DNA of 64,000 nt. Source: Pseudomonas sp. AN-1. GTDB taxonomy: Bacteria > Pseudomonadota > Gammaproteobacteria > Pseudomonadales > Pseudomonadaceae. The notes below the pieces were generated by a model, which saw only the letters and a program-made list of their open reading frames with translations, made no database searches and was not told the origin of the DNA. Where the stretch lies: NCBI RefSeq assembly GCF_034057115.1, contig NZ_CP139195.1:4464001-4528000 (forward strand). Reading direction: 5' to 3'. Shown one piece after another: positions 1 through 64,000 of this stretch (positions within the stretch are counted from its first letter, which is position 1; every line of letters starts with the position of its first letter). The translations under genes were made by a program, and so were the position numbers.

Positions 1-2
1 TC

Positions 3-1298
3 GGCGTCATCGGCTTCTACCTGTACGCCTCGCTGGAGCGCGAGATCGCCTGGCGCGACGACCAGGCGCTGCTCGGCCGCCTGGAGCGCATGCGCGGGCT
101 GCTCGACGACAGCGCCAGCATCGATGCGCTGCGCCAGCGTCCGCAGCTGTACGGCAACATGCTCGGCAACCGCGACAGCCTGCTGTGGCTGCTCGACGCC
201 GAGGGTCGCGCGCTGATCGAGGTCAACCCGGCGCAACTGGCGCTGCCGCGCCTGCCGGCGACGGCGCAGGTGCGCCTGGCCGACAGCGCCGACGGCAGCG
301 CGCGACTGGCCTGGCTGCAGGTGGCCGGCGAGGACGGCGCGCTGACCCTGGTCGCCGGCAAGCTGCTCGCCGAGCGTGGGCAGATGCTCGCCGCCTACCG
401 CCTCAAGCTGTGGCTGGCGCTGGCGGTCGGCGCGCTGCTGGCCTTCCTGCTCGGCTGGGCGGTCAGCCAGCGCGCCCTGGGTCCGCTGCGCCGGCTGGCG
501 GCGCGCGCCGAGGGCATCGACGTGCAGCACCTGCACCTGCGCCTGGCCGGCGGCGAGCAGGTCAGCGAGCTGCGCGGCCTGAGCGTCGCCCTCGACCGCA
601 TGCTCGCCCGCCTGGAGGACGGCTTCGCCCAGCTGTCGCGCTTTTCCGAGGACCTAGCCCACGAGATGCGCACGCCGCTGGGCAACCTGATGGGCCAGAC
701 CCAGCAGACCCTGCGCCAGCCGCGCACGGCGGAGGAGTATGAGAACCTGCTGGCCTCCTGCCTGGAGGAATACGAGCGGCTGGCGCGGATGATCGACAGC
801 ATGCTGTTCCTCGCCCGCACCGAGCAGCCGCAGGCCTCGGTCAGTCGCGAGGCGGTCGACCTGCACGGGCTGGCCGAGCAGCTCTGCGAGTACTTCGAGG
901 GCATGGCCGAGGAGCGCGAGCTGCGCCTGCTCAACCGCGCGCAGGGCAGCCTGCAGGCCGATCCCCAGCTGCTGCGCCGGGCGCTGGCCAACCTGCTGGC
1001 CAACGCCCTGCGCCACGCCACGCCGGGCACGGCGGTGAGCATCGACAGCCGGCGCACGGCGACGGCGCTGGAGATCGCCGTACACAACGCGGGCGAGCCG
1101 ATCGGCGCCGAACACCTGCCGCGGCTGTTCGAGCGCTTCTACCGCTGCGACCCTTCGCGCGCCCAGCCGGGCGACACCGGCGGCCTCGGCCTGGCCATCG
1201 TGCGCTCGATCATGCAGCTGCACGGCGGCAGCGTGCGGGTGAGCAGCGATGCCGACGGTACCTGCTTCGTCCTGGTGTTCCCTTCGACCGGCGCCTGA
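3..1298 (+). CDS. Sensor histidine kinase, heavy-metal (CusS/CopS) type, 5'-truncated by window
   Basis: The reading frame is open from base 3, so the true start lies upstream of the window. What is visible is the end of a periplasmic sensor domain, one membrane segment ([19 protein letters not shown], near 405-465), a HAMP linker, and a HisKA dimerisation helix whose phospho-acceptor His lies in the FSEDLAHEMRTPLG motif (codon 660-662). The HATPase domain follows, with N box (LLANALRHA), F box (LFERFYR) and G2 box (GGLGLAIVRS). The LAHEMRTPLGNL wording and the short HAMP are typical of the copper/silver/cobalt-zinc-cadmium sensor kinases. It would phosphorylate an OmpR-type regulator, normally encoded just upstream and so outside this window. 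Family assignment is good, but the metal specificity is not determinable here. Confidence 0.85.
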   Translation, partial: GVIGFYLYASLEREIAWRDDQALLGRLERMRGLLDDSASIDALRQRPQLYGNMLGNRDSLLWLLDAEGRALIEVNPAQLALPRLPATAQVRLADSADGSARLAWLQVAGEDGALTLVAGKLLAERGQMLAAYRLKLWLALAVGALLAFLLGWAVSQRALGPLRRLAARAEGIDVQHLHLRLAGGEQVSELRGLSVALDRMLARLEDGFAQLSRFSEDLAHEMRTPLGNLMGQTQQTLRQPRTAEEYENLLASCLEEYERLARMIDSMLFLARTEQPQASVSREAVDLHGLAEQLCEYFEGMAEERELRLLNRAQGSLQADPQLLRRALANLLANALRHATPGTAVSIDSRRTATALEIAVHNAGEPIGAEHLPRLFERFYRCDPSRAQPGDTGGLGLAIVRSIMQLHGGSVRVSSDADGTCFVLVFPSTGA

Positions 1299-1343
1299 GT
1301 TCGGAGCCCGTGCAGCCTGCGCGGAGGCACGGGGGGCGGGCGG

Positions 1344-2567
1344 TCAGTCCCGCTTCGCCATGCAGGCGGCAGCGGTGAGCAGCACGTCGGTGGAGGAGTT
1401 CAGCGCGGTCTCGGTGGAGTCCTGGACGATGCTGATGATGAAGCCGATGGCCACCACCTGCATGGCGATCTCGCTGGGGATGCCGAACAGGCTGGTGGCC
1501 AGCGGGATCAGCAGCAGCGAGCCGCCGGCCACGCCGGAGACGCCGGCGGCGCTGATCGAGGCGATCACGCAGAGCAGCAGGGCGGTGGGGATGTCCACGG
1601 CGATGCCCAGGGTGTGCACCGCGGCCAGGGTCAGCACGCTGATGGTGATGGCCGCGCCGGCCATGTTGATGGTGGCGCCCAGCGGGATCGATACCGAGTA
1701 GGTGTCCTCGTGCAGGCCCAGGCGCTCGCACAGCTGCAGGTTGACCGGGATGTTGGCCGCCGAGCTGCGGGTGAAGAAGGCGGTGATGCCGCTCTCGCGC
1801 AGGCAGGTCAGCACCAGCGGGTAGGGGTTGCGGCGGATCTTCCAGTACACGATCAGCGGGTTGACCACCAGGGCGACCAGCAGCATGCAGCCGACCAGCA
1901 CCGCCAGCAGGCGGGCGTAGCCGAGCAGCGCGTCGAGGCCGGCCTCGGCCAGCGCCGCGGCGACCAGGCCGAAGGCGCCCAGCGGGGCGAAGCGGATCAC
2001 CACGCGGACGATCTCCGACACGCCGTGGGACAGGTCGTGCAGCACGGTACGGGTGGTGTCGCTGCCGTGGCGCAGCGCGATGCCCAGGCCGATGGCCCAG
2101 GCCAGGATGCCGATGAAGTTGGCGTCGAGCAGGGCGCGCACCGGGTTGGTGAGCAGGCTGCCCAGCAGCGCGGCCAGCACCTCGCCGATGCCGCCGGGAG
2201 CGCTGGCCTCGGCGCCCGTGCCGTTCAGCACCAGGGTCGAGGGGAACAGGAAGCTGGCGCTCACGCCGACCAGGGCTGCGGCCAGGGTGCTGATCAGGTA
2301 GAGGACCAGCACCGGGCGGATGTGGGTCTGCTGGCCGCGCTTGTGGCTGGCGATGGCCGAGGTCACCAGCAGGAACACCAGTGGCGGCGCCACGGCCTTG
2401 AGCGCCGCGACGAACAGGTTGCCGACGAAACCGACGGACTGGCCTGCCTGCGGGGAGATCAGCGCGAGCAGGATGCCGGCGATCAGGCCGATGACGATTT
2501 GGGTGACCAGGCTGGTGCGGGCGAGCCGCTGCAGTAGCGGGCGTGGGGAGGTGGTGGCATTGCTCAT
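1344..2567 (-). CDS. sstT: Serine/threonine:Na+ symporter SstT
   Basis: This is an inner-membrane dicarboxylate/amino-acid:cation (DAACS) family symporter that takes up serine and threonine with sodium. The protein is about 407 aa, close to the usual SstT length, and has many hydrophobic segments. The re-entrant/substrate signatures are visible as [19 protein letters not shown] and [21 protein letters not shown] chose the ATG at 2567 (MSNATTS...) over the GTG nine codons upstream, because homologues begin near here and the upstream residues look like leader. It converges with the sensor kinase gene and is separated by about 235 bases from the next leftward gene, so it is probably monocistronic. 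Confidence 0.9.
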
Positions 2568-2803
2568 GGACTGTCTCGCGGTGGTTCCGGACACCGCTGC
2601 GCTGCAGTCTTCGACGGCGGCGCAGCGCCGTCCGTATGCTGCAGGGCACGGGGCGGGGCCTCGTGCGAGAGGGGGGCGATTGTACGGCGCGCGAGGGGCG
2701 TGGCAAAGTGCCGGCCGGCAGGGACAGTCCCGCCCGGCGCGAGGCCGGGCGCTGGCAAGCAGGACAAGGGTAGGGGCGCGGCGCGGACCGCACGCGAGGG
2801 CGG

Positions 2804-2989
2804 TTACAGATCGAAGTCGTAGTCGGCGAGCCGCTTCTTCAGGCGGCGCTCTTCCAGCAGGTTGTCGATCACGCGGCGCTTGGCCAGGTTGCTCTTGCTG
2901 GTCGGTGCATCCTTGGCGTCGGTGTCATCCGCTTCGGCGTCGACGACGAAGTCTTCATCCAGGTCGAGGTCGGGTTTGGCTTGGGCCAT
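2804..2989 (-). CDS. Small acidic/basic protein, PA3496 family
   Basis: A 61-aa protein with a strongly acidic first half ([17 protein letters not shown]) and a basic second half ([18 protein letters not shown]). It ends DYDFDL. The length, charge split and position next to nth match the small Pseudomonas family typified by PA3496, which I recall as a putative envelope-integrity protein. There is no signal peptide or membrane segment. It lies downstream of an A+T-rich 108-base gap that separates it from nth, so it may have its own promoter. The function is unknown. Confidence 0.75.
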
Positions 2990-3097
2990 GACTGCTACTC
3001 CAGAGATCAGAGGACCGTTTTGCGCACCTTATAGCGGCAAAATTCTGGAGGGTAAAAAAGAATTTATTTATCGCCTGAGAAGGAATCCTATATCGGA

Positions 3098-3736
3098 TCA
3101 ATCATCGGAAGTCTTGTGCCTGTACTCGCACAGATCCTCGATCCGGCAGCTGCCGCACTGCGGCTTGCGCGCCTTGCACACGTAGCGGCCGTGCAGGATC
3201 AGCCAGTGGTGGGCGTCGAGCAGGTATTCCTTCGGCACGAACTTGACCAGCTTCTTCTCCACCTCCAGCACGGTCTTGCCGGGGGCGATGCCGGTGCGGT
3301 TGCTGACCCGGAAGATGTGGGTGTCGACCGCCATGGCCGGCTGGCGGAAGGCGGTGTTGAGCACCACGTTGGCGGTCTTGCGGCCGACCCCGGGCAGCGC
3401 CTCCAGCTCCTCGCGGGTGCTCGGCACCACGCTGTCGTGGCGCTCGATGAGCAGGCGGCAGGCCTCGATGACGTTCTTCGCCTTGCTGCGGTACAGGCCG
3501 ATGGTCTTGATGTACTGCTCGAGGCCCTCGACGCCGAGAGCGTGGATCGCCTCCGGGGTGTTGGCCACCGGGAACAGCCTGGCGGTGGCCTTGTTGACGC
3601 CGACGTCGGTGGCCTGGGCGGAGAGGATCACCGCCACCAGCAGCTCGAAGACGCTCTGGTATTCCAGCTCGGTGGTCGGCTCGGGATTGTCCTCTTTCAG
3701 GCGACGGAAGATCTCCGCGCGCTTGGCCGCATTCAT
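3098..3736 (-). CDS. nth: Endonuclease III (DNA glycosylase/AP lyase)
   Basis: A 212-aa base-excision-repair enzyme that removes oxidised pyrimidines and cleaves the abasic site. The helix-hairpin-helix [13 protein letters not shown] carries the catalytic Lys, and the catalytic Asp is in VDTHIFR. The C-terminal [4Fe-4S] motif C-x6-C-x2-C-x5-C ([17 protein letters not shown]) is complete. The length matches E. coli Nth (211 aa). The start ATG at 3736 overlaps the rnfE stop codon (ATGA), so nth is the last gene of the rnf operon and probably translationally coupled to rnfE. The same order occurs in E. coli and Pseudomonas. Confidence 0.97.
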
Positions 3737-4449
3737 TCCACCACTCCGGTGACGCGCACGCGGCGGCTCGGTGCGGGCTCGGGAGCCGGCTGGCTGGCCC
3801 TGGCGCGTTCTTCGGCGCGCTCGTCGAGGATGTTCTTGCCGGCGATCAGCAGGCCCAGCACCAGGAAGGCGCCGGGCGGCAGGATGGCCAGCAGGAAGCC
3901 CTTGTAGTCGCTGCCGAACAGGTTGAGTTCCCAGCTGGCGGCGATCGGGCCGAACAGCAGCTCCATGTTGGCGAACAGCGTGCCGGTGCCGAGCAGCTCG
4001 CGGATGGCGCCGAGCGCCAGCAGCACCAGGCCGAAGCCGGTGCCCATCATCAGGCCGTCGAAGGCCGAGCGGGCGACGCCGTTCTTCGCCGCGAAACCGT
4101 CGGCACGGCCGAGGATCACGCAGTTGGTGGTGATCAGCGGGATGAAGATGCCGAGGATCTGGTACAGCTCGTAGGTGAACGCCTGCATCAACAGCTCGAT
4201 GCAGGTGGTCAGCGCGGCGATGATCATCACGAAGGCCGGCAGGCGCACGGCGGTCTGGGTCACGCTGCGGATGCTCGACACCGCGGCGTTGGAGCAGGCC
4301 AGCACCAGCGCGGTGGCCAGGCCGAGGCCGAGGGCGTTGACCGTCGAGTTGCTGGTGCCGAGCAGCGGGCACAGGCCGAGCAGCTGGACCAGGCCGGGGT
4401 TGTTCTTCCACAGGCCGTTGACGGCGATTTCGCGGTAGCTCTGGCTCAT
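3733..4449 (-). CDS. rnfE: Rnf electron transport complex subunit E
   Basis: A 238-aa integral membrane subunit of the ion-translocating Rnf complex. It forms the membrane core with RnfA and probably contributes to the iron-sulfur/electron path. It has several hydrophobic helices and shares the family signatures [20 protein letters not shown] near the N-terminus and [15 protein letters not shown] centrally, the latter also present in RnfA. The C-terminal tail is basic and soluble. Its ATG at 4449 overlaps the end of rnfG by four bases, and its stop overlaps the nth start. Homologous to RsxE/NqrD. Confidence 0.95.
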
Positions 4450-5105
4450 TGCGCGCGCTCCTGTTCGGGCGTCGGTTGGGCGGCGGCCTGGGCGAACAGC
4501 TCGGCCTTGTGCCCGTCGAAATACTGCAGGGCGTGGTGTACCGCCTTGACCACCGCACGCGGGGTGATGGTGGCGCCGGCGAACTGGTCGAACACGCCCT
4601 GGTCCTTCTTCACGCCCCAACCGGCCTCGCCCGGGTCGGCCAGCGACTTGCCGTTGAAGGCCAGCACCCAGGGGCTCTTGGCCAGCTCGATCTTGTCGCC
4701 CAGGCCCGGGGTTTCCTTGTGGGCGAGCACGCGCACGCCGGCCAGGCGGCCGTCGGCGTGGATGCCGACCAGCAGGCGGATGCTGCCGCTGTAGCCGTCC
4801 GGAGCCACGGCCTGGAGGATGACGGCACTGGGCTGGCCGCCCTTGAGCGCCAGGTAGGCCGGCAACGGCCTGTCGCTGCCGAGCAGCGGGTCGACGAGGT
4901 CCAGGCGGTTGTCCAGCAGGTGGTTGTCGTAGCTGCCCTGCGGCAGGATCTCGGCCAGCGCACGCACCTGCGCCTCGCGTTCGGCAGCGGCGATGCGCGA
5001 GGCGGTGCCCTGCTGGGTGACGGCTACCACGCCGACGGTGGCGACGGCGAACAGGCCGAGGATCAGGGCGTTGCGCAGCATCGAGCGCGGCATTTCCGGC
5101 AGCAT
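4446..5105 (-). CDS. rnfG: Rnf electron transport complex subunit G
   Basis: A 219-aa subunit with one N-terminal membrane anchor ([17 protein letters not shown]) and a periplasmic FMN-binding domain. The covalent FMN site is the Thr in [11 protein letters not shown] near residue 175. The ATG at 5105 is preceded by GGGAG about nine bases upstream, inside the end of rnfD. An ATG four codons later is an alternative start. It sits between rnfD (4-base gap) and rnfE (4-base overlap). The family is well established and related to NqrC. Confidence 0.94.
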
Positions 5106-5109
5106 GGCC

Positions 5110-6165
5110 TCAGTCTCCCAGCTTGAAGCCGCGTTCCGGCTTGCGGTGGCCGTAGGTGCGCGGACGGGTGTAGTAGTCGATGGTCGGCGCGGCCAGGTTC
5201 ATCAGCAGCACGGCGAAGGCCACGCCGTCCGGGTAGCCGCCCCAGGTGCGGATCACGTAGGCGAGGATGCCGACGCCGGCACCGAAGATCACCCGGCCGA
5301 GCAGGCTGGTGGCGCCGGACACCGGGTCGGTGACGATGAAGAACGCGCCGAGCATGGTGGCGCCGGTGAGCAGGTGGAACAGCGGCGAGCCGTTGGAGTC
5401 GGAGCCCGAGCCGTTCCAGAACAGCAGGCTCATCAGGCCGAGGGCGGCGAGCATGCCGACCGGCGCGTGCCAGGTGAACACCCGCTTGTACAGCAGGAAC
5501 AGGCCGCCGGCGAGGAAGGCCAGGTTGACCGCCTCGGCGCCGTAGCCGCCGAGGCTGCCGAACGCCGGGTTGCTCTGCCACAGCTCGGCGATGGTCAGGC
5601 TCTTGTTGACCTTGAGCGCGTCCAGCGCAGTGGCCTGGGTCCAGGCGTCCGGCAGGCCGGCGGTCAGGCCGAGGATGCGCTGCAGGCCCTCGACCAGGCC
5701 GAGGGTCGGGCTGACCGCCTCGAAGCCGCGCGGCGCCGGCCAGCTGGTCATCTCCACCGGGAAGGAGATCAGCGCCACCACGTAGCCGAGCATCGCCGGG
5801 TTGAATGGATTCTGGCCGAGGCCGCCGAACAGCTGCTTGCCGAACACGATGGCGAAGGCGGTGGCCACCAGGGTCAGCCACCAGGGCGAGTAGGGCGGCA
5901 GGGCCAGGGCCAGCAGCACGGCGGTGAGCACCGCGCTGTAGTCGCGCAGGAAGAAGGCCACCGGGCGCCGGCGCAGGCGCAGCACCGCGGCTTCGCAGCC
6001 GAGGGCGACGGCGCTGGCCCAGAGGAGGTTGATCAGCGTGCCGAAGCCGTACAGCCAGGTCAGCACCAGGATGCCGGGCACGGTGGCCAGCAGCACCAGC
6101 TGCATGACCTTCTGGGTACGGTTGTGGCCCGTGGCGTGGGGCGAGGTGATGCGGGGCAGGGCCAT
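5110..6165 (-). CDS. rnfD: Rnf electron transport complex subunit D
   Basis: A 351-aa polytopic membrane subunit homologous to NqrB and RsxD. It carries covalently bound flavin and takes part in coupling electron flow to ion movement. The motif [19 protein letters not shown], near residue 245-265, contains the flavinylation Thr. [15 protein letters not shown] is the other strong family signature. Length is typical. Unlike the other junctions in this operon, about 190 bases containing a palindromic repeat separate it from rnfC. Confidence 0.95.
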
Positions 6166-6241
6166 GGGTGCTCCGTTGTGGGCTTGCCTGGGGAGGTTGC
6201 CCTCCGCCTGCCGGTGGTGACCGGCGATGATCTTGGGGTTC

Positions 6242-6356
6242 GTAGGGTGGGGCAGGCCGAAGGCCGTAACCCACCACCCGGCTGCAAGGCCGGCCAGCGT
6301 GTGCCGGCTGTCGCCGGCATTGGTGGGTTACGCCGCAGGCGGCTAACCCACCCTAC
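6242..6356. repeat. Palindromic GTAGGGTGG-type intergenic repeat inside the rnf operon
   Basis: The segment starts GTAGGGTGGGGCAGGC and ends GGCTAACCCACCCTAC, so the two ends are inverted copies. Internal arms CGTAACCCACC (about 6269) and GGTGGGTTACG (about 6331) are also complementary. Such imperfect palindromes are common intergenic elements in Pseudomonas. Here it sits between rnfC and rnfD, where the transcript could fold into a large hairpin and affect mRNA processing or relative subunit dosage. Confidence 0.75.
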
Positions 6357-6358
6357 GG

Positions 6359-8851
6359 TCATGTGCTCTGCTGCTCCGCCAGCCTGCCTTCGGCCTCGGC
6401 CAGTCGCGCGCGAGCAGCCTCCAGCGCGGCCGGGTCGGCGTTCTCGTCGCGCTCCAGCTTGCGCAGGTCGGCGCGGGCGAAGGCGACCTCGGTCTTCAGG
6501 GCGCGGGTGGCCTCGTCGACCGGGCGCTTGTCGGTGCGCACCAGCTCCGGCGCCGGCTTGTTCGAGGCGTCCTCGGCGGCGTGCAGGGCCTGCTCGGCGC
6601 CTGCCAGCGCCTCGCGCAGCCGGGCCAGTTCGCTCTCGTCGGCGCCGGCCTTCTCGGCCTTCTTCAGCTCGGCGCGCTTCATCGCCAGCTCGACCTTGGC
6701 CTTCTTCAGCGGGTCGATCTCGGCCTTGGCCGGCTCGGCAGCTGCTGCGGGCGCCGGTGCGGCGGCCTGCTGTTCCAGCGCGGCCAGGGTCTTCTCCGCT
6801 GCCGCCTGCTGCTCGCGCAGTCTGGCCAGCTCGGCCTGCTGTTCGGCGTCCGGGGCCTCGAGCTTCTCCAGCTTGCGGATCTGCGCCTTGAGCATGGCGG
6901 CCTCGATCTTGGCCTTCTTCAAGGCCTCGTCGCCGGCCGGCTTGGCGGCGGCGGGAGCGGGCGCGGCGCTTTCGGCGGCGGCCAGCGCTTGGTCGGCGGC
7001 GGCGAGCTGCTCGCGCAGCTTCGCCAGTTCGGCCTGCTGGGCCTCGTCAGGGGCCTCGAGCTTCTCCAGCTTGCGGATCTGCGCCTTGAGCATGGCGGCT
7101 TCGATCTTGGCCTTCTTCAGCGCTTCGTCGCCGGCCGGCTTGGCGGCGGCGGGCGCGGCCGGAGCGGAGGCCTGGGCTGCGGCGAGGGCCTTCTGCGCGG
7201 CTTCCAGCGCGGCGCGCAGCTCGGCGACCTGGGCGTGCAGTTCGGGTGTATCGTGCTGGGCCAGCTGCTTCTCGGCCTTCTTCAGCGCCACCTGGGCCAT
7301 GCTGGCCTCGATCTTCAGGCGCTTGAGTTCCTCGCTCGCCGCGCTGGCGGCCGGTGCGGCAGCTTCCTCGGGCTTGGCGGCGGTTTCGGCCTGGGCGGCC
7401 TTGGCGCGTGCGGCTTTCTCGGCGCGCGCCTTGCGCTCCTCTTCCTTGCGCTCTTCCTCGCGGCGCAGGCGCTCCTGGCGCAGCTCGAAGCGCTGCTTGG
7501 AATGCTCGGCCTTCTGCTGCTTCTGCTCCAGTTCGCGGATTTCCGCCTTGGCCGCCCGGTAGTACTGCACCAGCGGGATGCTCGACGGGCAGACGTAGGC
7601 GCAGGCGCCGCACTCGATGCAGTCGAACAGGTTGTGCGCCTTGAGCTGCTCGTGCTCGCTGCCGAGGGCGAAGAAGTGCAGCTGCTGCGGCAGCAGGCTG
7701 GCGGGGCAGGCCAGGGCGCACTCGCCGCAGCGGATGCACGGCATGGCCGGCGGCGGCGGCGGCAGTTCCTTGCTCGTCGGCGCCAGCAGGCAGTTGGTGG
7801 TCTTGACCAGCGGCACGTCGAGCGCCGGCAGGGTGAAGCCCATCATCGGTCCACCCATGATCAGGCGGTCCATCTTGTTCGCGTCGAGGCCGGCGAAGGC
7901 CAGCAGCTCGCCGACCGGAGTGCCGATCAGCGCCTCGACGTTCATCGGCCGGGCCAGGGCCTCGCCGGTGAGGGTGACGATCCGCGCGATCAGCGGCCGG
8001 CCGAGCACCACGGCGTCGTGCACCGCCACCGCGGTGCCGACGTTCTGGCAGAGCATGCCGATGTCCGCCGGCAGGCCGCCGGCCGGCACTTCGCGGCCGG
8101 TGAGGATCTGGATCAGCTGCCGCTCGCCCCCCGACGGGTACTTGGTGGGGAACACGCGCAGCTGGTAGCTGCGCTCGCCGAGGGCGGCGCGCACCGCAGC
8201 GATGGCCTCGGGCTTGTTGTCCTCGATGCCGATCAGCACCTCGTCCGGCTGGATCAGTTGGGCCAGGATGTCGATGCCCAGCACCAGTTCGGCGGCCTTC
8301 TCGCGCATCAGCACATCGTCGGCGGTGATGTACGGCTCGCACTCGGTGCCGTTGATCACCAGGGTGTGGATCTTCTGCTGCGGCCGCGCGGTGAGCTTGA
8401 CCGCGGTGGGGAAGCCGGCGCCGCCCAGGCCGTTGATGCCGGCGTCGCGGATCCTCTCCAGCAGCTCCTCGGGCGCCAGGGCGCGGAAGTCGGCGCAGGG
8501 AGCCAGCTCGCACCATTGGTCCAGACCGTCGGCCTCGATGACGATGGCCGGTGCCAGCATGCCGGAGGCGTGCGGGTAGGGCTGCGGGCCGATGAAGGTC
8601 ACGGTGCCGGAGGTCGGCGCATGCACCGGGACGCTGACGAAGCCGGTGGCCTCGGCGATCTTCTGGCCCTTGCGCACCCGCTCGCCGACCGCCACGCACG
8701 GCTCGGCCGGCGCGCCGATGTGCTGGCTGAGCGGCAGGGTCAGCTGCCTGGGCAGCGGCGCCGGCTGGATCGGCGTGCGGTTGGACAGTTCCTTGCGCTC
8801 CGGCGGATGGATGCCGCCGGGGATGTCCCAGATCTTCGCGCGTACGTTCAT
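6359..8851 (-). CDS. rnfC: Rnf electron transport complex subunit C, with long repetitive C-terminal tail
   Basis: An 830-aa peripheral subunit that oxidises NADH or exchanges electrons with ferredoxin. The N-terminal 440 residues are the canonical RnfC: a biotinyl-like HAPTSGTV region, flavin/NAD-binding domain ([24 protein letters not shown]), SLBB region, and two [4Fe-4S] motifs [17 protein letters not shown] and [18 protein letters not shown]. The remaining about 390 residues form an Ala/Lys/Glu-rich predicted coiled coil. It includes two nearly identical in-frame copies of [20 protein letters not shown]... spaced 198 bp (66 codons) apart. The ATG at 8851 overlaps the rnfB stop. Long RnfC tails are known in gammaproteobacteria, and their length varies through such repeats. 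Confidence 0.95.
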
Positions 8852-9423
8852 GCGGCCTGCTCCCGGTCGCTGGCGATCAATTGGCCGGGCGGGAGCGGGC
8901 GCTCCCACTTCCAGTTCTGCACGCTGCCGCCCACCTCGAGCATGTCGATGCAGTCCACCGGGCAGGGCTCCACGCACAGGTCGCAGCCGGTGCACTCGTC
9001 CTTGATCACCGTGTGCATCTGCCGCGCCGCGCCGACGATGGCGTCGACCGGGCAGGCCTGCAGGCACTTGGTGCAGCCGATGCACTCGGCCTCGCGGATG
9101 AAGGCGACCATGCGCGGCTTCTCGCCGCCGGCAGCGTCGAGCGGTTCGGCCTCGACGTCGAGCAGGTCGGCCAGCGCCTGCACGGTGGTCTGCCCGCCGG
9201 GCGGGCACTTGTTGATCTTGTCGCCGCCGGCGATGGCCTCTGCGTAGGGCTTGCAGCCCGGGTAGCCGCACTGGCCGCACTGGGTCTGCGGCAGCAGGGC
9301 GTTGATCTGCTCGACGATGGGGTCGCCCTCGACGCGGAAACGCACCGCGGCATAGCCGAGGATGGCGCCGGCGATCAGGCAGATCGCGGCCAGGGCAACG
9401 ACGGCAATGAGGACCAGACTCAT
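8848..9423 (-). CDS. rnfB: Rnf electron transport complex subunit B (ferredoxin-like)
   Basis: A 191-aa subunit that relays electrons between soluble ferredoxin and the membrane core. The N-terminal membrane helix ([19 protein letters not shown]) is followed by the [16 protein letters not shown]...NKCPPGG iron-sulfur domain. Two classical ferredoxin motifs come next, [15 protein letters not shown] and [15 protein letters not shown]. Start ATG at 9423 overlaps the rnfA stop (ATGA), and its own stop overlaps the rnfC start. Length and motif order match RsxB. Confidence 0.97.
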
Positions 9424-10004
9424 AGCTTGATCAATCCGGTGAAGCCCATGAACGCCAGCGACATCAGGCCGGCGGTGACCAGGCCGATGGCCGCGCCGCG
9501 GAACGGCTTGGGCACGTCGGCGATGGCGATGCGTTCGCGCATGGCGGCGAACAGCACCAGCACCAGGGAGAAGCCCAGGCCGGCGGCGAAGCCGTTGGCG
9601 GTGGCGGTGAAGAAGGTGAACTCGGCCTTGTTGGCGTTGAGCAGGGCCACACCGAGCACGATGCAGTTGGTGGTGATCAGCGGCAGGAAGATGCCGAGCA
9701 CGCGGTACAGCACGGGACTGGTCTTGTTCACCACCATCTCGGTGAACTGCACCACCACGGCGATCACGAGGATGAAGGTGATGGTCTTGAGGAACTCGAG
9801 ATCCAGCGGCTTGAGCACGTACTGCTGCACCAGGTAGCAGCACATGGCGGCCAGGGTCAGCACGAAGGTGGTGGCCAGCGCCAGGCCGATGGCGGTTTCG
9901 ATCTTCTTCGAAACCCCCATGAACGGGCAGAGGCCAAGGAACTGCACCAACACGAAGTTGTTGACCAGAATGGCGCTGACCAGGATGAGGGCGAATTCGG
10001 TCAT
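9420..10004 (-). CDS. rnfA: Rnf electron transport complex subunit A
   Basis: A 194-aa polytopic membrane protein and the first gene of the operon. [34 protein letters not shown] and [17 protein letters not shown] are the RnfA/NqrE signatures, with the conserved Cys residues that may carry the membrane [2Fe-2S] centre. I chose the ATG at 10004 rather than the upstream codon at 10043, because the extra 13 residues ([13 protein letters not shown]) are not family-like. The operon promoter should lie in the 225-base gap to its right. Confidence 0.95.
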
Positions 10005-10229
10005 GGGCAGGGAGACTCGCGCCGGTGGATAAAGGGGGCGCATATTATCGTGAACCCGTTCATAGCGTACAAGCGGAGCGGGCTGGGCGTTTTTAAGCTC
10101 TTTTTGGAATAAATACTGCGTGTCCGGCTATTTGCGTGGCTTGCAGCCGGCTCGGAGCGCGGTGCGTCCCATTGTCGCGAGCGCCCTTGTCGCAGGCGCG
10201 GGCCAGAGGCGCCGGCGCCTGCGGGGGTG

Positions 10230-10628
10230 TCAGTAAACCATGCAGGCGGCGTTGAGCAGGCCGGCGCACAGGGCGCTGCCGCCGAGGAACAGGCCGTGGG
10301 CCAGGCAGTTGCCGGTGATGCCCTGGCGCAGCTCGGGGAGCAGCCGGGCGACCGCCAGGTAGACCAGCGCCTGCACCAGCATGGCGATGCAGCCCCACAC
10401 CAGCATGTCGAGCAGGCTGGTGCTGTGGGCGATGCTGCTGGCCAGCGGCAGGGCGAAGCCGAGCAGCGCGCCGATCAGGGCCAGGGCGGCGGCGAGGTTG
10501 CCGGCACGGATCAGTTCCAGTTCGGCGTAGGGCGTCAGGCGGATGTACAGGCTGGCGAACAGGCCGAACAGGGCCAGCGCAGTGGCGAAGTAGGCGAGGA
10601 AGCTGGGCAGGGTTTGCAGCAGGTCCAC
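10230..10628 (-). CDS. DUF350 (YjfL-type) inner-membrane protein
   Basis: A 132-aa protein made almost entirely of four hydrophobic segments: LAYFATALALFGLFASLYI, LAAALALIGALLGFALPL, LVWGCIAMLVQALVYLAVA and GLFLGGSALCAGLLNAACM. The loop LRQGITGNCLAHGLFLGG is typical of the DUF350 family. It follows the glutathionylspermidine-synthase-like gene by 27 bases on the same strand, so it is probably cotranscribed. DUF350 proteins recur beside YjfC/YgiC ATP-grasp and YgiB/YjfM genes. Function is unknown. Confidence 0.85.
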   Translation of the reverse strand: MDLLQTLPSFLAYFATALALFGLFASLYIRLTPYAELELIRAGNLAAALALIGALLGFALPLASSIAHSTSLLDMLVWGCIAMLVQALVYLAVARLLPELRQGITGNCLAHGLFLGGSALCAGLLNAACMVY

Positions 10629-10655
10629 GACGGGATCTCCTTGGATTCGGTGGGC

Positions 10656-11777
10656 TCAGGCGTTGCGGAAGAAGTGCGGCACGAAGCGGCTGCTGTCGCG
10701 GGTGATCGGCCCGGCATCCTCGCGGATGCCCAGGCCCGCGGCGCGCTCGCCGACCATCCAGCAGCCGAGCACCGGGTAGTTGCCGGCGAACTCCGGCAGC
10801 GGCGCATACGCCTGCCAGATGCACGGCGCCTGGCCATGCGGGCCGTCGCTGGCCAGGATGCCGCCCTCGCTGACGATGCGGATGTTCTCGCCCTCGCGCG
10901 AATACAGCGGCTTGCGCACGTGGGGCAGCGGCAGGTCGTCGCCGAAGCTGGCCGGCAGCAGGTTGGGGTGCTCGGGAAACAGCCGCCAGAGGATCGGCAG
11001 CAGCGCCTTGCACGACAGCAGCAGCTTCCACGCCGGTTCGAGGAAGCGGATGCCGCTGGTCGCCACGTGGGCACCGAATTCGTCCTCCAGCAGCCATTCC
11101 CACGGATACAGCTTGAAGCAGTGGCGGATCGGCCGGCCGCCTTCGTCGACGAAGCAGTGCCGCGCGGCATCGAAGCCGATCCGCTCGATCGGCAGGTAGT
11201 CGCTGGCCAGGCCCGTCTGGTGCGCGGTGTCCAGCAGGTACAGGGCGTTGCCGGTGTCCTCCTCATGGCCGGCGAGGGCGGCGAAGTGCACCGGACCGCC
11301 GGGATCGAGCGCCCGCCAGCGCTCGATCAGCTGCTCGTGCAGCGAGTTGAACTGGTCGGCGTCCGGCAGCACGTCCTGCAGCCAGAACCACTGCACCACG
11401 CTGGCTTCCAGCAGGCCGGTGGGGGTGTCGGCGTTGTACTCGAGCAGCTTCGGCGCGCCCGTGCCGTCCCAGGAGAAGTCGAAGCGTCCGTACAGGCTGG
11501 GCTCCTGCCGCTGCCAGGAGTCGACGATCAGCTCGCGGGCGCGCGGCGGCAGGGCGAAGGGCGCGAAGTGCTCATGGCGGACGATCCAGTCCACCGCCTC
11601 CAGGCAGCGCTGGTGCAGGTCCTCGCTGGCGCTTTCCAGCGTCTCGATCTGCTCCAGGGAGAACTCGTAGGCGGCCGACTCGTCCCAGTAGGTGCCGTCG
11701 ATGCTGTGGAAGGTGAAACCCAGCTGCTCGCACTGGGCGCGCCAGTGCGGTCGCGGGGTGAAGGCGCGGCGCTGCAT
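10656..11777 (-). CDS. Glutathionylspermidine synthase-like ATP-grasp protein (YgiC/YjfC family)
   Basis: A 373-aa cytoplasmic ATP-grasp ligase of the GSP synthase C-terminal domain family. Visible features are FDFSWDGTGAPKLLEYNADTPT near residue 105-125 (nucleotide/Mg contacts), KLLLSCKALLPILWRLFPEHPNLLPA, and the C-terminal WMVGERAAGLGIRED loop. It lacks the amidase half of true E. coli GspSA, so it is the short YgiC form. Members probably form an amide bond, but the substrate is not known. The ATG at 11777 overlaps the preceding stop codon (TGATG). Together with the flanking DUF1190 and DUF350 genes it forms a conserved three-gene module. Confidence 0.88.
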   Translation of the reverse strand: MQRRAFTPRPHWRAQCEQLGFTFHSIDGTYWDESAAYEFSLEQIETLESASEDLHQRCLEAVDWIVRHEHFAPFALPPRARELIVDSWQRQEPSLYGRFDFSWDGTGAPKLLEYNADTPTGLLEASVVQWFWLQDVLPDADQFNSLHEQLIERWRALDPGGPVHFAALAGHEEDTGNALYLLDTAHQTGLASDYLPIERIGFDAARHCFVDEGGRPIRHCFKLYPWEWLLEDEFGAHVATSGIRFLEPAWKLLLSCKALLPILWRLFPEHPNLLPASFGDDLPLPHVRKPLYSREGENIRIVSEGGILASDGPHGQAPCIWQAYAPLPEFAGNYPVLGCWMVGERAAGLGIREDAGPITRDSSRFVPHFFRNA

Positions 11778-12103
11778 CAGCCGCCCCCCGAGAAGCGCGC
11801 CCCGGAGCTGCCGAAGCCGCCACGGGCGACCATCTGCCGGGTCTGCACCAGGTGCTGGCGGGCCGTGTAGGGGCGGGAGCCGTCCTCGTAGCTGGGGCCG
11901 AGATAGCGGCTGACGCCGACGTAGCCGGAGCCACCGCTGCCGCCGCTGCTCTCGGGCTCGCAGGCCCAGGCGTGCTGGGCCCAGTCGGCCTGGCACTCCT
12001 CCTGGCTGGCGTAGCGGTCGCGGTAGACCGCGTCGTGGTGGAGGACGGACATCAGCACGCCGCCGGTGAGCACGCTGGTGAATACGACGGTGGATTTCTT
12101 CAT
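11777..12103 (-). CDS. DUF1190 (YgiB-type) secreted protein
   Basis: A 108-aa protein with an N-terminal hydrophobic export segment (STVVFTSVLTGGVLMSVL). The family motif YRDRYASQEECQADWA follows, then a Gly/Ser-rich tail ending GARFSGGG. There is no clear lipobox Cys after the hydrophobic stretch, so periplasmic or membrane-anchored location is inferred. First gene of the three-gene cluster; its stop overlaps the start of the ATP-grasp gene. Function is unknown. Confidence 0.85.
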   Translation of the reverse strand: MKKSTVVFTSVLTGGVLMSVLHHDAVYRDRYASQEECQADWAQHAWACEPESSGGSGGSGYVGVSRYLGPSYEDGSRPYTARQHLVQTRQMVARGGFGSSGARFSGGG

Positions 12104-12194
12104 GCGTCCTTGCGTGGTTCAGAAAGCGAGGCCGCCAAGTTTAACCGCGGCGGCGGGAAAAATCGGTGATGCGTGCCCGCGTGAGGTTCCGGTC

Positions 12195-12292
12195 ATGCCC
12201 ACGCTCCTGCGTGGGCATGCAGCCCGAGCCGCTCCTGCGGCTGGACGCGGAGCGTCCAAGGCGGGGTTCCCACGCGGAGCATGGGAACCATC
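12195..12292. repeat. REP/BIME palindrome cluster
   Basis: Three short palindromes lie in the metG–DUF1190 gap: GCCCACGCTCCTGCGTGGGC (12195-12214), GGACGCGGAGCGTCC (12242-12256), and GTTCCCACGC...GCATGGGAAC (about 12268-12291). The shared core CCCACGCGGAGCG/TGGG is the same family found around the RAYT gene at 57193-57726 and flanking the IS50-like element. I infer they were spread by that RAYT. Confidence 0.8.
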
Positions 12293-12305
12293 GACGTGCC
12301 AGCAG

Positions 12306-14351
12306 TCAGTGCACGCGCTGGCCCGGCTTGGCGCCGGCGTCCGGGCTGAGCAGGAAGATCTCCTCGCCGCCCGGGCCGGCGGCCAGCACCATGCCCTCGG
12401 ACAGGCCGAACTTCATCTTGCGCGGCGCCAGGTTGGCCACGTACAGGGTCAGGCGGCCCTCCAGCTTGCTCGGGTCCGGGTAGGCGGACTTGATGCCGCT
12501 GAACACGTTGCGCTTGGCGTCGCCGATGTCCAGGGTCAGGCGCAGCAGCTTGTCGGCGCCCTCGACGAACTCGCACTTCTCGATCAGGGCGATGCGCAGG
12601 TCGACGGCGGCGAAGGCGTCGAAGTTGATTTCCGCAGCCAGCGGCTCCTTGACCAGCTCGCCATTGCCGGTCGGGGCGGCGGCTTCGGTGCTTTGTGCGG
12701 CGAGGTCTTCCTTGGAGGCTTCGATCATGGCGTCAATCTTCGCAGGTTCGATACGGGTCATCAGCGGGGTGAACGGATTCAGCTGGTGGTTGGCCAGGCG
12801 CAGTTCGTGGTCCTGCCAGGTCAGCGGGGCGACGTTGAGGAAGCCCTCGGCGGCGGCGGCCAGGTTCGGCAGCACCGGCTTGAGGAAGATCACCAGCTGG
12901 CGGAACAGGTTGACGCCGAAGGCGCAGATTTCCTGCACCTCGGCCTGCTTGCCCTCGACCTTGTTCAGCGCCCACGGCGCCTTGTCGGCGATCCAGGCGT
13001 TGGCGCGGTCGGCCAGGTGCATGATCTCGCGCATGGCGCGGCCGAAGTCGCGGTGCTCGTAGGCCTCGGCGATGCTCGGCGCGGCGGCCTGGAAGGCGTC
13101 CCACAGCTCGGGCTCGGGATTGGCGTCGACCATCACCCCGGCGTTGCCCTTGTGGATGAAGCCGGCGCAGCGGCTGGCGATGTTGACCACCTTGCCGACC
13201 AGGTCGGAGTTGACCTTCTGCACGAAGTCCTCGAGGTTGAGGTCCAGGTCATCCACGCCGCGCGACAGCTTGCTGGCGTAGTAGTAGCGCAGGTACTCGG
13301 GATTGAGGTGGTCGAGGTAGGTACGCGCCTTGATGAAGGTGCCGCGCGACTTGGACATCTTCTGGCCGTTGACGGTCAGGTAGCCGTGCACGTTGACCGC
13401 GGTCGGCTTGCGGTAGCCCGCGCCTTCCAGCATCGCCGGCCAGAACAGGGTGTGGAAGTTGACGATGTCCTTGCCGATGAAGTGGTACAGCTCGGCCTTG
13501 GAGTCCTTGTTCCAGAAGGCGTCGAAGTCCAGCTCCGGGCGGCGCGCGCAGAGGTTCTTGAAGCTGGCCATGTAGCCGACCGGCGCGTCCAGCCAGACGT
13601 AGAAGTACTTGCCCGGCTCGTCGGGGATCTCGAAGCCGAAGTAGGGCGCGTCGCGGGAGATGTCCCACTCCTGCAGGCCGCCGTCCAGCCATTCGGCGAT
13701 CTTGTTGGCCACCGCGTCCTGCAGGGCGCCGCCGCGGGTCCACTGCTTGAGCATGGCCTCGAAGTCGGGGAGCTTGAAGAAGAAGTGCTTGGAGTCGCGC
13801 AGCACCGGGGTGGCGCCGGAGATCGCCGAGCGCGGGTCCTTCAGCTCGGTCGGCTCGTAGGTGGCGCCGCACTTCTCGCAGTTGTCGCCGTACTGGTCCT
13901 CGGCGGCGCACTTCGGGCAGGTGCCCTTGATGAAGCGGTCGGCGAGGAACATGCCCTTCTCGGGGTCGAAGTACTGGGTCACCGAGCGGGTGGCGATGTG
14001 TCCGGCCTCGCGCAGCTTCAGGTAGATGCCGGTGGCCAGCTCGCGGTTCTCGATCGAGTGGGTCGAGTGGAAGTTGTCGAAGTTGACCAGGAAGTCGGCG
14101 AAATCGCCGCTGTGCTCGGCCTGCACGCCGTCGATCAGCTGTTGCGGGGTGATGCCTTCCTTCTCGGCGCGCAGCATGATCGCCGAGCCGTGGGCGTCGT
14201 CGGCGCACACGTAGATGCACTGGTTGCCGCGCTGCTTCTGGAAGCGCACCCAGATGTCGGTCTGGATGTACTCGAGCATGTGGCCCAGGTGGATGGAGCC
14301 GTTGGCGTAGGGCAGGGCGCTGGTAACGAGAATCTGGCGGGGCTCGGACAT
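12306..14351 (-). CDS. metG: Methionyl-tRNA synthetase
   Basis: A 681-aa class I synthetase charging tRNA-Met. The HIGH-type motif appears as [12 protein letters not shown] near residue 15-25, the zinc knuckle as CPKC...CEKC near 145-160, and the KMSKS loop as [11 protein letters not shown] near 330. The C-terminal Trbp111/EMAPII tRNA-binding domain ([23 protein letters not shown]) is present, giving the long dimeric form. The ATG at 14351 was preferred to an upstream start at 14390, because [18 protein letters not shown] is the family N-terminus. It diverges from apbC, as in other pseudomonads. Confidence 0.97.
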
Positions 14352-14485
14352 GATGATCGGCTGCACTGGCAAAACGAGGGAAGTCGGCAACTATATAGGC
14401 CCGGGCGGTTTTTTTCATCCGTGGGGCTGGCGCTCGGGTAGGATATCCCCCTGTTCCACTCAACCATTCTTCCCGGGAGTCACCC

Positions 14486-15574
14486 ATGAGTGCCGTCACC
14501 CGCGCCGCCGTCGAGGCGGTTCTGCGTCAGTACCTTGATCCGCATCTCGATCAGGACCCGGTCAGCGCCGGCTGCCTGCGCGACGTCGCCATCGACGGCG
14601 GTCGCGTGCGCGTGCGTCTGGAGCTGGGCTACGCCGCTGGGCTGTTCAAGGCCGGCTGGGCCGAGCTGCTCGAGTCCGGCCTGGAGAACCTCGAGGGCGT
14701 GACCGAGGCATCGGTGCAGGTCGACTGCGTGATCCCGGCCCACCAGGTGCCGGCGCAGACCCAGGCGCTGGCCGGGGTGAAGAACGTCATCGCCGTGGCC
14801 TCCGGCAAGGGCGGCGTCGGCAAGTCGACCACCGCCGCCAACCTGGCGCTGGCGCTGGCCCGCGAGGGCGCGCGGGTCGGCATCCTCGATGCCGACATCT
14901 ACGGCCCCAGCCAGGGGCTGATGCTCGGCATCAAGGACGGCACTCGCCCGCAGGTCAAGGACGGCCAGTGGTTCGTGCCGCTCGAGGCCCACGGCGTGCA
15001 GGTGATGTCGATGGCCTTCCTCGCCGACGAGCGCACGCCGATGGTCTGGCGCGGGCCGATGGCCTCCGGCGCACTGCTGCAGCTGATCACCCAGAGCGCC
15101 TGGGACAACCTCGACTACCTGGTGGTGGACATGCCGCCGGGCACCGGCGACATCCAGCTGACCCTGGCGCAGAAGGTGCCGGTGGCCGGCGCGCTGATCG
15201 TCACCACCCCGCAGGACCTGGCCCTGCTGGATGCCAGGAAGGGCGTGGAGATGTTCACCAAGGTCAACATCCCGGTGCTCGGCGTGGTGGAGAACATGGC
15301 GGTGCACATCTGCTCGAACTGTGGGCATGCCGAGCACCTGTTCGGCGAGGGCGGCGGGGCCAAGCTGGCCGCGCAGTACGGCGTCGAGTTGCTGGCCTCC
15401 TTGCCGCTGGCCATGGCCATCCGCGAGCAGGCCGACGGCGGCAGGCCGACCGTGGTGGCCGAGCCGGACGGCCCGCTGGCGCTGCTTTACCAGCAGCTGG
15501 CGCGCAAGGTCGGCGCGCGGCTGGTGCGCCAGGCGGCGCCGGCGATGCCGAGCATCAGCATCAGCGAGGATTGA
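14486..15574 (+). CDS. apbC: Iron-sulfur cluster carrier ATPase ApbC (Mrp)
   Basis: A 362-aa P-loop ATPase that binds and transfers [4Fe-4S] clusters to apo-proteins. The N-terminal MIP18/DUF59-like segment is followed by the deviant Walker A VASGKGGVGKSTTAANLAL (near residue 105-120). The cluster-binding CxxC is at ICSNCGHAEHLFG, near residue 275. Full length for the family. The intergenic region with metG is only 134 bases, so divergent promoters are packed there. Downstream, an insertion sequence now separates the gene from its original terminator. Confidence 0.95.
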   Translation: MSAVTRAAVEAVLRQYLDPHLDQDPVSAGCLRDVAIDGGRVRVRLELGYAAGLFKAGWAELLESGLENLEGVTEASVQVDCVIPAHQVPAQTQALAGVKNVIAVASGKGGVGKSTTAANLALALAREGARVGILDADIYGPSQGLMLGIKDGTRPQVKDGQWFVPLEAHGVQVMSMAFLADERTPMVWRGPMASGALLQLITQSAWDNLDYLVVDMPPGTGDIQLTLAQKVPVAGALIVTTPQDLALLDARKGVEMFTKVNIPVLGVVENMAVHICSNCGHAEHLFGEGGGAKLAAQYGVELLASLPLAMAIREQADGGRPTVVAEPDGPLALLYQQLARKVGARLVRQAAPAMPSISISED

Positions 15575-15631
15575 TCCGCGAGCACGGGCGGCGGCGCTGC
15601 CGTCGCCCGTCTCGGGAAGAAATCGCAGGCA

Positions 15632-15639
15632 TAAAAAAA
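15632..15639. repeat. Left target-site duplication of ISL3 element (TAAAAAAA)
   Basis: The 8-bp TAAAAAAA directly abuts the left end of the insertion sequence. It is repeated exactly at 16945-16952, directly after the right end. Eight-base duplications in A/T runs are characteristic of ISL3-family insertion. The right copy is the A-tract that belongs to a bidirectional terminator. Confidence 0.9.
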
Positions 15640-16944
15640 GGTTCTTCGCGGGATCGTGGGGAAGAGCGGATTGACAGACAGGGAAGCAGGTAAATTGGCA
15701 GTCGCCAAACACGCCAACGCCTGCCCCCTGCTGTCACCGTGCATCCTATTGATCTTGCTGCTTTCTGGCCAGGCTACGACGTTGTAGCCTGCAGCCATTC
15801 CGTCGAAAAAAACCTCACGCTGACCCTCGAACCCCGAGCGGCCGACCTTCCACGCTGTGGTCGCTGTCAGCAGCCCAGCCCCCTGATCCATGACCGACGC
15901 ATTCGCCTCGTTCGCGACCGGGATCTGTTCGATCAGCGCGTCCAGTTGCGACTCCCCATACGCCGAGTGGACTGCCTGACGTGTGGGCGAGTTACCGAGC
16001 ACATTTCCTGGTTGGCCCCGGCCTCGCGGCTGACCCGCCGGCTGTGTTCCTGGGTCGAAACCCTGCTGCGGTTCATGCCCATCAGCCATGTCAGCCAGCT
16101 CACCGGGCTGCACTGGCACACCATCAAGACGCTGGACAAGCGGCGTCTCCAGGCCGCATTCGGCACCTTCGAGCCGGGCGATGTGCGCCGTCTGGTGATG
16201 GACGAGTTCGCCCTGCACAAAGGCCATCGTTACGCGACGGTGATCATGGATGCCGAGCGTACCCGCGTTCTGTGGGTTGGCCTGGGTAACAGCCGCAAGG
16301 CCATACGCCCGTTCTTCGAGCAACTCGGTGAGCGCTGCCAGCAGATCGAGGCTGTGGCGATGGACATGAATACGGCCTTCGACCTGGAAGTGAAACAGCA
16401 CTGCCCTCAGGCCGAGGTTGTGTACGACTTGTTCCATGTGGTCGCCCGCTACGGACGTGACGTGATCGACCGCATCCGGGTAGACCAGGCCAATGCCCTG
16501 CGCCATGACAAGCCCGCTCGCCAAGTGGTCAAGCAGAGCCGTTGGCTGCTGCTGCGCAACCGGGAGAACCTGAAGGAGGATCATGCCGTTCGACTGCAGG
16601 AGTTGTTGGCAGCCAACCAGCCACTGGCCACGGTCTATGTGCTCAAGGATGCGTTGAAGGAGGTCTGGTACGCACCCAGCGTGCGGGAGGGCTGGCGGCG
16701 CTGGCGAACCTGGCTGAGGCATGTCCGGGAGAGCGGCTTGGCGCCGCTACAACGCTTTGCCCGCAACCTCCAGCGCTATGCCCGGGGCATCCTCGCCAGT
16801 GCACGATTCCACATGCACACCAGCCTGCTGGAGGGGGTGAACAACCGGATCAAGGTGATCAAGCGCATGGCCTATGGCTTCAGGGACGCCGATTACTTCT
16901 TCCTGAAAATCAAGGCCGCCTTCCCCGGGAAAATGCGATGAACC
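15640..16944 (+). mobile_element. ISL3-family insertion sequence, 1305 bp, complete
   Basis: The left end GGTTCTTCGCGGGATCGTGG (15640 on) and the reverse complement of the right end, GGTTCATCGCATTTTCCCGG (from 16944 leftwards), form imperfect terminal inverted repeats sharing GGTTC-TCGC and a GGGGA block. The 8-bp direct repeats TAAAAAAA flank both ends. One transposase gene fills the element, and its stop codon lies within the right inverted repeat. An intact frame, intact ends and exact duplication indicate a recent insertion. Confidence 0.92.
15739..16941 (+). CDS. ISL3-family transposase
   Basis: A 400-aa DDE transposase. The N-terminal zinc-ribbon cysteines are LPRCGRCQQ and VDCLTCGRV. 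The catalytic acidic residues fit VMDEFALHKGHRYATVIMD (first Asp near residue 155), VAMDMNTAFDLEV (second) and LLEGVNNRIKVIKRMAYGFRD (Glu near residue 372). The frame is intact from terminal repeat to terminal repeat, so the element could be active. It lies co-directionally downstream of apbC. Confidence 0.95.
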   Translation: MHPIDLAAFWPGYDVVACSHSVEKNLTLTLEPRAADLPRCGRCQQPSPLIHDRRIRLVRDRDLFDQRVQLRLPIRRVDCLTCGRVTEHISWLAPASRLTRRLCSWVETLLRFMPISHVSQLTGLHWHTIKTLDKRRLQAAFGTFEPGDVRRLVMDEFALHKGHRYATVIMDAERTRVLWVGLGNSRKAIRPFFEQLGERCQQIEAVAMDMNTAFDLEVKQHCPQAEVVYDLFHVVARYGRDVIDRIRVDQANALRHDKPARQVVKQSRWLLLRNRENLKEDHAVRLQELLAANQPLATVYVLKDALKEVWYAPSVREGWRRWRTWLRHVRESGLAPLQRFARNLQRYARGILASARFHMHTSLLEGVNNRIKVIKRMAYGFRDADYFFLKIKAAFPGKMR

Positions 16945-16952
16945 TAAAAAAA
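16945..16952. repeat. Right target-site duplication of ISL3 element (TAAAAAAA)
   Basis: Exact copy of the 8-bp sequence at 15632-15639. It continues straight into the GC stem of the terminator at 16953-16968. This shows the element landed in the A-tract side of that terminator. Confidence 0.9.
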
Positions 16953-16974
16953 CCCCGCCTGGGCGGGGTCTTTT
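16946..16974. terminator. Bidirectional Rho-independent terminator (apbC side / cold-shock gene)
   Basis: The stem CCCCGCC (16953-16959) pairs with GGCGGGG (16962-16968). On the plus strand TCTTTT follows it. On the minus strand seven consecutive Ts follow (the A run at 16946-16952). It ends the leftward cold-shock transcript. Before the insertion it also lay about 65 bases past apbC; it is now about 1.4 kb from that gene. Confidence 0.9.
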
Positions 16975-16989
16975 GCGGGAAAGAACAGG

Positions 16990-17199
16990 TCAGATGACCT
17001 GGACTTCCTCGGCTTGCATGCCTTTCTGGCCGCGGGTCGCGACGAAAGAAACGGCCTGGCCTTCTTTCAGGCTCTTGAAGCCGTCGCTCTGAATGGCGCG
17101 GAAGTGTACGAAGAGGTCGTCACCGGATTGCGGGGTGATGAAGCCGAAGCCTTTCTCATCGTTGAACCACTTGACGGTACCGGTTTGGCGATTGGACAT
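16990..17199 (-). CDS. Cold-shock protein, CspA family
   Basis: A 69-aa single OB-fold RNA/ssDNA chaperone. The two RNA-binding motifs are intact: KGFGFIT (RNP1) and DLFVHF (RNP2). Start ATG at 17199 has a strong AAGGAGA ribosome site 8-9 bases upstream. The upstream in-frame extension to 17406 is not protein-like and probably represents the long 5' leader usual for csp genes. It ends in a terminator immediately to its left. Which csp paralogue it is (capA, capB, cspD) cannot be told from the window. Confidence 0.95.
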
Positions 17200-17519
17200 G
17201 TGAATGTCTCCTTGCATGAGTTTTAAAAGGTGGGTGACCTGGAAATTCCGGGCCGGGAACTGAATGCAAGGAGTTAGGAGTCGTAGCAATGACTGGATCG
17301 AGATCCGGGCATTTTGTAGCGATTCACGGTGACACATGCAGCAGCTGCAGCCACCATACGCGTTTTGCGCCAGGAAGCGAGCTTTATTTTCATTTTTTTG
17401 CCGCAAGTGACCGGCGGCAGGTCGAGACTCGTGGTCGGCAAGCCTTTGAACCGGGCTTTGCGCCCCGGTAAGATGCGCGCCCGACCTTTATCTCGCACAG
17501 CCTGAGCAGGACACCCGCC
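17200..17519. other. Divergent csp/dcd intergenic region (320 bases)
   Basis: This gap holds the probable 5' leader of the leftward cold-shock gene and the promoters of both it and dcd. The csp-proximal part includes a small palindrome, GGAAATTCCGGGCCGGG, near 17240. An A+T-rich stretch, TTTATTTTCATTTTTTTG, lies near 17382-17400. No open frame here looks like a gene. Confidence 0.5.
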
Positions 17520-18086
17520 ATGAGCATCAAATCGGACAAGTGGATTCGCCGCATGGCCCTCGAGCACGGCATGATCGAGCCCTTCGTCGAGCGTCAGGTG
17601 CGCGGTGCCGATTCCGACCGGGTCATCTCCTACGGGGTGTCCAGCTACGGCTACGACGTGCGCTGCGCCGACGAATTCAAGGTGTTCACCAACATCCATT
17701 CGGCCACCGTCGACCCGAAGAACTTCGACGAGAAGAGCTTCGTCGACGTCAAGGGCGACGTCTGCATCATCCCGCCGAACTCCTTCGCCCTGGCGCGAAC
17801 CGTCGAGTACTTCCGCATCCCGCGCGACGTGCTGACCATCTGCCTGGGCAAGAGCACCTACGCGCGCTGCGGCATCATCGTCAACGTCACCCCGCTCGAG
17901 CCGGAGTGGGAAGGCCACGTGACCCTGGAGTTCTCCAACACCACCACCCTGCCGGCGAAGATCTACGCCAACGAGGGCGTGGCGCAGATGCTGTTCCTGC
18001 AGTCCGACGAGGAGTGCGAAGTGTCCTACAAGGACCGCGGCGGCAAGTACCAGGGCCAGACCGGGGTGACCCTGCCCAAGGCCTGA
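17520..18086 (+). CDS. dcd: dCTP deaminase
   Basis: A 188-aa homotrimeric enzyme converting dCTP to dUTP for thymidylate synthesis. Full family length. Signatures are [61 protein letters not shown] (containing the catalytic Glu near residue 138), and the C-terminal [12 protein letters not shown]. The gene is followed within 20 bases by a strong hairpin terminator, so it is monocistronic. Confidence 0.97.
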
Positions 18087-18104
18087 GCCGCTCCGCTGTC
18101 GAAA

Positions 18105-18129
18105 ACGAGCCGCGCCTGTCGCGGCTCGT
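18105..18129. terminator. Hairpin terminator between dcd and the convergent esterase gene
   Basis: ACGAGCCGCG (18105-18114) pairs perfectly with CGCGGCTCGT (18120-18129) around a 5-base loop. AAAA precedes it and TCGTTT follows, so it can serve both convergent transcripts. Confidence 0.8.
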
Positions 18130-18139
18130 TCGTTTCCGG

Positions 18140-19465
18140 CTACTCCCCGAACGGCCAGGTCTCGTCCTCGCCGCCGTGCGGGGTTTCCCGGTCGAGCGGG
18201 GTGACCGCACAGGTCTGCTCCAGCCACAGCCAGGCGTCGAACTGCTCGGCCAGCACCGCCTCGAAGTAGTGGCTCTGCCGCTCGCTCTCCGGGCGGTAGA
18301 TCACGCCGATGGCGCGTTCCAGCAGGGTGTCGGACAGCGCGGCGCGCAACTCATCGCGGGCGTCGCCACGCCAGTCGGTGAGCGAGGCGGGGATGCCGGC
18401 CTGCAGGAACACCTGCTCCCAGCTGTCGTGACGCGAGGGGCGCACCTGCTTGATCCGCATCGGCTCGTCCCAGTTGTCGGCCGCCGCCACCGTGCCGCGG
18501 TCGGTGCCCATGCCGATCAGCACCGCCTCGCGGCCCCAGGCGTCGCGGCACAGCTCGCCGATGTTGAACTCGCCGGCCCAGCCCATGGCGGTGGCGCTGG
18601 CGTTGCCGATGTGCGAGTTGTGCGCCCAGACCACCGCCTTCGCTGCCGGGCCGCGGTGCTCAAGTAGACGCTCGAGGCTGTCGAACATGTGCTGGTCGCG
18701 CAGGTTCCACGAGGCGACCGAGCCGTGGTACATGGCCCGGTAGTACTGCTCGGCGGCCTGCACCACGCGGGCGTTCTGGGTGGCGTCGAAGAACGCCTCG
18801 CCGCCCTCGGCCAGGTGCTCCAGGCGCTGTTCGAGCAGGGCGCGCAGCTGTTCGACCACCGCGTCCTCGCAGGAGCGCTGGCCGTGCAGGACGTTGCGTC
18901 CGTACAGCGCCGGCGCATTCTCCCAAGGCTTCAGGCAGCCGTAGCGCTGGCGCGCGGCCTGCGCCGCCTCGGCGTCGGTGCGGTCCAGGTAGTCGAGCAC
19001 CGCGCTGATCGAGGCGCTCAGGCTGTACACGTCGAGGCCGCGGAACTCGACGCGCCGCGCCATGGGCAGCGCCGCGTTGTGTTGCGTGAGCCAGGCGCAG
19101 AACCCGGCGACCTCGCGGTTGCGCCACATCCAGGTGGGGAAGCGCCGGAAGGCCTGGCGCGTCCAGGCGGGCGGCTCCTGAGCGCGCACCTGGCGGTCGA
19201 TCTGCGCGGCGTCCGGCCAGTCGGCCTCGACGGCGACTATGCTGAAGCCGTGTTTTTCGATCAGCCGGCGGGTGATGGCCGCGCGGGCGCGGTAGAACTC
19301 GCTGGTGCCGTGGCTGGCCTCGCCGATCAGCACCACGCGGGCGTCGGCGTAGCGGTCGAACAGCGCGGCGAACTCGGCGCTGTCCACGCCCGGCAGCGGC
19401 TCGGCGAAGTGGCGCAGCAGGGCCAGGCGTTCGCTGGCGCCTGGCCGGTGGGCGTGTTCTTTCAT
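18140..19465 (-). CDS. Erythromycin esterase family hydrolase
   Basis: A 441-aa protein of the EreA/EreB-like family. Diagnostic motifs are LIGEASHGTSEFYRARAAITRRLIEKHGF (catalytic Glu/His region near residue 45), VAVEADWPDA, FCAWLTQHN and WAHNSHIGNASA. The start at 19465 (MKEHAHRPG) was chosen because the upstream extension is low-complexity and unlike the family. Chromosomal members of this family often do not hydrolyse macrolides and may act on other lactones or esters, so resistance should not be assumed. It is isolated between dcd (convergent) and a ferritin-VIT1 gene on the same strand. Confidence 0.88.
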   Translation of the reverse strand: MKEHAHRPGASERLALLRHFAEPLPGVDSAEFAALFDRYADARVVLIGEASHGTSEFYRARAAITRRLIEKHGFSIVAVEADWPDAAQIDRQVRAQEPPAWTRQAFRRFPTWMWRNREVAGFCAWLTQHNAALPMARRVEFRGLDVYSLSASISAVLDYLDRTDAEAAQAARQRYGCLKPWENAPALYGRNVLHGQRSCEDAVVEQLRALLEQRLEHLAEGGEAFFDATQNARVVQAAEQYYRAMYHGSVASWNLRDQHMFDSLERLLEHRGPAAKAVVWAHNSHIGNASATAMGWAGEFNIGELCRDAWGREAVLIGMGTDRGTVAAADNWDEPMRIKQVRPSRHDSWEQVFLQAGIPASLTDWRGDARDELRAALSDTLLERAIGVIYRPESERQSHYFEAVLAEQFDAWLWLEQTCAVTPLDRETPHGGEDETWPFGE

Positions 19466-19559
19466 GTGGGCCTCCCGACGCACCGGGCTGCGGTGCGTCA
19501 GGGAAAGCCTAGCCAGCGGTGGCGTGTGCGTGCGCCGGGCCGACGAACTCACTGGCGGC

Positions 19560-20696
19560 TCAGCCTCCCACCGTCACCCCCAGCCAGTGCCCCAGCCCGT
19601 AGGTGATCGCCGCCGCGCCGAGGCCGAAGGCCACCTGGCGCAGGCCGGAGTAGAGCAGGCCGCGGCCGGTGAACAGGGTTACCAGGGCGCCGATCAGGAA
19701 CAGCCCGCCGGCACTGAACAGGGCGCAGGCGACGACGGCGGCCTGGCCGTCGAGCAGCAGGAACGGCAGCACCGGGATCAGCGCGCCGAGGCTGAACACC
19801 ACGAAGGAGGTGATCGCCGCCAGCCAGGCCGAGCCGCCGAGGTCGTCGGGATCGACGCCCAGCTCCTCGCGCACCAGGGTGTCCAGCGCGCGGCCCTTGT
19901 CGGCCATGATGCCTTCGGCCATGGCGCGCGCCTTGCCCTCGTCGAGGCCCTTGGCGCGGTAGATCAGCACCAGCTCCTCGGCTTCCTCGTCGGGCACCAT
20001 TTCCAGTTCGTCGCGCTCGGTGGCGATCTGCTGCTCGTACAGCTCGCGGGCGTTCTGCACCGACAGCCATTCGCCGAGGGCCATCGAGCAGGCGCCGGCG
20101 AGCAGGCCGGCCAGACCGGTGAGCAGCAGGGCGTCGGCAGCGAAGGCGGCGCCGGCCACGCCCATCACCAGGCTGAAGTTGGAGATCAGGCCGTCGTTGG
20201 CGCCGAGCACCGCGGCGCGCAGGGCGTTGCCGCCGCCGGCGCCGTGGCGGCCTTCCAGGCTGGCGAACAGGCGGCCGTTCCAGGTGTTGCGCCGGCCGCG
20301 GGCCAGTTCGTTGAGCAGGCGGGCGTGGGAGCGCTCCTGACCGGGCATGCCGGTATCGCAGGCTTCCGGCTGGCCGTCGTACTGGCCGCGGTCGATCTGC
20401 TCCAGCGAGGCGGCGGCGCCGATCACCCAGTCCGGGCCGAGCAGGCGGGCGATGCGGATCAGCAGGCGGGTGCGCCAGCTCGGCGCCAGCTCCGGCGCGC
20501 TGGCGCCGAGCAGGCGGAACTGCGTGCGCCAGAACTCGGCATGGCGCTCCTCGATGGTTGCCAGGCGGCGGTACAGCTCGCCCAGCTCCGGGCGGCTCTC
20601 GTAGCGGGCGAGGGCGCGGTACAGCGCGCAGCTGTCGATCTCGCCCTGCAGGTTGCGCCGGTAGCGTTCGAGGTGGGCTTCGCGTTCGCTGGGCAT
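19560..20696 (-). CDS. Membrane-bound ferritin-like/VIT1 iron exporter (MbfA type)
   Basis: A 378-aa two-domain protein. Residues about 1-150 form a rubrerythrin/ferritin-like helical bundle with EIDSCALYRALA, ERHAEFW and GQERSHARLL supplying Glu/His ligands. Residues about 155-378 are a CCC1/VIT1 domain beginning ALRAAVLGANDGLISNFSLVMGVAGAA, with about five membrane helices and an acidic cytosolic loop (ERDELEMVPDEEAEEL). The architecture matches MbfA, which exports iron (and perhaps manganese) and protects against peroxide stress. The ATG at 20696 was chosen over 20723. No regulatory motif was identified upstream. Confidence 0.85.
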   Translation of the reverse strand: MPSEREAHLERYRRNLQGEIDSCALYRALARYESRPELGELYRRLATIEERHAEFWRTQFRLLGASAPELAPSWRTRLLIRIARLLGPDWVIGAAASLEQIDRGQYDGQPEACDTGMPGQERSHARLLNELARGRRNTWNGRLFASLEGRHGAGGGNALRAAVLGANDGLISNFSLVMGVAGAAFAADALLLTGLAGLLAGACSMALGEWLSVQNARELYEQQIATERDELEMVPDEEAEELVLIYRAKGLDEGKARAMAEGIMADKGRALDTLVREELGVDPDDLGGSAWLAAITSFVVFSLGALIPVLPFLLLDGQAAVVACALFSAGGLFLIGALVTLFTGRGLLYSGLRQVAFGLGAAAITYGLGHWLGVTVGG

Positions 20697-20801
20697 GGGG
20701 CGGCCTCGGCGTTGCGGGAACACCCTCTGAGATTAGCCCGGATGGGGAAAGGGGCGCAGAGCGTCCCGGGATGCGCGCCCGTGCGGGCGCGTTTCGTCGG
20801 T

Positions 20802-20854
20802 AGGGGCGAATTCATTCGCCGTTACGAGGCACTTTGGCGAATGAATTCGCCCCT
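20802..20854. repeat. Perfect 19-bp inverted repeat (GGGGCGAATTCATTCGCC family)
   Basis: AGGGGCGAATTCATTCGCC (20802-20820) is repeated as its exact reverse complement at 20836-20854, with a 15-base loop. It lies in the gap between the ferritin-VIT1 gene and the quiP 3' end. This palindrome type is a widespread intergenic element in Pseudomonas-like genomes. It would form a strong RNA hairpin downstream of quiP and may act as its 3' end signal. Confidence 0.85.
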
Positions 20855-20871
20855 GCAGCGGATGTTGGCTT

Positions 20872-23412
20872 TCAGCGCCCCGGGGTCAGCAGCAGGCGCT
20901 GGCTGCCGTAGGCGCGGTCGAGGTTGCGCTCCTGGAACGGGAAGGTCTGGTAGCGGCCCTTGAACCTGGCGTCGATGCCGTCGGCATAGTGCGGGCTTGC
21001 CGGATTGCCCGACTGCCCGGAGCTGTTGACCGCCTGCAGCGGCTCGTCCTGGCCGAAGTCGACCACCATGCGCGCGGAGGGGATCAGCCAGGTGTCGAAG
21101 TCCTTGCCCCACAGCCAGGCCGAGACGTTCAGCGTGCTGTGGTCGCCGCCGGCCGGGTAGGGGCCGCGGTCCAGGTAGTCCCGGATGCTCGCCAGGCTGG
21201 CGCGCTGGCCGGCGCTCATGTACGGCGCCAGGCGGGTGGCGTCGCTGTCCCACTGGTAGGTATGCAGCTTGCCCCACTGCCAGGCGCTGCGGTTGCCGCC
21301 CAGCTCGCTCTCCAGGCGCGCCACCGCGCCGGCCAGGCTGCGCGCGAGGATCGCCGGCTTGTCTTCCTTCTGCGACGTGCGCACGTCGTCCCAGAACGGG
21401 CTGTCCTGGCGGCCGAGCAGGTGGTCGGCCTGCGCCGAGTAGCTGAGCTTGGCGATCTCCACTAGGCCCTGCCAGGCCACGCTGTCCTCCGGGCCCAGTT
21501 CGTCGAGGAAGGTCTGCCGCGCGCTTTCCTGGAGGAACATGGCGTACAGCGCGGCGTCGGCCGATTGCGCCGCAAGGCGGCCGTCGAAGGCCTGCAGGCG
21601 CGTGAGCGCCTCCTGCGCGCGCTCGCGCTCGCCACCGGGGAGGGCGGCGATGGCCTGCTGCAGCGGCTGGGCCATACCCGGATCGGCGAACATCGCCTTG
21701 AGCTTGGCGGCGAACGGCGTCTGCTGGTCGTACTGCATGGCGATCATGCTGCGCGCGTCGTGGCGCGTGCTGGCGCCGGCCAGTTCGGCGATGCGCTCGG
21801 CGCGCTCGGGGTAGAACCAGGAGCTGGACAGCTGCACGCCGTAGCCGCCCGGCACGGTGCGCTGGTTGGCGGTGCCCAGCCAGCCCTGCGGCGGGTCCTG
21901 GTCGTAGGGATGCAGCATGGTGTCGGCGTAGCCGTCCCAGCCGTACTGGCCGTCCCAGCCGGGCGAGGGGACCAGGCCGCGGCCGCCCTTGCGGTTGGGG
22001 TAGCGGCCGGTGACCTGCCAGGCGATGTGGCGGGCGTCGGCGTAGACCAGGTTGAGGCCGAGGGCGCGGATGTTGCGCACCGGCTCGTGGGCTTCGTCCA
22101 CCGACTGCGCGCGCGATAGGTCGAAGAAGGCGTCGAGGGTCTGGTCGGCCTCGAACAGGCTGCTCTTCAGGGCGATGCCGTAGCCGCTGGCCAGGGCGAT
22201 CGGCTGCAGCGGATCCTTGCGCTCGCCGAGCACGCTGTTGAGCAGCGGGCCGTGGCGGGTTTCCAGGACGGTTTCGCGGATCGGCCGCTGGCCCTTGATG
22301 AAGAAGGTTTCCTGGCGTTCGCGCGCCGGCTGCCACTGGCCGTCGGCGAGGTATTCGAGGCGGTTGCCCTGGCGGCGCACCTGCTCGAGGAACAGGTCCT
22401 GGGTGTCGCCCATGACCATGGTCATGCCCCAGGCCAGCTTGCCGTTGAAGCCGGCGACCACCGCGGGGATGCCGGCCACCGAAAGACCGGCGACCTGGTA
22501 TTTCGGCGTGCGCAGCTGCACGAAGCTCCACAGCGAGGGCTGGGTCAGCGGCAGGTGCGGGTCGTTGGCCAGCAGGCTCTTGCCGCTGCGGCTGCGCTGC
22601 GGGGCGATCGCCCAGTTGTTCGACGCCGCCACGCCGAGCATGTTGAGCGCCGCCAGCTGGCCGGCGGCGCCGTCGAGGGCGGCCAGGCCGGGGATCTGCC
22701 CGCCGAGCCGGAGACCCTTGAGCTTGTCCGCCTCGTCGACCGGCAGCGGCTCGTCCGGGTAGGTCGGCAGCAGCCAGGCCAGCTGCTCGGTGCCGACCTT
22801 CTGCGCCAGCGCCAGGCCGGCGATCTCCTCCTGCAGGTTGACCGACAGGCCGAAGTTGAGCAGGCAGAAGATCAGCGCCGAGTCCTCGGGCTTCCAGTAT
22901 TCCGGGCGGTAGCCGGAGGCGGCCAGGTCCATCGGCAGCCTGTCGCGGTGGCGGAACAGCCAGGCGTTGACGCCGCGGGCGTAGACCTCGAAGAAGCGGC
23001 GCAGGCGCGGCGAGGCGTTCTTCCAGACGATGTCGGCGCTCTCGCGCAGGTTCACCGCGCGCATGAAGCGGTCGATCTCCAGCACGCCGGGGCCGGCCAT
23101 CTCGGCCAGGCGGCCCTGGGCCATCAGGCGCAGGCCGACCATCTGGCCGATGCGGTCGCTGGCGTGCACGTAGCCGAGGGCGAACAGCGCATCGTGGTAG
23201 CTGCGGCTCTCGATCAGCGGCATGCCCAGCGGGTTGCGGCGCACCGACACCGTGTCGGCCAGGCCCTTGAGCGGCTGCACCCCGGAGCTCGGCGGCAGGC
23301 TGTCCTGGTAGCGGTTGTCCAGCCAGGTCTGGCAGCCGCTCAGGCTGACCAGCGCGGTCAGGGCGGAAGCGCCCGCCAGCAGGGCGAGGGGGCGGAACGA
23401 ACGCAGCGGCAT
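20872..23412 (-). CDS. quiP: Acyl-homoserine-lactone acylase QuiP (Ntn hydrolase, lipoprotein-like)
   Basis: An 846-aa penicillin-acylase-family Ntn hydrolase that cleaves the amide of long-chain acyl-homoserine lactones in the periplasm. An N-terminal export signal ends in the lipobox-like LSGC at residue 24-27. The alpha segment precedes the autoproteolytic site in [19 protein letters not shown], with the nucleophile Ser at residue 264 (codon 22621-22623). The beta segment contains NDPHLPL and [23 protein letters not shown]. Length and sequence resemble P. aeruginosa QuiP (PA1032, 847 aa). Downstream small genes also match the PA1030-region order, supporting orthology. Its biological substrate here is inferred. 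Confidence 0.88.
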
Positions 23413-23534
23413 GACGGGGCTCCGGAAACGGGCGGACGGGATCGGCCCGGCGTGTTCGCCGGGCCGGAAAAGGGCGCTACGTTAGGCGGCGAAAGGGCGC
23501 CTGACAAGAGCCGTCAGGCGCCGTGCAGGCGGGC

Positions 23535-24002
23535 TCAGCCGGCCCGGGCGAGCGGCGGCGGCAGGCCTTCGTCGAGCAGCCAGCGGGCACCCTTGCGGGC
23601 GGCGGCCTTGTGGCGGAGTTCCAGCTCGCTGAAGTGCTTCTCGTGGGCGCGGCGCTCGGTGGCGGAGAGCTGCTTCCAGGCGGCATGGGTGGGGATGCCC
23701 GAGGTGGCGTCGAACAGGGTGTGGAATACTTGGCAGTGCTCGTGGCCGCTGAGGGCGATGTCGTAGTTGTCGAGCAGCACCTTGATGCGGATGGCGCCCT
23801 CGATCAGCGGCAGCTGCCCGTCGAGCAGGCTGCCGGCGAGGATGCGCAGGTCGCCGTTGAGGCGCTGCTGGCGTTCGCTCTCGGCGGTGGCGTAGGCCTT
23901 CTGCTGGGCCCACACCCGGCGCCACAGGTGCAGGGCGTAGCCGCCCAGCACCAGCACCACCAGGACTCCGGCCAGCAACAGGCCGAGGGACAGCGTGCTC
24001 AT
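23535..24002 (-). CDS. DUF2489 membrane-anchored protein
   Basis: A 155-aa protein with one N-terminal membrane helix (LGLLLAGVLVVLVLGGYALHLW) followed by a soluble helical domain. The HEHCQVFHTLFDATSGIPTHAAW and HEKHFSELELRHKAAARKGARWLL motifs are typical of DUF2489. It starts 7 bases after the SEC-C gene and lies upstream of quiP on the same strand. Function is unknown. Confidence 0.8.
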   Translation of the reverse strand: MSTLSLGLLLAGVLVVLVLGGYALHLWRRVWAQQKAYATAESERQQRLNGDLRILAGSLLDGQLPLIEGAIRIKVLLDNYDIALSGHEHCQVFHTLFDATSGIPTHAAWKQLSATERRAHEKHFSELELRHKAAARKGARWLLDEGLPPPLARAG

Positions 24003-24009
24003 GGTCGAC

Positions 24010-24201
24010 TCAGGCGCCGTGGCACTTCTTGTACTTCTGGCCGCTGCCGCACGGGCAGGGATCGTTGCGGCCGACGTCCTTCAGCGGGTTGCGCACCGGC
24101 TCCTGGTGGCCGTGGTTGCAGTGCGGGCCGTGGACGTGGGGTTCGTGGTGGTCATGGCCGTGGTTGCAGTCGGGGCCATGCACGTGGGCTTGCTGATTCA
24201 T
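24010..24201 (-). CDS. Histidine-rich SEC-C metal-binding miniprotein
   Basis: A 63-aa protein in two parts. The first 33 residues are a His/Cys-rich segment with two near copies of HVHGPxCNHGH. The last 23 are a SecA-C-terminal zinc motif, [19 protein letters not shown]. Both halves should bind zinc or a similar metal. Freestanding SEC-C modules are found in many proteobacteria. It is tightly spaced between a LEA-type lipoprotein gene (3-base gap) and the DUF2489 gene, so the three probably form one transcript. Confidence 0.85.
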
Positions 24202-24204
24202 CGC

Positions 24205-24702
24205 TCACTCCGGAATGAAATCGCCGGGAACTATCTGGCCGCTGCGTGCCAGCTGGACGCGGCGGCCGAACATCAGCCCGGTCTTCACCTCGCCTTCGAG
24301 GCGATAGCGGATCGGTTTGTCGGGCTTCTCCAACAGTTTGACGATGTATTTCATGTGCCGCCAGAGGTTGGTGTTCACCGGCACCTCGAATTCCTCGCGG
24401 CCGTTGGCCGGAACGGTGAACCAGGTGGCGGATTCGCCGCTTGCCAGCTTCACGTCGTTGAGGAAAACCGTGTAAACCAGGCCGCGGATCGGCAGACTCA
24501 CGTCGTTGGGGTTGTCGACGCGAAAGCGCAGCTTGAACTCCTGCTCGAGCAGGCGGGCGCGGATCACCTCGACCTTGACCAGCTGCACGTCGGGATCCTT
24601 GAAGCCGCCACCGAGCCAGGTGGCACAACCGCTCAGGCCGGAGCCGGCCAGCAGGAGCAGGAGGAAGCCGAGGATTCTTGTTGGATGTGCCGGGAAAAGC
24701 AT
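24205..24702 (-). CDS. LEA type 2 (LEA14-like) lipoprotein
   Basis: A 165-aa protein with a lipoprotein signal peptide (ILGFLLLLLAGSGLSGCA, lipobox LSGC near residue 24). A single WHy/LEA14 beta-sandwich domain follows: VKVEVIRARLLEQEFKLRFRVDNPNDVSLPIRGLVYTVFLNDV. I placed the start at 24702 (MLFPAHPTR), which puts the signal peptide at the N-terminus. The upstream in-frame start at 24795 would add 31 unlikely residues. Such proteins are thought to have stress-related envelope roles; the role here is unknown. Confidence 0.82.
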   Translation of the reverse strand: MLFPAHPTRILGFLLLLLAGSGLSGCATWLGGGFKDPDVQLVKVEVIRARLLEQEFKLRFRVDNPNDVSLPIRGLVYTVFLNDVKLASGESATWFTVPANGREEFEVPVNTNLWRHMKYIVKLLEKPDKPIRYRLEGEVKTGLMFGRRVQLARSGQIVPGDFIPE

Positions 24703-24827
24703 GCCATGACTCCGTTGGATGCCCGAGTGTAACAATCGACGGACGGGCTGCAACGTGTTGTTGCGGGAATGTTGCAGTAAAAAAACCAGCGTCATAGTGC
24801 GCAGGAAAAAGGACAGGAGTGTGACGG

Positions 24828-25394
24828 TTGAGCAATCTCTTTGAAGTGGCCTTCGCCGGCGAGCTGATGCCGGGAGCCGAGCCGGAGCAGGTCAAGGCCA
24901 ATCTGGCGCGGCTGTTCCAGGCCGACCCGCAGCGCATCGCCGCGCTGTTCTCCGGACGGCGCATCGTGATCAAAGGCGGCCTGGATGCCGAGAGCGCGGA
25001 AAAGTACCGCCTGACCCTGGCGCGTGCCGGGGCGATGGTCGAGGTCGCCCCGCTCGGTCAGGCCGAGCCGGCTGCGGCGCCGGCCCCCGGCGTGGCTGCG
25101 ACTCCGGCAGCGGTGGCGCCCGCCGCGCGCCCGGCGCCGGTCTCCGGCGATTTCCCCGAGCTGAAGGTGGTCCCGCGCGACCAGTACATGGCGGCGTTCC
25201 GCGAAGTGGCGGCGCCGGACTTCGGCCTGGCGCCGGTCGGCGTCGACCTGCAGGACGCGCGCCCGGCGCCGGTGGCCCCGGCGCTGGACCTCAGCCAGCT
25301 CAGCGTGGCGCCGGTCGGCAGCGACATGGGCCAGGCCAGGGCGGCGCCGACCGCGCCGCCGCCGGACACCTCGCACCTGCGCCTGGCCGAGTGA
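24828..25394 (+). CDS. Hypothetical protein with N-terminal alpha/beta module and LAPVGxD repeats
   Basis: A 188-aa protein starting at TTG (24828), with AGGAGT about nine bases upstream. Residues 1-75 form a compact domain: FEVAFAGELMPGAEPEQVKANLARLF and FSGRRIVIKGGLDAESAEKYRLTLARAGAMVEVAP. A Pro/Ala linker follows. Residues about 130-185 contain two degenerate copies of the unit LAPVGxDxxxARxAPxAPxxDxS. I recall such LAPxGSD/DTSxLxLA repeats in other Pseudomonas proteins but know no function. No signal peptide or membrane helix is visible. It diverges from the LEA-type lipoprotein gene. Confidence 0.75.
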   Translation: MSNLFEVAFAGELMPGAEPEQVKANLARLFQADPQRIAALFSGRRIVIKGGLDAESAEKYRLTLARAGAMVEVAPLGQAEPAAAPAPGVAATPAAVAPAARPAPVSGDFPELKVVPRDQYMAAFREVAAPDFGLAPVGVDLQDARPAPVAPALDLSQLSVAPVGSDMGQARAAPTAPPPDTSHLRLAE

Positions 25395-25415
25395 CGGCTT
25401 TGGCGGGGGCCGCGC

Positions 25416-25886
25416 TCAGGCCAGGCCCCCGCAGCACTTCTTGAACTTCTGCCCGCTGCCGCACGGGCACGGGTCGTTGCGCCCGGCCTTGAGCGCCACG
25501 GTCGGGTCGATGAAGTACCAGCGGCCGTCGACCCTCACGAAATCCGAGCGTTCGCGGTGGGCGTGTTCGCCGGCCGCATCCTGCCAGCGCGCGACGAAGG
25601 TCACCTGCGCGCGTTCCGGCGTGCCGCCCTGCGGCCGGTGCGCTTCCACCGACAGTCCCAGCCAGCGGCTCTGCGCGCTCCAGGCGGCCATGGCCTCGCG
25701 CTCGAGGCCGGCCTGCTGGGCGGGCAGGGTGGTGGCCACCAGGTAGTCGATCAGGCCCAGCACGTAGGCGCTGTAGCGCGAGCGCATCAGCGCTTCGGCG
25801 GTTTCCGGCACGCCGCCGGCATGGTAGCGAGCGCAGCAGTCGGCCAGCGGCAGGCCGCTGCCGCAGGGGCAGGAGGAGTGGGACAT
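25416..25886 (-). CDS. YchJ family (UPF0225) protein with two SEC-C motifs
   Basis: A 156-aa protein with an NTF2-like YchJ core bracketed by cysteine motifs: [17 protein letters not shown] at the N-terminus and [20 protein letters not shown] at the C-terminus. The core signature [24 protein letters not shown] is intact. It probably binds zinc; the biochemical role is not established. It converges with the TTG-start gene and is the second SEC-C protein within 2 kb. Confidence 0.9.
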
Positions 25887-26025
25887 CGGCGGTATCGTCG
25901 GCAGTCTGACAGGGGGCGCTAGGGTAGTCCGGTCGGGGGCTGCGGTGCCAGCTGGCAGTGGCGGCGGGGGGCGTCTTTACTTGCTCCTATCGGCAATAAG
26001 GACCGATGCAAAGGAGAACTGCATC

Positions 26026-26757
26026 ATGGCAAACGCACTTGCAAGAGCCGCTCTGCCCGCGATCCTCGCCAGCACCCTGCTGGCCGGTTGCGCCTCCACC
26101 ACCAGTACCGGCGATGCTCCGCTCAACCAGCGCAACTGGCCCTGGTGCAGCCTGATCGGCGGCCTTGCCGGCGGCGGCCTGGGCGCCACCGAAAGCGCGG
26201 CCATGGCCGGCGGCGGTGCCGCCGCCGGTGCCATCGTCGGCGGCCTGCTGTGCTACGTCCAGGACGGCGATGCCGACAAGGACGGCGTCTTCGATCGCCG
26301 CGACCGCTGCCCGGACACTCCGGAGGGGACCGCGGTGCATCACAACGGCTGCCCGCTCAAGGAGTATCCCGCCGCCGCCCCGGTCGCCGAGCCGCCGGCC
26401 CCGCAGGACGAGGTGATCGTGCTCAGCGATCAGGGCGAGGTGCTGTTCGCCTTCGACTCGGCCAAGCTGACCCCGGCGGCCATGGCGACCCTCGACGGGC
26501 TGCTGGACAGGCTCGCCGCGCCTGACGTGCAGGCGATCCGCGTCGAGGGGCACACCGACAGCGTCGGCAGCGACGCCTACAACCAGAAGCTTTCCGAGCG
26601 GCGCGCCGCCAGCGTGGCGAACTACCTGGCCAGTCGCGGCGTGGCGGCCGACAGGCTGAGCACCCGCGGTTTCGGCGAGAGCCAGCCGCTGGTCGACAAC
26701 GCCAGCGACGACGGGCGTGCGCAGAACCGTCGGGTGGAGATCGTGATCGACCGCTGA
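26026..26757 (+). CDS. OmpA-family outer-membrane lipoprotein
   Basis: A 243-aa lipoprotein. The signal peptide ends in the lipobox LAGC (residue about 21). A glycine-rich hydrophobic segment follows (LIGGLAGGGLGATESAAMAGGG), then a thrombospondin-3-type calcium motif DGDADKDGVFDRRDRCPDTPEG. The C-terminal OmpA peptidoglycan-binding domain contains FAFDSAKLTPAA and VEGHTDSVGSDAYNQKLSERRAASVANYL. ATG at 26026 has AAGGAGA 8 bases upstream. It anchors outer membrane to peptidoglycan. The position before dinG resembles PA1041 in P. aeruginosa. Confidence 0.9.
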   Translation: MANALARAALPAILASTLLAGCASTTSTGDAPLNQRNWPWCSLIGGLAGGGLGATESAAMAGGGAAAGAIVGGLLCYVQDGDADKDGVFDRRDRCPDTPEGTAVHHNGCPLKEYPAAAPVAEPPAPQDEVIVLSDQGEVLFAFDSAKLTPAAMATLDGLLDRLAAPDVQAIRVEGHTDSVGSDAYNQKLSERRAASVANYLASRGVAADRLSTRGFGESQPLVDNASDDGRAQNRRVEIVIDR

Positions 26758-26869
26758 ACGGAGCGGCCGCAGGCGAGGGACATGCGGCCCCTCGCCGCGC
26801 CCGCTGCGTCGGCCCGTACTTGGCAGCCCCGCGGCCTGCAGCTAAGGTGCGCGCTGGTTTCCTCCGGAC

Positions 26870-27232
26870 ATGCCCATGAAACTGCTGACGACCCTGGGCC
26901 GCCTGCTGGCCGTGCCGTTCTGGCTGGCGGTGCTGGTCAACCTGGCCGCACCCTTCGCCGCGCCCTTCGCCCTACTGATCGACGTGGCCGCCGCCGCCGT
27001 GTTCGCCCTGCACCTGCTGCAGCTGGTCGCCTGTCGCGATCGGCTCAAGGCCAGCGCCAGCCCGACCCGCGACCGCCTGTTGCTGCTGCTGTTCGGCGCC
27101 TTCTGGCTGGACCGCCTGCCGCCGGCCGCCGCCGTGGTCGAGCAACTGGTGCAGGCCACCCGCGAGGTGGCGGTGGACGAGGCGGAGGGCCAGGCGGAGC
27201 ACCCGCCGGTTGCCAAGGCCGAGGCTGCCTGA
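26870..27232 (+). CDS. DUF1145 small membrane protein
   Basis: A 120-aa protein with two predicted membrane helices (LLAVPFWLAVLVNLAAPFAAPFALLIDVAAAAVFALHLLQLV) and a polar C-terminal tail rich in Glu/Ala. Length and hydrophobic pattern fit DUF1145. Translation could start at 26870 or two codons later at 26876 (MKLLTTLG). It precedes dinG by about 100 bases on the same strand. Function is unknown. Confidence 0.72.
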   Translation: MPMKLLTTLGRLLAVPFWLAVLVNLAAPFAAPFALLIDVAAAAVFALHLLQLVACRDRLKASASPTRDRLLLLLFGAFWLDRLPPAAAVVEQLVQATREVAVDEAEGQAEHPPVAKAEAA

Positions 27233-27333
27233 GCCGGCGTCGACCTTTCGGGTGATCCACCCTGCAGTGTCCGGGCGGTCGCGCTATCATGGCGCCCGTC
27301 CCGATCACTGAACGCATATCCAGCGCGCCCGCC

Positions 27334-29478
27334 ATGCTCAGCACCGAACTCAAGTCCCAGATCCAGGGCGCCTACTCCCGTTTCCTCGAGGCCAAGGGCC
27401 TCAAGCCGCGCTACGGCCAGCGCCTGATGATCGCCGAAGTGGCCAAGGGCCTCGGCGCCATCGCGGTCGACGACGAGGGCAAGCGTCTCGGCGAGCCGGC
27501 GGTGGTGGCGGTCGAGGCCGGCACCGGTACCGGCAAGACGGTGGCCTACACCCTGGCGGCGATCCCGGCCGCCAAGGCCGCCGGCAAGCGCCTGGTGATC
27601 GCCACCGCCACCGTCGCCCTGCAGGAGCAGATCGTCTTCAAGGACCTGCCCGACCTGGCGCGCAACAGCGGGCTGTCCTTCAGCTTCGCCCTGGCCAAGG
27701 GCCGCGGCCGCTACCTGTGCCTGTCCAAGCTCGACCTGCTGCTGCAGGAAGGCGCCGCCCAGGGCGCCACCGCCCAGCTGTTCGAGGAGGAGGGCTTCCG
27801 CATCGACGTCGACGAGGCCAGCCAGAAGCTGTTCAACAGCATGATCGAGCGCCTGGCCGGCAGCCGCTGGGACGGCGATCGCGACGCCTGGCCGGAGGCC
27901 ATCGACGACGCCCAGTGGGCGCGGCTGACCACCGACCACACCCAGTGCACCGGCCGCCACTGCCCGAACTTCCAGCAGTGCGCCTTCTACAAGGCGCGCG
28001 AGGGCATGACCAAGGTCGACGTGATCGTCACCAACCACGACCTGGTGCTGGCCGACCTGGCCCTCGGCGGCGGCGCCATCCTGCCGCCGCCCGGCGATAC
28101 CCTCTACGTGTTCGACGAGGGCCACCACCTGCCGGACAAGGCCATCGGCCACTTCGCCCACTTCACCCGCCTGCGCTCCACCGCCGAGTGGCTGGAGCAG
28201 ATCGCCAAGAACCTCACCCGCCTGCTGGCGCAGAACCCGCTGCCCGGCGACTTCGGCCGGCTGGTCGAGGGCGTGCCGGAGCTGGCCCGCGAGATCCGCG
28301 CCCAGCAGCAGTTCGTCCAGGCCGCCTGCGAGGAACTCGGCGACTTCCGCCCCGGCGAGGACATGGAAGGCCGCGACCGGCCGCGGCACCGCTTCCCCGG
28401 CGGCGTGGTGCCCGAGCACCTGCGCGAGATGGGCATCGAGCTGAAGAAGGGCTTCAACCGCCTCACCGATCAGTTCACCCGGATGAGCGACATCCTCAAG
28501 GAGGCGATGGACGGCGACGGCAGCGCCGGAGTGAGCAGCTACCAGGCCGAGGAGTGGTATCCGCTGTTCGGCAGCCTGCTGGCGCGTGCGCAGAGCAACT
28601 GGGAGCTATGGACCGCCTTCACCAGCGAGGACCCCGAGGACAGCCCGCCGACCGCGCGCTGGCTGACCCTGGTGGAGAACGGCAGCTACCACGACATCGA
28701 GGTCAACGCCAGCCCGATCCTCGCCGCCGAGACCCTGCGCCGCCACCTGTGGAACGTCGCCCATGGCGCCCTGGTGACCTCGGCGACCCTCACCGCGCTG
28801 GGCAGCTTCGACCGCTTCCGCATGCGCTCCGGCCTGCCGAAGAACGCCGTCACCGCGGTGGTGCCCAGCCCGTTCCGCTACGCCGAGGCCGGCCTGCTGC
28901 ACGTCCCCGACCTCCAGGCCGACCCGCGCAAGGCCGACGAGCACACCGCGGCCATCGTCCGCGAGCTGCCGGCCATGCTCGAGGGCGCGCGCGGCAGCCT
29001 GGTGCTGTTCTCCTCGCGCAAGCAGATGCAGGAGGTGTTCGACGGGCTCGAGCGCGACTGGCGCAAGCGCGTGCTGATCCAGGGCAACCTGTCCAAGCAG
29101 GAGACCCTCAACAAGCACAAGGCGCGCGTCGACGACGGCGAGCCCAGCGTGCTGTTCGGCCTGGCCAGCTTCGCCGAGGGTGTCGACCTGCCCGGCGCCT
29201 GGTGCGAGCACGTGGTGATCGCCAAGATCCCCTTCGCCGTGCCCGACGATCCGGTCGAGGCGGCGCTGTCGGAGTGGATCGAGGCGCGCGGCGGCAACCC
29301 GTTCATGGAGATCGCCGTGCCCGACGCCTCCCTGCGCCTGATCCAGGCCTGCGGCCGCCTGCTGCGCACCGAGCAGGATACCGGCACGGTGACCCTGCTC
29401 GACCGCCGCGTGGTCACCCAGCGCTACGGCAAGGCCATCCTCAACACCCTGCCGCCGTTCCGCCGGCAGATCGACTGA
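27334..29478 (+). CDS. dinG: ATP-dependent DNA helicase DinG
   Basis: A 714-aa XPD-like superfamily 2 helicase, 5'-3', that resolves R-loops and replication-transcription conflicts. Walker A is VEAGTGTGKTVAYTL (near residue 68). Iron-sulfur cysteines are seen around YLCLSKLDLL and CTGRHCPNFQQCAFYK. The DEAH-type box is VFDEGHHLPDKA (near 265). Motif VI is IQACGRLLRTEQDTG. I chose the ATG at 27334 (MLSTELKSQ) over the one at 27289, as it matches the E. coli length (716 aa). Confidence 0.95.
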   Translation: MLSTELKSQIQGAYSRFLEAKGLKPRYGQRLMIAEVAKGLGAIAVDDEGKRLGEPAVVAVEAGTGTGKTVAYTLAAIPAAKAAGKRLVIATATVALQEQIVFKDLPDLARNSGLSFSFALAKGRGRYLCLSKLDLLLQEGAAQGATAQLFEEEGFRIDVDEASQKLFNSMIERLAGSRWDGDRDAWPEAIDDAQWARLTTDHTQCTGRHCPNFQQCAFYKAREGMTKVDVIVTNHDLVLADLALGGGAILPPPGDTLYVFDEGHHLPDKAIGHFAHFTRLRSTAEWLEQIAKNLTRLLAQNPLPGDFGRLVEGVPELAREIRAQQQFVQAACEELGDFRPGEDMEGRDRPRHRFPGGVVPEHLREMGIELKKGFNRLTDQFTRMSDILKEAMDGDGSAGVSSYQAEEWYPLFGSLLARAQSNWELWTAFTSEDPEDSPPTARWLTLVENGSYHDIEVNASPILAAETLRRHLWNVAHGALVTSATLTALGSFDRFRMRSGLPKNAVTAVVPSPFRYAEAGLLHVPDLQADPRKADEHTAAIVRELPAMLEGARGSLVLFSSRKQMQEVFDGLERDWRKRVLIQGNLSKQETLNKHKARVDDGEPSVLFGLASFAEGVDLPGAWCEHVVIAKIPFAVPDDPVEAALSEWIEARGGNPFMEIAVPDASLRLIQACGRLLRTEQDTGTVTLLDRRVVTQRYGKAILNTLPPFRRQID

Positions 29479-29590
29479 GTTCATATTGCCGGTGCGCGCG
29501 GCGCACCCGTGCGGCGCGTAGTAGGGTGCGCCATGCGCACCATCCATGCCCATGGCCGCGCGCAACCGTAAACCTGGCACAGGAGTCCCC

Positions 29591-30736
29591 ATGCACATCC
29601 ACGGCTATTTCGACCTGCAGTTCGAGGCGGTGAAGGACGCCTTCGCCGAGCTGTTCAACGACCCGCAGGAGCGCGGCGCCGCGCTGTGCGTGCAGATCGG
29701 CGGTGAGACGGTGCTCGACCTGTGGGCCGGCATGGCCGACAGGGATGGCCAGGAGCCCTGGCACACCGACACCATCCTCAACCTGTATTCCTGCACCAAG
29801 GCCTTCACCGCCGTCGCGGCGCTGCAGCTGGTCGGCGAGGGCAAGCTGGCGCTGGACGAGCCGGTCGCCCGCCTGTGGCCCGAGTTCGCCGCCGCCGGCA
29901 AGCAGCACGTCACCCTGCGCCAGCTGCTCAGCCATCGCGCCGGCCTGCCGGCGATCCGCCAGCCGCTGCCGCCGGAAGCCCTCTACGACTGGGAGACGAT
30001 GACCGCCGCGCTGGCCGCCGAGGCGCCGTGGTGGACGCCGGGCGACGGTCACGGCTATGCGCCCATCACCTACGGCTGGCTGATCGGCGAACCGATCCGC
30101 CGCGCCACCGGGCGCAATCCCGGCGAGGTGATCGTCGAGCGCACCGCGCGGCCGCTGGGCCTCGACTTCCACATCGGCCTCCCCGACAGCGAGTTCCACC
30201 GCGTCGCCCACATCTCCCGCGGCAAGGGCAACCTCGGCGACGCCGCCGCCCAGCGCGTGCTCAACGCGATGATGCGCGAGCCGCAGGCCATGACCACCCG
30301 CGCCTTCACCAACCCGCCGTCGATCATGACCAGCACCAACAAGCCGGAGTGGCGGCGCATGGCGCAGCCGGCGGCCAACGGCCACGGCAACGCGCGCAGC
30401 CTGGCCGGCTTCTACGCGGGACTGCTCGACGGCAGCCTGCTCGACAGCGCCCTGCTCGCCGAGATGACCCGCGAGCACAGCCTGGGCGACGACCGCACCC
30501 TGCTGACCCACACCCGCCTGGGCCTCGGCCTGATGCTCGAGCAGCCCGAGGTGCCCAACGCCACCTACGGCCTCGGCCGCCACGCCTTCGGCCACCCCGG
30601 CGCCGGCGGCTCCATCGGCTTCGCCGACCCCGAGCGCGAACTGGCCTTCGGCTTCGTCACCAACACCCTCGGCCCGTACGTGCTGATGGACCCGCGCGTG
30701 CAAAGGCTGGCGCGGGTGGTGGGGGGATGTTTGTAG
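29591..30736 (+). CDS. Serine hydrolase / family VIII-like esterase (beta-lactamase fold)
   Basis: A 381-aa protein of the class C beta-lactamase/EstB family. The nucleophile motif SxxK is LYSCTKAFTAVAALQLV (near residue 70). Downstream, APITYGWLIGEPIRRATGR probably holds the Tyr general base. The C-terminal GHPGAGGSIGFADPERELAFGFVTN replaces the KTG box, as in esterases. No signal peptide, so it is likely cytoplasmic. ATG at 29591 was chosen over 29546. It ends just before the CRISPR leader. Substrate unknown; P. aeruginosa has a similar gene (PA1047) near dinG. Confidence 0.85.
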   Translation: MHIHGYFDLQFEAVKDAFAELFNDPQERGAALCVQIGGETVLDLWAGMADRDGQEPWHTDTILNLYSCTKAFTAVAALQLVGEGKLALDEPVARLWPEFAAAGKQHVTLRQLLSHRAGLPAIRQPLPPEALYDWETMTAALAAEAPWWTPGDGHGYAPITYGWLIGEPIRRATGRNPGEVIVERTARPLGLDFHIGLPDSEFHRVAHISRGKGNLGDAAAQRVLNAMMREPQAMTTRAFTNPPSIMTSTNKPEWRRMAQPAANGHGNARSLAGFYAGLLDGSLLDSALLAEMTREHSLGDDRTLLTHTRLGLGLMLEQPEVPNATYGLGRHAFGHPGAGGSIGFADPERELAFGFVTNTLGPYVLMDPRVQRLARVVGGCL

Positions 30737-30804
30737 GGGGCGGTTGGCTCGGTAGAACTTCAATGGTCTGAATTGATCTTTGAAAACAGATGGTTAGGCT
30801 AAGT
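30737..30804 (+). promoter_or_regulatory. Leader of CRISPR array 1
   Basis: A short A+T-richer segment between the esterase stop and the first repeat. Its repeat-proximal end reads TGGTTAGGCTAAGT. This is nearly the same as the repeat-proximal end of the array 2 leader (TTGGTTACGCTAAGG), and both carry TTGATC or GATCAATT a little upstream. Degenerate repeats at the far end of the array also place the leader here. It should contain the array promoter and adaptation signals. Confidence 0.75.
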
Positions 30805-31576
30805 GTGTTCCCCACGGATGCGGGGATGAACCAGTCGGGGCCGACCTGCTTTTTCCAGGCTTCCCGTGTTCCCCACGGATGCGGGGATGAACCGAGCTAC
30901 ACAATCGCTTCAAATCCCTGTGCGTTGTGTTCCCCACGGATGCGGGGATGAACCGGACTACATCGGCGCCCGCGCGGCCGACGGCGATGTGTTCCCCACG
31001 GATGCGGGGATGAACCGAGTCTCCTTAGTGAAAGCTACGTCTCCGAGGAGTGTTCCCCACGGATGCGGGGATGAACCGAAAAAGCGCGCCGCAATACAGG
31101 CCGCCCCCGAGTGTTCCCCACGGATGCGGGGATGAACCGCTCGATGCTGTGGGTGCCGACAACCGTTTCCGGTGTTCCCCACGGATGCGGGGATGAACCG
31201 GAAATGCTCGCGCGGATTTTTGTTTTCGTCGGCGTGTTCCCCACGGATGCGGGGATGAACCGACCTCCGACAGCTGGGTGACCGCGGCGGCCGAGTGTTC
31301 CCCACGGATGCGGGGATGAACCGCCGGCGCTCGGCGCAGGCCTGGGTGTGAGCCTGTGTTCCCCGCGGATGCAGGGATGAACCGTGGAATCGCGTCGACC
31401 TCGAGAGCTGCGGCTACGTGTTCCCTGCGGATGCGGGGATGAGCAGATGTTCCTCACGCTGCGCCAGGCTAAGCACCTGTGTTCCTCGCGGATGCGGGGA
31501 TGAACCGTGAGGGCATGGCCGGGAGGCGGGCGAGGGGCGGCAACGACGTGTTCCCCGCGCATGTGGGGATGAACTG
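30805..31576 (+). CRISPR. CRISPR array 1 (type I-E, 13 repeats, 12 spacers)
   Basis: The 29-nt repeat has the form GTGTTCCCCACGGATGCGGG followed by GATGAACCG. Starts are at 30805, 30866, 30927, 30989, 31050, 31111, 31172, 31234, 31295, 31356, 31418, 31479 and 31548. Spacers are 32-33 nt, except the last, which is 40 nt. The last four repeats carry several substitutions each, which marks the old, leader-distal end on the right and gives plus-strand transcription. Inside the repeat stem there is an A·C mismatch relative to array 2. Spacer targets could not be searched. Confidence 0.97.
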
Positions 31577-32028
31577 CGCGTATCAATCTGCTGAGCCGCG
31601 ACGTCCAGCGCAATCCCTCCAGCGGATTCTGGTCGCGTCGTATCAGTGAGGAGCATCGGCTGGTCTAACGGCCGACAGCGGTGCACTGCAGATTGTGATG
31701 CGTCGGTATCACTTCTGGTGCGAGGCCGGTGTCGCGGAGTCTGCTGGGCTCTGCTGTCAATAAAGTAGGCATATTTTATTTGCTCGGCGGCAGAAGGCGC
31801 CGGGGGGCTTTATTGGCACTGTCCGACCCGTTCAAGGGGCTGCAAGCCTTGAGTGGTGCCGTCTGTAGGCTAGTCATGTTGCCTTTGGCCAGCGGCGGTT
31901 GCCGAGGTGATGCCGGGGGTGCCCCCCGTCAACTTTGGTTACCTGTGTTTCCAGCCAGGGTTTCGTTTGCTCGGCTTGCTGTGTTTTGATCGGCCAAGTT
32001 CGATATCGAGCAACAGAGGCAGCCAAGG
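31577..32028. other. Gap between CRISPR array 1 and cas3 (452 bases); probable cas promoter region
   Basis: No gene-like frame is seen. It contains an A+T-rich patch (TCAATAAAGTAGGCATATTT near 31757-31776) in otherwise GC-rich sequence. Such a patch is a plausible promoter or nucleoid-protein binding zone for the cas operon. The cas3 start is preceded by AAGG at about 32024. No recognisable repeat remnants were seen beyond 31576. Confidence 0.5.
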
Positions 32029-34713
32029 ATGACAGCCCTTCATTTTTCCGCATTTCCCCCACATGCCCGTGCTCTCTGGGCGAAAAGTGGCGACCCCGTC
32101 GGGCATGGGCTGCTGGCGCACATGCTGGATGTGGCGGCAGTGGCCGAGGTGCTACTGGAGCATGAGCCCGAGAGTAGTCTCGACTGGGCGGCGCAGGCCC
32201 TGGGCCTGGAGCGGCTGCAGGTGGTCCGCTGGGTTGCCGCCCTGGTCGGCTTGCATGACTTCGGCAAGGCCATTCCCGGTTTTCAGGACAAGTGGCCCGA
32301 GGGGCGAAAGGTCGAGGAAACCTTGGGGCTGCCGTTCCCTGCACGTTCGCTGAACGTGACCGACCATGCTTGTGCCAGCGCGGCCCTGTTGTGGGAGCAC
32401 TTGTCCGACCGGGGAGTCCCGCATCTGCTGTGGATTCGTCATGCCTTGCAGGCCATCAGTGCCCACCACGGCTACAACTTCAGTCAGCAGGAGTTCAATC
32501 GCGCCAAGCCGGCTTTCGAGCCCGCGGTGTGGGGCGAAGCGCGCCGAGAGGTCTTCGCGGCCTATTGGGCGGTGCTGGCGCCGCAGGGGGCTCCACAGGT
32601 CGAGGCCTTGTCCCTGCCGGCGGTGCAGTGGCTGGCAGGCCTTACCAGCGTGGCGGACTGGATAGGCTCCAATCCCGCCTGGTTTTCTCTTGGCGAGCGT
32701 CGGGATGCCTTGGCCGACCATCACGCGGATGCTCGCACGCTGGCAGAGCAGGCCTTGGCGGCTATCGGCTGGGGCCGCAGCGGCGCCTTGCTGCGCGATT
32801 CGGCAACCGTCGACGAGCTGATCGGGCGTATCGTCCAACGCCCGGAGTTGCGTGCCCGTCCGCTGCAGGGCGAGGCCGACCGGCTGCTCGACGGCGTGCG
32901 TGGCCCGGCCCTGCTGCTGGTCGAGGCCCCCATGGGGGAGGGCAAGACCGAGCTGGCCTTTCTCGCCCACTTGCGGCTGCAGGCGGCCAACCAGCATCGT
33001 GGCCTGTATGTCGCCTTGCCGACCCAGGCCACCGGCAATGCCCTGTTTCGCCGTGCGCTGACCTTTCTGCAGGCATTCGCCGGCGATAGCGCGCTGGACA
33101 TGCAGCTGGTGCATGGCGGGGCTGCGATGAACGACGACGTTCAGCAGCTGCGTGGCATTTATGGCACGCCCGGCGAAAGCGTGACTTCGTCCACCTGGTT
33201 CTCGCAGCGCCGGCGGCCGCTGCTTTCGCCCTATGGCGTCGGCACCGTCGACCAGGCGCTGTTCGCTGCGCTCAACGTCAAGCACCACTTCGTCCGGCTG
33301 TGGGGGCTTGCTAACCGGGTGGTGGTGCTCGACGAAGTACATGCCTACGACACCTACACCAGCGGCCTGATCGAGGCCCTGCTGCGCTGGCTCAAGGTCT
33401 TGGGCAGCTCGGTGGTGCTGATGAGCGCGACCCTGCCGGCGCAGCGGCGCGATTCCTTGCTGCGGGCCTGGGGCGTCGCGAACGACGCCATCCCGGGGCT
33501 GCCCTATCCGCGTCTGCTGCTGGCCGACGAGCGTGGCCTGCAAGGCGCTACCTGCGCCTCGCGCCCGTTGCCACCGATCAGCCTGCAGGCGGTAGGCGAG
33601 GATCTGGACAGCCTGGTCGCGTGCGCTCTGGAGTGCCTGCAGGGCGGCGGTTGCGGTGCGTTGATCGTCAACACAGTGGACCGTGCCCAGACTCTTTACC
33701 TCAGGCTGAAAGAGCGCCTGGGAGCGGATACGCGCCTGCTGCTGTTCCATGCGCGCTTCCCTGCCGACCAGCGTGGCGAGCGGGAGCGCGAGGTGCTGGC
33801 CGCTTTCGGCGCGGGCGGCGAGCGACCAGGCAGGGCGCTGCTGGTCGCTACGCAAGTGGCCGAGCAGTCGCTGGATATCGACTTCGACTTCATGCTCACC
33901 GACCTGGCCCCGGTCGACCTGATCCTGCAGCGTGCCGGCCGCCTGCATCGTCATCAACGCTCGCGCCCGGCGGCTCATGAACAGGCGCGCCTGTTCGTCG
34001 CCGGTCTTGCCCCCGAGCGGCTGCCCGACCTGAAAACCACCGGATGGGAATACATCTATGCGCCCTACATCCTCGGCCGCACCTGGGCGCTGCTGTCGCG
34101 TGAGACGGAGCTGCAGTTGCCGCAGGATATCGACCGCCTGGTACAGGCGGTGTATGGCGAGGCCGAGCTGCCGGCCGACCTCGCCGAGGCCGATCGCGCC
34201 TTTATCGAGGACGAGGCCTACGGAGGCCACCTCGGCAAATGCCAGACCGAGCGGATGATGGCCATCAATGTGGCGATCGATCCGGATGCCGAGCCGCAGA
34301 CGGCCTATGTGCAGAAGTGTCGCGGCTATGAGGATGGGGAGGAGGGCCTGGGGCTGCCCAACTACACCCGCCTGGGTGAGGACTCGGTCACTCTGGTGCC
34401 GGTGCATGTGGTGCCGGGAGGCTGGAGCCTGACTCCGGATGGCGCGGCCTTCGATCCCGACCAGTTGCTGACCGATACCCTGGCCAGGGCGCTCTATGCC
34501 CGTCAGCTCAAGGCCTCGCGCAAGGCGCTGGTCAAGCACTTCCAGGCCGCGGAAGCACCCCGGGCGTTTGCCGAGCATCCGTTGTTGCGCCATCTCAAAC
34601 CCTTGCCGCTGGAGCAGGGCTGCCTGCCGCTCGGCCGGCTGACGGTGCGTCTGGATAGCGAACTGGGGCTGGTTTACCAGAGCCCTCTTTCTTCAACCGA
34701 GGACAAGGCATGA
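32029..34713 (+). CDS. cas3: Cas3 nuclease-helicase, type I-E
   Basis: An 894-aa protein that is recruited to Cascade-bound DNA, then nicks and degrades it. The N-terminal HD nuclease domain has LHDFGKAIPGF near residue 75. The SF2 helicase follows, with Walker A VEAPMGEGKTEL near 300, the DExH box VVLDEVHAYD near 435, SAT motif VLMSATLP near 465, and motif VI LQRAGRLHRHQR near 635. Full length with all motifs intact. It is the first gene of the operon, and its TGA overlaps the cse1 ATG (ATGA at 34710-34713). Confidence 0.97.
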   Translation: MTALHFSAFPPHARALWAKSGDPVGHGLLAHMLDVAAVAEVLLEHEPESSLDWAAQALGLERLQVVRWVAALVGLHDFGKAIPGFQDKWPEGRKVEETLGLPFPARSLNVTDHACASAALLWEHLSDRGVPHLLWIRHALQAISAHHGYNFSQQEFNRAKPAFEPAVWGEARREVFAAYWAVLAPQGAPQVEALSLPAVQWLAGLTSVADWIGSNPAWFSLGERRDALADHHADARTLAEQALAAIGWGRSGALLRDSATVDELIGRIVQRPELRARPLQGEADRLLDGVRGPALLLVEAPMGEGKTELAFLAHLRLQAANQHRGLYVALPTQATGNALFRRALTFLQAFAGDSALDMQLVHGGAAMNDDVQQLRGIYGTPGESVTSSTWFSQRRRPLLSPYGVGTVDQALFAALNVKHHFVRLWGLANRVVVLDEVHAYDTYTSGLIEALLRWLKVLGSSVVLMSATLPAQRRDSLLRAWGVANDAIPGLPYPRLLLADERGLQGATCASRPLPPISLQAVGEDLDSLVACALECLQGGGCGALIVNTVDRAQTLYLRLKERLGADTRLLLFHARFPADQRGEREREVLAAFGAGGERPGRALLVATQVAEQSLDIDFDFMLTDLAPVDLILQRAGRLHRHQRSRPAAHEQARLFVAGLAPERLPDLKTTGWEYIYAPYILGRTWALLSRETELQLPQDIDRLVQAVYGEAELPADLAEADRAFIEDEAYGGHLGKCQTERMMAINVAIDPDAEPQTAYVQKCRGYEDGEEGLGLPNYTRLGEDSVTLVPVHVVPGGWSLTPDGAAFDPDQLLTDTLARALYARQLKASRKALVKHFQAAEAPRAFAEHPLLRHLKPLPLEQGCLPLGRLTVRLDSELGLVYQSPLSSTEDKA

Positions 34714-36272
34714 ATAGGAGTTTCAACCTGCTCGACGAGCCCTGGTTGCCGGTGCGCCTGCTGGACGGGCAGGTCTGCGACCTAGGGCTGCTGGAGGTGT
34801 TCGAGCGTGCCGGCGAGATCAGTGCCCTGGCGGAAACCGCGCCGCCCAGCCTGATCGCCCAGTACCGCCTGCTGCTGGCCATCCTCCATCGCGCGCTGAG
34901 TCGCGCCCAGGGGCGCTGGACGGACACCGACAGGGTGCGCTGGTATCGGCAGGGGCTGCCGGTCGAAGTCGTGCGCGACTATCTGGAGCATTGGCGCGAG
35001 CGCTTCTGGCTGTTCCATCCCGAGCAGCCCTTCATGCAGGTGGCGGCGCTGGCCGAGGCCGAGGAAACCCGCGACAAGCAAAAGCCCTGGTCGCAGATTT
35101 CCCTGGCCAGTGCCAACGGCAACACGCCGGTGGTGTTCGACCACTCCTGCGATCTGGCGCCGCGGCCGATTGCGGCGGCGGATGCGCTGCGCACCCTGCT
35201 GGGCTTTCTGCAGTTCACCCCCGGTGGCCTGGTCAAGACCATTCGCGATGCCGACAAGGCCGGCGCCCTGGCCAATACCGCGGCGGTCATGCCACTTGGT
35301 GCATCGCTGGCGCAAAGTCTCTGCCTGGCCTTGCATTCGCCCACCCAGGTCGGCCACGAGGATGTGCCCAGTTGGGAGCAGGCTCCGCCGAGCGTCGCGC
35401 AACTGCGTGGCGAGCCGCAGTTGGCCACCGGTCCCAATGATCGCTATAGCCGTCAGGCCCGCGCGGTACTGTTGCTAGCCGACGCGCAGGGGCGGGTGCA
35501 GTGGATACGTTTTGCCGCCGGCATTGCCTTGGCCGACGACGCCCAGGCTCCCGACCCCATGGCCAGCTACCGGGCCGGCAGCAATGGCCTGGTGCGTTTG
35601 AGCTTCAGCGAGGGGCGCGCATTCTGGCGCGATCTTCCGGCGCTGTTGCCTGATGCCGAAGGCTTGGCGTCCCAGCCGGCGGCAGTCCTGGGCTGGGCGG
35701 CCAACCTGCAGTTTCTGTTGGGTGGCAGCGAGCAGCCGTTGCTGGTGGCCGGGTTGGCCAGCGACCAAGCCAAGTTGCTGCGCTGGCGCTCCGAGCGCAT
35801 CACCTTGCCGGCGGCACTGCTGGCCGCGCCGGACTGCGCGAACGAACTGCGCCGGCAGGTGCGCGAGGCCGAAGAGCTGTTCGGCGATATCCGCAAGCTC
35901 GCCTCCGGCATGCTGGCCGACACCCTGCCTGATCCCGCCAGCAAGGACACCTGGGCCAGGGCGCGCAGCCAGTTCGATGCGGGACCGGCGCCGGCGCTTT
36001 ATTTCGCCTCGGCCGAGCGCGCCCTGGGCCAGGTGATGGCCCTGCTCGGCAGCGGCAACCCGGACGATCTGGACATGGCCGATGCCCTGTGGCGGCGCAC
36101 CCTGCTGGCAGCAGCCCTGTCTGCCTGGCAGGTTGTCCGCGACGGTTTGGGCCGCTCGCCCAAGGCGCTGCGTGCCGACGCCCGCTTTTATCCACGTCTG
36201 CTGGCACGCCTGCGCCCGCTACGTCCCCCGGAGAACACCCCCGCCGTCGCCGACAAGGAGGCCCGAGCATGA
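34710..36272 (+). CDS. casA: Cascade large subunit Cse1 (Cas8e)
   Basis: A 520-aa large subunit that recognises the PAM and recruits Cas3. The N-terminal FNLLDEPWLPVRLLDGQ and the central FLQFTPGGLVKTIRDADKAG region are family signatures. The length is near the E. coli 502 aa. It overlaps both neighbours by ATGA, so its translation is likely coupled to cas3 and cse2. No missing region is apparent. Confidence 0.95.
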   Translation: MNRSFNLLDEPWLPVRLLDGQVCDLGLLEVFERAGEISALAETAPPSLIAQYRLLLAILHRALSRAQGRWTDTDRVRWYRQGLPVEVVRDYLEHWRERFWLFHPEQPFMQVAALAEAEETRDKQKPWSQISLASANGNTPVVFDHSCDLAPRPIAAADALRTLLGFLQFTPGGLVKTIRDADKAGALANTAAVMPLGASLAQSLCLALHSPTQVGHEDVPSWEQAPPSVAQLRGEPQLATGPNDRYSRQARAVLLLADAQGRVQWIRFAAGIALADDAQAPDPMASYRAGSNGLVRLSFSEGRAFWRDLPALLPDAEGLASQPAAVLGWAANLQFLLGGSEQPLLVAGLASDQAKLLRWRSERITLPAALLAAPDCANELRRQVREAEELFGDIRKLASGMLADTLPDPASKDTWARARSQFDAGPAPALYFASAERALGQVMALLGSGNPDDLDMADALWRRTLLAAALSAWQVVRDGLGRSPKALRADARFYPRLLARLRPLRPPENTPAVADKEARA

Positions 36273-36811
36273 GCGACTACGCGCAGAGCTTTATCGCGTA
36301 CCTGGAATCTTTGCATGAGCGCGACCGTGGTGCCCTGGCGGTGCTGCGGCGCAGCCAGGGCTTCGCCCCCGGCGCCTATGCGCCGGCCTACCCCTACGTG
36401 GAGCGTTTTGTCGCGGCCGAGCGGCACGCTCAGGACGCCTCTCGCCTGGCGCTCTATGTGGTGGCCGGCCTTTACGCCACGCACCCCAGGCAGGGCGGGA
36501 AAAGCCTGGCCAGCAGCCTGGGCGAACTGATGCGCCAACGCGACAGCGCCAGCATCGAGCAGCGCTTCGTCGCCCTGTTGGGCGCCGACGCCGAGAACCT
36601 GGCGGTTTACCTGCGCCAGATCGTCAGCCTGCTGGCGGCCGGCGACCTGCCGCTGGACTACGGCGGCTTGCTCAAGGATCTGAGCCTCTGGCTCAACCCG
36701 CGGATCGACCCCGAGCGGCGCGACGCCGTGCGCCAGCGCTGGGCGCGGGATTTCTACCGGGCGCTGGTGCCCGCCACCAGCGAAAAAATGCCGACACCTG
36801 CCAACGATTGA
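36269..36811 (+). CDS. casB: Cascade small subunit Cse2
   Basis: A 180-aa, mainly helical protein that forms the inner belly dimer of Cascade and contacts the DNA strands. Features include LRRSQGFAPGAYAPAYPYVERFV, LGELMRQRDSASIEQRFVALLGAD and DYGGLLKDLSLWLNP. The ATG at 36269 overlaps the cse1 stop. The longer upstream in-frame start is rejected because it would run deep into cse1. Confidence 0.93.
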   Translation: MSDYAQSFIAYLESLHERDRGALAVLRRSQGFAPGAYAPAYPYVERFVAAERHAQDASRLALYVVAGLYATHPRQGGKSLASSLGELMRQRDSASIEQRFVALLGADAENLAVYLRQIVSLLAAGDLPLDYGGLLKDLSLWLNPRIDPERRDAVRQRWARDFYRALVPATSEKMPTPAND

Positions 36812-36821
36812 GAGGGACATC

Positions 36822-37964
36822 ATGAGTCTGTTTATCGAATTCCACCTGATCCAGAACTTCGCGCCGTCCAACCTCAACCGCGACGATACCGGCGCGCCCA
36901 AGGACGCATTATTCGGCGGCCATCGCCGGGCGCGGGTGAGCAGCCAGTGCTTCAAGCGCGCCATCCGCCTGACCGCTCAGGAGCATGAACTGGTGGCTCT
37001 GGAGCACCGTGGCGTCCGTACCAAAAAGCTGCGTGATCTGTTGTTGGCAAAGTTGCCAGGTCGAGACTTGGATGAAGCCAAGAGCAAGATCGAAACCGCC
37101 CTGGCCGCAGCCGGCCTCAAACTCAAGGATGACGGCAAGACCGAATATCTGCTGTTCCTCGGCGAAGCGGAAATCGCCGGCTTCGCCGCGCTGATCGAGC
37201 AGCACTGGGACGAACTGGCCGGTGCGCCCGTCGGTGGGGAGAAGAAAGGCAAGAAGGAGGCCAAGGCCAGTGCGCCGGCCGAGGTGGTGAAGAAGGCCAA
37301 GGCCTTGCTCGATGGCGGCAAGGCCGTGGATGTGGCGCTGTTCGGCCGCATGCTGGCCGACCTGCCGGAGGTCAACCAGGATGCGGCCTGCCAGGTAGCG
37401 CATGCCATCAGCACTCACCGCGTCGAGCGCGAGTTCGACTACTTCACCGCCGTCGACGACAAGGGTGGTGCGGACGAAACCGGCGCCGGCATGATCGGCC
37501 AGGTGGAGTTCAACTCCGCGACCCTCTACCGCTATGCGGTGGTTGATGCGCGCAAGCTGCTGGGCAACCTGCAGCAGGACCGCGAGCTGGCCCTGTCGGC
37601 GCTGGAAGCCTTTACCCAGGCCGTGGTGCGCGCCATTCCCACGGGTAAGCAGAACAGCTTCGCCGCGCACAACCTGCCCAGCTTCGTCGGAGTCTGCCTG
37701 CGCCATGGCGGTCCGCTGAGCCTGGCCAACGCTTTCGAGAAGCCGGTGAGTCCGCGGGCCGACAAGTCGCTGAGCAGCCAGTCGGTCGAGCTGCTCGCCA
37801 GCCATGAAGACAGGCTGGCGGCCGTCTATGCCGACAGCCGCGACCAGTGGGCCTACCTCGACCTGAGCGAAGCCTGGCCGGCGCAAAAGGGCCGGCGGGC
37901 GATGAACCTGAGCGAGCTGGCGGCCTGGGTGCGCGAGCAGGCTGCGTCCCGGCTGGAGGCTTGA
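36822..37964 (+). CDS. casC: Cascade backbone subunit Cas7e (Cse4)
   Basis: A 380-aa RAMP-fold protein; six copies coat the crRNA spacer. The N-terminus LIQNFAPSNLNRDDTGAPKDALFGGHRRARVSSQCFKRAIR is highly characteristic of Cas7e. A Lys/Ala/Glu-rich insertion (GEKKGKKEAKASAPAEVVKKAK) lies near residues 140-165. FDYFTAVDD and GQVEFNSATLYRYAVVD follow. It starts 10 bases after cse2, with GAGAGGGACATC just upstream of the ATG. Confidence 0.96.
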   Translation: MSLFIEFHLIQNFAPSNLNRDDTGAPKDALFGGHRRARVSSQCFKRAIRLTAQEHELVALEHRGVRTKKLRDLLLAKLPGRDLDEAKSKIETALAAAGLKLKDDGKTEYLLFLGEAEIAGFAALIEQHWDELAGAPVGGEKKGKKEAKASAPAEVVKKAKALLDGGKAVDVALFGRMLADLPEVNQDAACQVAHAISTHRVEREFDYFTAVDDKGGADETGAGMIGQVEFNSATLYRYAVVDARKLLGNLQQDRELALSALEAFTQAVVRAIPTGKQNSFAAHNLPSFVGVCLRHGGPLSLANAFEKPVSPRADKSLSSQSVELLASHEDRLAAVYADSRDQWAYLDLSEAWPAQKGRRAMNLSELAAWVREQAASRLEA

Positions 37965-37966
37965 GC

Positions 37967-38629
37967 ATGGCCACCCTGCTGATGCGCCTGCAAGGGCCGC
38001 TGCAGTCCTGGGGGACCACCAGCCGTTTCGACGAACGGGATACGCAACTGGAGCCGTCCAAGTCCGGCGTGTTGGGCCTGGTTTGCGCGGCCTTGGGACG
38101 TGATCGCAGCGAGCCGGTGGAGGATCTGGCGGCCTTGCGCATGGGCGTGCGCGTCGACCGCGAAGGTGTACCGATGCGCGATTACCAGACTGCCACCGGC
38201 GTGTTGATCTCGACCGGCAAGGCCGATCTGCGCCGTACCGTGGTCAGCCCACGCTTTTACCTGGCGGATGCGGCTTTTCTGGTCGGGCTGGAGGGTGAAG
38301 ACGAAAGCCTGCTGGCGCGCATCCATGCCGCCCTGCGCGTGCCGGTCTGGCCCCTGGCCCTGGGGCGCAAGAGTTTTGTCCCGGGCCTGCCGGTCTGGCT
38401 GGCGGACGGCCTCTCGCCCTTGTCCCTGGAACAGGCTCTGGCCAGCTACCCGCGCTTGGCGTCGGCACAGTGGGCCGACCAGGGGCTGCCGCTGCGTTGC
38501 CTGCTCGAGGACGACGGGGAGGGCGCCATTCGCCTGGATCAACCGGTGGCGCCTTTCGCCGAACGGCGCTTTGGCCCACGTTTCGTGAAATCGGGAGTGC
38601 TGCATGCACCTGACCAGACTGACGCTTGA
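37967..38629 (+). CDS. casD: Cascade subunit Cas5e
   Basis: A 220-aa RAMP protein that binds the 5' handle of the crRNA. The N-terminal LLMRLQGPLQSWGTTSRFDERDT and SKSGVLGLVCAALGRDR are the Cas5e hallmarks. It starts two bases after the cas7 stop and overlaps the cas6 start by 26 bases, so translation is probably coupled. Length is typical. Confidence 0.96.
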   Translation: MATLLMRLQGPLQSWGTTSRFDERDTQLEPSKSGVLGLVCAALGRDRSEPVEDLAALRMGVRVDREGVPMRDYQTATGVLISTGKADLRRTVVSPRFYLADAAFLVGLEGEDESLLARIHAALRVPVWPLALGRKSFVPGLPVWLADGLSPLSLEQALASYPRLASAQWADQGLPLRCLLEDDGEGAIRLDQPVAPFAERRFGPRFVKSGVLHAPDQTDA

Positions 38630-39217
38630 TCCACGCAGTGCCCAAGCCCGTCGCGACCTGAGCGATGCCTATGAAATGCACCGCACCCTGGCGCGTGCCT
38701 TCGTTACGGATGCGCAGAGCCAGCCCGCACGTTTTCTCTGGCGACTGGAGGCGGGTAGCAACGCCTGGACTGCACCAGTGGTACTGGTGCAGGCGGCTGC
38801 CGAGGCTGACTGGTCGGCATTGCAGGCACTGCCCAACTACCTGCAGCGGCCTGTCGAGAACAAGCGGCTGGCGCTCGAGGAGTGGATCGAGGGCGGCAGC
38901 CGTTACCGCTTCCGCCTGCAGGCCAATCCCACCGTTGCCCGCAATGGCAAGCGCTACGGCTTGGCTGGGGAAGCCGAGCAGTTGGCCTGGCTCGGTCGGC
39001 AGGGCGAGCGTCATGGCTTCAGTGTCGAGGCGGCCTTGGTAACGGCCAGCGACCTGCTGACCAGTCGCAAGGGCGAGGGACGCATCAGTGTGCAACGGGC
39101 CTGTTTCGAGGGCGTGCTCAAGGTGCAGTGCCTGGAGTCCTTCAGCCGTGCGCTGACAACGGGCATCGGCCCGGCCAAAGCCTTCGGCTGCGGTCTGCTC
39201 AGCGTGGCGCGCAACTG

Positions 39218-39218
<1 letters not shown>
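38604..39218 (+). CDS. casE: CRISPR RNA endoribonuclease Cas6e
   Basis: A 204-aa RAMP endonuclease that cuts precursor crRNA at the base of the repeat stem and stays bound to the 3' hairpin. The catalytic His aligns at residue 26 (DAYEMHRTLARAF), the same number as in E. coli Cas6e. The C-terminal glycine-rich loop is GIGPAKAFGCGLLSV. It must process two repeat variants in this locus. Start overlaps the cas5 end, and its TGA overlaps the cas1 ATG. Confidence 0.95.
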
Positions 39219-40431
<1,213 letters not shown>

Positions 40432-40497
40432 CAAGAAAAAATTGGTAGGTTTTTAGCGGTCGATTTTTCCTTTCTGGATCAATTGGTTACGCTAAGG
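40432..40497 (+). promoter_or_regulatory. Leader of CRISPR array 2
   Basis: A 66-base A+T-rich stretch (AACAAGAAAAAATTGGTAGG, TCGATTTTTCCTTTCTGGAT) between the cas2 stop and the first repeat. Its last bases are TTGGTTACGCTAAGG, closely matching the end of the array 1 leader. It is expected to hold the array promoter and the sites recognised during spacer integration. Confidence 0.8.
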
Positions 40498-42483
40498 GCG
40501 TTCCCCGCGCTCGCGGGGATGAACCGGCTAGGCTGAAGGAAGGCGTGACCCAAGAGGCGGCGTTCCCCGCGCTCGCGGGGATGAACCGCTTGCGCTCCAG
40601 TCGCGCCGCAGCGTTGCGGGCGCGTTCCCCGCGCTCGCGGGGATGAACCGAAGCTCCGCGAGAGCGCGCGCGGCATGGACTGCGCGTTCCCCGCGCTCGC
40701 GGGGATGAACCGATCAGCGCATCGACGTGATCGGCCAGAACGGCGCGTTCCCCGCGCTCGCGGGGATGAACCGCCTGCTGGCCGAAGTCGCCCGCGTACA
40801 GACAGGCGTTCCCCGCGCTCGCGGGGATGAACCGGTAGACCACATGAGCAGCGACGGCAGCATGACGCGTTCCCCGCGCTCGCGGGGATGAACCGGCGGC
40901 AACGCCGGGGCCGTGGCAGATGGAGCGGCGTTCCCCGCGCTCGCGGGGATGAACCGATGAAAGCACTTCTGGAGCGCGCGGGCATCGCGCGTTCCCCGCG
41001 CTCGCGGGGATGAACCGTGAAGGGCAGTCGCGCGATTTTTCGGGATGATGCGTTCCCCGCGCTCGCGGGGATGAACCCTGAACTCCACCAGGTCCGTCGT
41101 CGACCAGGAGGCGTTCCCCGCGCTCGCGGGGATGAACCGTGGACTGGGCCGCCCAGCTCAACATCGCCAGCGCGTTCCCCGCGCTCGCGGGGATGAACCG
41201 CTGGCAGCCCTTGAGGACCTCGACCGCGCGATGCGTTCCCCGCGCTCGCGGGGATGAACCGCCTGCTGCGCAGGTAGCGCAGGAGCCGGTGGCGCGTTCC
41301 CCGCGCTCGCGGGGATGAACCGCTGTTCATTCCTTCCACTTCGGCCGCCTTCCGGGCGTTCCCCGCGCTCGCGGGGATGAACCGATCGTCAGGTCGCGCC
41401 GGAAGCGGTCGAATGATGCGTTCCCCGCGCTCGCGGGGATGAACCGACAGAAGCGAGTGCCTGTGCTGCGGAGTTGAGGCGTTCCCCGCGCTCGCGGGGA
41501 TGAACCGCCTGCCAACGCGAGGAAGAACCTCGACGGCTGGCGTTCCCCGCGCTCGCGGGGATGAACCGAAGGCCGAGCCGACCATCGCACAGCTGGCCGA
41601 GCGTTCCCCGCGCTCGCGGGGATGAACCGGGCCGCGAGTTCGACAACGAGTGGGCGGCGGCGCGTTCCCCGCGCTCGCGGGGATGAACCGGGTCAGAGCG
41701 GGATGAGCGCGCTCGTAGTCTGGCGTTCCCCGCGCTCGCGGGGATGAACCGGCTTGTCGACAACTTGGACAGTTGCTGCTGGAGCGTTCCCCGCGCTCGC
41801 GGGGATGAACCGCCGGGCACCCTGTTCTTCGGCGGTTATGCCGCGCGTTCCCCGCGCTCGCGGGGATGAACCGAAGTCGTCCGGCACGGTGTTCTACTAC
41901 TACGAGCGTTCCCCGCGCTCGCGGGGATGAACCGAAAGTGGGTGGGGTTTAATCGACATGGCGCGCGCGTTCCCCGCGCTCGCGGGGATGAACCGCGGAT
42001 TTCGCTTTCGCCCGTGGCCACCGGCTGGCGTTCCCCGCGCTCGCGGGGATGAACCGTTGGCCAGAGTCGACAGAGTTTGCACGGCGTTGCGTTCCCCGCG
42101 CTCGCGGGGATGAACCGTCGTCGACCGCCAGTTTAAGCGCCAGGGTATCGCGTTCCCCGCGCTCGCGGGGATGAACCGCCGGCGGCCACAATCAGCACGC
42201 CCAGGGCAGCGCGTTCCCCGCGCTCGCGGGGATGAACCGCCTGAGGAGATTCTCGCCAAGTTAATGCAAAAGCGTTCCCCGCGCTCGCGGGGATGAACCG
42301 GATGTTCCGCCCGGCGTTCCGTTCTGGATCGTGCGTTCCCCGCGCTCGCGGGGATGAACCGAAAATGTCAACGCCGAGGAATCCCGCTGAGAAGCGTTCC
42401 CCGCGCTCGCGGGGATGAACCGGGGCGGGCGCAAGCGCCTTTCGATCCTCACCCGCGTTACCCACGCCCGTGAGGATGAACCG
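40498..42483 (+). CRISPR. CRISPR array 2 (type I-E, 33 repeats, 32 spacers)
   Basis: The 29-nt repeat has the form GCGTTCCCCGCGCTCGCGGG followed by GATGAACCG. The first starts at 40498, and the rest follow every 61-62 bases (40560, 40622, 40684, 40745, 40806 and so on) up to 42394. A final strongly degenerate copy is at 42455-42483 (GCGTTACCCACGCCCGTGAG...). Essentially all internal repeats are identical, except one with CCTG at its end (41050 copy). Polarity is left to right, with the leader next to cas2. The perfect stem CCCCGC/GCGGGG has a 4-base loop. Spacers are 32-33 nt. Confidence 0.98.
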
Positions 42484-42671
42484 GCTGGCAAGTATCTCGG
42501 CAAGGTCGATCAGGGCTGGCCATCAGGCGTGGGTTTCTGGAGTGAACTACTGTGCTTTTCGTGGGTGAACGGCTGAGTTACTCGGTGGTTCGAGTCGATC
42601 TTGCGGGGCAGGGGATGGATTCCATGCAAACTGGGAACAGTTGCACCGCCTGCCGCCGACAAGTGGGCTGC
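42484..42671. other. Gap downstream of CRISPR array 2
   Basis: No convincing gene or repeat is seen. The frames crossing it are not protein-like. GAACTACTGTGCTTTTCGTG near 42543 has no recognisable function. Confidence 0.4.
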
Positions 42672-42905
42672 TCACCTCTTCCCCATCGACCGCCGCGTAC
42701 CGCGCGGGGCCATGCCCGGGCGTTTGTCGTGGTTGCACTTGTTGTTGCGCTGGTGCCAGGGCTGACCGTCGTCCTGCTTCGGCGCGTAGGTTTCCGGCGA
42801 GAAGGGGAAGCGGAAGGCGGGGATGCCGCCGCTCTGGCCGGCTTCGGTGCCGGTCGGCTGGGCTTCGCAGGGTGCATGGGTGTCGGGGGTGTTGGTCTTC
42901 GACAT
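42672..42905 (-). CDS. Small conserved hypothetical protein with C-terminal KRPG-RGTRRSMGKR motif
   Basis: A 77-aa protein starting at 42905 (MSKTNTPDTHAP). The central SGGIPAFRFPFSPETYAPKQ and the very basic C-terminus KRPGMAPRGTRRSMGKR look conserved. I recall similar tails in small proteobacterial hypotheticals, but no function. There is no signal peptide or Cys motif. It is monocistronic, about 140 bases from the DUF3597 gene. Confidence 0.6.
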   Translation of the reverse strand: MSKTNTPDTHAPCEAQPTGTEAGQSGGIPAFRFPFSPETYAPKQDDGQPWHQRNNKCNHDKRPGMAPRGTRRSMGKR

Positions 42906-43046
42906 GGTGTATCCGGTTCGGCGTTGGGGAGGCTCTGGTCGGCCAGGCCTCGGTGCGGCACGCATTATACCCGGTCGTGATGCGTCTGCCGTGCCCTCCG
43001 CTGCGGTCGCCCGCCGCCGTGCGGCGGCAGGTCGACGCACGGTGCT

Positions 43047-43445
43047 TCAGTCCAGCAGTTCCTTCGGCACGTTGCCGCCGTTGGCGGCCAGCTTCTGCAG
43101 CACGGTCTTGTGCAGCCACATGTTCATCTGCGCCGAGTCGCCCATCTTGTCCGCCGGGCAGCCCAGTTCGCTGGCCAGTTCCTTGCGCGCGGCCAGGCTG
43201 CTGTCGAGGCCGAGCAGCTTGAGCAGGTCGACGATGGAGACCTTCCAGTCGAGCCTTTCCGGATGGGCGGCGGCCAGACCTTCCAGTCGGGCCACCACAT
43301 CGACCAGCGGCATGGCCGGCGTCGCGCCGCCTTCGGCTACCGGACCGGGGGCGGTTCCGCCTGCCGGTGCGCCTGGCTGTGCCGGTGCGGCCTGCGCCTT
43401 GGCGCCAAGGCCGAGCTTTTCCAGAATCGTGCTGAACAGACCCAT
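43047..43445 (-). CDS. DUF3597 protein
   Basis: A 132-aa protein starting MGLFSTILEKLGLG. It has an Ala/Pro/Gly-rich linker and a C-terminal helical domain (VDVVARLEGLAAAHPERLDWKVSIVDLLKLLGLDSSLAARKELA and QMNMWLHKTVLQKLAANGG). This architecture is that of DUF3597. ATG at 43445 is preceded by GGAGAGC on the coding strand. Function unknown. Confidence 0.85.
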   Translation of the reverse strand: MGLFSTILEKLGLGAKAQAAPAQPGAPAGGTAPGPVAEGGATPAMPLVDVVARLEGLAAAHPERLDWKVSIVDLLKLLGLDSSLAARKELASELGCPADKMGDSAQMNMWLHKTVLQKLAANGGNVPKELLD

Positions 43446-43644
43446 GGCGGTGCTCTCCTGCTGTGGGGAAGGGGCGCAGGGAGCATAGACCACGACCTCC
43501 GCGCGCGCCGGCAGGGCACGCCTCGGAACCGCAGGCCGGCATCCTCGATGGGCGCCGGCCGACGGTGCCTGCGCATCTCGCCCATGCCGGCCCCGCTGTG
43601 GCCGGGGCGGGAGGCCCGCGCCGGAGCGCGGGAAACCGCAGGGG

Positions 43645-43989
43645 TCAGACTTTCTTGACGAACTCGGACTTCAGCTTCATGGCGCCGATGCCGTCGATCT
43701 TGCAGTCGATGTCGTGGTCGCCGTCGCACAGGCGGATGCCCTTGACCTTGGTGCCGACCTTGACCACCAGCGAGGAGCCCTTGACCTTGAGGTCCTTGAT
43801 CACGGTGACGGTGTCGCCGTCGGCGAGGACGTTGCCCACCGAGTCGCGGATCACCTTCTCGCCCTCGGCCTGGGCTTCGCCGCCGGCCAGCGCGGACCAC
43901 TCGTGGCCGCACTCCGGGCAGATCAGCGACGGACCGTCCTCGTAGGTGTATTCGGAGCTGCATTTGGGGCAGGGCGGCAGAGTGCTCAT
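43645..43989 (-). CDS. yjdM: YjdM (PhnA-type) zinc-ribbon protein
   Basis: A 114-aa protein with an N-terminal zinc ribbon [25 protein letters not shown] and a C-terminal SH3-like domain ([34 protein letters not shown]). It is the widespread YjdM family, formerly called PhnA. It is not the phosphonoacetate hydrolase of the same name, and its function is unknown. Full length. Confidence 0.92.
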
Positions 43990-44257
43990 GAATGATCCTC
44001 ATGTTCGGACAGTGAAAGGCCGTGGATTATATAAGGTTTTGCTCCCGCGGCGGTAAACCGTGTGGCAGATGGCGCCGATCCGAGCCCCGCCTGGCCGGCC
44101 GCGGCGGCTCGCCTCGCGCATGACCTCTGGTCATGCAGGCGTCGCCGGCAACGCAGTGGCGGCGGTGAGGAAAACTCTTGCAATAGCTCGCTTTTGACAT
44201 CGTCCGGGGCGATTCAGAAGATGCGCCTATCTTGCTGCAACCACTGAAGAGACAAGC

Positions 44258-44935
44258 ATGCACGCTGAAGAGAAGAACCTGATCGACGGTCTGTTCACCC
44301 GCCTGCGTACCGTGGAGGGGCAATCCGCCCCGCGCGAAGCCCAGGCCGAGGCGCTGATCACCGAGCACATCGCCCGCCAGCCGGCGGCACCCTATTACAT
44401 GGCGCAGGCGATCATCGTGCAGGAGAACGCCATCCAGCAGCTCGACGCTCGCGTCAAGGAGCTGGAGGCACAGGTCGAGAGCCTCAGGCAGGTCCAGAGC
44501 CAGCCGCAGCAGAGCAGCGGCGGTTTCCTCTCCGGCCTGTTCGGCGGTCGCTCCCAGCCGCAGCAGCCGGCGGCCAGTGCCCCGGTCAGCGCCCAGCCGG
44601 CGCGCTCCGGCTGGCACGAGCCGGCCGGTGCCAGCCGTTTCGGCCAGCAGCCGGGCTTTGCCCAGCAGTCCGCCTTCGGCCAGCGCGGCATGCCGGCGCA
44701 GGGCGGCGGCTTCATGTCCGGCGCCCTGCAGACCGCGGCCGGCGTGGCCGGCGGCATGGTGCTGGGCAACATGCTGATGGACATGTTCCAGGGCGACGAG
44801 GCGGAGAAGGTTGCCGAGGCGGCGCCGGCCGAGCAGCCGCAGGTGGCGGAAGAAGCCCCGGCCGCGGAAGAAGCCGATGGCGGTTTCTTCGGTGGCGACT
44901 TCTTCGGTGGTGGCGACGACGAGGATTTCGTCTGA
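44258..44935 (+). CDS. DUF2076 protein
   Basis: A 225-aa protein. The N-terminal MHAEEKNLIDGLFTRLRTVEGQSAPREAQAEALITEHIARQPAAPYYMAQAIIVQE segment is the conserved DUF2076 core. A coiled coil (QLDARVKELEAQVESLRQVQ), a Gln/Pro/Ser-rich linker and an apolar Gly/Met patch (GGGFMSGALQTAAGVAGGMVLGNMLMD) follow. The C-terminus GGFFGGDFFGGGDDEDFV is acidic. Sometimes annotated as a periplasmic sensor, but no signal peptide is visible here. A GGTTTCCCG...CGGGAAACC hairpin follows at about 44957. Confidence 0.88.
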   Translation: MHAEEKNLIDGLFTRLRTVEGQSAPREAQAEALITEHIARQPAAPYYMAQAIIVQENAIQQLDARVKELEAQVESLRQVQSQPQQSSGGFLSGLFGGRSQPQQPAASAPVSAQPARSGWHEPAGASRFGQQPGFAQQSAFGQRGMPAQGGGFMSGALQTAAGVAGGMVLGNMLMDMFQGDEAEKVAEAAPAEQPQVAEEAPAAEEADGGFFGGDFFGGGDDEDFV

Positions 44936-45161
44936 TCCTGCCGGCTTTCCCTGCCTGAGGTTTCCCGTGCTGCGGCGCGGGAAACCCGTATGCAATCCTT
45001 GCGCATGACTCCCCCGATCGTGCACGGCGCCGATCCCCCCTGGCGCCAGCTGCAGAGACCTTGTCCCAAGTGGTAAAAACAGTCGGTCCGCTGCTGCCTT
45101 GGCTGCCCCGCTGCGGTGGTCCGGCTGTCGGCCGTCCGGGGCGAGCATGCGAGGAATGCCA

Positions 45162-45710
45162 ATGAAGAAGTCGATCCTGCTGGTGCTGGCTGGCCTGAGC
45201 CTGCTGGGCGGTTGCGCGTCGTCGGGCTATGCGCCGGTGGAACGTCCGGCCAGGTTGCAGGCGGCCTTGGCTGACCCGCTGTGGGATGGCCAGACGGTCC
45301 CAGCCGGACAGCGCTGCCGGTGGGCTGGTGGCCACGGTTCGACTCCGCTGTTGCGGGTCGGCAACATTCCGGCCGGCGCCAATGCGCTGATCGTCGAGTT
45401 CAGCGACCGCAGTTATTTCCTGATGGATCACGGTGGCCACGGCAAGCTGGGCTTGTGGCTGTCTCCGGGGCAGACGAGTGCGACCATCCCCTCGGTCGCC
45501 GGGGAAAGCCTCGACCTGCCGGCCGGCATGTTCGTCGAGCAGAAGCACCAGGGCTGGCTGCGTGGCAAGGGTGGCGCCTACCTGCCGCCCTGTTCGGGCG
45601 GGCGTGGACACAGCTATTACGCCACGGTGAAGGCCGTGTACAAGGCCAGGGCGGCCGGCGAGGAGTCGCGCCTGCTTGGCGAGCAGAGCATCGAGATGGG
45701 CAGGTACTGA
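45162..45710 (+). CDS. Putative lipoprotein, unknown function
   Basis: A 182-aa protein with a clear lipoprotein signal (KKSILLVLAGLSLLGGCAS, lipobox LGGC near residue 18). The mature part reads WDGQTVPAGQRCRWAGGHGSTPLLRVGNIPAGANALIVEFSDRSYFLMDHGGHG. This resembles a phosphatidylethanolamine-binding-like or small beta-rich domain, but I cannot name a family with confidence. ATG at 45162 was chosen so that the signal peptide is N-terminal. The long gap upstream (45 to 225 bases after DUF2076) suggests its own promoter. Confidence 0.72.
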   Translation: MKKSILLVLAGLSLLGGCASSGYAPVERPARLQAALADPLWDGQTVPAGQRCRWAGGHGSTPLLRVGNIPAGANALIVEFSDRSYFLMDHGGHGKLGLWLSPGQTSATIPSVAGESLDLPAGMFVEQKHQGWLRGKGGAYLPPCSGGRGHSYYATVKAVYKARAAGEESRLLGEQSIEMGRY

Positions 45711-45743
45711 GCCGGACTCCGCCCGTCGCGTGCCTTTTCCCGG

Positions 45744-46163
45744 TCAGGTCCTCGCGTCGGGGGACGCCAGGGCCACCAGCGCCTTGCTGCGCTGGTAGCG
45801 CGCCAGGCGCTCGGCCAGAGCCGCTGGCAGCCGGGTTGCCGGTGCGAAGTCCAGGCGTTGGTAGAAGCCGACCAGATCCGGGTGGCAGAACAGCCACACC
45901 GGCCCCGGGGTGCGCGCCAGTGCCTGCTCGACCAGCCGGCTGGCCAGGCCATGGCGGCGCTCGCCCGGCGCCACCAGCAGTCCGGTCAGCCAGTGCCCGT
46001 CGTCGACGGCGGTCAGGCACAGCGCGGCGAGGATTTCCTGGCGGCGCGCCACCCATACCCGGGCGCCGTTGGGGGCGCGCATCGACGAGCGATGGGCGCG
46101 GTAGAACTTGTCCAGCAGCGGCTTGAGCGGCGGCGCCAGCGGCGCGAACTGCAGTTCGGTCAT
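45744..46163 (-). CDS. GNAT-family N-acetyltransferase
   Basis: A 139-aa protein with the GNAT acetyl-CoA motif GLLVAPGERRHGLASRLVEQALAR near residues 70-90 and the C-terminal PVWLFCHPDLVGFYQRLDFAPA motif. Start at 46163 (MTELQFAPL) chosen over 46196. Substrate unknown. It converges with the lipoprotein gene and follows the YebC-type gene on the same strand. Confidence 0.85.
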   Translation of the reverse strand: MTELQFAPLAPPLKPLLDKFYRAHRSSMRAPNGARVWVARRQEILAALCLTAVDDGHWLTGLLVAPGERRHGLASRLVEQALARTPGPVWLFCHPDLVGFYQRLDFAPATRLPAALAERLARYQRSKALVALASPDART

Positions 46164-46209
46164 GGCGACGGAGTGCACCGCCGGGCGGCGGTACACTGCT
46201 GGCAGGGCG

Positions 46210-46911
46210 TCACTCGGCGTTGAGGCCGACGTAGACGTTCTGCACGTCGTCGTGGTTGTCGAGCGCCTCGAGGAAGGCCTCGACTTCCTCCAGCTCGGCG
46301 CCGGACAGGCTCACCGGGTTCTTCGCCTTGTAGCCGAGGTTGGCCGACTGCACGGTGAAACCGAACTCCGGCAGCGCCTTGCACACCGCGTCGAGGTCGG
46401 TCGGTTCGGTGTAGAACAGGGTGGCGCCTTCCTCGGCCGCCTCGAAGTCCTGGGCGCCGGCCTCGATGGCGGCCAGCTCCGGGTCGGCGTCGCCTTCCGG
46501 GGTCGCCTCGATCATGCCCAGGTAGTCGAAGTCCCAGCTCACCGAACCGGTGGTGCCCAGCTGGCCCTTGCGGAACAGCACGCGGATTTCCGCCACGGTG
46601 CGGTTGAGGTTGTCGGTCAGGCACTCGACGATCACCGGCACGCGGTGCGGGGCGAAGCCTTCATAGACGGTGCGCTCGTAGTTGACCACCTCGCCGGACA
46701 GGCCGGCGCCCTTCTTGATCGCGCGCTCCAGGGTGTCCTTGGGCATCGACGCCTTCTTGGCCTGATACACGGCCAGGCGCAGCTTGGGGTTCATGTCCGG
46801 GTCGGCGCCGTTGCGCGCGGCAATCATGATTTCCTTCACCAGCTTGCCGAAGATCTTGCCCCTGGCGTTGGCGGCGGCTTCTTTCGGTTTGGCTTTCCAC
46901 TGGGCGCCCAT
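46210..46911 (-). CDS. YebC/PmpR family DNA- or ribosome-associated regulator
   Basis: A 233-aa protein with the three-domain YebC fold: [28 protein letters not shown] at the N-terminus, [27 protein letters not shown], and [24 protein letters not shown]. The N-terminus [19 protein letters not shown] differs from canonical YebC (MAGHSKWANIKH), so this is the YeeN-like paralogue. YebC proteins have been described as transcription regulators and more recently as translation factors at proline stretches. Which applies here is not known. Confidence 0.88.
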
Positions 46912-47083
46912 GTCGGTTCTCTCGCTGCGAGGGTTGGGTCCCCGGGCCGGCCCGGGAACGGGGAGTGGCCGATTCTAGCGGCTCGGGCGCTCGCCGGCAC
47001 CTGTCGCACAGCGTCCGGCGGTTGTGGGGGGCGGGGCTTTTAACTATCCTCTGCCGCCATTCACGAGCCCTCGGAGCGTTCCC

Positions 47084-47311
47084 ATGCTTGAAACCACCCT
47101 TGCGCAACTCGAAGGCCTTGTGGCCGATCTGCTGCAACAGAACCAGACCCTGAGCGCCAGCTGCCAGCAGCTCGAGCAGCAGCTGCGCCAGGCCCGCGAA
47201 GAAAACGAGAACCTGCAGATGGCCGCGCTGGAGCAGGAAGAGCAGCAGGCCGCCACCCTGGCCCGCCTGCAGGCGCTGATCCAGCGCGCCGGTGCCAGTA
47301 GCGCCGCATGA
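47084..47311 (+). CDS. TIGR02449 / ZapB-like coiled-coil protein
   Basis: A 75-aa protein that is one continuous coiled coil (LEGLVADLLQQNQTLSASCQQLEQQLRQAREENENLQMAALEQEEQQ). It is the small protein usually found directly before zapA in pseudomonads (TIGR02449 family) and may act like ZapB in division. Stop overlaps the zapA start (ATGA), so the pair is translationally coupled. Confidence 0.85.
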   Translation: MLETTLAQLEGLVADLLQQNQTLSASCQQLEQQLRQAREENENLQMAALEQEEQQAATLARLQALIQRAGASSAA

Positions 47312-47601
47312 GCGAGAGTGGCGTCCGTGTCCTGAAGATCCTCGGGATCGGCTACCCGGTCAGGGCGCCGGCCGGCGAGGAGGCGATCCTCGAGCAGGCT
47401 GCGGCCAGGCTGCAGGAGCAGCTCGACCAGAACCAGCAGCGCTTCCCGCGCGCCGGCAGCCACGAGCTGCTGGTGCTCACGGCGCTGAACCTGTGCGTGC
47501 CGCTGCTCAGACAGGAGGCGGAGCAGCGCGAGGCCGAGGAACGCCTCGCCGCGCTGGCGCAACGCATCGCCCGGCAGCTGCAGGGCGACGGTACGGCCTG
47601 A
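47308..47601 (+). CDS. zapA: Cell division protein ZapA
   Basis: A 97-aa FtsZ-ring stabiliser. The N-terminal beta-hairpin part VRVLKILGIGYPVRAPAGEEAILEQAAARLQEQL and the C-terminal coiled coil SHELLVLTALNLCVPLLRQEAEQREAEERL match ZapA. ATGA overlap with the upstream coiled-coil gene. A strong terminator follows within 20 bases, so no 6S RNA gene lies between zapA and the next gene. Confidence 0.92.
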   Translation: MSESGVRVLKILGIGYPVRAPAGEEAILEQAAARLQEQLDQNQQRFPRAGSHELLVLTALNLCVPLLRQEAEQREAEERLAALAQRIARQLQGDGTA

Positions 47602-47616
47602 TTTACGCCGGACAAT

Positions 47617-47650
47617 GCAAAAGGGGCTGCCATCGGGCAGCCCCTTTTGC
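47617..47650. terminator. Bidirectional terminator between zapA and the parvulin gene
   Basis: GCAAAAGGGGCTGCC (47617-47631) pairs perfectly over 15 bases with GGCAGCCCCTTTTGC (47636-47650), with a 4-base loop. A-rich and T-rich arms allow termination of the two convergent transcripts. Confidence 0.92.
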
Positions 47651-47663
47651 TTGTGCGCCGGGA

Positions 47664-47945
47664 TCAGTCCTGGCGGCTGGTGACTTCCAGCAGGTGGTAG
47701 CCGAACTGGGTCTTCACCGGACCCTGCACGACGTTGAGCGGTGCGCTGAACACCACGCTGTCGAACTCCTTGACCATCTGGCCGCGGCCGAACGAGCCGA
47801 GGTTGCCGCCGTCGCGGCCGGACGGGCAGGTGGAGTTGTCGCGGGCGACCTGGGCGAAGTCGGCGCCGGCTTCGATGGCGGCTTTCAGTTCAAGGCACTT
47901 GGCTTCGCTGGAAACCAGGATGTGACGGGCAGTGGCTCGGGCCAT
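47664..47945 (-). CDS. ppiC: Peptidyl-prolyl cis-trans isomerase, parvulin (PpiC) type
   Basis: A 93-aa minimal parvulin without signal peptide, so cytoplasmic. ARHILVSSEAKCLELKAAIEAGADFAQVARDNSTCPSGRDGGNLGSFGRGQMVKEFDSVVF carries the whole rotamase signature. The C-terminal PVKTQFGYHLLEV completes the active site. Length matches E. coli PpiC (93 aa). Confidence 0.95.
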   Translation of the reverse strand: MARATARHILVSSEAKCLELKAAIEAGADFAQVARDNSTCPSGRDGGNLGSFGRGQMVKEFDSVVFSAPLNVVQGPVKTQFGYHLLEVTSRQD

Positions 47946-48036
47946 GGGGATTCCTCCAGTGATTGGCCGTCCAGCCTACCGGATCGCGGCGCGCATGCAA
48001 GCGGCCCCGGCGTGCGACGCCGGGGCATGGCATGGC

Positions 48037-48165
48037 TCAGGGCGCCGCGTGGCTGCCCAGCAGGGTGCCGCCGGACTTCTTGACGCGCTTGGCCTGGCGT
48101 TTTTCCTGGGCGCTCTTCTGCGGCTTCTTGCGGCCTTCCTTGTGGGTTTCGTGACTCTTGCTCAT
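48037..48165 (-). CDS. Small Lys-rich conserved protein (42 aa)
   Basis: A very basic 42-aa protein: KSHETHKEGRKKPQKSAQEKRQAKRVKKSGGTLL. A plausible start at 48165 follows GGAGATCGCCGTC on the coding strand. Lys-rich miniproteins of this type occur near rlhA/ppiC in pseudomonads as I recall, possibly binding RNA or ribosomes. Too short for firm assignment. Confidence 0.55.
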   Translation of the reverse strand: MSKSHETHKEGRKKPQKSAQEKRQAKRVKKSGGTLLGSHAAP

Positions 48166-48275
48166 GACGGCGATCTCCGGGGAGTGACGTCTCAAGTCTA
48201 GTGCGCGGATGCGCCGGCTGCCGGGTAGCCGGCGCGGCCAGCAGTCCCGCGGCGCCAGATCGCGGGCCAGAAACG

Positions 48276-48314
48276 ACGAACGGTGGACAAGCCAGGCTTG
48301 CCCACCGTTCGTCA
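48276..48314. terminator. Long hairpin downstream of rlhA
   Basis: GACGAACGGTGG (48276-48287) pairs with CCACCGTTCGTC (48303-48314). An inner stem, CAAGCC/GGCTTG, extends it nearly to the tip. It lies 37 bases past the rlhA stop on the minus strand. There is no long T-run, so it may be a 3' stabiliser or repeat element as much as a terminator. Confidence 0.6.
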
Positions 48315-48351
48315 TGCCCCACGCCGATAGCGGCGCGGGTCGTTGCCGGGG

Positions 48352-50352
48352 TCAGTGCAGCGGCTGCCGCCTGATGGTCTTCAGCAGGTCCTCGGGGCTG
48401 ATCTCGGCGACGATGCTCGCCTGGCTGCCCGGCTGCGGCAGGTTGAGGATGTGGCCCTTGATCTTGCCGATCACGTGCATCTCGCACGGCTTGCAGTCGA
48501 ACTTCAGGGTCAGCACCTCGTCGCCGTGCACCAGCTGCATCGGCGCGACCTTGTTGCGCACCCCGGTGTAGCCCTTGGCCTGCTTCGGGCACAGGTTGAA
48601 GGAGAAGCGCAGGCAGTGCTTGGTGATCATCACCGGCACCTCGCCGGTCTCCTCGTGGGCCTCGTAAGCCGCGTCGATCAGCTGCACGCCGAAGCGCTGG
48701 TAGAAGGCGCGCGCCTTCTCGTTGTAGACGTTGGCGAGGAAGCTCAGGTGCGACTCCGGGTAGACCGGCGGCGGCACGCTGACCGGCTTGCGCCAGCCCT
48801 TGCGGTGGGCGGCGACGCGCGCGCTGGTCAGCGCCTCGATCACCTCGCGGCGCAGCGCCTTGAGCTGCGAGTTGGGCACGAACGGCATCTGCGGCGCGTC
48901 GATCTCCACGGCATCGGCGTGGTAGATGGTGGTGCCCAGCTGGCCGAGCAGGTCGCGCAGCTGCTCCAGCGCCTGCTCCGGCTTGTTGGCTGCGCCAAAG
49001 GCGCCGTCGAGGCTGGCCGAGGCGCTCACGCCTTCCTCGCTGGTGGCGGTCAGGGTGACGCGCTCGGCACTCAGCGCGGCCTGCCAGCTGACGCCGACGC
49101 GCCGCTCGGCGGAGGTCTTCAGCAGGGCCTGCTGCCAGTTGTGGTCGAGGTTGCGGTTGAGCGGATGGTTGGGACGCAGGCGCTTGAGCTCTTCCGGCAT
49201 CTCGTTGGGCTCGACGCGGTACTGCCAGCGCGGCTCGCCGTTTTCCTCGAACTGCCTGAGCAGCTCGACCACGCTGGCGCGGAAGCCCACCACCTCGCGC
49301 TTTACCAGCACGTTGAGGCCGTCGCCGTTGGACAGCGGATCGGTGGTGCTGGCGATCAGGTCGCGCTTGCCGACCTTGAGCACCTCGCCGACCGGCAGGC
49401 CGGTGAACTTCGGCGAGTCGAAGGCGCCGATGTCGGCCAGGCGGTCGTTGACGAAGTAGTCGGTGCTGCCGCGGTGGAAGGTGCGCTCCGGATCAGGCAC
49501 GAAGAAGTGCTCGGTGCGGCCGCTGGAGGCGCGCGCCAGGTCGCCGCGCTCCTCGAGGATCTCGTCGAGGCGCTGGCGGTAGTAGGCGGTGATGTTCTTG
49601 ACGTAGCTGACGTCCTTGTAGCGCCCCTCGATCTTGAACGAGCGCACCCCGGCGTCGATCAGCGCGCGCAGGTTGGCGCTCTGGTTGTTGTCCTTCATCG
49701 ACAGCAGGTGCTTCTCGTAGGCCACCACCGCGCCGCTCTCGTCCTTGAGGGTGTAGGGCAGGCGGCAGGCCTGCGAGCAGTCGCCGCGGTTGGCGCTGCG
49801 TCCGGTCTGCGCGTGGGAGATGTAGCACTGCCCGGAGAAGGCCACGCACAGCGCGCCGTGGATGAAGAACTCCACCGTGGCGTCGACGCTGTCGCTGATC
49901 TGGCGGATTTCCTGCAGGTTCAGCTCGCGGGCCAGCACCAGCTGGGAGAAGCCGGCGTCGGCGAGGAATTTGGCCTTCTCCAGGCTGCGGATGTCGGTCT
50001 GCGTGCTGGCGTGGATCTCGATGGGCGGGATGTCCAGCTCCATGATGCCCATGTCCTGCACGATCAGCGCGTCGACGCCGGCCTCGTAGAACTCCCAGAT
50101 CAGCTTGCGCGCCGGCTCCAGCTCGTCGTCGTGGAGGATGGTGTTGAGGGTGACGAACACCCGCGCATGGAACAGGTGGGCGAACTTCACCAGCTCGGCG
50201 ATATCCGCCACGCTGTTCTCGGCATTGTGCCGCGCACCGAAACTGGGGCCGCCGATGTACACGGCGTCGGCGCCGTGCAGGATGGCCTCCCGGGCGATGG
50301 TGACATCCCGCGCGGGGCTGAGCAGTTCCAGGTGGTGTTTGGGCAGGGACAT
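48352..50352 (-). CDS. rlhA: 23S rRNA 5-hydroxycytidine C2501 synthase RlhA (U32 peptidase-like, YdcP)
   Basis: A 666-aa U32 family protein. E. coli RlhA (YdcP, 653 aa) hydroxylates C2501 of 23S rRNA. The N-terminal TIM-barrel part includes LLSPARDVTIAREAILHGADAVYIGGPSFGAR and IHASTQTDIRSLEKAKFLADAG. The catalytic Cys cluster is HGALCVAFSGQCYISHAQTGRSANRGDCSQACRLPY. The C-terminal DUF3656 and CNLCPK/CKPCEM cysteines identify the long RlhA form rather than TrhP/YegQ. Start 50352 (MSLPKHHLELL). Confidence 0.9.
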   Translation of the reverse strand: MSLPKHHLELLSPARDVTIAREAILHGADAVYIGGPSFGARHNAENSVADIAELVKFAHLFHARVFVTLNTILHDDELEPARKLIWEFYEAGVDALIVQDMGIMELDIPPIEIHASTQTDIRSLEKAKFLADAGFSQLVLARELNLQEIRQISDSVDATVEFFIHGALCVAFSGQCYISHAQTGRSANRGDCSQACRLPYTLKDESGAVVAYEKHLLSMKDNNQSANLRALIDAGVRSFKIEGRYKDVSYVKNITAYYRQRLDEILEERGDLARASSGRTEHFFVPDPERTFHRGSTDYFVNDRLADIGAFDSPKFTGLPVGEVLKVGKRDLIASTTDPLSNGDGLNVLVKREVVGFRASVVELLRQFEENGEPRWQYRVEPNEMPEELKRLRPNHPLNRNLDHNWQQALLKTSAERRVGVSWQAALSAERVTLTATSEEGVSASASLDGAFGAANKPEQALEQLRDLLGQLGTTIYHADAVEIDAPQMPFVPNSQLKALRREVIEALTSARVAAHRKGWRKPVSVPPPVYPESHLSFLANVYNEKARAFYQRFGVQLIDAAYEAHEETGEVPVMITKHCLRFSFNLCPKQAKGYTGVRNKVAPMQLVHGDEVLTLKFDCKPCEMHVIGKIKGHILNLPQPGSQASIVAEISPEDLLKTIRRQPLH

Positions 50353-50445
50353 GGGGCGGGCTCGCGAGCGCAACGAAACAAGCCGTGCATTGTAGCGGGC
50401 CGGGACGCGTTTGGATCGCTGGCGTGATGGCCGGGGCGGCGGCCG

Positions 50446-50847
50446 TCAGGCGTCACCCAGCAGGTCGAAGGAGTCGAGCAGGCGGAAGGCGATTTCCGGG
50501 CGCGCCTCCAGGGCGCGGCGGATCGCCGCTGGAATGGCGCGGCGGGTCCTGCGGCACAGCCCCGCCTGTTCGGCGAGGCGGATGGTGATGCCGCGCATGC
50601 TGCGCACCTCGTTGTGGCCGGGCGCGACGGTCAGGCGGATGCCCAGCTGCTCGTACATGCGCCGCTGCAGGCGCTCCAGGTCGGCCAGTTCCTGGATGTT
50701 CTCCAGCCGCTCCAGCAGGCGCCTTTCCTCGTGGCGGGTCAGCAGCAGGATGCGCAGGTCGCCGTGCGGATCGTCCAGCAGCTCTCGGTGCCTGCAGATG
50801 CAGACACCGGGCGGGCAGGGCTGGCGGAGTGGCGGCGGAGTGCTCAT
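50446..50847 (-). CDS. Conserved hypothetical protein
   Basis: A 133-aa protein. The N-terminus has CPPGVCICRHRELLDDPHGDLRILLLTRHEERRLLERLENI, with two or three cysteines that could bind metal. The rest is basic and helical (RRMYEQLGIRLTVAPGHNEVRSMRGITIRLAEQ). It is reminiscent of ribosome/RNA-associated small Pseudomonas hypotheticals, but I cannot name it. The start at 50847 avoids overlap with the divergent CAP gene promoter. Confidence 0.65.
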   Translation of the reverse strand: MSTPPPLRQPCPPGVCICRHRELLDDPHGDLRILLLTRHEERRLLERLENIQELADLERLQRRMYEQLGIRLTVAPGHNEVRSMRGITIRLAEQAGLCRRTRRAIPAAIRRALEARPEIAFRLLDSFDLLGDA

Positions 50848-50990
50848 GAGTCCGATCATAGCCGCGCCGCCGGCAGGCGCACAGCTGCCGCGCCCTGCGC
50901 GCCCCGTCCAGCCGCCTTTCCGGGCTGGCGGGCGTGCCCAACAGGGCTGCAATCGCGCATCATGGCGGCAGTCCGACCAAGGAGGTTTCC

Positions 50991-51842
50991 ATGCCCATTG
51001 CTTCGTCCGTGCTGCGGCTTGCCGCGGTGCCGCTGGGAGTGCTGTTCGCCGCCGCTGCCGGGGCGAGCGAAGAGTCGCAGTTGCTCGAGTCGATCAACGC
51101 CTACCGCGGCCAGGTGCAGCGCTGTGCCAACCAGGTGTCCGAGGAGCTGCCGCCGCTGGCGGCCGATCCGCGGCTGATCCTGCCGGCCGGCGCCGTGGGC
51201 GACCTGCAGCAGGCGCTGACCCGCACCGACTACCAGATGGTGACCGCCCAGGCCATCAGCCTGTCCGGGCCGCGCGACGCCCAGGCGGTCATGACGGCGC
51301 TGCAGGCCAGCTACTGCCAGGTGCTGCTGGACCCGCAGTTCGTCGATATCGGCGTCAGCCGCGCGGGGCGTGACTGGCGCATCGTGCTGGCGCGGCCGCT
51401 GCTGGCCGGGCGCATGGGCGACTGGCAGGCGGAAGGGCAGAAGCTGCTCGACGGCATCAACGCTGCCCGCGCCCAGGCCCGCCAGTGCGGCGGCCAGGCC
51501 TTCGCCGCGGCGCCGCCGCTGGCCTGGAACGCCACCCTGGGCAGCGTGGCGGAAACCCACAGCCGGGCGATGGCCAACGGCAACTTCTTCGCCCACCGCG
51601 ACCGTGACGGCCGCACCCCGAGCGATCGTGCCGAGCTGGCCGGCTACGGCGGCGGGCTGATCGGCGAGAACATCGCCGCCGCGCAGGACAGCGCGCGCAA
51701 GGTGGTCGACGGCTGGCTGGCCAGCCCCGGCCACTGCGCCACCCTGATGAACCCGCAGTACCGCGAACTGGGCGCGGCCTATGCGATCGACCCGAAGAGC
51801 GATGCGGGAATCTACTGGACCGCGCTGTTCGGCGCGCCCTGA
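50991..51842 (+). CDS. Secreted CAP/SCP-domain protein with degenerate tandem first copy
   Basis: A 283-aa exported protein with a signal peptide of about 22 residues (SVLRLAAVPLGVLFAAAAGA). Residues about 155-283 form a complete CAP domain: LLDGINAARAQARQCGG, LGSVAETHSRAMANGNFFAHRDRDGRTPSDRAELAGYGGG, GENIAAAQDS, VVDGWLASPGHCATLMNPQYRELGAAYA. Residues about 25-150 look like a decayed copy: LLESINAYRGQVQRCANQVSEELPPLAADPRLI and VMTALQASYCQVLLDPQFVDIGVS lack the His/Glu motifs. AAGGAGG precedes the ATG. Role in bacteria is uncertain. Confidence 0.85.
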   Translation: MPIASSVLRLAAVPLGVLFAAAAGASEESQLLESINAYRGQVQRCANQVSEELPPLAADPRLILPAGAVGDLQQALTRTDYQMVTAQAISLSGPRDAQAVMTALQASYCQVLLDPQFVDIGVSRAGRDWRIVLARPLLAGRMGDWQAEGQKLLDGINAARAQARQCGGQAFAAAPPLAWNATLGSVAETHSRAMANGNFFAHRDRDGRTPSDRAELAGYGGGLIGENIAAAQDSARKVVDGWLASPGHCATLMNPQYRELGAAYAIDPKSDAGIYWTALFGAP

Positions 51843-51928
51843 GCGGCGCGCCGTCGAGCGGGCGGGAGAATGCCGTCCGCTTGGCTATGCTCAAGGGCGG
51901 ACTTCCACACCACAGGGGAGGAACCGCG

Positions 51929-52270
51929 ATGAGCAGTTTCGAGATCGAGAGCTGGTGTAAGCCCAGTCCCGCCGAGAAATCCGTGCCCATGGGGCTGATC
52001 CACTTCTACATCGGCGGCGACCAGCGCGTGAAGCTCGAGCAGGCCGAAGAGCGCCTGCAGCGCAGCGGCGCAGCCGAGGAGCTGCTGGACGTCGACCTCG
52101 GCACCCTGGAGCTGGTCACCCCACCGGAATGCGGGCCGCTGTCCGACTGCCAGCTGCGCGTCTACCTGCGCAAGGAGGACCAGCGCGGCCAGTTCCACCT
52201 GGTCGGCCATCGCGCCAGCGACGGCAGCCTGATCTATAGCAACGCGGTGCTGATCGACGCGCTGATGTAG
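51929..52270 (+). CDS. Conserved hypothetical protein
   Basis: A 113-aa soluble protein beginning MSSFEIESWCKPSPAEKSVPMGLIHFYIGGDQRVKLEQAEERL, with GGGGAGGA about 7 bases before the ATG. The C-terminal half, CGPLSDCQLRVYLRKEDQRGQFHLVGHRASDGSLIYSNAVLIDALM, looks beta-rich. No signal peptide. I do not recognise a family. It precedes the Crc-sponge sRNA region on the same strand. Confidence 0.6.
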   Translation: MSSFEIESWCKPSPAEKSVPMGLIHFYIGGDQRVKLEQAEERLQRSGAAEELLDVDLGTLELVTPPECGPLSDCQLRVYLRKEDQRGQFHLVGHRASDGSLIYSNAVLIDALM

Positions 52271-52311
52271 CGAGCCGGCCACGGACGCGGCTGGGGAAGG
52301 TGGGGCGCGGG

Positions 52312-52338
52312 TGTTACCGCACCGGTGCCGGTGTAACG
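52312..52338 (+). promoter_or_regulatory. CbrB-like upstream activating inverted repeat
   Basis: TGTTAC (52312-52317) and GTAACG (52333-52338) form an inverted repeat about 100 bases upstream of the sigma-54 promoter. As I remember it, CbrB sites on crcZ have the form TGTTAC...GTAACA. A further half-site, GGGTAACC, is at about 52354. The position fits an enhancer for a bacterial enhancer-binding protein. Confidence 0.6.
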
Positions 52339-52435
52339 CCATCTGGGTCGGCGGGTAACCGATTGGCCGTCACCGGCAGCCCCGCGGGTGCGCCTTAAAT
52401 GGATAAGTCATTGATTTTAAAGGGATTTCAAGAGT

Positions 52436-52450
52436 TGGCACGGCACCTGC
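52436..52450 (+). promoter_or_regulatory. Sigma-54 promoter of the Crc-sponge sRNA
   Basis: TGGCACGGCACCTGC carries the -24 GG (52437-52438) and -12 GC (52449-52450) with the correct 10-base spacing, inside a match to the consensus TGGCACG-N4-TTGC. It places transcription start near 52461-52463. A sigma-54 promoter is the known arrangement for crcZ and crcY. Confidence 0.85.
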
Positions 52451-52460
52451 TTTATCTCTG

Positions 52461-52830
52461 GCACAACAAAAACAACAACGCTGAACCAACACAACAAAAA
52501 CAAGACGTAACGACTCCATAACAACAAGAACAACAGGGTGGAGGCGCAACAAACAGATTCTTTTGGAGAGGAGTTGCCCGTCAGGGATCTCCCCCCGACC
52601 GGACCGAGAACGATAAAACTGCCCCGAGGCAGCGGCCAGCACCGGTAGGACCCGCAAGGGTAGCGGCAACATCAGCGTCCAAAGGAATACGTTTGTTCTT
52701 GCGGTCCCGACTTGGGACTACCACCGGCCTCCGGCCGGGCGGGTTGCCAAAAACAACAACAAGCCCGTCAGCACAACAAGAACAAAGCATGACCGATTCG
52801 AAGGGGGAGCCCATGGGCTCCCCCTTGTGC
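52461..52830 (+). ncRNA. crcZ: Crc/Hfq-titrating small RNA, CrcZ/CrcY type
   Basis: An approximately 370-nt non-coding transcript is predicted. It begins GCACAACAAAAACAACAACG just after the sigma-54 promoter. At least five A-rich CA motifs are present: 52463-52479, 52491-52503, 52521-52536, 52749-52763 and 52773-52787. These are the Hfq-Crc binding sites that define the family. The middle is GC-rich and structured. It ends in the GGGGGAGCCC hairpin. When CbrAB is active it would sequester Hfq/Crc and relieve carbon catabolite repression. Whether it is the CrcZ or the CrcY paralogue cannot be told without the cbrAB locus. Confidence 0.88.
52803..52826 (+). terminator. Terminator of the Crc-sponge sRNA
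   Basis: GGGGGAGCCC (52803-52812) pairs perfectly with GGGCTCCCCC (52815-52824) and is followed by TTGTGCTGTCT. A preceding AA pair gives it some bidirectional character for the convergent EVE-domain gene. Confidence 0.8.
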
Positions 52831-52881
52831 TGTCTGCCTTCCTGATTCTGCCTGTGCTCCTGCCAGGCGGGTCCGTCCCGC

Positions 52882-53340
52882 CTACTGCCGCTCGCCCAGA
52901 ATGATCCGCCATTCCTCCTCGCCGATCGGCATCACCGACAGCCGGCTGCCGCGCTGCACCAGCGGCAGGTTCTCCAGGCCGGGCAGGGCCTTGAGGCGGT
53001 CGAGGGAGATCAGCCGCGCCAGCTTGCGCCCGAACACCATGTCCACCGCATCCCAGCGCGGCTTGTCCGGCGTGCTTTTGGCGTCGAAGTAGGGCGACTG
53101 CGGATCGAACTGGGTCGGGTCGACGTAGGCCGTGCGCGCCACCCGTACCACGCCGGCGATGCCGATGTCCTTGCAGCTCGCGTGGTAGACGAACACCTCG
53201 TCGCCCTCGGCCATGGCCCTGAGGAAGTTGCGCGCCTGGTAGTTGCGCACCCCGTCCCAGCGGATCGGCGTCTGCGGCGCGCGGGCGAAGTCGTCGATGC
53301 CGCATTCGGAGGGTTCGGTTTTCACCAGCCATCTGGCCAT
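52882..53340 (-). CDS. EVE domain protein
   Basis: A 152-aa protein consisting of a single EVE (PUA-like) domain: ARWLVKTEPSECGIDDFA, IRWDGVRNYQARNFLRAMAEGDEVFVYHASC and VRVARTAYVDPTQFDPQSPYFDAKS. It starts at 53340 (MARWLVKTEPSE). EVE domains bind modified nucleic-acid bases, so this may recognise a modified cytosine or RNA base, but no specific role is known. In P. aeruginosa the orthologue (PA5225) lies beside the ZapB-like/zapA pair, which is 5 kb away here. Confidence 0.92.
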   Translation of the reverse strand: MARWLVKTEPSECGIDDFARAPQTPIRWDGVRNYQARNFLRAMAEGDEVFVYHASCKDIGIAGVVRVARTAYVDPTQFDPQSPYFDAKSTPDKPRWDAVDMVFGRKLARLISLDRLKALPGLENLPLVQRGSRLSVMPIGEEEWRIILGERQ

Positions 53341-53491
53341 GAGCGCGTTCCTGTGCAGAGTGGGGCGGGCAATCATAATGCAGCCCGGCGCGTCGGGCTG
53401 GACAAGCGCGCTCGCGGCCCCTACAAAGACGGCCTCGCGCGGGCCGGCTGCCGGCCGGGCGCCCAGATCGGATCGAGAGACAGGTGGACTT

Positions 53492-53620
53492 GTGAGAAAG
53501 AAGAAACCCGTGGACCCCGTTCGCCAGGCGAACAAGAACCGTGGCTACCGGATCGGCTGGCTGATCGCCCTGGCCGGCATCGTCTGCGGCTTCGCGCTGG
53601 TGGCGCTGAGGCAGGGCTGA
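53492..53620 (+). CDS. Small membrane protein (42 aa)
   Basis: A GTG start at 53492 with AGGTGG about 5 bases upstream gives a basic N-terminus (RKKKPVDPVRQANKNRGYR) and one membrane helix (IGWLIALAGIVCGFALVALR). The topology is plausible for a small inner-membrane protein. The long in-frame ORF upstream from 53243 is antisense to the EVE gene and is not real. Function unknown. Confidence 0.6.
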   Translation: MRKKKPVDPVRQANKNRGYRIGWLIALAGIVCGFALVALRQG

Positions 53621-53667
53621 CAAGGCGCCGAGCGCCCCACGGCAGGCACGCAAGGAGGCGTCCCATC

Positions 53668-54069
53668 ATGCTGCCCTATGATCGTCGTCTGAAACCGCTT
53701 TCGCGCCAGCTGCGCAACGACATGACCGACGCCGAGCGGCGCCTGTGGGCCTGCCTGCGCCGCAAGCAGCTGGGCGGTCTGCAGTTCTACCGGCAGAAAC
53801 CGCTGGCTGGCTACATCGTCGATTTCTACTGTGCCGCGGCGCAACTGGTCATCGAGCTGGACGGTTCCCAGCACCATGCGCCGGAGGCCATCGAATACGA
53901 CCGCCAGCGCACCCGAACGCTGGAGGCGCTGGGGCTGCGGGTGATCCGCTTCGACAACCGGCAGGTGCTGCGGGAGCTGGAGGGGGTGCTGGAGGTGATT
54001 CGGGAGGTGCTGGGAATCCCCCCCGGCCCCCCTTTTGCAAAGGGGGGAGTGGGACGGTGCGAGGTCTGA
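53668..54069 (+). CDS. DUF559 endonuclease-like protein with repeat-derived C-terminus
   Basis: A 133-aa protein starting at 53668 with AAGGAGG upstream. The DUF559/restriction-endonuclease-like fold is clear: LKPLSRQLRNDMTDAERRLWACLRRKQLGGLQFYRQKPLAGYIVDFYCAAAQLVIELDGSQH, with the catalytic-type D/E residues in VDFYC and ELDGSQH. Vsr-like relationship is known for the family. The last about 18 residues (GIPPGPPFAKGGVGRCEV) are encoded inside the first copy of an 83-bp tandem repeat, so the original C-terminus was probably replaced or extended. Confidence 0.85.
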   Translation: MLPYDRRLKPLSRQLRNDMTDAERRLWACLRRKQLGGLQFYRQKPLAGYIVDFYCAAAQLVIELDGSQHHAPEAIEYDRQRTRTLEALGLRVIRFDNRQVLRELEGVLEVIREVLGIPPGPPFAKGGVGRCEV

Positions 54070-54233
54070 TGGTCGGGGGCGTCACCCGCAGCGGCGGAAT
54101 CCCCCCGGCCCCCCCTTTTGCAAAGGGGGGAGTGGGACGGTGCGAGGTCTGATGGTCGGGGGCGTCACCCGCAGCGGCGGAATCCCCCCCGGCCCCCCTT
54201 TTGCAAAGGGGGGAGTGGAGCGGTGCGATTCCT
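54013..54233. repeat. 83-bp tandem repeat, about 2.6 copies
   Basis: Copies start GGAATCCCCCCCGGCCCC at 54013, 54096 and 54179, an exact 83-base period. Each contains the hairpin CCCCCCTTTTGCAAAGGGGG and, in full copies, GGTCTGATGGTCGGGGGCGT. The third copy is truncated and diverges after GGAGTGGAGCGGTGCG. The CCCTTTGCAAAGGG element is a common dispersed repeat in proteobacteria, and a divergent copy occurs at 54363-54400. Confidence 0.9.
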
Positions 54234-54404
54234 GATGTTCAGGCACAGAACGCCATTCGCCAACACGCTGCCGAACCATCTCTGCATTGGCAAAGAGGGC
54301 GTAGGTCTGTATGGGCTCCAGGTGTTCAGGCACAGAACACCATTCTCCAGTCCACCACCGAGCCATCCCCCCCTTTGCAAAAGGGGGGCTAGGGGGGATT
54401 CCCT
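54234..54404. repeat. Second direct repeat pair (GTTCAGGCACAGAAC) and CCCTTTGC-type hairpin
   Basis: A block reading GTTCAGGCACAGAACGCCAT at about 54237 recurs as GTTCAGGCACAGAACACCAT at about 54324. Both copies continue with similar CATTC-CCA...ACC sequence for about 50 bases. The region ends with CCCCCCCTTTGC...GGGGGG at 54363-54388. No gene is seen. The gap looks like degenerate repeat sequence. Confidence 0.75.
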
Positions 54405-54881
54405 CTACTGCTGCAACGCAGGCCTGCTGTCCTTGCCGGCCGACCAGATGCGGTAGCGCACCTCCACGTCGGCGGGGGCGTAGATCACCAGCGGTAGCCT
54501 GCTGTTGTAGCGCACCAGCATCGGCTCGCCACCGACCGGCACGAAGGCCTGCTTGCGGCTGTCGTCCGGGCAGGCCATCAGGGTGCCGAACGCCGGGCCG
54601 ACCTTCTCCAGCTCGTAGTAGCCGTAGCCCCAGCCTTCCACCGTCTTCTCCTGCCACTGGCCGCCCAGGCGGCGCTGGTTGCAGTCCACCTCCATGGTCT
54701 TGCCGGCGATCAGCTCCACCTTGTAGTCAGCCTCGTCCGGCTGGGCCGGCAGGTCGATCACGTGGCGCTGGTAACCCGCGGCGGCGGCCGGGAACGGCTT
54801 GAGTGCCTCGGGCGTAGCGGCGCAGGCCGCCAGCGGCAAGCCGATGGCGAGGGCGAACAGGGCGGGGTGGCGAACGATCAT
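54405..54881 (-). CDS. eco: Ecotin, periplasmic serine protease inhibitor
   Basis: A 158-aa exported protein whose mature part starts after a signal peptide (ALFALAIGLPLAACAA). The ecotin signature is strong: LKPFPAAAAGYQRHVIDLPAQPDEADYKVELIAGKTMEVDCNQRRLGGQWQEKTVEGWGYGYYELEKVG. The reactive loop has GTLMACPDD, with Met in the P1 position as in E. coli ecotin. Cysteines CNQ and ACPDD form the disulfide. It inhibits trypsin-like proteases, including host neutrophil elastase in other species. Start 54881. Confidence 0.92.
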   Translation of the reverse strand: MIVRHPALFALAIGLPLAACAATPEALKPFPAAAAGYQRHVIDLPAQPDEADYKVELIAGKTMEVDCNQRRLGGQWQEKTVEGWGYGYYELEKVGPAFGTLMACPDDSRKQAFVPVGGEPMLVRYNSRLPLVIYAPADVEVRYRIWSAGKDSRPALQQ

Positions 54882-55070
54882 GGGCAAGTTCCTTGCGCTG
54901 GGGCGTTGCGGGTGAGCCGCATCACGGTAACAGACTGACCGGCCCGGCGTGCCGGGGTTCCATGGCGCAACCTGCGAACTGCGCCATGCCGCGCTGCCGC
55001 GTGGCCTCTTTCCGTGGCGATAGGAACGGGTAGAGTATCGCCACCCGCAACCACCGCGAGAGGATTCCCC

Positions 55071-55319
55071 ATGCCGACCTACGACTACCGCTGCGAAGCC
55101 AACGGCCAGGTGTACGAAGTCCAGCACCCCATGGCCCTGAGCCCGAAGACCTGGGGCGAACTGCGCGCCGCCTGCAGCCTGGCGGAAGATGCCTCGATCC
55201 CAGACGACGCCCCGGTGACCAAGCTGCTCGGCGCCTCCGGCGTGGTCAGCAGCCGCGCCCTGAAGAACCCCGAGCCCCCGGCCTGCGCCCGCGGCGGCTG
55301 CGCCGGCAACTGCGTCTGA
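55071..55319 (+). CDS. FmdB-like zinc-ribbon protein
   Basis: An 82-aa protein with the N-terminal MPTYDYRCEANGQVYEVQHPM start of the FmdB/CxxC_CxxC_SSSS regulatory-protein family and a C-terminal CARGGCAGNC. The first half of the zinc ribbon has only one Cys (YRCE), so the canonical CxxC pair is degenerate here. GAGAGGA precedes the ATG. Function unknown. Confidence 0.7.
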   Translation: MPTYDYRCEANGQVYEVQHPMALSPKTWGELRAACSLAEDASIPDDAPVTKLLGASGVVSSRALKNPEPPACARGGCAGNCV

Positions 55320-55335
55320 GCGGCAGGCCGATTCC

Positions 55336-55369
55336 GTAGGGTGGAGGACTCGCGCAGCGATCCTCCACC
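55336..55369. repeat. GTAGGGTGGA...TCCACC palindromic repeat
   Basis: GTAGGGTGGAGGACTCGCGC ... GATCCTCCACC pairs into a short hairpin. It shares the core ACTCGCGCAGCGAT and the GTAGGGTGGA start with the copy at 56321-56369. It lies between the FmdB-like gene and the methyltransferase gene. Confidence 0.75.
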
Positions 55370-55528
55370 GGGCGGCGCCGACCGAGCGCGCGGCAGCTCC
55401 CCGTCACCCCGCCCTGCGCCGTTGTCTGCCCTGCGGCTGCCCCGCCGCCGGGCGTGCTTTTCATGCCCCCATCCCCGGCTTGGGCTATGATGCGCGCCCC
55501 CACGCTCCGCCTGGAACATCAGACCATC

Positions 55529-56272
55529 ATGGCCGGCAATACCCTCTACAACGACCTGTCCGGTTATTACGACCTGATGTGCGCCGATATCAACTACCCG
55601 GCGCAGAGCCACTGCGTGCACCGGCTGCAGCAGCTGTTCGGCAATGGCGGGCGCCGGCATCTCGACCTGGCCTGCGGCACCGGACCGCATGTCCGCCACT
55701 TCATCGACGCCGGCTACGCCAGCAGCGGCCTCGACATCAACCAGCCGATGCTCGACCGCGCCGCCCTGCGCTGCCCGGAGGCGCAGTTCTCCCGCCAGGA
55801 CATGTGCGCCTTCACCGCGGACGAGCCGCAGGACCTGATCACCTGCTTCCTCTACTCGATCCACTACAGCGGCGGCCTCGACCGCCTGCAGGCCTGCATC
55901 GCCACCGCGCACCGCGCGCTGGCCAGCGACGGGCTGTTCTGCTTCAACGCGGTCGACAAGCGCCGGATCGACAACGCCTCCTGCGTGAGCCACAGCGCCC
56001 AGCATGCCGACGGCCTGTTCAACTTCAGCTCCGGCTGGAACTACCCCGGCGAGGGCGAGCGCCAGTCGCTGCGGCTGCGCATCGAACGCCGCGTGGCGGA
56101 CGAGACCCAGGTCTGGCACGACGAACACCCGATGGTCGCGGTGAACTTCGACGAGCTGCAGGCGCTGCTGGAGCCGTACTTCGAGGTGCATGTGTTCGAG
56201 CATGATTACCAGAAGCTGATTCCTTGGGACGGCAGTTCCGGGAATGCGCTGTTTGCCTGTGTGAAGCACTGA
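55529..56272 (+). CDS. Class I SAM-dependent methyltransferase
   Basis: A 247-aa protein beginning MAGNTLYNDLSGYYDLMCADINYPAQ. Motif I is HLDLACGTGPHVRHF near residue 50, followed by GLDINQPMLDRA (motif II Asp) and DEPQDLITCFLYSIHYSGG. C-terminal signatures include LFCFNAVDK and HDYQKLIPW. The YDLMCADI start resembles glycine/small-molecule methyltransferases, but the substrate cannot be assigned. ATG at 55529 chosen over 55454. Confidence 0.85.
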   Translation: MAGNTLYNDLSGYYDLMCADINYPAQSHCVHRLQQLFGNGGRRHLDLACGTGPHVRHFIDAGYASSGLDINQPMLDRAALRCPEAQFSRQDMCAFTADEPQDLITCFLYSIHYSGGLDRLQACIATAHRALASDGLFCFNAVDKRRIDNASCVSHSAQHADGLFNFSSGWNYPGEGERQSLRLRIERRVADETQVWHDEHPMVAVNFDELQALLEPYFEVHVFEHDYQKLIPWDGSSGNALFACVKH

Positions 56273-56320
56273 GGCTTTCCAAGCCAGGTAGGGGCGCTTT
56301 TCGCCGCCGCATCGCCCGGC

Positions 56321-56369
56321 GTAGGGTGGATGGCCACCCCGTGGAAAACTCGCGCAGCGATTTTCCACC
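56321..56369. repeat. GTAGGGTGGA...TCCACC palindromic repeat, second copy
   Basis: GTAGGGTGGATGGCCACCCC followed by AAACTCGCGCAGCGATTTTCCACCA. The same family as 55336-55369, with an insertion of about 15 bases and A/T substitutions in the loop stem. Confidence 0.75.
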
Positions 56370-56410
56370 AAGCGAGGTGCAGGCTACTTCGCTGGAGCAT
56401 GCGGCGCTGC

Positions 56411-56464
56411 GGGTGAACGCGGAGTGTCGAGGGCTGCATTCCCACGCGGAGCGTGGTAACGATC
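56411..56464. repeat. REP palindrome of the CCCACGCGGAGCGTGGG family
   Basis: GAACGCGGAGTGTCGAGGGC and TTCCCACGCGGAGCGTGGTAAC are two degenerate REP units in inverted/tandem arrangement, matching the cluster around 12195-12292 and the RAYT locus. Confidence 0.75.
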
Positions 56465-56486
56465 GGAGTCCTGCAAGCGCATGGCC

Positions 56487-56942
56487 TCAGACGAAGTGTT
56501 TGGGCGCGTTGATGATGCGCTGGTACTTGCGCAGCTCCCGTCGGCCGTTGCGGATATCCAGCAGGAATATCTCCGAGGTGCGCCAGATCATCATCCACGC
56601 GGTGACGGTGACTACCCCCACGGGGATGGTGCCCTCGACGCCCAGCGCCGTGGCCGCCAGCACCAGGGTGATCGCCAGCCCTGCCAGCACCACCCCGCCC
56701 AGCCGCTGGGCTCTGATATTGCCTCTGAGCTGTTCGCTCTTTTCCGTAAAGGTATTGCCGATGGCCTGCTGCAGGCGCTCGCGCTCGTCTTGCGGGCAGC
56801 TGATTTTCAGCTCCAGTTCGGAGTGATACCAGGCGCTGTCCGACAGGTAGTCCGCCAGTTCGGGGCACAGTCTGGGGTTGTCTGGCGAGGCAAAGGGATT
56901 CAGGTAGTCGTGCTGGATCGTCAGGTCGATCTTCTGGCTCAT
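56487..56942 (-). CDS. Membrane protein of unknown function
   Basis: A 151-aa protein starting MSQKIDLTIQHDYLNPFASPDNPRLCPELADYL. It has a charged soluble N-terminal half (ELKISCPQDERERLQQAIGNTFTEK). Two adjacent membrane helices follow (LGGVVLAGLAITLVLAATALGV and IPVGVVTVTAWMMIW), then a basic C-terminus. No family is recognised. ATG at 56942 chosen over an upstream codon at 57086. It lies among REP elements next to the RAYT gene, so it may be a local accessory gene. Confidence 0.65.
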   Translation of the reverse strand: MSQKIDLTIQHDYLNPFASPDNPRLCPELADYLSDSAWYHSELELKISCPQDERERLQQAIGNTFTEKSEQLRGNIRAQRLGGVVLAGLAITLVLAATALGVEGTIPVGVVTVTAWMMIWRTSEIFLLDIRNGRRELRKYQRIINAPKHFV

Positions 56943-57146
56943 GGCGTACCTTCGCAGGTTCAGGTCGTGGCTGGCGGGCTTGTGTTGATGGTAGACGCGC
57001 CGCCAGGTAACGGCCTGAATCGCCTCGGAGGGGGGATTTGCTGAGTGCCGCTGCCGATCCACGAAGGCGGCGGGGTGCTCAGCCAAGAGGTTGAGATTTT
57101 CGTGCCGCTGCTGTTTTCCGCATTGATTGCGGCAGTCCTGATAGTT

Positions 57147-57182
57147 CCCACGCTCTTGCGTGGGAACGCATCCCTCAATGCT
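57147..57182. repeat. REP palindrome at the 3' side of the RAYT gene
   Basis: TTCCCACGCTCTTGCGTGGGAA (about 57147-57168) is a near-perfect palindrome, followed by CAATGCTCCGCGTC. It lies immediately beside the RAYT stop codon (57193). Confidence 0.85.
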
Positions 57183-57192
57183 CCGCGTCAGC

Positions 57193-57726
57193 TCAGATCC
57201 AACGGTCGATACCGATCAGTCCAGTCTGTCCCTGATAGTCACGGGCACTGGAGTAGCGCCAGTGCTCGGGCCGATCCACATAACCGCGCCGCAGCGGATT
57301 CTGGTGGATGTAATCCAGCTTCTGGCGCATGACGTCCTCGCTGCAGACCAGCTCGGCATGGCTGCCCTCCTGCCAGAGCTGGTATTCCCGATCCTGCTTG
57401 TGCGCTCGCTTGCTGAAACTCAGCCGCTGCAGGACCGACTCCGCACCGCGTTGCTGTAGGTCGTCGAGTATCCGGCGGGCCGTGTAGGACTTGAAGCTGC
57501 TGACACATCGGCCCAAGTCGGGAGCCTGCGCCAGATAGTGCAGGTGGTTTTCCATCACCACGTAGCCATACAGTCGCAGCCCCTGATGTGCCTGCTGGTA
57601 ACGCCAGCAGTCGAGCAGGATGTCGACCAGGGCGGGGCGGCTGAACAGTGGTAGCCACTCCATCACCGTGCAGGTGAGGAAGTGCGGTTGCGCGGGATCG
57701 GTAATGACGTAGCGGCTGCGGCCCAT
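57193..57726 (-). CDS. REP-associated tyrosine transposase (RAYT, Y1/HUH family)
   Basis: A 177-aa single-domain transposase. The HUH motif is YVVMENHLHYLAQAPD (His-x-His) and the catalytic Tyr is in MRQKLDYIHQNPLRRG. The N-terminus is RYVITDPAQPHFLTCTVMEWLPLF and the C-terminus WRYSSARDYQGQTGLIGID; both are typical RAYT features. It is flanked by REP palindromes on both sides, the arrangement called a REPtron. RAYTs are domesticated enzymes thought to mobilise REPs/REPINs. The start codon is at 57726. Confidence 0.93.
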   Translation of the reverse strand: MGRSRYVITDPAQPHFLTCTVMEWLPLFSRPALVDILLDCWRYQQAHQGLRLYGYVVMENHLHYLAQAPDLGRCVSSFKSYTARRILDDLQQRGAESVLQRLSFSKRAHKQDREYQLWQEGSHAELVCSEDVMRQKLDYIHQNPLRRGYVDRPEHWRYSSARDYQGQTGLIGIDRWI

Positions 57727-57778
57727 GGGATTCGTCCGTGAATCGGTTAGTGGGGCTGGCGTGGTACTTGGCTGATGG

Positions 57779-57897
57779 CTCCCACGCTCTGCGTGGGAGC
57801 CTAGCCGGCGACGCTCCGCGTCGCTACGGGGCTGCGGTTGTGCGCAGGACTTCGAGGTGGACGCGGAGCGTCGAGGGATGCGCTCCCACGCGGAGCG
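57779..57897. repeat. REP cluster at the 5' side of the RAYT gene
   Basis: CTCCCACGCTCTGCGTGGGAG (57779-57799) is palindromic. CGACGCTCCGCGTCG (57811-57825) follows, then GGACGCGGAGCGTCG (57859-57873) in the opposite direction, then GCTCCCACGCGGAGCG (57882-57897). The last unit is interrupted by the IS50-like element; its other half, TGGGAGCGATC, resumes at 59356. Confidence 0.88.
57889..57897. repeat. Left 9-bp target-site duplication of IS50-like element
   Basis: CGCGGAGCG immediately left of the terminal repeat, identical to 59347-59355. Nine bases is the IS50/Tn5 duplication length. Confidence 0.92.
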
Positions 57898-59346
57898 CTC
57901 GTCGTTATACACAAGTCCCGGTGAGCGCGTCGCGGGCCTCAAAAGCGATGACAAAGTCCCGCAACCGCTGCAGCCCGGTCCACATTGCCTTGGGCCCGGG
58001 TGGCCCATCGTGCTTGCGCCCCAAATAGCCGCCCAGGCTGGCTATCAGCATCACGACCTCACCCAGCGAGGGGGGAGTCTGTGGCGGCATGCAACGCTTG
58101 GCCACCATGTAGGCGGCCCGCCACTCCCGAGCCTCGAACACCAGCTCGCAGCTCAGACCTGGACAGCTTCGCCCCAACATCAGGCTGTACAGCACCCGCC
58201 ATGTCACGACCAGGTAAAGCCCGATGCAGGGCAGTAGTCGCTCTTCGGTCTCCAGCTGCAGTCGATTGATCTGGCAACCATTCTTCAGAACGTGGAAGTA
58301 AACCTCGATACACCAGCGCACGGCATACCATTCGACGACTGTAACGGCTTGGGCCAGGCCTTCCACCGGCAGGCTTGTCAGCAGCAACCACTCCAACGGC
58401 TCGACGCCCTCCGGCGGGTGCTCCTCGCAAGCCAGGACGGCATTGATCATGACCTCAGGCAAGCGATGCCCGACGCGGGACGGTGGTTGCAGCGTGAGAC
58501 TGGCAGAGCGCAGAGTGACCTGCGCCAGGCGGGCGGGACGTTTCGGGCGCGCCCGTACCTCAACCTCGACTTGCCCCAGGCTTGGCGTCGCCGCCACAGA
58601 GGCCCACAGCTTGTCGGCAGCACCGCCCAGCACGCGGCGATCCTGTGCTGCGCGCACAATCCATTGCGCCCGTGTCGTCGCAGCGACGTCTTCATACTCG
58701 ACGAACCACTCGTACAGATCACCTTCGGCGTCGGCGAGATTGACGACCTGGCTTTGCGGGAGCTGCCCCTGTAGCGCACAACTGCTCTGGTAGCTGTCGA
58801 TCCAGCGTCGACTTTCCTTCTCGTCCACTCCTTTTCCGCGCCGCTCCTTGCGTGGGCTTGGCTCATCACGCTGCCACCACTCGGCCGCCACCACGCCCAG
58901 ACAAACCCGCTCCGGTGTGAATGCCACGGTCGGATGGAGTCGGCGGGGATGCTTCTGCCTCTCCTTGATGGTGCCCACTCCCTTGGGGCCCAGATTCACC
59001 CACTTGTCTAGCTCGGTCGTGTCCTGGGCTAACAGCACCACGGGGCAGCACTCCATGCGCTGCAAGGTGGCATCCCGATGGGGGGCCAAAACTGTTTCGA
59101 AAGTGGCCTTCTCGTTATCGAAGAAACGGTAGGCCGCCATCGTCTCCGCCCAGCTCCGGCAAGCGGTAGGAATGCTGTTGCGTGGATCTGCACCCAACTG
59201 CTCCAGCAGCTTGGCGACACGCGCATTCAATCGCTCATCGCCCAGGTTTGCCGTGCGCATCTCTTCCTCAGCCCAGCTCGCGGATGACATCCCTGTACTC
59301 CCTCGGAAAACCTAAGATGGTGACTGAACTTGTGTATAACGACGAG
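57898..59346 (-). mobile_element. IS50/Tn5-like IS4-family insertion sequence, 1449 bp, complete
   Basis: Perfect 19-bp terminal inverted repeats CTCGTCGTTATACACAAGT (57898-57916 and, inverted, 59328-59346) match the Tn5 outside-end pattern CT-N5-TTATACACAAGT. A 9-bp duplication CGCGGAGCG flanks the element. One transposase gene fills it on the minus strand. The insertion lies within a REP palindrome next to the RAYT gene. Complete ends, exact duplication and an intact gene suggest a recent, possibly active copy. Confidence 0.95.
57905..59290 (-). CDS. IS4-family (IS50 group) transposase
   Basis: A 461-aa DDE transposase close in length to Tn5 Tnp (476 aa). The N-terminal DNA-binding domain is SWAEEEMRTANLGDERLNARVAKLLEQLG, as in the Tnp_DNA_bind family. 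The catalytic first Asp is in VVLLAQDTTELD (near residue 90), the second in VVNLADAEGDLYEWF, and the Glu in WCIEVYFHVLKNGCQINRLQLETEERL (YREK-like region). The C-terminal dimerisation domain ends ALTGTCV, with the stop inside the left terminal repeat. Confidence 0.94.
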   Translation of the reverse strand: MSSASWAEEEMRTANLGDERLNARVAKLLEQLGADPRNSIPTACRSWAETMAAYRFFDNEKATFETVLAPHRDATLQRMECCPVVLLAQDTTELDKWVNLGPKGVGTIKERQKHPRRLHPTVAFTPERVCLGVVAAEWWQRDEPSPRKERRGKGVDEKESRRWIDSYQSSCALQGQLPQSQVVNLADAEGDLYEWFVEYEDVAATTRAQWIVRAAQDRRVLGGAADKLWASVAATPSLGQVEVEVRARPKRPARLAQVTLRSASLTLQPPSRVGHRLPEVMINAVLACEEHPPEGVEPLEWLLLTSLPVEGLAQAVTVVEWYAVRWCIEVYFHVLKNGCQINRLQLETEERLLPCIGLYLVVTWRVLYSLMLGRSCPGLSCELVFEAREWRAAYMVAKRCMPPQTPPSLGEVVMLIASLGGYLGRKHDGPPGPKAMWTGLQRLRDFVIAFEARDALTGTCV

Positions 59347-59355
59347 CGCGGAGCG
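59347..59355. repeat. Right 9-bp target-site duplication of IS50-like element
   Basis: CGCGGAGCG directly right of the terminal repeat, identical to 57889-57897. It is followed by TGGGAGCGATCAG, the second half of the interrupted REP. Confidence 0.92.
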
Positions 59356-59370
59356 TGGGAGCGATCAGAG

Positions 59371-59574
59371 TCAGACAGCAAGTTTCTGAGTTTTTTCCAA
59401 AACAAGAGGAAGGAAAACCTCTCGCTTCACCGTCTGGCGGTTACCTACAGTCTCAAACCAGACACACCACACAGAGTTTTCTCCTGTCATGGCATTCTGG
59501 CCAACTTGCTCCACTGTCATTCTGGGGCCACCGGACTTCAATTTGACCAAGTCACCTGCGTTGAACGCTGTCAT
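59371..59574 (-). CDS. DUF2158 (YodC-like) protein
   Basis: A 67-aa protein beginning MTAFNAGDLVKLKSGGPRMTVEQVG, the signature of the small DUF2158 family. It continues NAMTGENSVWCVWFETVGNRQTVKREVF and has no Cys-based zinc site or signal peptide. It sits directly right of the IS50-like insertion and REP remnant. Family members occur widely on mobile DNA; function unknown. Confidence 0.85.
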   Translation of the reverse strand: MTAFNAGDLVKLKSGGPRMTVEQVGQNAMTGENSVWCVWFETVGNRQTVKREVFLPLVLEKTQKLAV

Positions 59575-59583
59575 GGGGAATCC

Positions 59584-59772
59584 TTATTTTCGAGAGCTGT
59601 CGGGAGTCGTTTTTACCGGAACCCAAACATTTCCGGGTCGACTCGTTGGTGGGAGAGCCTTGTTGTCAGCCACTGTTGCGAAATTGTCTTTCGCACCACC
59701 TCGAGGGCCATGCTCTTGAAAAATACCGCCTTTATTACCGGTGTTTTCACCGGGCTTCTTGCCGTTTGCCAT
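59584..59772 (-). CDS. YjzC-like small protein
   Basis: A 62-aa protein: MANGKKPGENTGNKGGIFQEHGPRGGAKDNFATVADNKALPPTSRPGNVWVPVKTTPDSSRK. The PG..G.KGG...GPRGG...LPPT..PG..W pattern is that of YjzC-like small proteins. It is 9 bases upstream of the DUF2158 gene on the same strand, so the two probably form a pair. Start 59772. Confidence 0.7.
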   Translation of the reverse strand: MANGKKPGENTGNKGGIFQEHGPRGGAKDNFATVADNKALPPTSRPGNVWVPVKTTPDSSRK

Positions 59773-59892
59773 GGGATTAGCTCCGTATAGGCAGGTTGGA
59801 AACGGTGAGAAGGAAGACGGACGGAGGCGCAGAACGTCGGAATTTTTCCGAGCAGCCGAGCTTCGCACGCAGAAATTCTATAGAATCCGCGC

Positions 59893-59972
59893 CCATCCCT
59901 CGTCTCACCGAGGGTGAACGCTGTCTGAGGGGGAGTTTCCAGGCTGACCCCTCAGACAGCGGCTTTTCTTTC
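59893..59972 (+). ncRNA. Candidate small RNA with terminator hairpin downstream of nrdB
   Basis: A plus-strand candidate. A TATAGAAT -10-like box at 59879-59886 sits in an ATTCTATAGAAT palindrome. It is followed by a hairpin CCCTCG/CGAGGG (59897-59902 / 59909-59914) and a perfect 14-bp stem CGCTGTCTGAGGGG / CCCCTCAGACAGCG (59919-59932 / 59948-59961). The strand then runs GCTTTTCTTTCTT, as an intrinsic terminator should. The -35 is weak. It may equally be a 3' hairpin of nrdB read on the other strand, though that side lacks a T-run. Confidence 0.4.
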
Positions 59973-59979
59973 TTGGGAA

Positions 59980-61230
59980 TCAATCCCAGGCCAACGCCCC
60001 ACCCGTCTGATACTCGGTCACGCGAGTCTCGAAGAAGTTCTTCTCCTTCTTCAGGTCCATGATCTCGCTCATCCACGGGAACGGGTTGGTGGTGCCCGGG
60101 TACTGTTCCGGCAGGCCGATCTGGGTCAGGCGGCGGTTGGCGATGAACTTGAGGTAGTCCTCCATCATCGCCGCGTTCATGCCCAGCACGCCGCGGGGCA
60201 TGGTGTCGCGGGCGTATTCGATCTCCAGCTGGGTGCCCTGCAGGATCATCTGGGTCGCCTCGTCCTTCATCTCGGCGTCCCACAGGTGCGGGTTCTCGAT
60301 CTTGATCTGGTTGATCATGTCGATGCCGAAGTTCAGATGCATGGATTCGTCGCGCAGGATGTACTGGAACTGCTCGGCGGTGCCGGTCATCTTGTTGCGG
60401 CGGCCCATGGAGAGGATCTGGGTGAAGCCGCAGTAGAAGAAGATGCCTTCCAGCACGCAGTAGTAGGCGATCAGGTTCTTGAGGAACTGCTTGTCGGTCT
60501 CGACGGTGCCGGTGTTGAACTGCGGGTCGGAGATCGAGCGGGTGTACTTGAGGCCCCAGGACGCCTTCTTCGCGACGCTCGGGATCTCGTGGTACATGTT
60601 GAAGATCTCGCCCTCGTCCATGCCCAGCGACTCGATGCAGTACTGGTAGGCGTGGGTGTGGATCGCTTCCTCGAAGGCCTGGCGCAGGATGTACTGGCGG
60701 CACTCGGGGTTGGTGATCAGGCGGTACACGGCCAGCGCCAGGTTGTTGGCGACCAGCGAGTCGGCGGTGGAGAAGAAGCCGAGGTTGCGCATGACGATGC
60801 GCCGCTCGTCCTCGGTGAGGCCGTCCTGGCTCTTCCACAGGGCGATGTCCGCGTTCATGTTGACCTCTTGCGGCATCCAGTGGTTGGCGCAGCCGTCGAG
60901 GTACTTCTGCCAGGCCCAGTCGTACTTGAACGGCACGAGCTGGTTGAGGTCGGCGCGGCAGTTGATCATGCGCTTCTCGTCGACGCGCACGCGGGCGGCG
61001 GCGCCTTCGAGGTCTTCCAGGCCTTCGCGGATGTCCAGCTCGTTGAGCGCGGCCTTGGCGCGGGCCACGGCGGCGGAGTCGTCGGCGGTGACGGCGCGGG
61101 CGTCGTGGGCGAAGGCGTCGCCGGCGCTGTCCAGCTTGTCGAGGGTCATCGGCGCAGCGCTCTCGCTGGCGGCAGCGGCCGGCTTGGCGGCTACGGTTTC
61201 CTCGGTATCGAATTCATCCCAGCTCAGCAT
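59980..61230 (-). CDS. nrdB: Ribonucleoside-diphosphate reductase class Ia, beta subunit
   Basis: A 416-aa subunit housing the diiron-tyrosyl radical cofactor. Iron ligands are in [17 protein letters not shown] and in [17 protein letters not shown]. The C-terminus is TGGALAWD, following [11 protein letters not shown], the family tail that docks into the alpha subunit. The N-terminal about 60 residues are Ala-rich and typical of Pseudomonas NrdB. ATG at 61230 was chosen over 61410. Directly follows nrdA with an 85-base gap. Confidence 0.96.
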
Positions 61231-61283
61231 GGTGCTTGCTCCTGATTGGGGGACCGGGGCAGGCCGGTCGAAGGTGTTCGGTA

Positions 61284-61309
61284 GCCCCTCTCCCGGCGGG
61301 AGAGGGGCG
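61284..61309 (-). other. Hairpin between nrdA and nrdB
   Basis: CCCCTCTCCC (61285-61294) pairs with GGGAGAGGGG (61298-61307) around a short GGC loop. It lies in the nrdA-nrdB intercistronic gap and has no T-run. It may be a transcript-processing or stability element, or a copy of the dispersed CCCTCTCCC repeat. Confidence 0.5.
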
Positions 61310-61315
61310 TGCGGC

Positions 61316-64000
61316 TTACTGGCAGGCTTCGCAATCCGGGTTGTCGATGCTGCACGCCTGCGGCACTGGAGCCGGCTTCGGCTCGGCGGCCGGCAGGCTT
61401 TCGTCCACACCTGCGGACACGGCGTTGAGCTTGCCGGTGGTGATGGTCGACTTCTCGGTGCTGGTGGCGGCCAGCGCGCGGAGGTAGTAGGTGGTCTTCA
61501 GGCCGCGGAACCAGGCCATGCGGTAGGTCACGTCGAGCTTCTTGCCCGAGGCGCCGGCGATGTACAGGTTCAGCGACTGGGCCTGGTCGATCCACTTCTG
61601 ACGGCGGCTGGCGGCCTCGACGATCCACTTGGTCTCGACTTCGAAGGCGGTGGCGTACATCGCCTTGAGGTCGGCCGGGATGCGTTCGATCTGCTGCACG
61701 GAGCCGTCGTAGTACTTGAGGTCGTTGACCATCACCGGGTCCCACAGGCCGCGGGCCTTGAGGTCGTGGACCAGGTAGGGGTTGATCACGGTGAACTCGC
61801 CGGACAGGTTCGACTTCACGTAGAGGTTCTGGTAGGTCGGCTCGATCGACTGCGACACGCCAACGATGTTGGAGATGGTCGCGGTCGGCGCGATGGCCAT
61901 GATGTTGGAGTTGCGCATGCCCTTCTGCACGCGGGCGCGGATCGGCGCCCAGTCCAGGGTGCTGGAGCGGTCGACCTCGATGTACTTGGCGCCACGCTGC
62001 TCGGCGAGGATGTCCAGCGAGTCGATCGGCAGGATGCCCTGGCTCCACAGCGAGCCGTCGAAGGTCGAGTAGGCGCCGCGCTCGTCGGCCAGGTCACAGG
62101 AGGCCTGGATGGCGAAGTAGCTGATGGCTTCCATCGACTGGTCGGCGAAGGCGATGGCGTCTTCGGAACCGTAGGCGATGTGCTGCAGGTACAGGGCGTC
62201 CTGGAAGCCCATGATGCCCAGGCCCACCGGGCGGTGCTTGAAGTTGGCGTTCTGCGCCTGCGGCACGCTGTAGTAGTTGATGTCGATGACGTTATCCAGC
62301 ATGCGCACGGCGGTCTTCACGGTGCGCTCGAGTTTGGCGGTGTCCAGCTTGCCATCGACGATGTGGTTGACCAGGTTGATCGAACCCAGGTTGCACACCG
62401 CGATCTCGTCGGCGTTGGTGTTGAGGGTGATCTCGGTGCACAGGTTGGAGCTGTGCACGACACCGACGTGCTGCTGCGGGCTGCGCAGGTTGCACGGGTC
62501 CTTGAAGGTCAGCCACGGGTGGCCGGTCTCGAACAGCATCGACAGCATCTTGCGCCACAGGTCCTTGGCCTTGATGGTCTTGTGCAGCTTGAGCTTGCCG
62601 TACTGGGTCAGGGCTTCGTAGTACTCGTAGCGCTCCTCGAAGGCGCGGCCGGTCAGGTCGTGCAGGTCCGGCACGTCGGACGGGGAGAACAGGGTCCAGT
62701 CGCCGTCCTCGAACACGCGCTTCATGAACAGGTCGGGAATCCAGTTCGCGGTGTTCATGTCGTGGGTGCGGCGACGGTCGTCACCGGTGTTCTTGCGCAG
62801 CTCGAGGAATTCCTCGATGTCCAGGTGCCAGGTTTCCAGGTAGGCGCACACCGCGCCCTTGCGCTTGCCGCCCTGGTTGACCGCCACGGCGGTGTCGTTG
62901 ACCACCTTGAGGAAGGGCACGACGCCCTGGCTCTTGCCGTTGGTGCCCTTGATGTAGGAGCCCAGCGCGCGCACCGGGGTCCAGTCGTTGCCCAGACCGC
63001 CGGCGAACTTTGACAGCATGGCGTTGTCGTGGATGGCGTTGTAGATGCCCGACAGGTCGTCCGGAACGGTGGTCAGGTAGCAGCTGGACAGCTGCGGACG
63101 CAGGGTGCCGGCGTTGAACAGGGTCGGGGTCGAGGCCATGTAGTCGAACGACGACAGCAGGTTGTAGAACTCGATGGCGCGCGCCTCGCGGTCCTGCTCC
63201 TCGATGGCCAGGCCCATGGCGACGCGCATGAAGAACACCTGCGGCAGCTCGAAGCGGATGTCGTTCTTGTGCAGGAAGTAGCGGTCGTAGAGGGTCTGCA
63301 GGCCGAGGTAGGTGAACTGCTGGTCGCGCTCGTGATCCAGCGCGGCGCCCAGCTTGGCCAGGTCGAACTCGCGCAGCTTGGGATCGAGCAGCTCGAACTC
63401 GATGCCCTTGTCGACGTAGACGGCCAGCGCCTTGGCGTAGAAGTCGGCCATCTCGTGGTGGGTGGCGCGCTCGGCGATGCCGAGGAAGCCGAGGGCTTCG
63501 GCGCGCAGGGTGTCCATCAGCAGGCGGGCGGTGACGTAGCTGTAGTTCGGCTCGCGCTCGACCAGGGTGCGCGCGGTCATCACCAGGGCGGTGTTGACGT
63601 CCTTCTCGGACACGCCGTCGTAGAGGTTCTTCAGGGTCTCGCGCTGGATCAGCGCGCCATCGACCTCGGCCAGGCCTTCGCAGGCCTCGGCGATGATGGT
63701 CTGCAGGCGGCCCAGATCCAGCGGGGTCTTCTCGCCGTTGGCCAGGGTGACGCGGATGCTCGGGTGCGGCTGGGCCACTTCGCTGGTCGCGGCGGCGCGC
63801 TTGCGCTCCTGGGCGCGGGCTTCGCGGTAGATCACGTAGTCGCGGGCGACCTTGTGCTCGCCGGCGCGCATCAGGGCCAGTTCGACCTGGTCCTGGATCT
63901 CCTCGATGTGGATGGTGCCGCCGGACGGCATGCGGCGCTTGAAGGTGGCGCTGACCTGCTCGGTCAGACGCGCCACGGTGTCGTGGATGCGCGACGAGGT
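61316..64000 (-). CDS. nrdA: Ribonucleoside-diphosphate reductase class Ia, alpha subunit (5' end outside window)
   Basis: The catalytic subunit reduces NDPs to dNDPs. 894 aa are visible, and the N-terminus (ATP-cone end) lies beyond base 64000. Homologues are about 960 aa. The visible GTG codon near 63976 is internal, as the frame continues open to the window edge (TSSRIHDT upstream). Active-site regions include [46 protein letters not shown] and [16 protein letters not shown]. The C-terminus [11 protein letters not shown] holds the redox Cys pair used by thioredoxin/glutaredoxin. It is cotranscribed with nrdB. Confidence 0.96.

Follow-up and report, generated by a model that had tools for sequence, protein, structure and literature searches.

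Between apbC and a convergent cold-shock protein gene (csp) of Pseudomonas sp. AN-1, an insertion sequence lies in the A/T tract of a transcription terminator, and the locus raises the question of whether elements of this type prefer such places and, if so, by which cue they find them. The window, i.e. the whole stretch of 64,000 nucleotides that was analysed, provides the coordinates used here. An earlier note on this DNA had proposed that the element landed in the run of As of the apbC/csp terminator with an 8-bp duplication, which was confirmed by the presence of TAAAAAAA on both sides of the element (table 1) and by an empty site. In a genome of the same species (G006) the joined flanks, with one TAAAAAAA at the joint, are matched at 155 of 157 positions, a genome search finds no match to the element in it, and two other congeners retain the A-tract and the hairpin at the orthologous site. 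From the single TAAAAAAA in the former, and the A-tract and hairpin in the latter, it follows that the insertion is real and derived. With regard to the coordinates initially given for the terminator (16946–16974), the right-hand duplication starts at 16945 and not at 16946.

Table 1. Features of the apbC–csp region of the window.
Feature	Position	Strand	Remarks
apbC/Mrp-type P-loop NTPase	14486..15574	+	PF10609, PF01883; now parted from its terminator by the element
Strong hairpin just 3' of apbC	15585..15611	+	no T-tract behind it
Left target-site duplication TAAAAAAA	15632..15639		8 bp; present once in G006, which lacks the element
ISL3-family insertion sequence	15640..16944	+	1305 bp; ends GGTTCTTCGC / GGTTCATCGC
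ISL3 transposase	15739..16941	+	400 aa, GTG start; open reading frame and family profiles
Right target-site duplication TAAAAAAA	16945..16952		T-tract of the csp terminator when read on the minus strand
csp terminator hairpin	16952..16969		stem 16952–16958 / 16963–16969, loop 16959–16962; RNA folding
Weak T-run TCTTTT	16969..16974	+	serves the apbC direction, now the transposase direction
Cold-shock protein gene (csp)	16990..17199	-	PF00313; convergent neighbour, hairpin and T-tract intact

The element is an ordinary member of the ISL3 family. Its open reading frame exceeds the cut-offs of PF01610, PF13542, PF14690 and NF033550, as a DDE transposase of the ISL3 type does, with its zinc ribbon and HTH; the match to the Pfam profile DDE_Tnp_ISL3 has an E of 6.8e-71, and that to the NCBIfam equivalog transpos_ISL3 scores 335.5 bits, the cut-off being 180. 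The terminal inverted repeats are imperfect (left end, GGTTCTTCGC; right end, read reversed, GGTTCATCGC) and begin with GG, as those of the ISL3 family do. The 8-bp target duplication, a trait of the family, is exact in eight of the 11 copies found in this genome, two of the others being explained by swapped duplications and one being 7 bp long.

With respect to the terminator, the minus-strand RNA of 16940–16990 folds at −21.8 kcal/mol (z −3.2) and the plus-strand RNA of 16930–16985 at −18.0 kcal/mol (z −1.6, equalled by 15 of 200 shuffles). Its previous description as bidirectional holds in the csp direction, where the terminator is strong, the hairpin being followed by UUUUUUUA (on the minus strand, 16952–16969 runs directly into TTTTTTTA), and needs to be attenuated in the apbC direction, where it is weaker with a UCUUUU tail. 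A simple terminator scan did not return the csp hairpin, its sole hit being another hairpin at 16986–17001, probably because the A- and T-tracts are paired into the stem. The duplicated 8-mer being the T-tract itself, the hairpin still has a complete T-tract towards csp, where the right-hand copy of TAAAAAAA lies directly beside it, in agreement with the earlier statement that csp keeps its T-run, and csp termination is probably as it was before the insertion. On the apbC side the terminator is lost, the hairpin being now beyond the element, and read-through from apbC into the transposase gene is plausible. At the hairpin just 3' of the gene (15568–15650 folds at −39.7 kcal/mol, z −3.6), one arm of which is absent in one congener (L221), a part of the apbC transcripts might stop or be trimmed ahead of the element. 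The transposase stop codon lies inside the right inverted repeat, which leaves no room for a terminator of the element's own after the transposase; the transposase transcript may well end at the displaced hairpin. A consensus promoter scan of 15500–17300 yielded no sigma-70 match.

The 4.61-Mb genome contains 11 full copies that are identical to the one in the window or show a single difference from it, which, together with the empty site, suggests recent movement. Mapping of these copies had been set as the test of a preference for terminator A-tracts, and it gave an outcome of the predicted kind: all 11 lie in A/T tracts and six abut a terminator hairpin (the window copy, L002, L003, L004, L006, which is the one with the 7-bp duplication, and one of the two swapped sites of L010 and L011), the remaining five being without. 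For the eight copies with clean duplications, a hairpin score of at least 15 was found in four versus 2.3 expected from identical 8-mers in 800 kb (P 0.15), so that the terminator excess from this genome alone is weak and not convincing.

Other observations concern the copies themselves. L011 (552375–553679, minus strand) and L010 (984239–985543, plus strand), on contig 1 of this genome (G000), carry exchanged duplications (AAAAATAG / CTTTTTTG), which, with the opposite orientation of the two copies, is the mark of a chromosomal inversion of approximately 431 kb by recombination between them. Element position 74 (window position 15713) is a G in the window copy, L002 and L003, all at 4.03–4.48 Mb, and an A in the other eight of the 11, which hints at local spread of a variant. 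A remnant of 290 bp (L012, contig 1, 3205165–3205454), which has 94% identity to the element's left end, points to a related copy of greater age.

A larger set of insertions was obtained from 398 genomes of the family to which the window belongs, of which the 18 with copies 77–83% identical were searched again, with readable flanks in 17. By leaving out one locus that reads N and three repeats of sites already counted, 76 unique insertions were collected, including those of this genome: 58 with clean 8-bp duplications, and 18 without (15 in relatives, 3 here), among them some recombined or 7-bp cases that are also at terminators. A hairpin, called when the score on the T-side of the duplication was 15 or more, was found at 39 of the 50 clean insertions of relatives, from 13 genomes, versus 9% of random positions. 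Of the 43 sites scored among the 58 clean ones of all genomes, 39 have the foot of the stem exactly at the edge of the duplication. The association is uneven by host: 28/28 in one genus (G033, G126, G130 and G093), 11/22 in the other relatives and 4/8 here, and host or element lineage may matter for the first of these patterns. In one relative (G194), a tandem pair of copies (L085) has a single AAAAAAAA between them.

Further insertions came from named contigs, where 34 of 80 loci have an exact duplication; four were already counted, and the 30 used include 16 that abut a hairpin. By the GC content of the fetched surroundings, rather than of whole hosts, these are 0/4 under 45%, 5/7 at 45–55% and 11/19 above. 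As a stand-in for hosts of 45–55% GC, 120 kb of E. coli gave a hairpin at 60 of 950 tracts with a T-run of at least 5 preceded by G/C and at 29 of 252 with a T-run of at least 6, while for gene-end tracts the values were 31/93 and, with a T-run of at least 6 and full G/C before it, 10/11; the comparison with the 5/7 figure is suggestive only. Among ten further copies (eight from plasmid-collection records and two from E. coli records), six have clean duplications and four of these six abut a hairpin; a chromosomal E. coli copy (L330) is inside a gene, with no hairpin.

Alignment of the targets revealed a pattern symmetric about the duplication, with G/C at positions −4 to −2, eight A/T positions, and G/C at positions 9 to 11. 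The sites without a hairpin, 16 of the 58 clean family sites and 14 of the 30 named-contig sites, carry the same G/C edges; in the 30 named-contig sites, position −2 is G/C in 97% and position −3 in 87%. The probable explanation is that the element is a recently active ISL3 member whose preference for an A/T tract with G/C edges makes terminators its frequent targets. The transposase would prefer an A/T tract of approximately 8 bp with G/C on both sides, roughly GGC-N-[A/T]8-N-GCC, with the midpoint of the duplication as its axis of symmetry. Where a genome is GC-rich, an intergenic sequence that fits this pattern well would often be the T-tract of an intrinsic terminator, at the base of its hairpin, and for this reason the element would behave as if it were seeking terminators. 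The duplicated T-tract would leave the gene served by the terminator (csp in this case) still terminated and make the insertion nearly neutral, survival at gene ends adding to the bias, while the gene on the other side (here apbC) would lose its terminator and the transposase transcript would stop at the displaced hairpin.

It could be argued that any element with a taste for A/T tracts would, by chance, show an association with terminators in a GC-rich genome, and the data of this genome, taken by themselves, would agree with it. However, when identical 8-mers of the same genomes were used as controls (six genomes, 200–800 kb sampled in each, 46 clean insertions, those with fewer than 3 controls being excluded), hairpins were observed at 29/37 insertions versus 14.3 expected, an approximately twofold excess that was reached in 0 of 200000 simulations. 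With controls restricted to intergenic tracts, the values were 28/34 versus 13.9, and with the further requirement of a G or C before the tract 19/23 versus 11.6 (P 0.0003). Outside the strong genus (this genome, G182 and G194) the excess is modest, 10/16 versus 6.0 (P 0.02), falling to 8/12 versus 6.7 (P 0.30) when G or C is required before the tract. As a whole, chance association, already disfavoured by the pooled excess, is hardly tenable. That there is no preference beyond A/T richness, insertions elsewhere having been lost and those at gene ends having survived, is also very unlikely, although it deserves more consideration. By gene calls that are crude, a gene ends just before 25 of 41 sites, and 22 of the 41 are flanked by convergent genes; a relative, ISAeme19, has been found in mgrB of a polymyxin-resistant isolate (PMC12554700), and an ISL3 element of P. 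aeruginosa with A/T-rich duplications is described inside genes (PMC7643977). Since the counts are of surviving insertions, survivor bias and targeting are inseparable in them. However, when only gene-end T-tracts with a T-run of at least 4 are taken into account (outside this genome, whose gene calls are poor, the window locus itself not being called convergent), a hairpin is found at 20 of 21 insertions and at 455 of 1219 controls. Moreover, hit and unhit terminators differ in the properties of the tract: comparison of 30 targeted and 1178 untargeted terminator-like sites gave 7.0 versus 5.6 Ts, and the distal G/C in 28/30 versus 778/1178. A rule for orientation was also considered and set aside, the T-tract being on the transposase strand in 36 sites versus 22 (binomial p 0.087).

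The terminator itself may instead be recognized, either as a hairpin or cruciform or through a paused RNA polymerase with its RNA–DNA hybrid at the T-tract. Such recognition, which is judged unlikely but less so than the two previous explanations, would agree with the exact register of the stem foot on the edge of the duplication, with the 28/28 value of the one genus (11/11 versus 5.0 expected there, even with intergenic, G/C-preceded identical 8-mers as controls) and with the 5/7 value at 45–55% GC, where matched E. coli tracts rarely have a hairpin; the absence of hairpins in all four sites in surroundings under 45% GC, and the hairpin-less sites with the same edges, speak against it. The outcome of matching depends on how it is done. 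With T-run and edges matched among intergenic sites, the odds ratio for a hairpin drops from approximately 15 to approximately 5 (17/20 versus 82/152 with a T-run of at least 5 and full G/C edges, odds ratio 4.8, p 0.006), and score-matched sites still yield 35/46 versus 27.6 expected. The tightest match (gene end, T-run of at least 6, edges) leads to 13/14 versus 55/73 (odds ratio 4.3, p 0.13), a comparison of few sites and low power, in which the hairpin energy is nonetheless lower at insertions (median −13.7 versus −11.7 kcal/mol, p 0.016), a difference that is not significant with full edges on both sides (p 0.14). In a cross-validated sequence model the gain in likelihood from the hairpin is borderline (chi2 3.65), and hit terminators are not told apart from the others by their hairpin score, which is no higher at the targeted terminator-like sites (22.7 versus 24.0, p 0.15). 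For this lack of effect of the score, the hairpin was set aside as the main cue, yet the energy result and the difference between genera point the other way. Thus, the cue looks to be mainly the double-stranded sequence, of which terminators would be the commonest natural match, and the hairpin may contribute beside it, above all in one genus. What sequence comparison shows is the pattern of the target, the way in which it is in register with the foot of the stem, and a hairpin frequency above that of controls with the identical 8-mer.

Among known systems, the closest are the ISAeme19-type ISL3 elements, which share with this element the transposase domains, a length of approximately 1304 bp, the 8-bp duplication and the terminal GGTTCTTCGC; an E. 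coli plasmid relative annotated as ISAeme19 family is 73.8% identical to it in DNA. The two E. coli relatives (74–76% identity) differ in that here 11 chromosomal places are occupied, with a bias to terminators. CLJ-ISL3 of P. aeruginosa, an ISPst2 isoform, is likewise an ISL3 element with A/T-rich 8-bp duplications (TTCTTTTT, AATTTTTC and others) and with rearrangements revealed, as here, by mismatched duplications, but it is 2985 bp long, with extra genes, other inverted repeats and insertions largely in genes, and the word 'terminator' is absent from that part of the article which is available (PMC7643977). In Enterococcus faecium a segment ending in an ISL3-family element was found, with an 8-bp duplication, at the rho-independent terminator of an rRNA operon; according to the accessible sections, however, this is a single case, approximately halfway through the terminator, the structure of which is disrupted in the authors' opinion, and no target preference is claimed (PMC11702846). 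IS1272 and TnSha1, of the IS1182 family, also insert in hairpins, several of which were shown to be transcription terminators, but they do so within the stem, part of which is deleted, and leave no duplication (PMC4923244); at the locus under study the insertion has left the stem as it was and duplicated the T-tract over 8 bp. With regard to the ISL3 family as a whole, the target preference is stated to be not known, AT-rich regions being suggested (PMC5395568), and a large survey, as far as its available text goes, reports ISL3 elements as over-represented between co-directional genes, without listing them among the families over-represented between convergent ones (PMC9208149). In view of the sites found here between convergent genes, called crudely as mentioned, the family-wide picture may not apply to the present subgroup. 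A terminator preference of ISL3 elements appeared in no title or abstract of the literature searched, in which most subscription papers are missing.

The suggestion of the earlier note that terminator A-tracts are a preferred target is, therefore, supported as a description by the comparison of genomes, unevenly across hosts, being weak in this genome alone and modest outside one genus, with a G/C-edged A/T tract, rather than the terminator, as the probable main cue. A broader proposal, which is doubtful at present, is that a widespread subgroup of ISL3 elements uses terminators as safe harbours by way of the G/C-edged T-tract at the stem foot, with help in some hosts from the hairpin or from a paused RNA polymerase, and that the 8-bp duplication would rebuild the invaded terminator, so insulating the gene of the host and, for one of the two orientations, also the transposase. 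The interest of the finding resides in the target rule and in the restored terminator rather than in the element itself. Landing at gene ends and restoration of the T-tract suggest how an insertion sequence may multiply with little harm; the rule would allow the sites of further copies to be predicted, and by it the gene on the opposite flank may be left without a terminator and be read into the transposase.

Follow-up and report, generated by a model that had tools for sequence, protein, structure and literature searches.

The small RNAs CrcZ and CrcY are driven by CbrB and sigma-54 and sequester Hfq/Crc (PMC6296734; PMC6292655; PMC8871633). Up to three copies of the family per genome are on record (CrcZ, CrcY and CrcX in P. 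syringae), and a review calls the linkage of crcZ to cbrB highly conserved (PMC8871633). Read-through from cbrB is reported to furnish basal CrcZ in P. putida and A. vinelandii, which would guard the cells against excessive repression (PMC6292655). The gene analyzed here lies in a 64 kb window, that is, the whole stretch of DNA under study (C1:4464001-4528000 of a complete one-contig genome of 4,609,694 bases or 4.61 Mb, here G000). It resembles CrcZ of P. aeruginosa, P. putida and A. vinelandii in its full-length covariance match, sigma-54/CbrB layout, A-rich motifs and length, but it is not located downstream of cbrB, where the window species has no crcZ. With CrcY of P. putida and A. vinelandii, and CrcX/CrcY of P. 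syringae DC3000, it has in common that a single genome carries additional, unlinked members of the CrcZ family, although its flanking genes differ and match none of the second and third copies compared from other genera. The RsmX/Y/Z RNAs of the Gac/Rsm system are likewise titrating sRNAs that occur in several copies and are controlled by a single two-component system, but they bind RsmA-type proteins through GGA motifs, unlike the A-rich Hfq/Crc motifs considered here.

The window gene is very probably a self-contained, CbrB/RpoN-activated Hfq/Crc decoy, one of three dispersed paralogues in the genome of a soil Pseudomonas relative from which the ancestral cbrB-pcnB copy has been deleted. The RNA itself is an ordinary member of its family; what stands out is that the canonical copy has been lost.

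Identity and extent of the sRNA

The covariance search with the Rfam CrcZ model that had been proposed in the initial annotation (RF01675, gathering score 95) returned a full-length match at 52463-52858 of the window (+ strand, model positions 1-398, 253.5 bits, E 1.8e-69), which is the sole Rfam match at gathering score within the 64 kb. The earlier reading of the feature as a strong Crc-family sRNA is thus borne out, and its genuine membership in the CrcZ/CrcY/CrcX family is fully supported by the sequence comparisons. A terminator-like hairpin (Table 1), although absent from the output of the consensus scan, predicts a transcript end near 52830, so that the final ~28 nt of the Rfam match would probably be flank.

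Five non-overlapping AANAANAA motifs (at 52465, 52493, 52520, 52749 and 52775) agree with the earlier count of at least five A-rich CA motifs and are well above the chance expectation (mean 0.54, maximum 3, in 500 dinucleotide-preserving shuffles). As is characteristic of the family, these A-rich AANAANAA motifs, all five of them, fall in unpaired regions of the consensus fold, where two-sided changes are seen at 11 of 70 pairs. Four to six A-rich motifs at fixed spacing are present in each of the 27 copies found in eight genomes of the genus.

Table 1. Coordinates of the window gene, its sequence elements and its paralogues (window positions, or contig positions where prefixed C1).
Feature	Position	Strand	Remarks
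Duplicated unit at the window locus, promoter to terminator	52310..52845	+	DNA similarity to the same locus in G077/G085/G069 begins at 52310
CbrB half-site F1, TGTTAC	52312..52317	+	exact match
CbrB half-site R1, GTAACG	52333..52338	+	GTAAC core in 26/27 copies
CbrB half-site R2, GTAACC	52355..52360	+	GTAACG in most copies
AT-rich IHF-like stretch TTGATTTTAAAGGGATTTC, between half-sites and promoter	52411..52429	+	27/27 copies, small variations
Sigma-54 promoter -24/-12, TGGCACGGCACCTGC	52436..52450	+	TGGCA-N7-TGC at -27 in 27/27 copies
CrcZ-family sRNA, predicted transcript ends	52463..52830	+	RF01675 253.5 bits; consensus fold
A-rich Hfq/Crc motif 1	52463..52479	+	unpaired in consensus fold
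A-rich motif 2	52488..52506	+	unpaired in consensus fold
A-rich motif 3	52517..52537	+	hairpin loop
A-rich motif 4	52748..52763	+	hairpin loop
A-rich motif 5	52771..52787	+	unpaired in consensus fold
Terminator-like hairpin AAGGGGGAGCC..GGCTCCCCCTT	52801..52826	+	retained across copies; no long T run
Window copy	C1:4516463-4516858		253.5 bits
Other copy (L002)	C1:3048276-3048671		253.2 bits; between small gene beside FUSC_2 gene and PMT-family glycosyltransferase gene
Copy C (L003)	C1:473094-473489		244.1 bits; behind CoA-transferase gene

Promoter and CbrB control region

Upstream of the RNA, the gene carries the control region typical of the family, with a sigma-54 promoter and three half-sites (F1, R1 and R2) spaced 20-25 bp. 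The promoter sequence TGGCACGGCACCTGC is present exactly where the initial annotation had placed it, and the upstream TGTTAC...GTAACG inverted repeat described there corresponds to F1 and R1; the third half-site, R2, had been missed. Relative to the RNA, the half-sites of the window copy are found at -151, -130 and -108 and the sigma-54 box at -27. These positions are closely kept in the genus: F1 lies 149-151 nt upstream of the RNA and the GTAAC core of R2 at -107 to -109 in 27/27 copies, while the R1 core lies at -128 to -131 in 26/27, the exception being copy G050a, in which R1 reads GTTACG in place of GTAACG. The same F1-R1-R2/IHF/sigma-N layout has been dissected experimentally in P. putida (PMC6296734), and by analogy with that work the AT-rich stretch may serve as an IHF site.

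Loss of the cbrB-linked copy

A search with CbrB located a single intact cbrB in G000 (C1:2642364-2643764). No sRNA is found behind it, so the window gene is not a CrcZ in the strict sense of a gene between cbrB and pcnB. Between the cbrB stop codon and the start of pcnB lie 142 bp in G000 but 632 bp in G050, its sister genome. The ~490 bp lost extend from just beyond the F1 half-site to just beyond the terminator; the region preceding pcnB is kept, and a decayed F1 half-site remains as a scar (GGCGTTGCCC in G000 where G050 has GGTGTTACCC). The identical cbrB-pcnB junction occurs in G025, an independent draft assembly of the window species. The comparison of these junctions shows that the ancestral crcZ between cbrB and pcnB has been deleted in the window species, and the second copy beside cbrAB for which a genome search had been proposed is therefore missing behind an intact cbrB.

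The expectation that crcZ usually follows cbrB is itself well founded. In 53/53 complete or near-complete genomes from six other genera, crcZ follows cbrB on the same strand, with a gap of 160-390 bp and, once, 1.47 kb. Within the genus, the same arrangement is seen in 6/8 genomes, both exceptions being those of the window species (G000 and G025), and the loss of the linked copy is exceptional against this background. The single long gap (1473 bp) belongs to G194, a complete genome of genus g15, and looks as if it arose by insertion.

An empty cbrB site is also what a simple relocation would leave behind, the original CrcZ gene itself having been transferred from there to the window locus. However, G050, G069, G077 and G085 carry both a window-locus copy and a cbrB-linked copy, on which ground simple relocation was rejected as extremely unlikely. 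Because four relatives have both copies, duplication came first and loss later, and redundancy among the copies is presumably the reason that the cbrB-linked one could be lost. The initial annotation had offered a relocated CrcZ or a CrcY/CrcX-like second copy, and neither quite fits a genome with three copies, none of them at cbrAB, and a window copy whose flanks are neither those of cbrB-linked CrcZ nor those of CrcY.

Expansion of the family within the genus

The genus is Geopseudomonas (the P. linyingensis/sagittaria group; NCBI places P. sagittaria in Geopseudomonas), and the eight genomes compared contain 3, 3, 2, 3, 5, 4, 3 and 4 copies, 27 in total. The range of 2-5 copies compares with 1-3 elsewhere, where the counts are lower bounds. 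More than three copies were detected in only three of 248 family genomes, all of them members of the window genus, in a search whose stricter filters and few candidates scored per genome likewise make the counts elsewhere lower bounds. The three CrcZ-family genes of G000 are dispersed, with none beside cbrB; their control regions and RNAs align closely, and the RNAs are 85-86% identical.

Comparison of the flanks of the 27 copies distinguishes the cbrB-linked locus Z (six genomes), the window locus A (G000, G025, G050, G069, G077 and G085), locus C (most genomes), locus B (G000, G025 and G069) and locus D (G009 and G069), the remaining copies being singletons. Locus C, which includes copy C of G000 (C1:473094-473489), has its flanks in common with the second copy of genus g15; these are the flanks that mark CrcY, and the window copy does not share them. 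One singleton is G050a, which lies at a site found in no other compared genome; G050 (strain K1, labelled S. stutzeri) has four copies. On contig C10 of P. oryzagri (L067), two CrcZ-family copies are found ~6 kb apart on the same strand, and one of them shares 92% identity with a third copy at another site of that genome, which suggests a recent duplication or conversion.

In a tree of 43 RNAs, a single clade (100/99) unites the 27 genus copies and excludes the CrcZ and CrcY/X-type copies included from other genera. When the two second copies of genus g15 are added, they are placed within or next to the genus clade (joint group 100/99), and a topology that groups the genus copies to the exclusion of the g15 ones cannot be rejected (p-AU 0.19). 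These tests place the expansion in or just before the window genus. A single RNA origin for class C and the g15 second copy is rejected (p-AU 0.0008) in spite of their common flanks, a combination that points to gene conversion or repeated replacement. Copies have therefore probably exchanged sequence by gene conversion.

Among the four species having A, C and Z (six species pairs), mean RNA identity is 90.0% for class A, 82.1% for class C and 80.3% for Z, so that, of these three locus classes, the window locus has the best conserved RNA. The higher value could stem from selection, but also from gene conversion or from a younger shared ancestry. This conservation, together with the retention of the locus in six genomes and with an intact promoter, half-sites and all five A-rich motifs, makes it very unlikely that the window gene is a degenerating or unexpressed duplicate while the other two copies do the work, even though one of three copies could be redundant and R2 of the window copy reads GTAACC rather than GTAACG.

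Trans partners and proposed mechanism

The trans-acting partners are encoded in G000: one match to CbrB (470 aa), Hfq, and one close match to Crc, 83% identical to a query that we take to be the P. aeruginosa Crc sequence. With a single CbrB match and one close Crc match, it is the sponge RNA that has been multiplied and not the control system, and the earlier suggestion of duplicated catabolite repression control was overstated to that extent. A second Hfq-domain match (G000:C1:357325-357513, in a 120-aa frame) is weak but above the cut-off (34.7 bits), and either the main Hfq or this second Hfq-like protein may be the partner of the sponge.

Since essentially every copy retains the cis elements, the A-rich motifs lie outside the paired regions of the consensus fold and the trans partners are encoded, the window gene is predicted to be transcribed in dependence on CbrB and RpoN, and its RNA to bind Hfq/Crc, by the same decoy mechanism as its relatives. 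When the preferred carbon source runs short, CbrA/CbrB would activate the sigma-54 promoter through the three half-sites, with IHF bending the DNA between half-sites and promoter. The resulting RNA of ~370 nt would offer its five unpaired A-rich motifs to Hfq (with Crc), and the titration of Hfq/Crc would free catabolic mRNAs from repression. With the linked copy deleted, the entire sponge supply would come from the dispersed copies.

Read-through from cbrB cannot yield sponge RNA in the window species because no crcZ lies behind it. A tentative reading is that the CbrAB-Hfq/Crc cascade has been rewired: the linked sponge and its read-through basal supply would have been abandoned, and the whole pool would now be set by dispersed copies with promoters of their own and copy-specific roles, foremost among them the conserved copy at the EVE locus. 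If the copies were not redundant but specialized, each for its own signal or level, this would refine the decoy reading without excluding it; such specialization accords with the differing upstream contexts, with the limited identity of the within-genome paralogues (only 85-86%) and with the distinct roles proposed for CrcZ and CrcY of P. fluorescens (reviewed in PMC8871633), but the CbrB/sigma-54 control region is laid out alike in every copy, and specialization is judged somewhat unlikely.

A natural species without the linked copy and with three unlinked ones makes the need for linkage directly testable, and a genus with 2-5 copies provides a natural series relating sponge RNA dosage to carbon catabolite repression. 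A search of the literature available without subscription found nothing joining crcZ with P. linyingensis or Geopseudomonas; within the literature searched, neither the expansion in the genus nor the deletion of the linked copy appears to have been reported.

The window locus and its surroundings

The neighborhood is as initially described, with an upstream gene for a 113-aa protein that has no Pfam match and a convergent, downstream EVE-domain gene (PF01878). These flanks match the class A loci of the genus only, and the window locus therefore appears to be genus-specific among the compared genomes. The A site is empty in G009 (P. oryzagri), where the distance from the 113-aa gene to the EVE gene side is ~93 bp versus ~590 bp, and no target-site duplication is readable at this empty site.

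Several repeats of ~50 bp, direct and inverted, are found at 54012-54404 of the window, and relatives carry them close to the corresponding position. One frame (57193-58008) may encode a REP-type transposase and another (57905-59290) a Tn5/IS4-like one, both named from the reading frames alone. In pseudomonads, 6S RNA usually adjoins zapA; no 6S RNA adjoins the zapA-like gene of the window (47308-47601), and the genome's single 6S match is located at C1:3403554-3403731.
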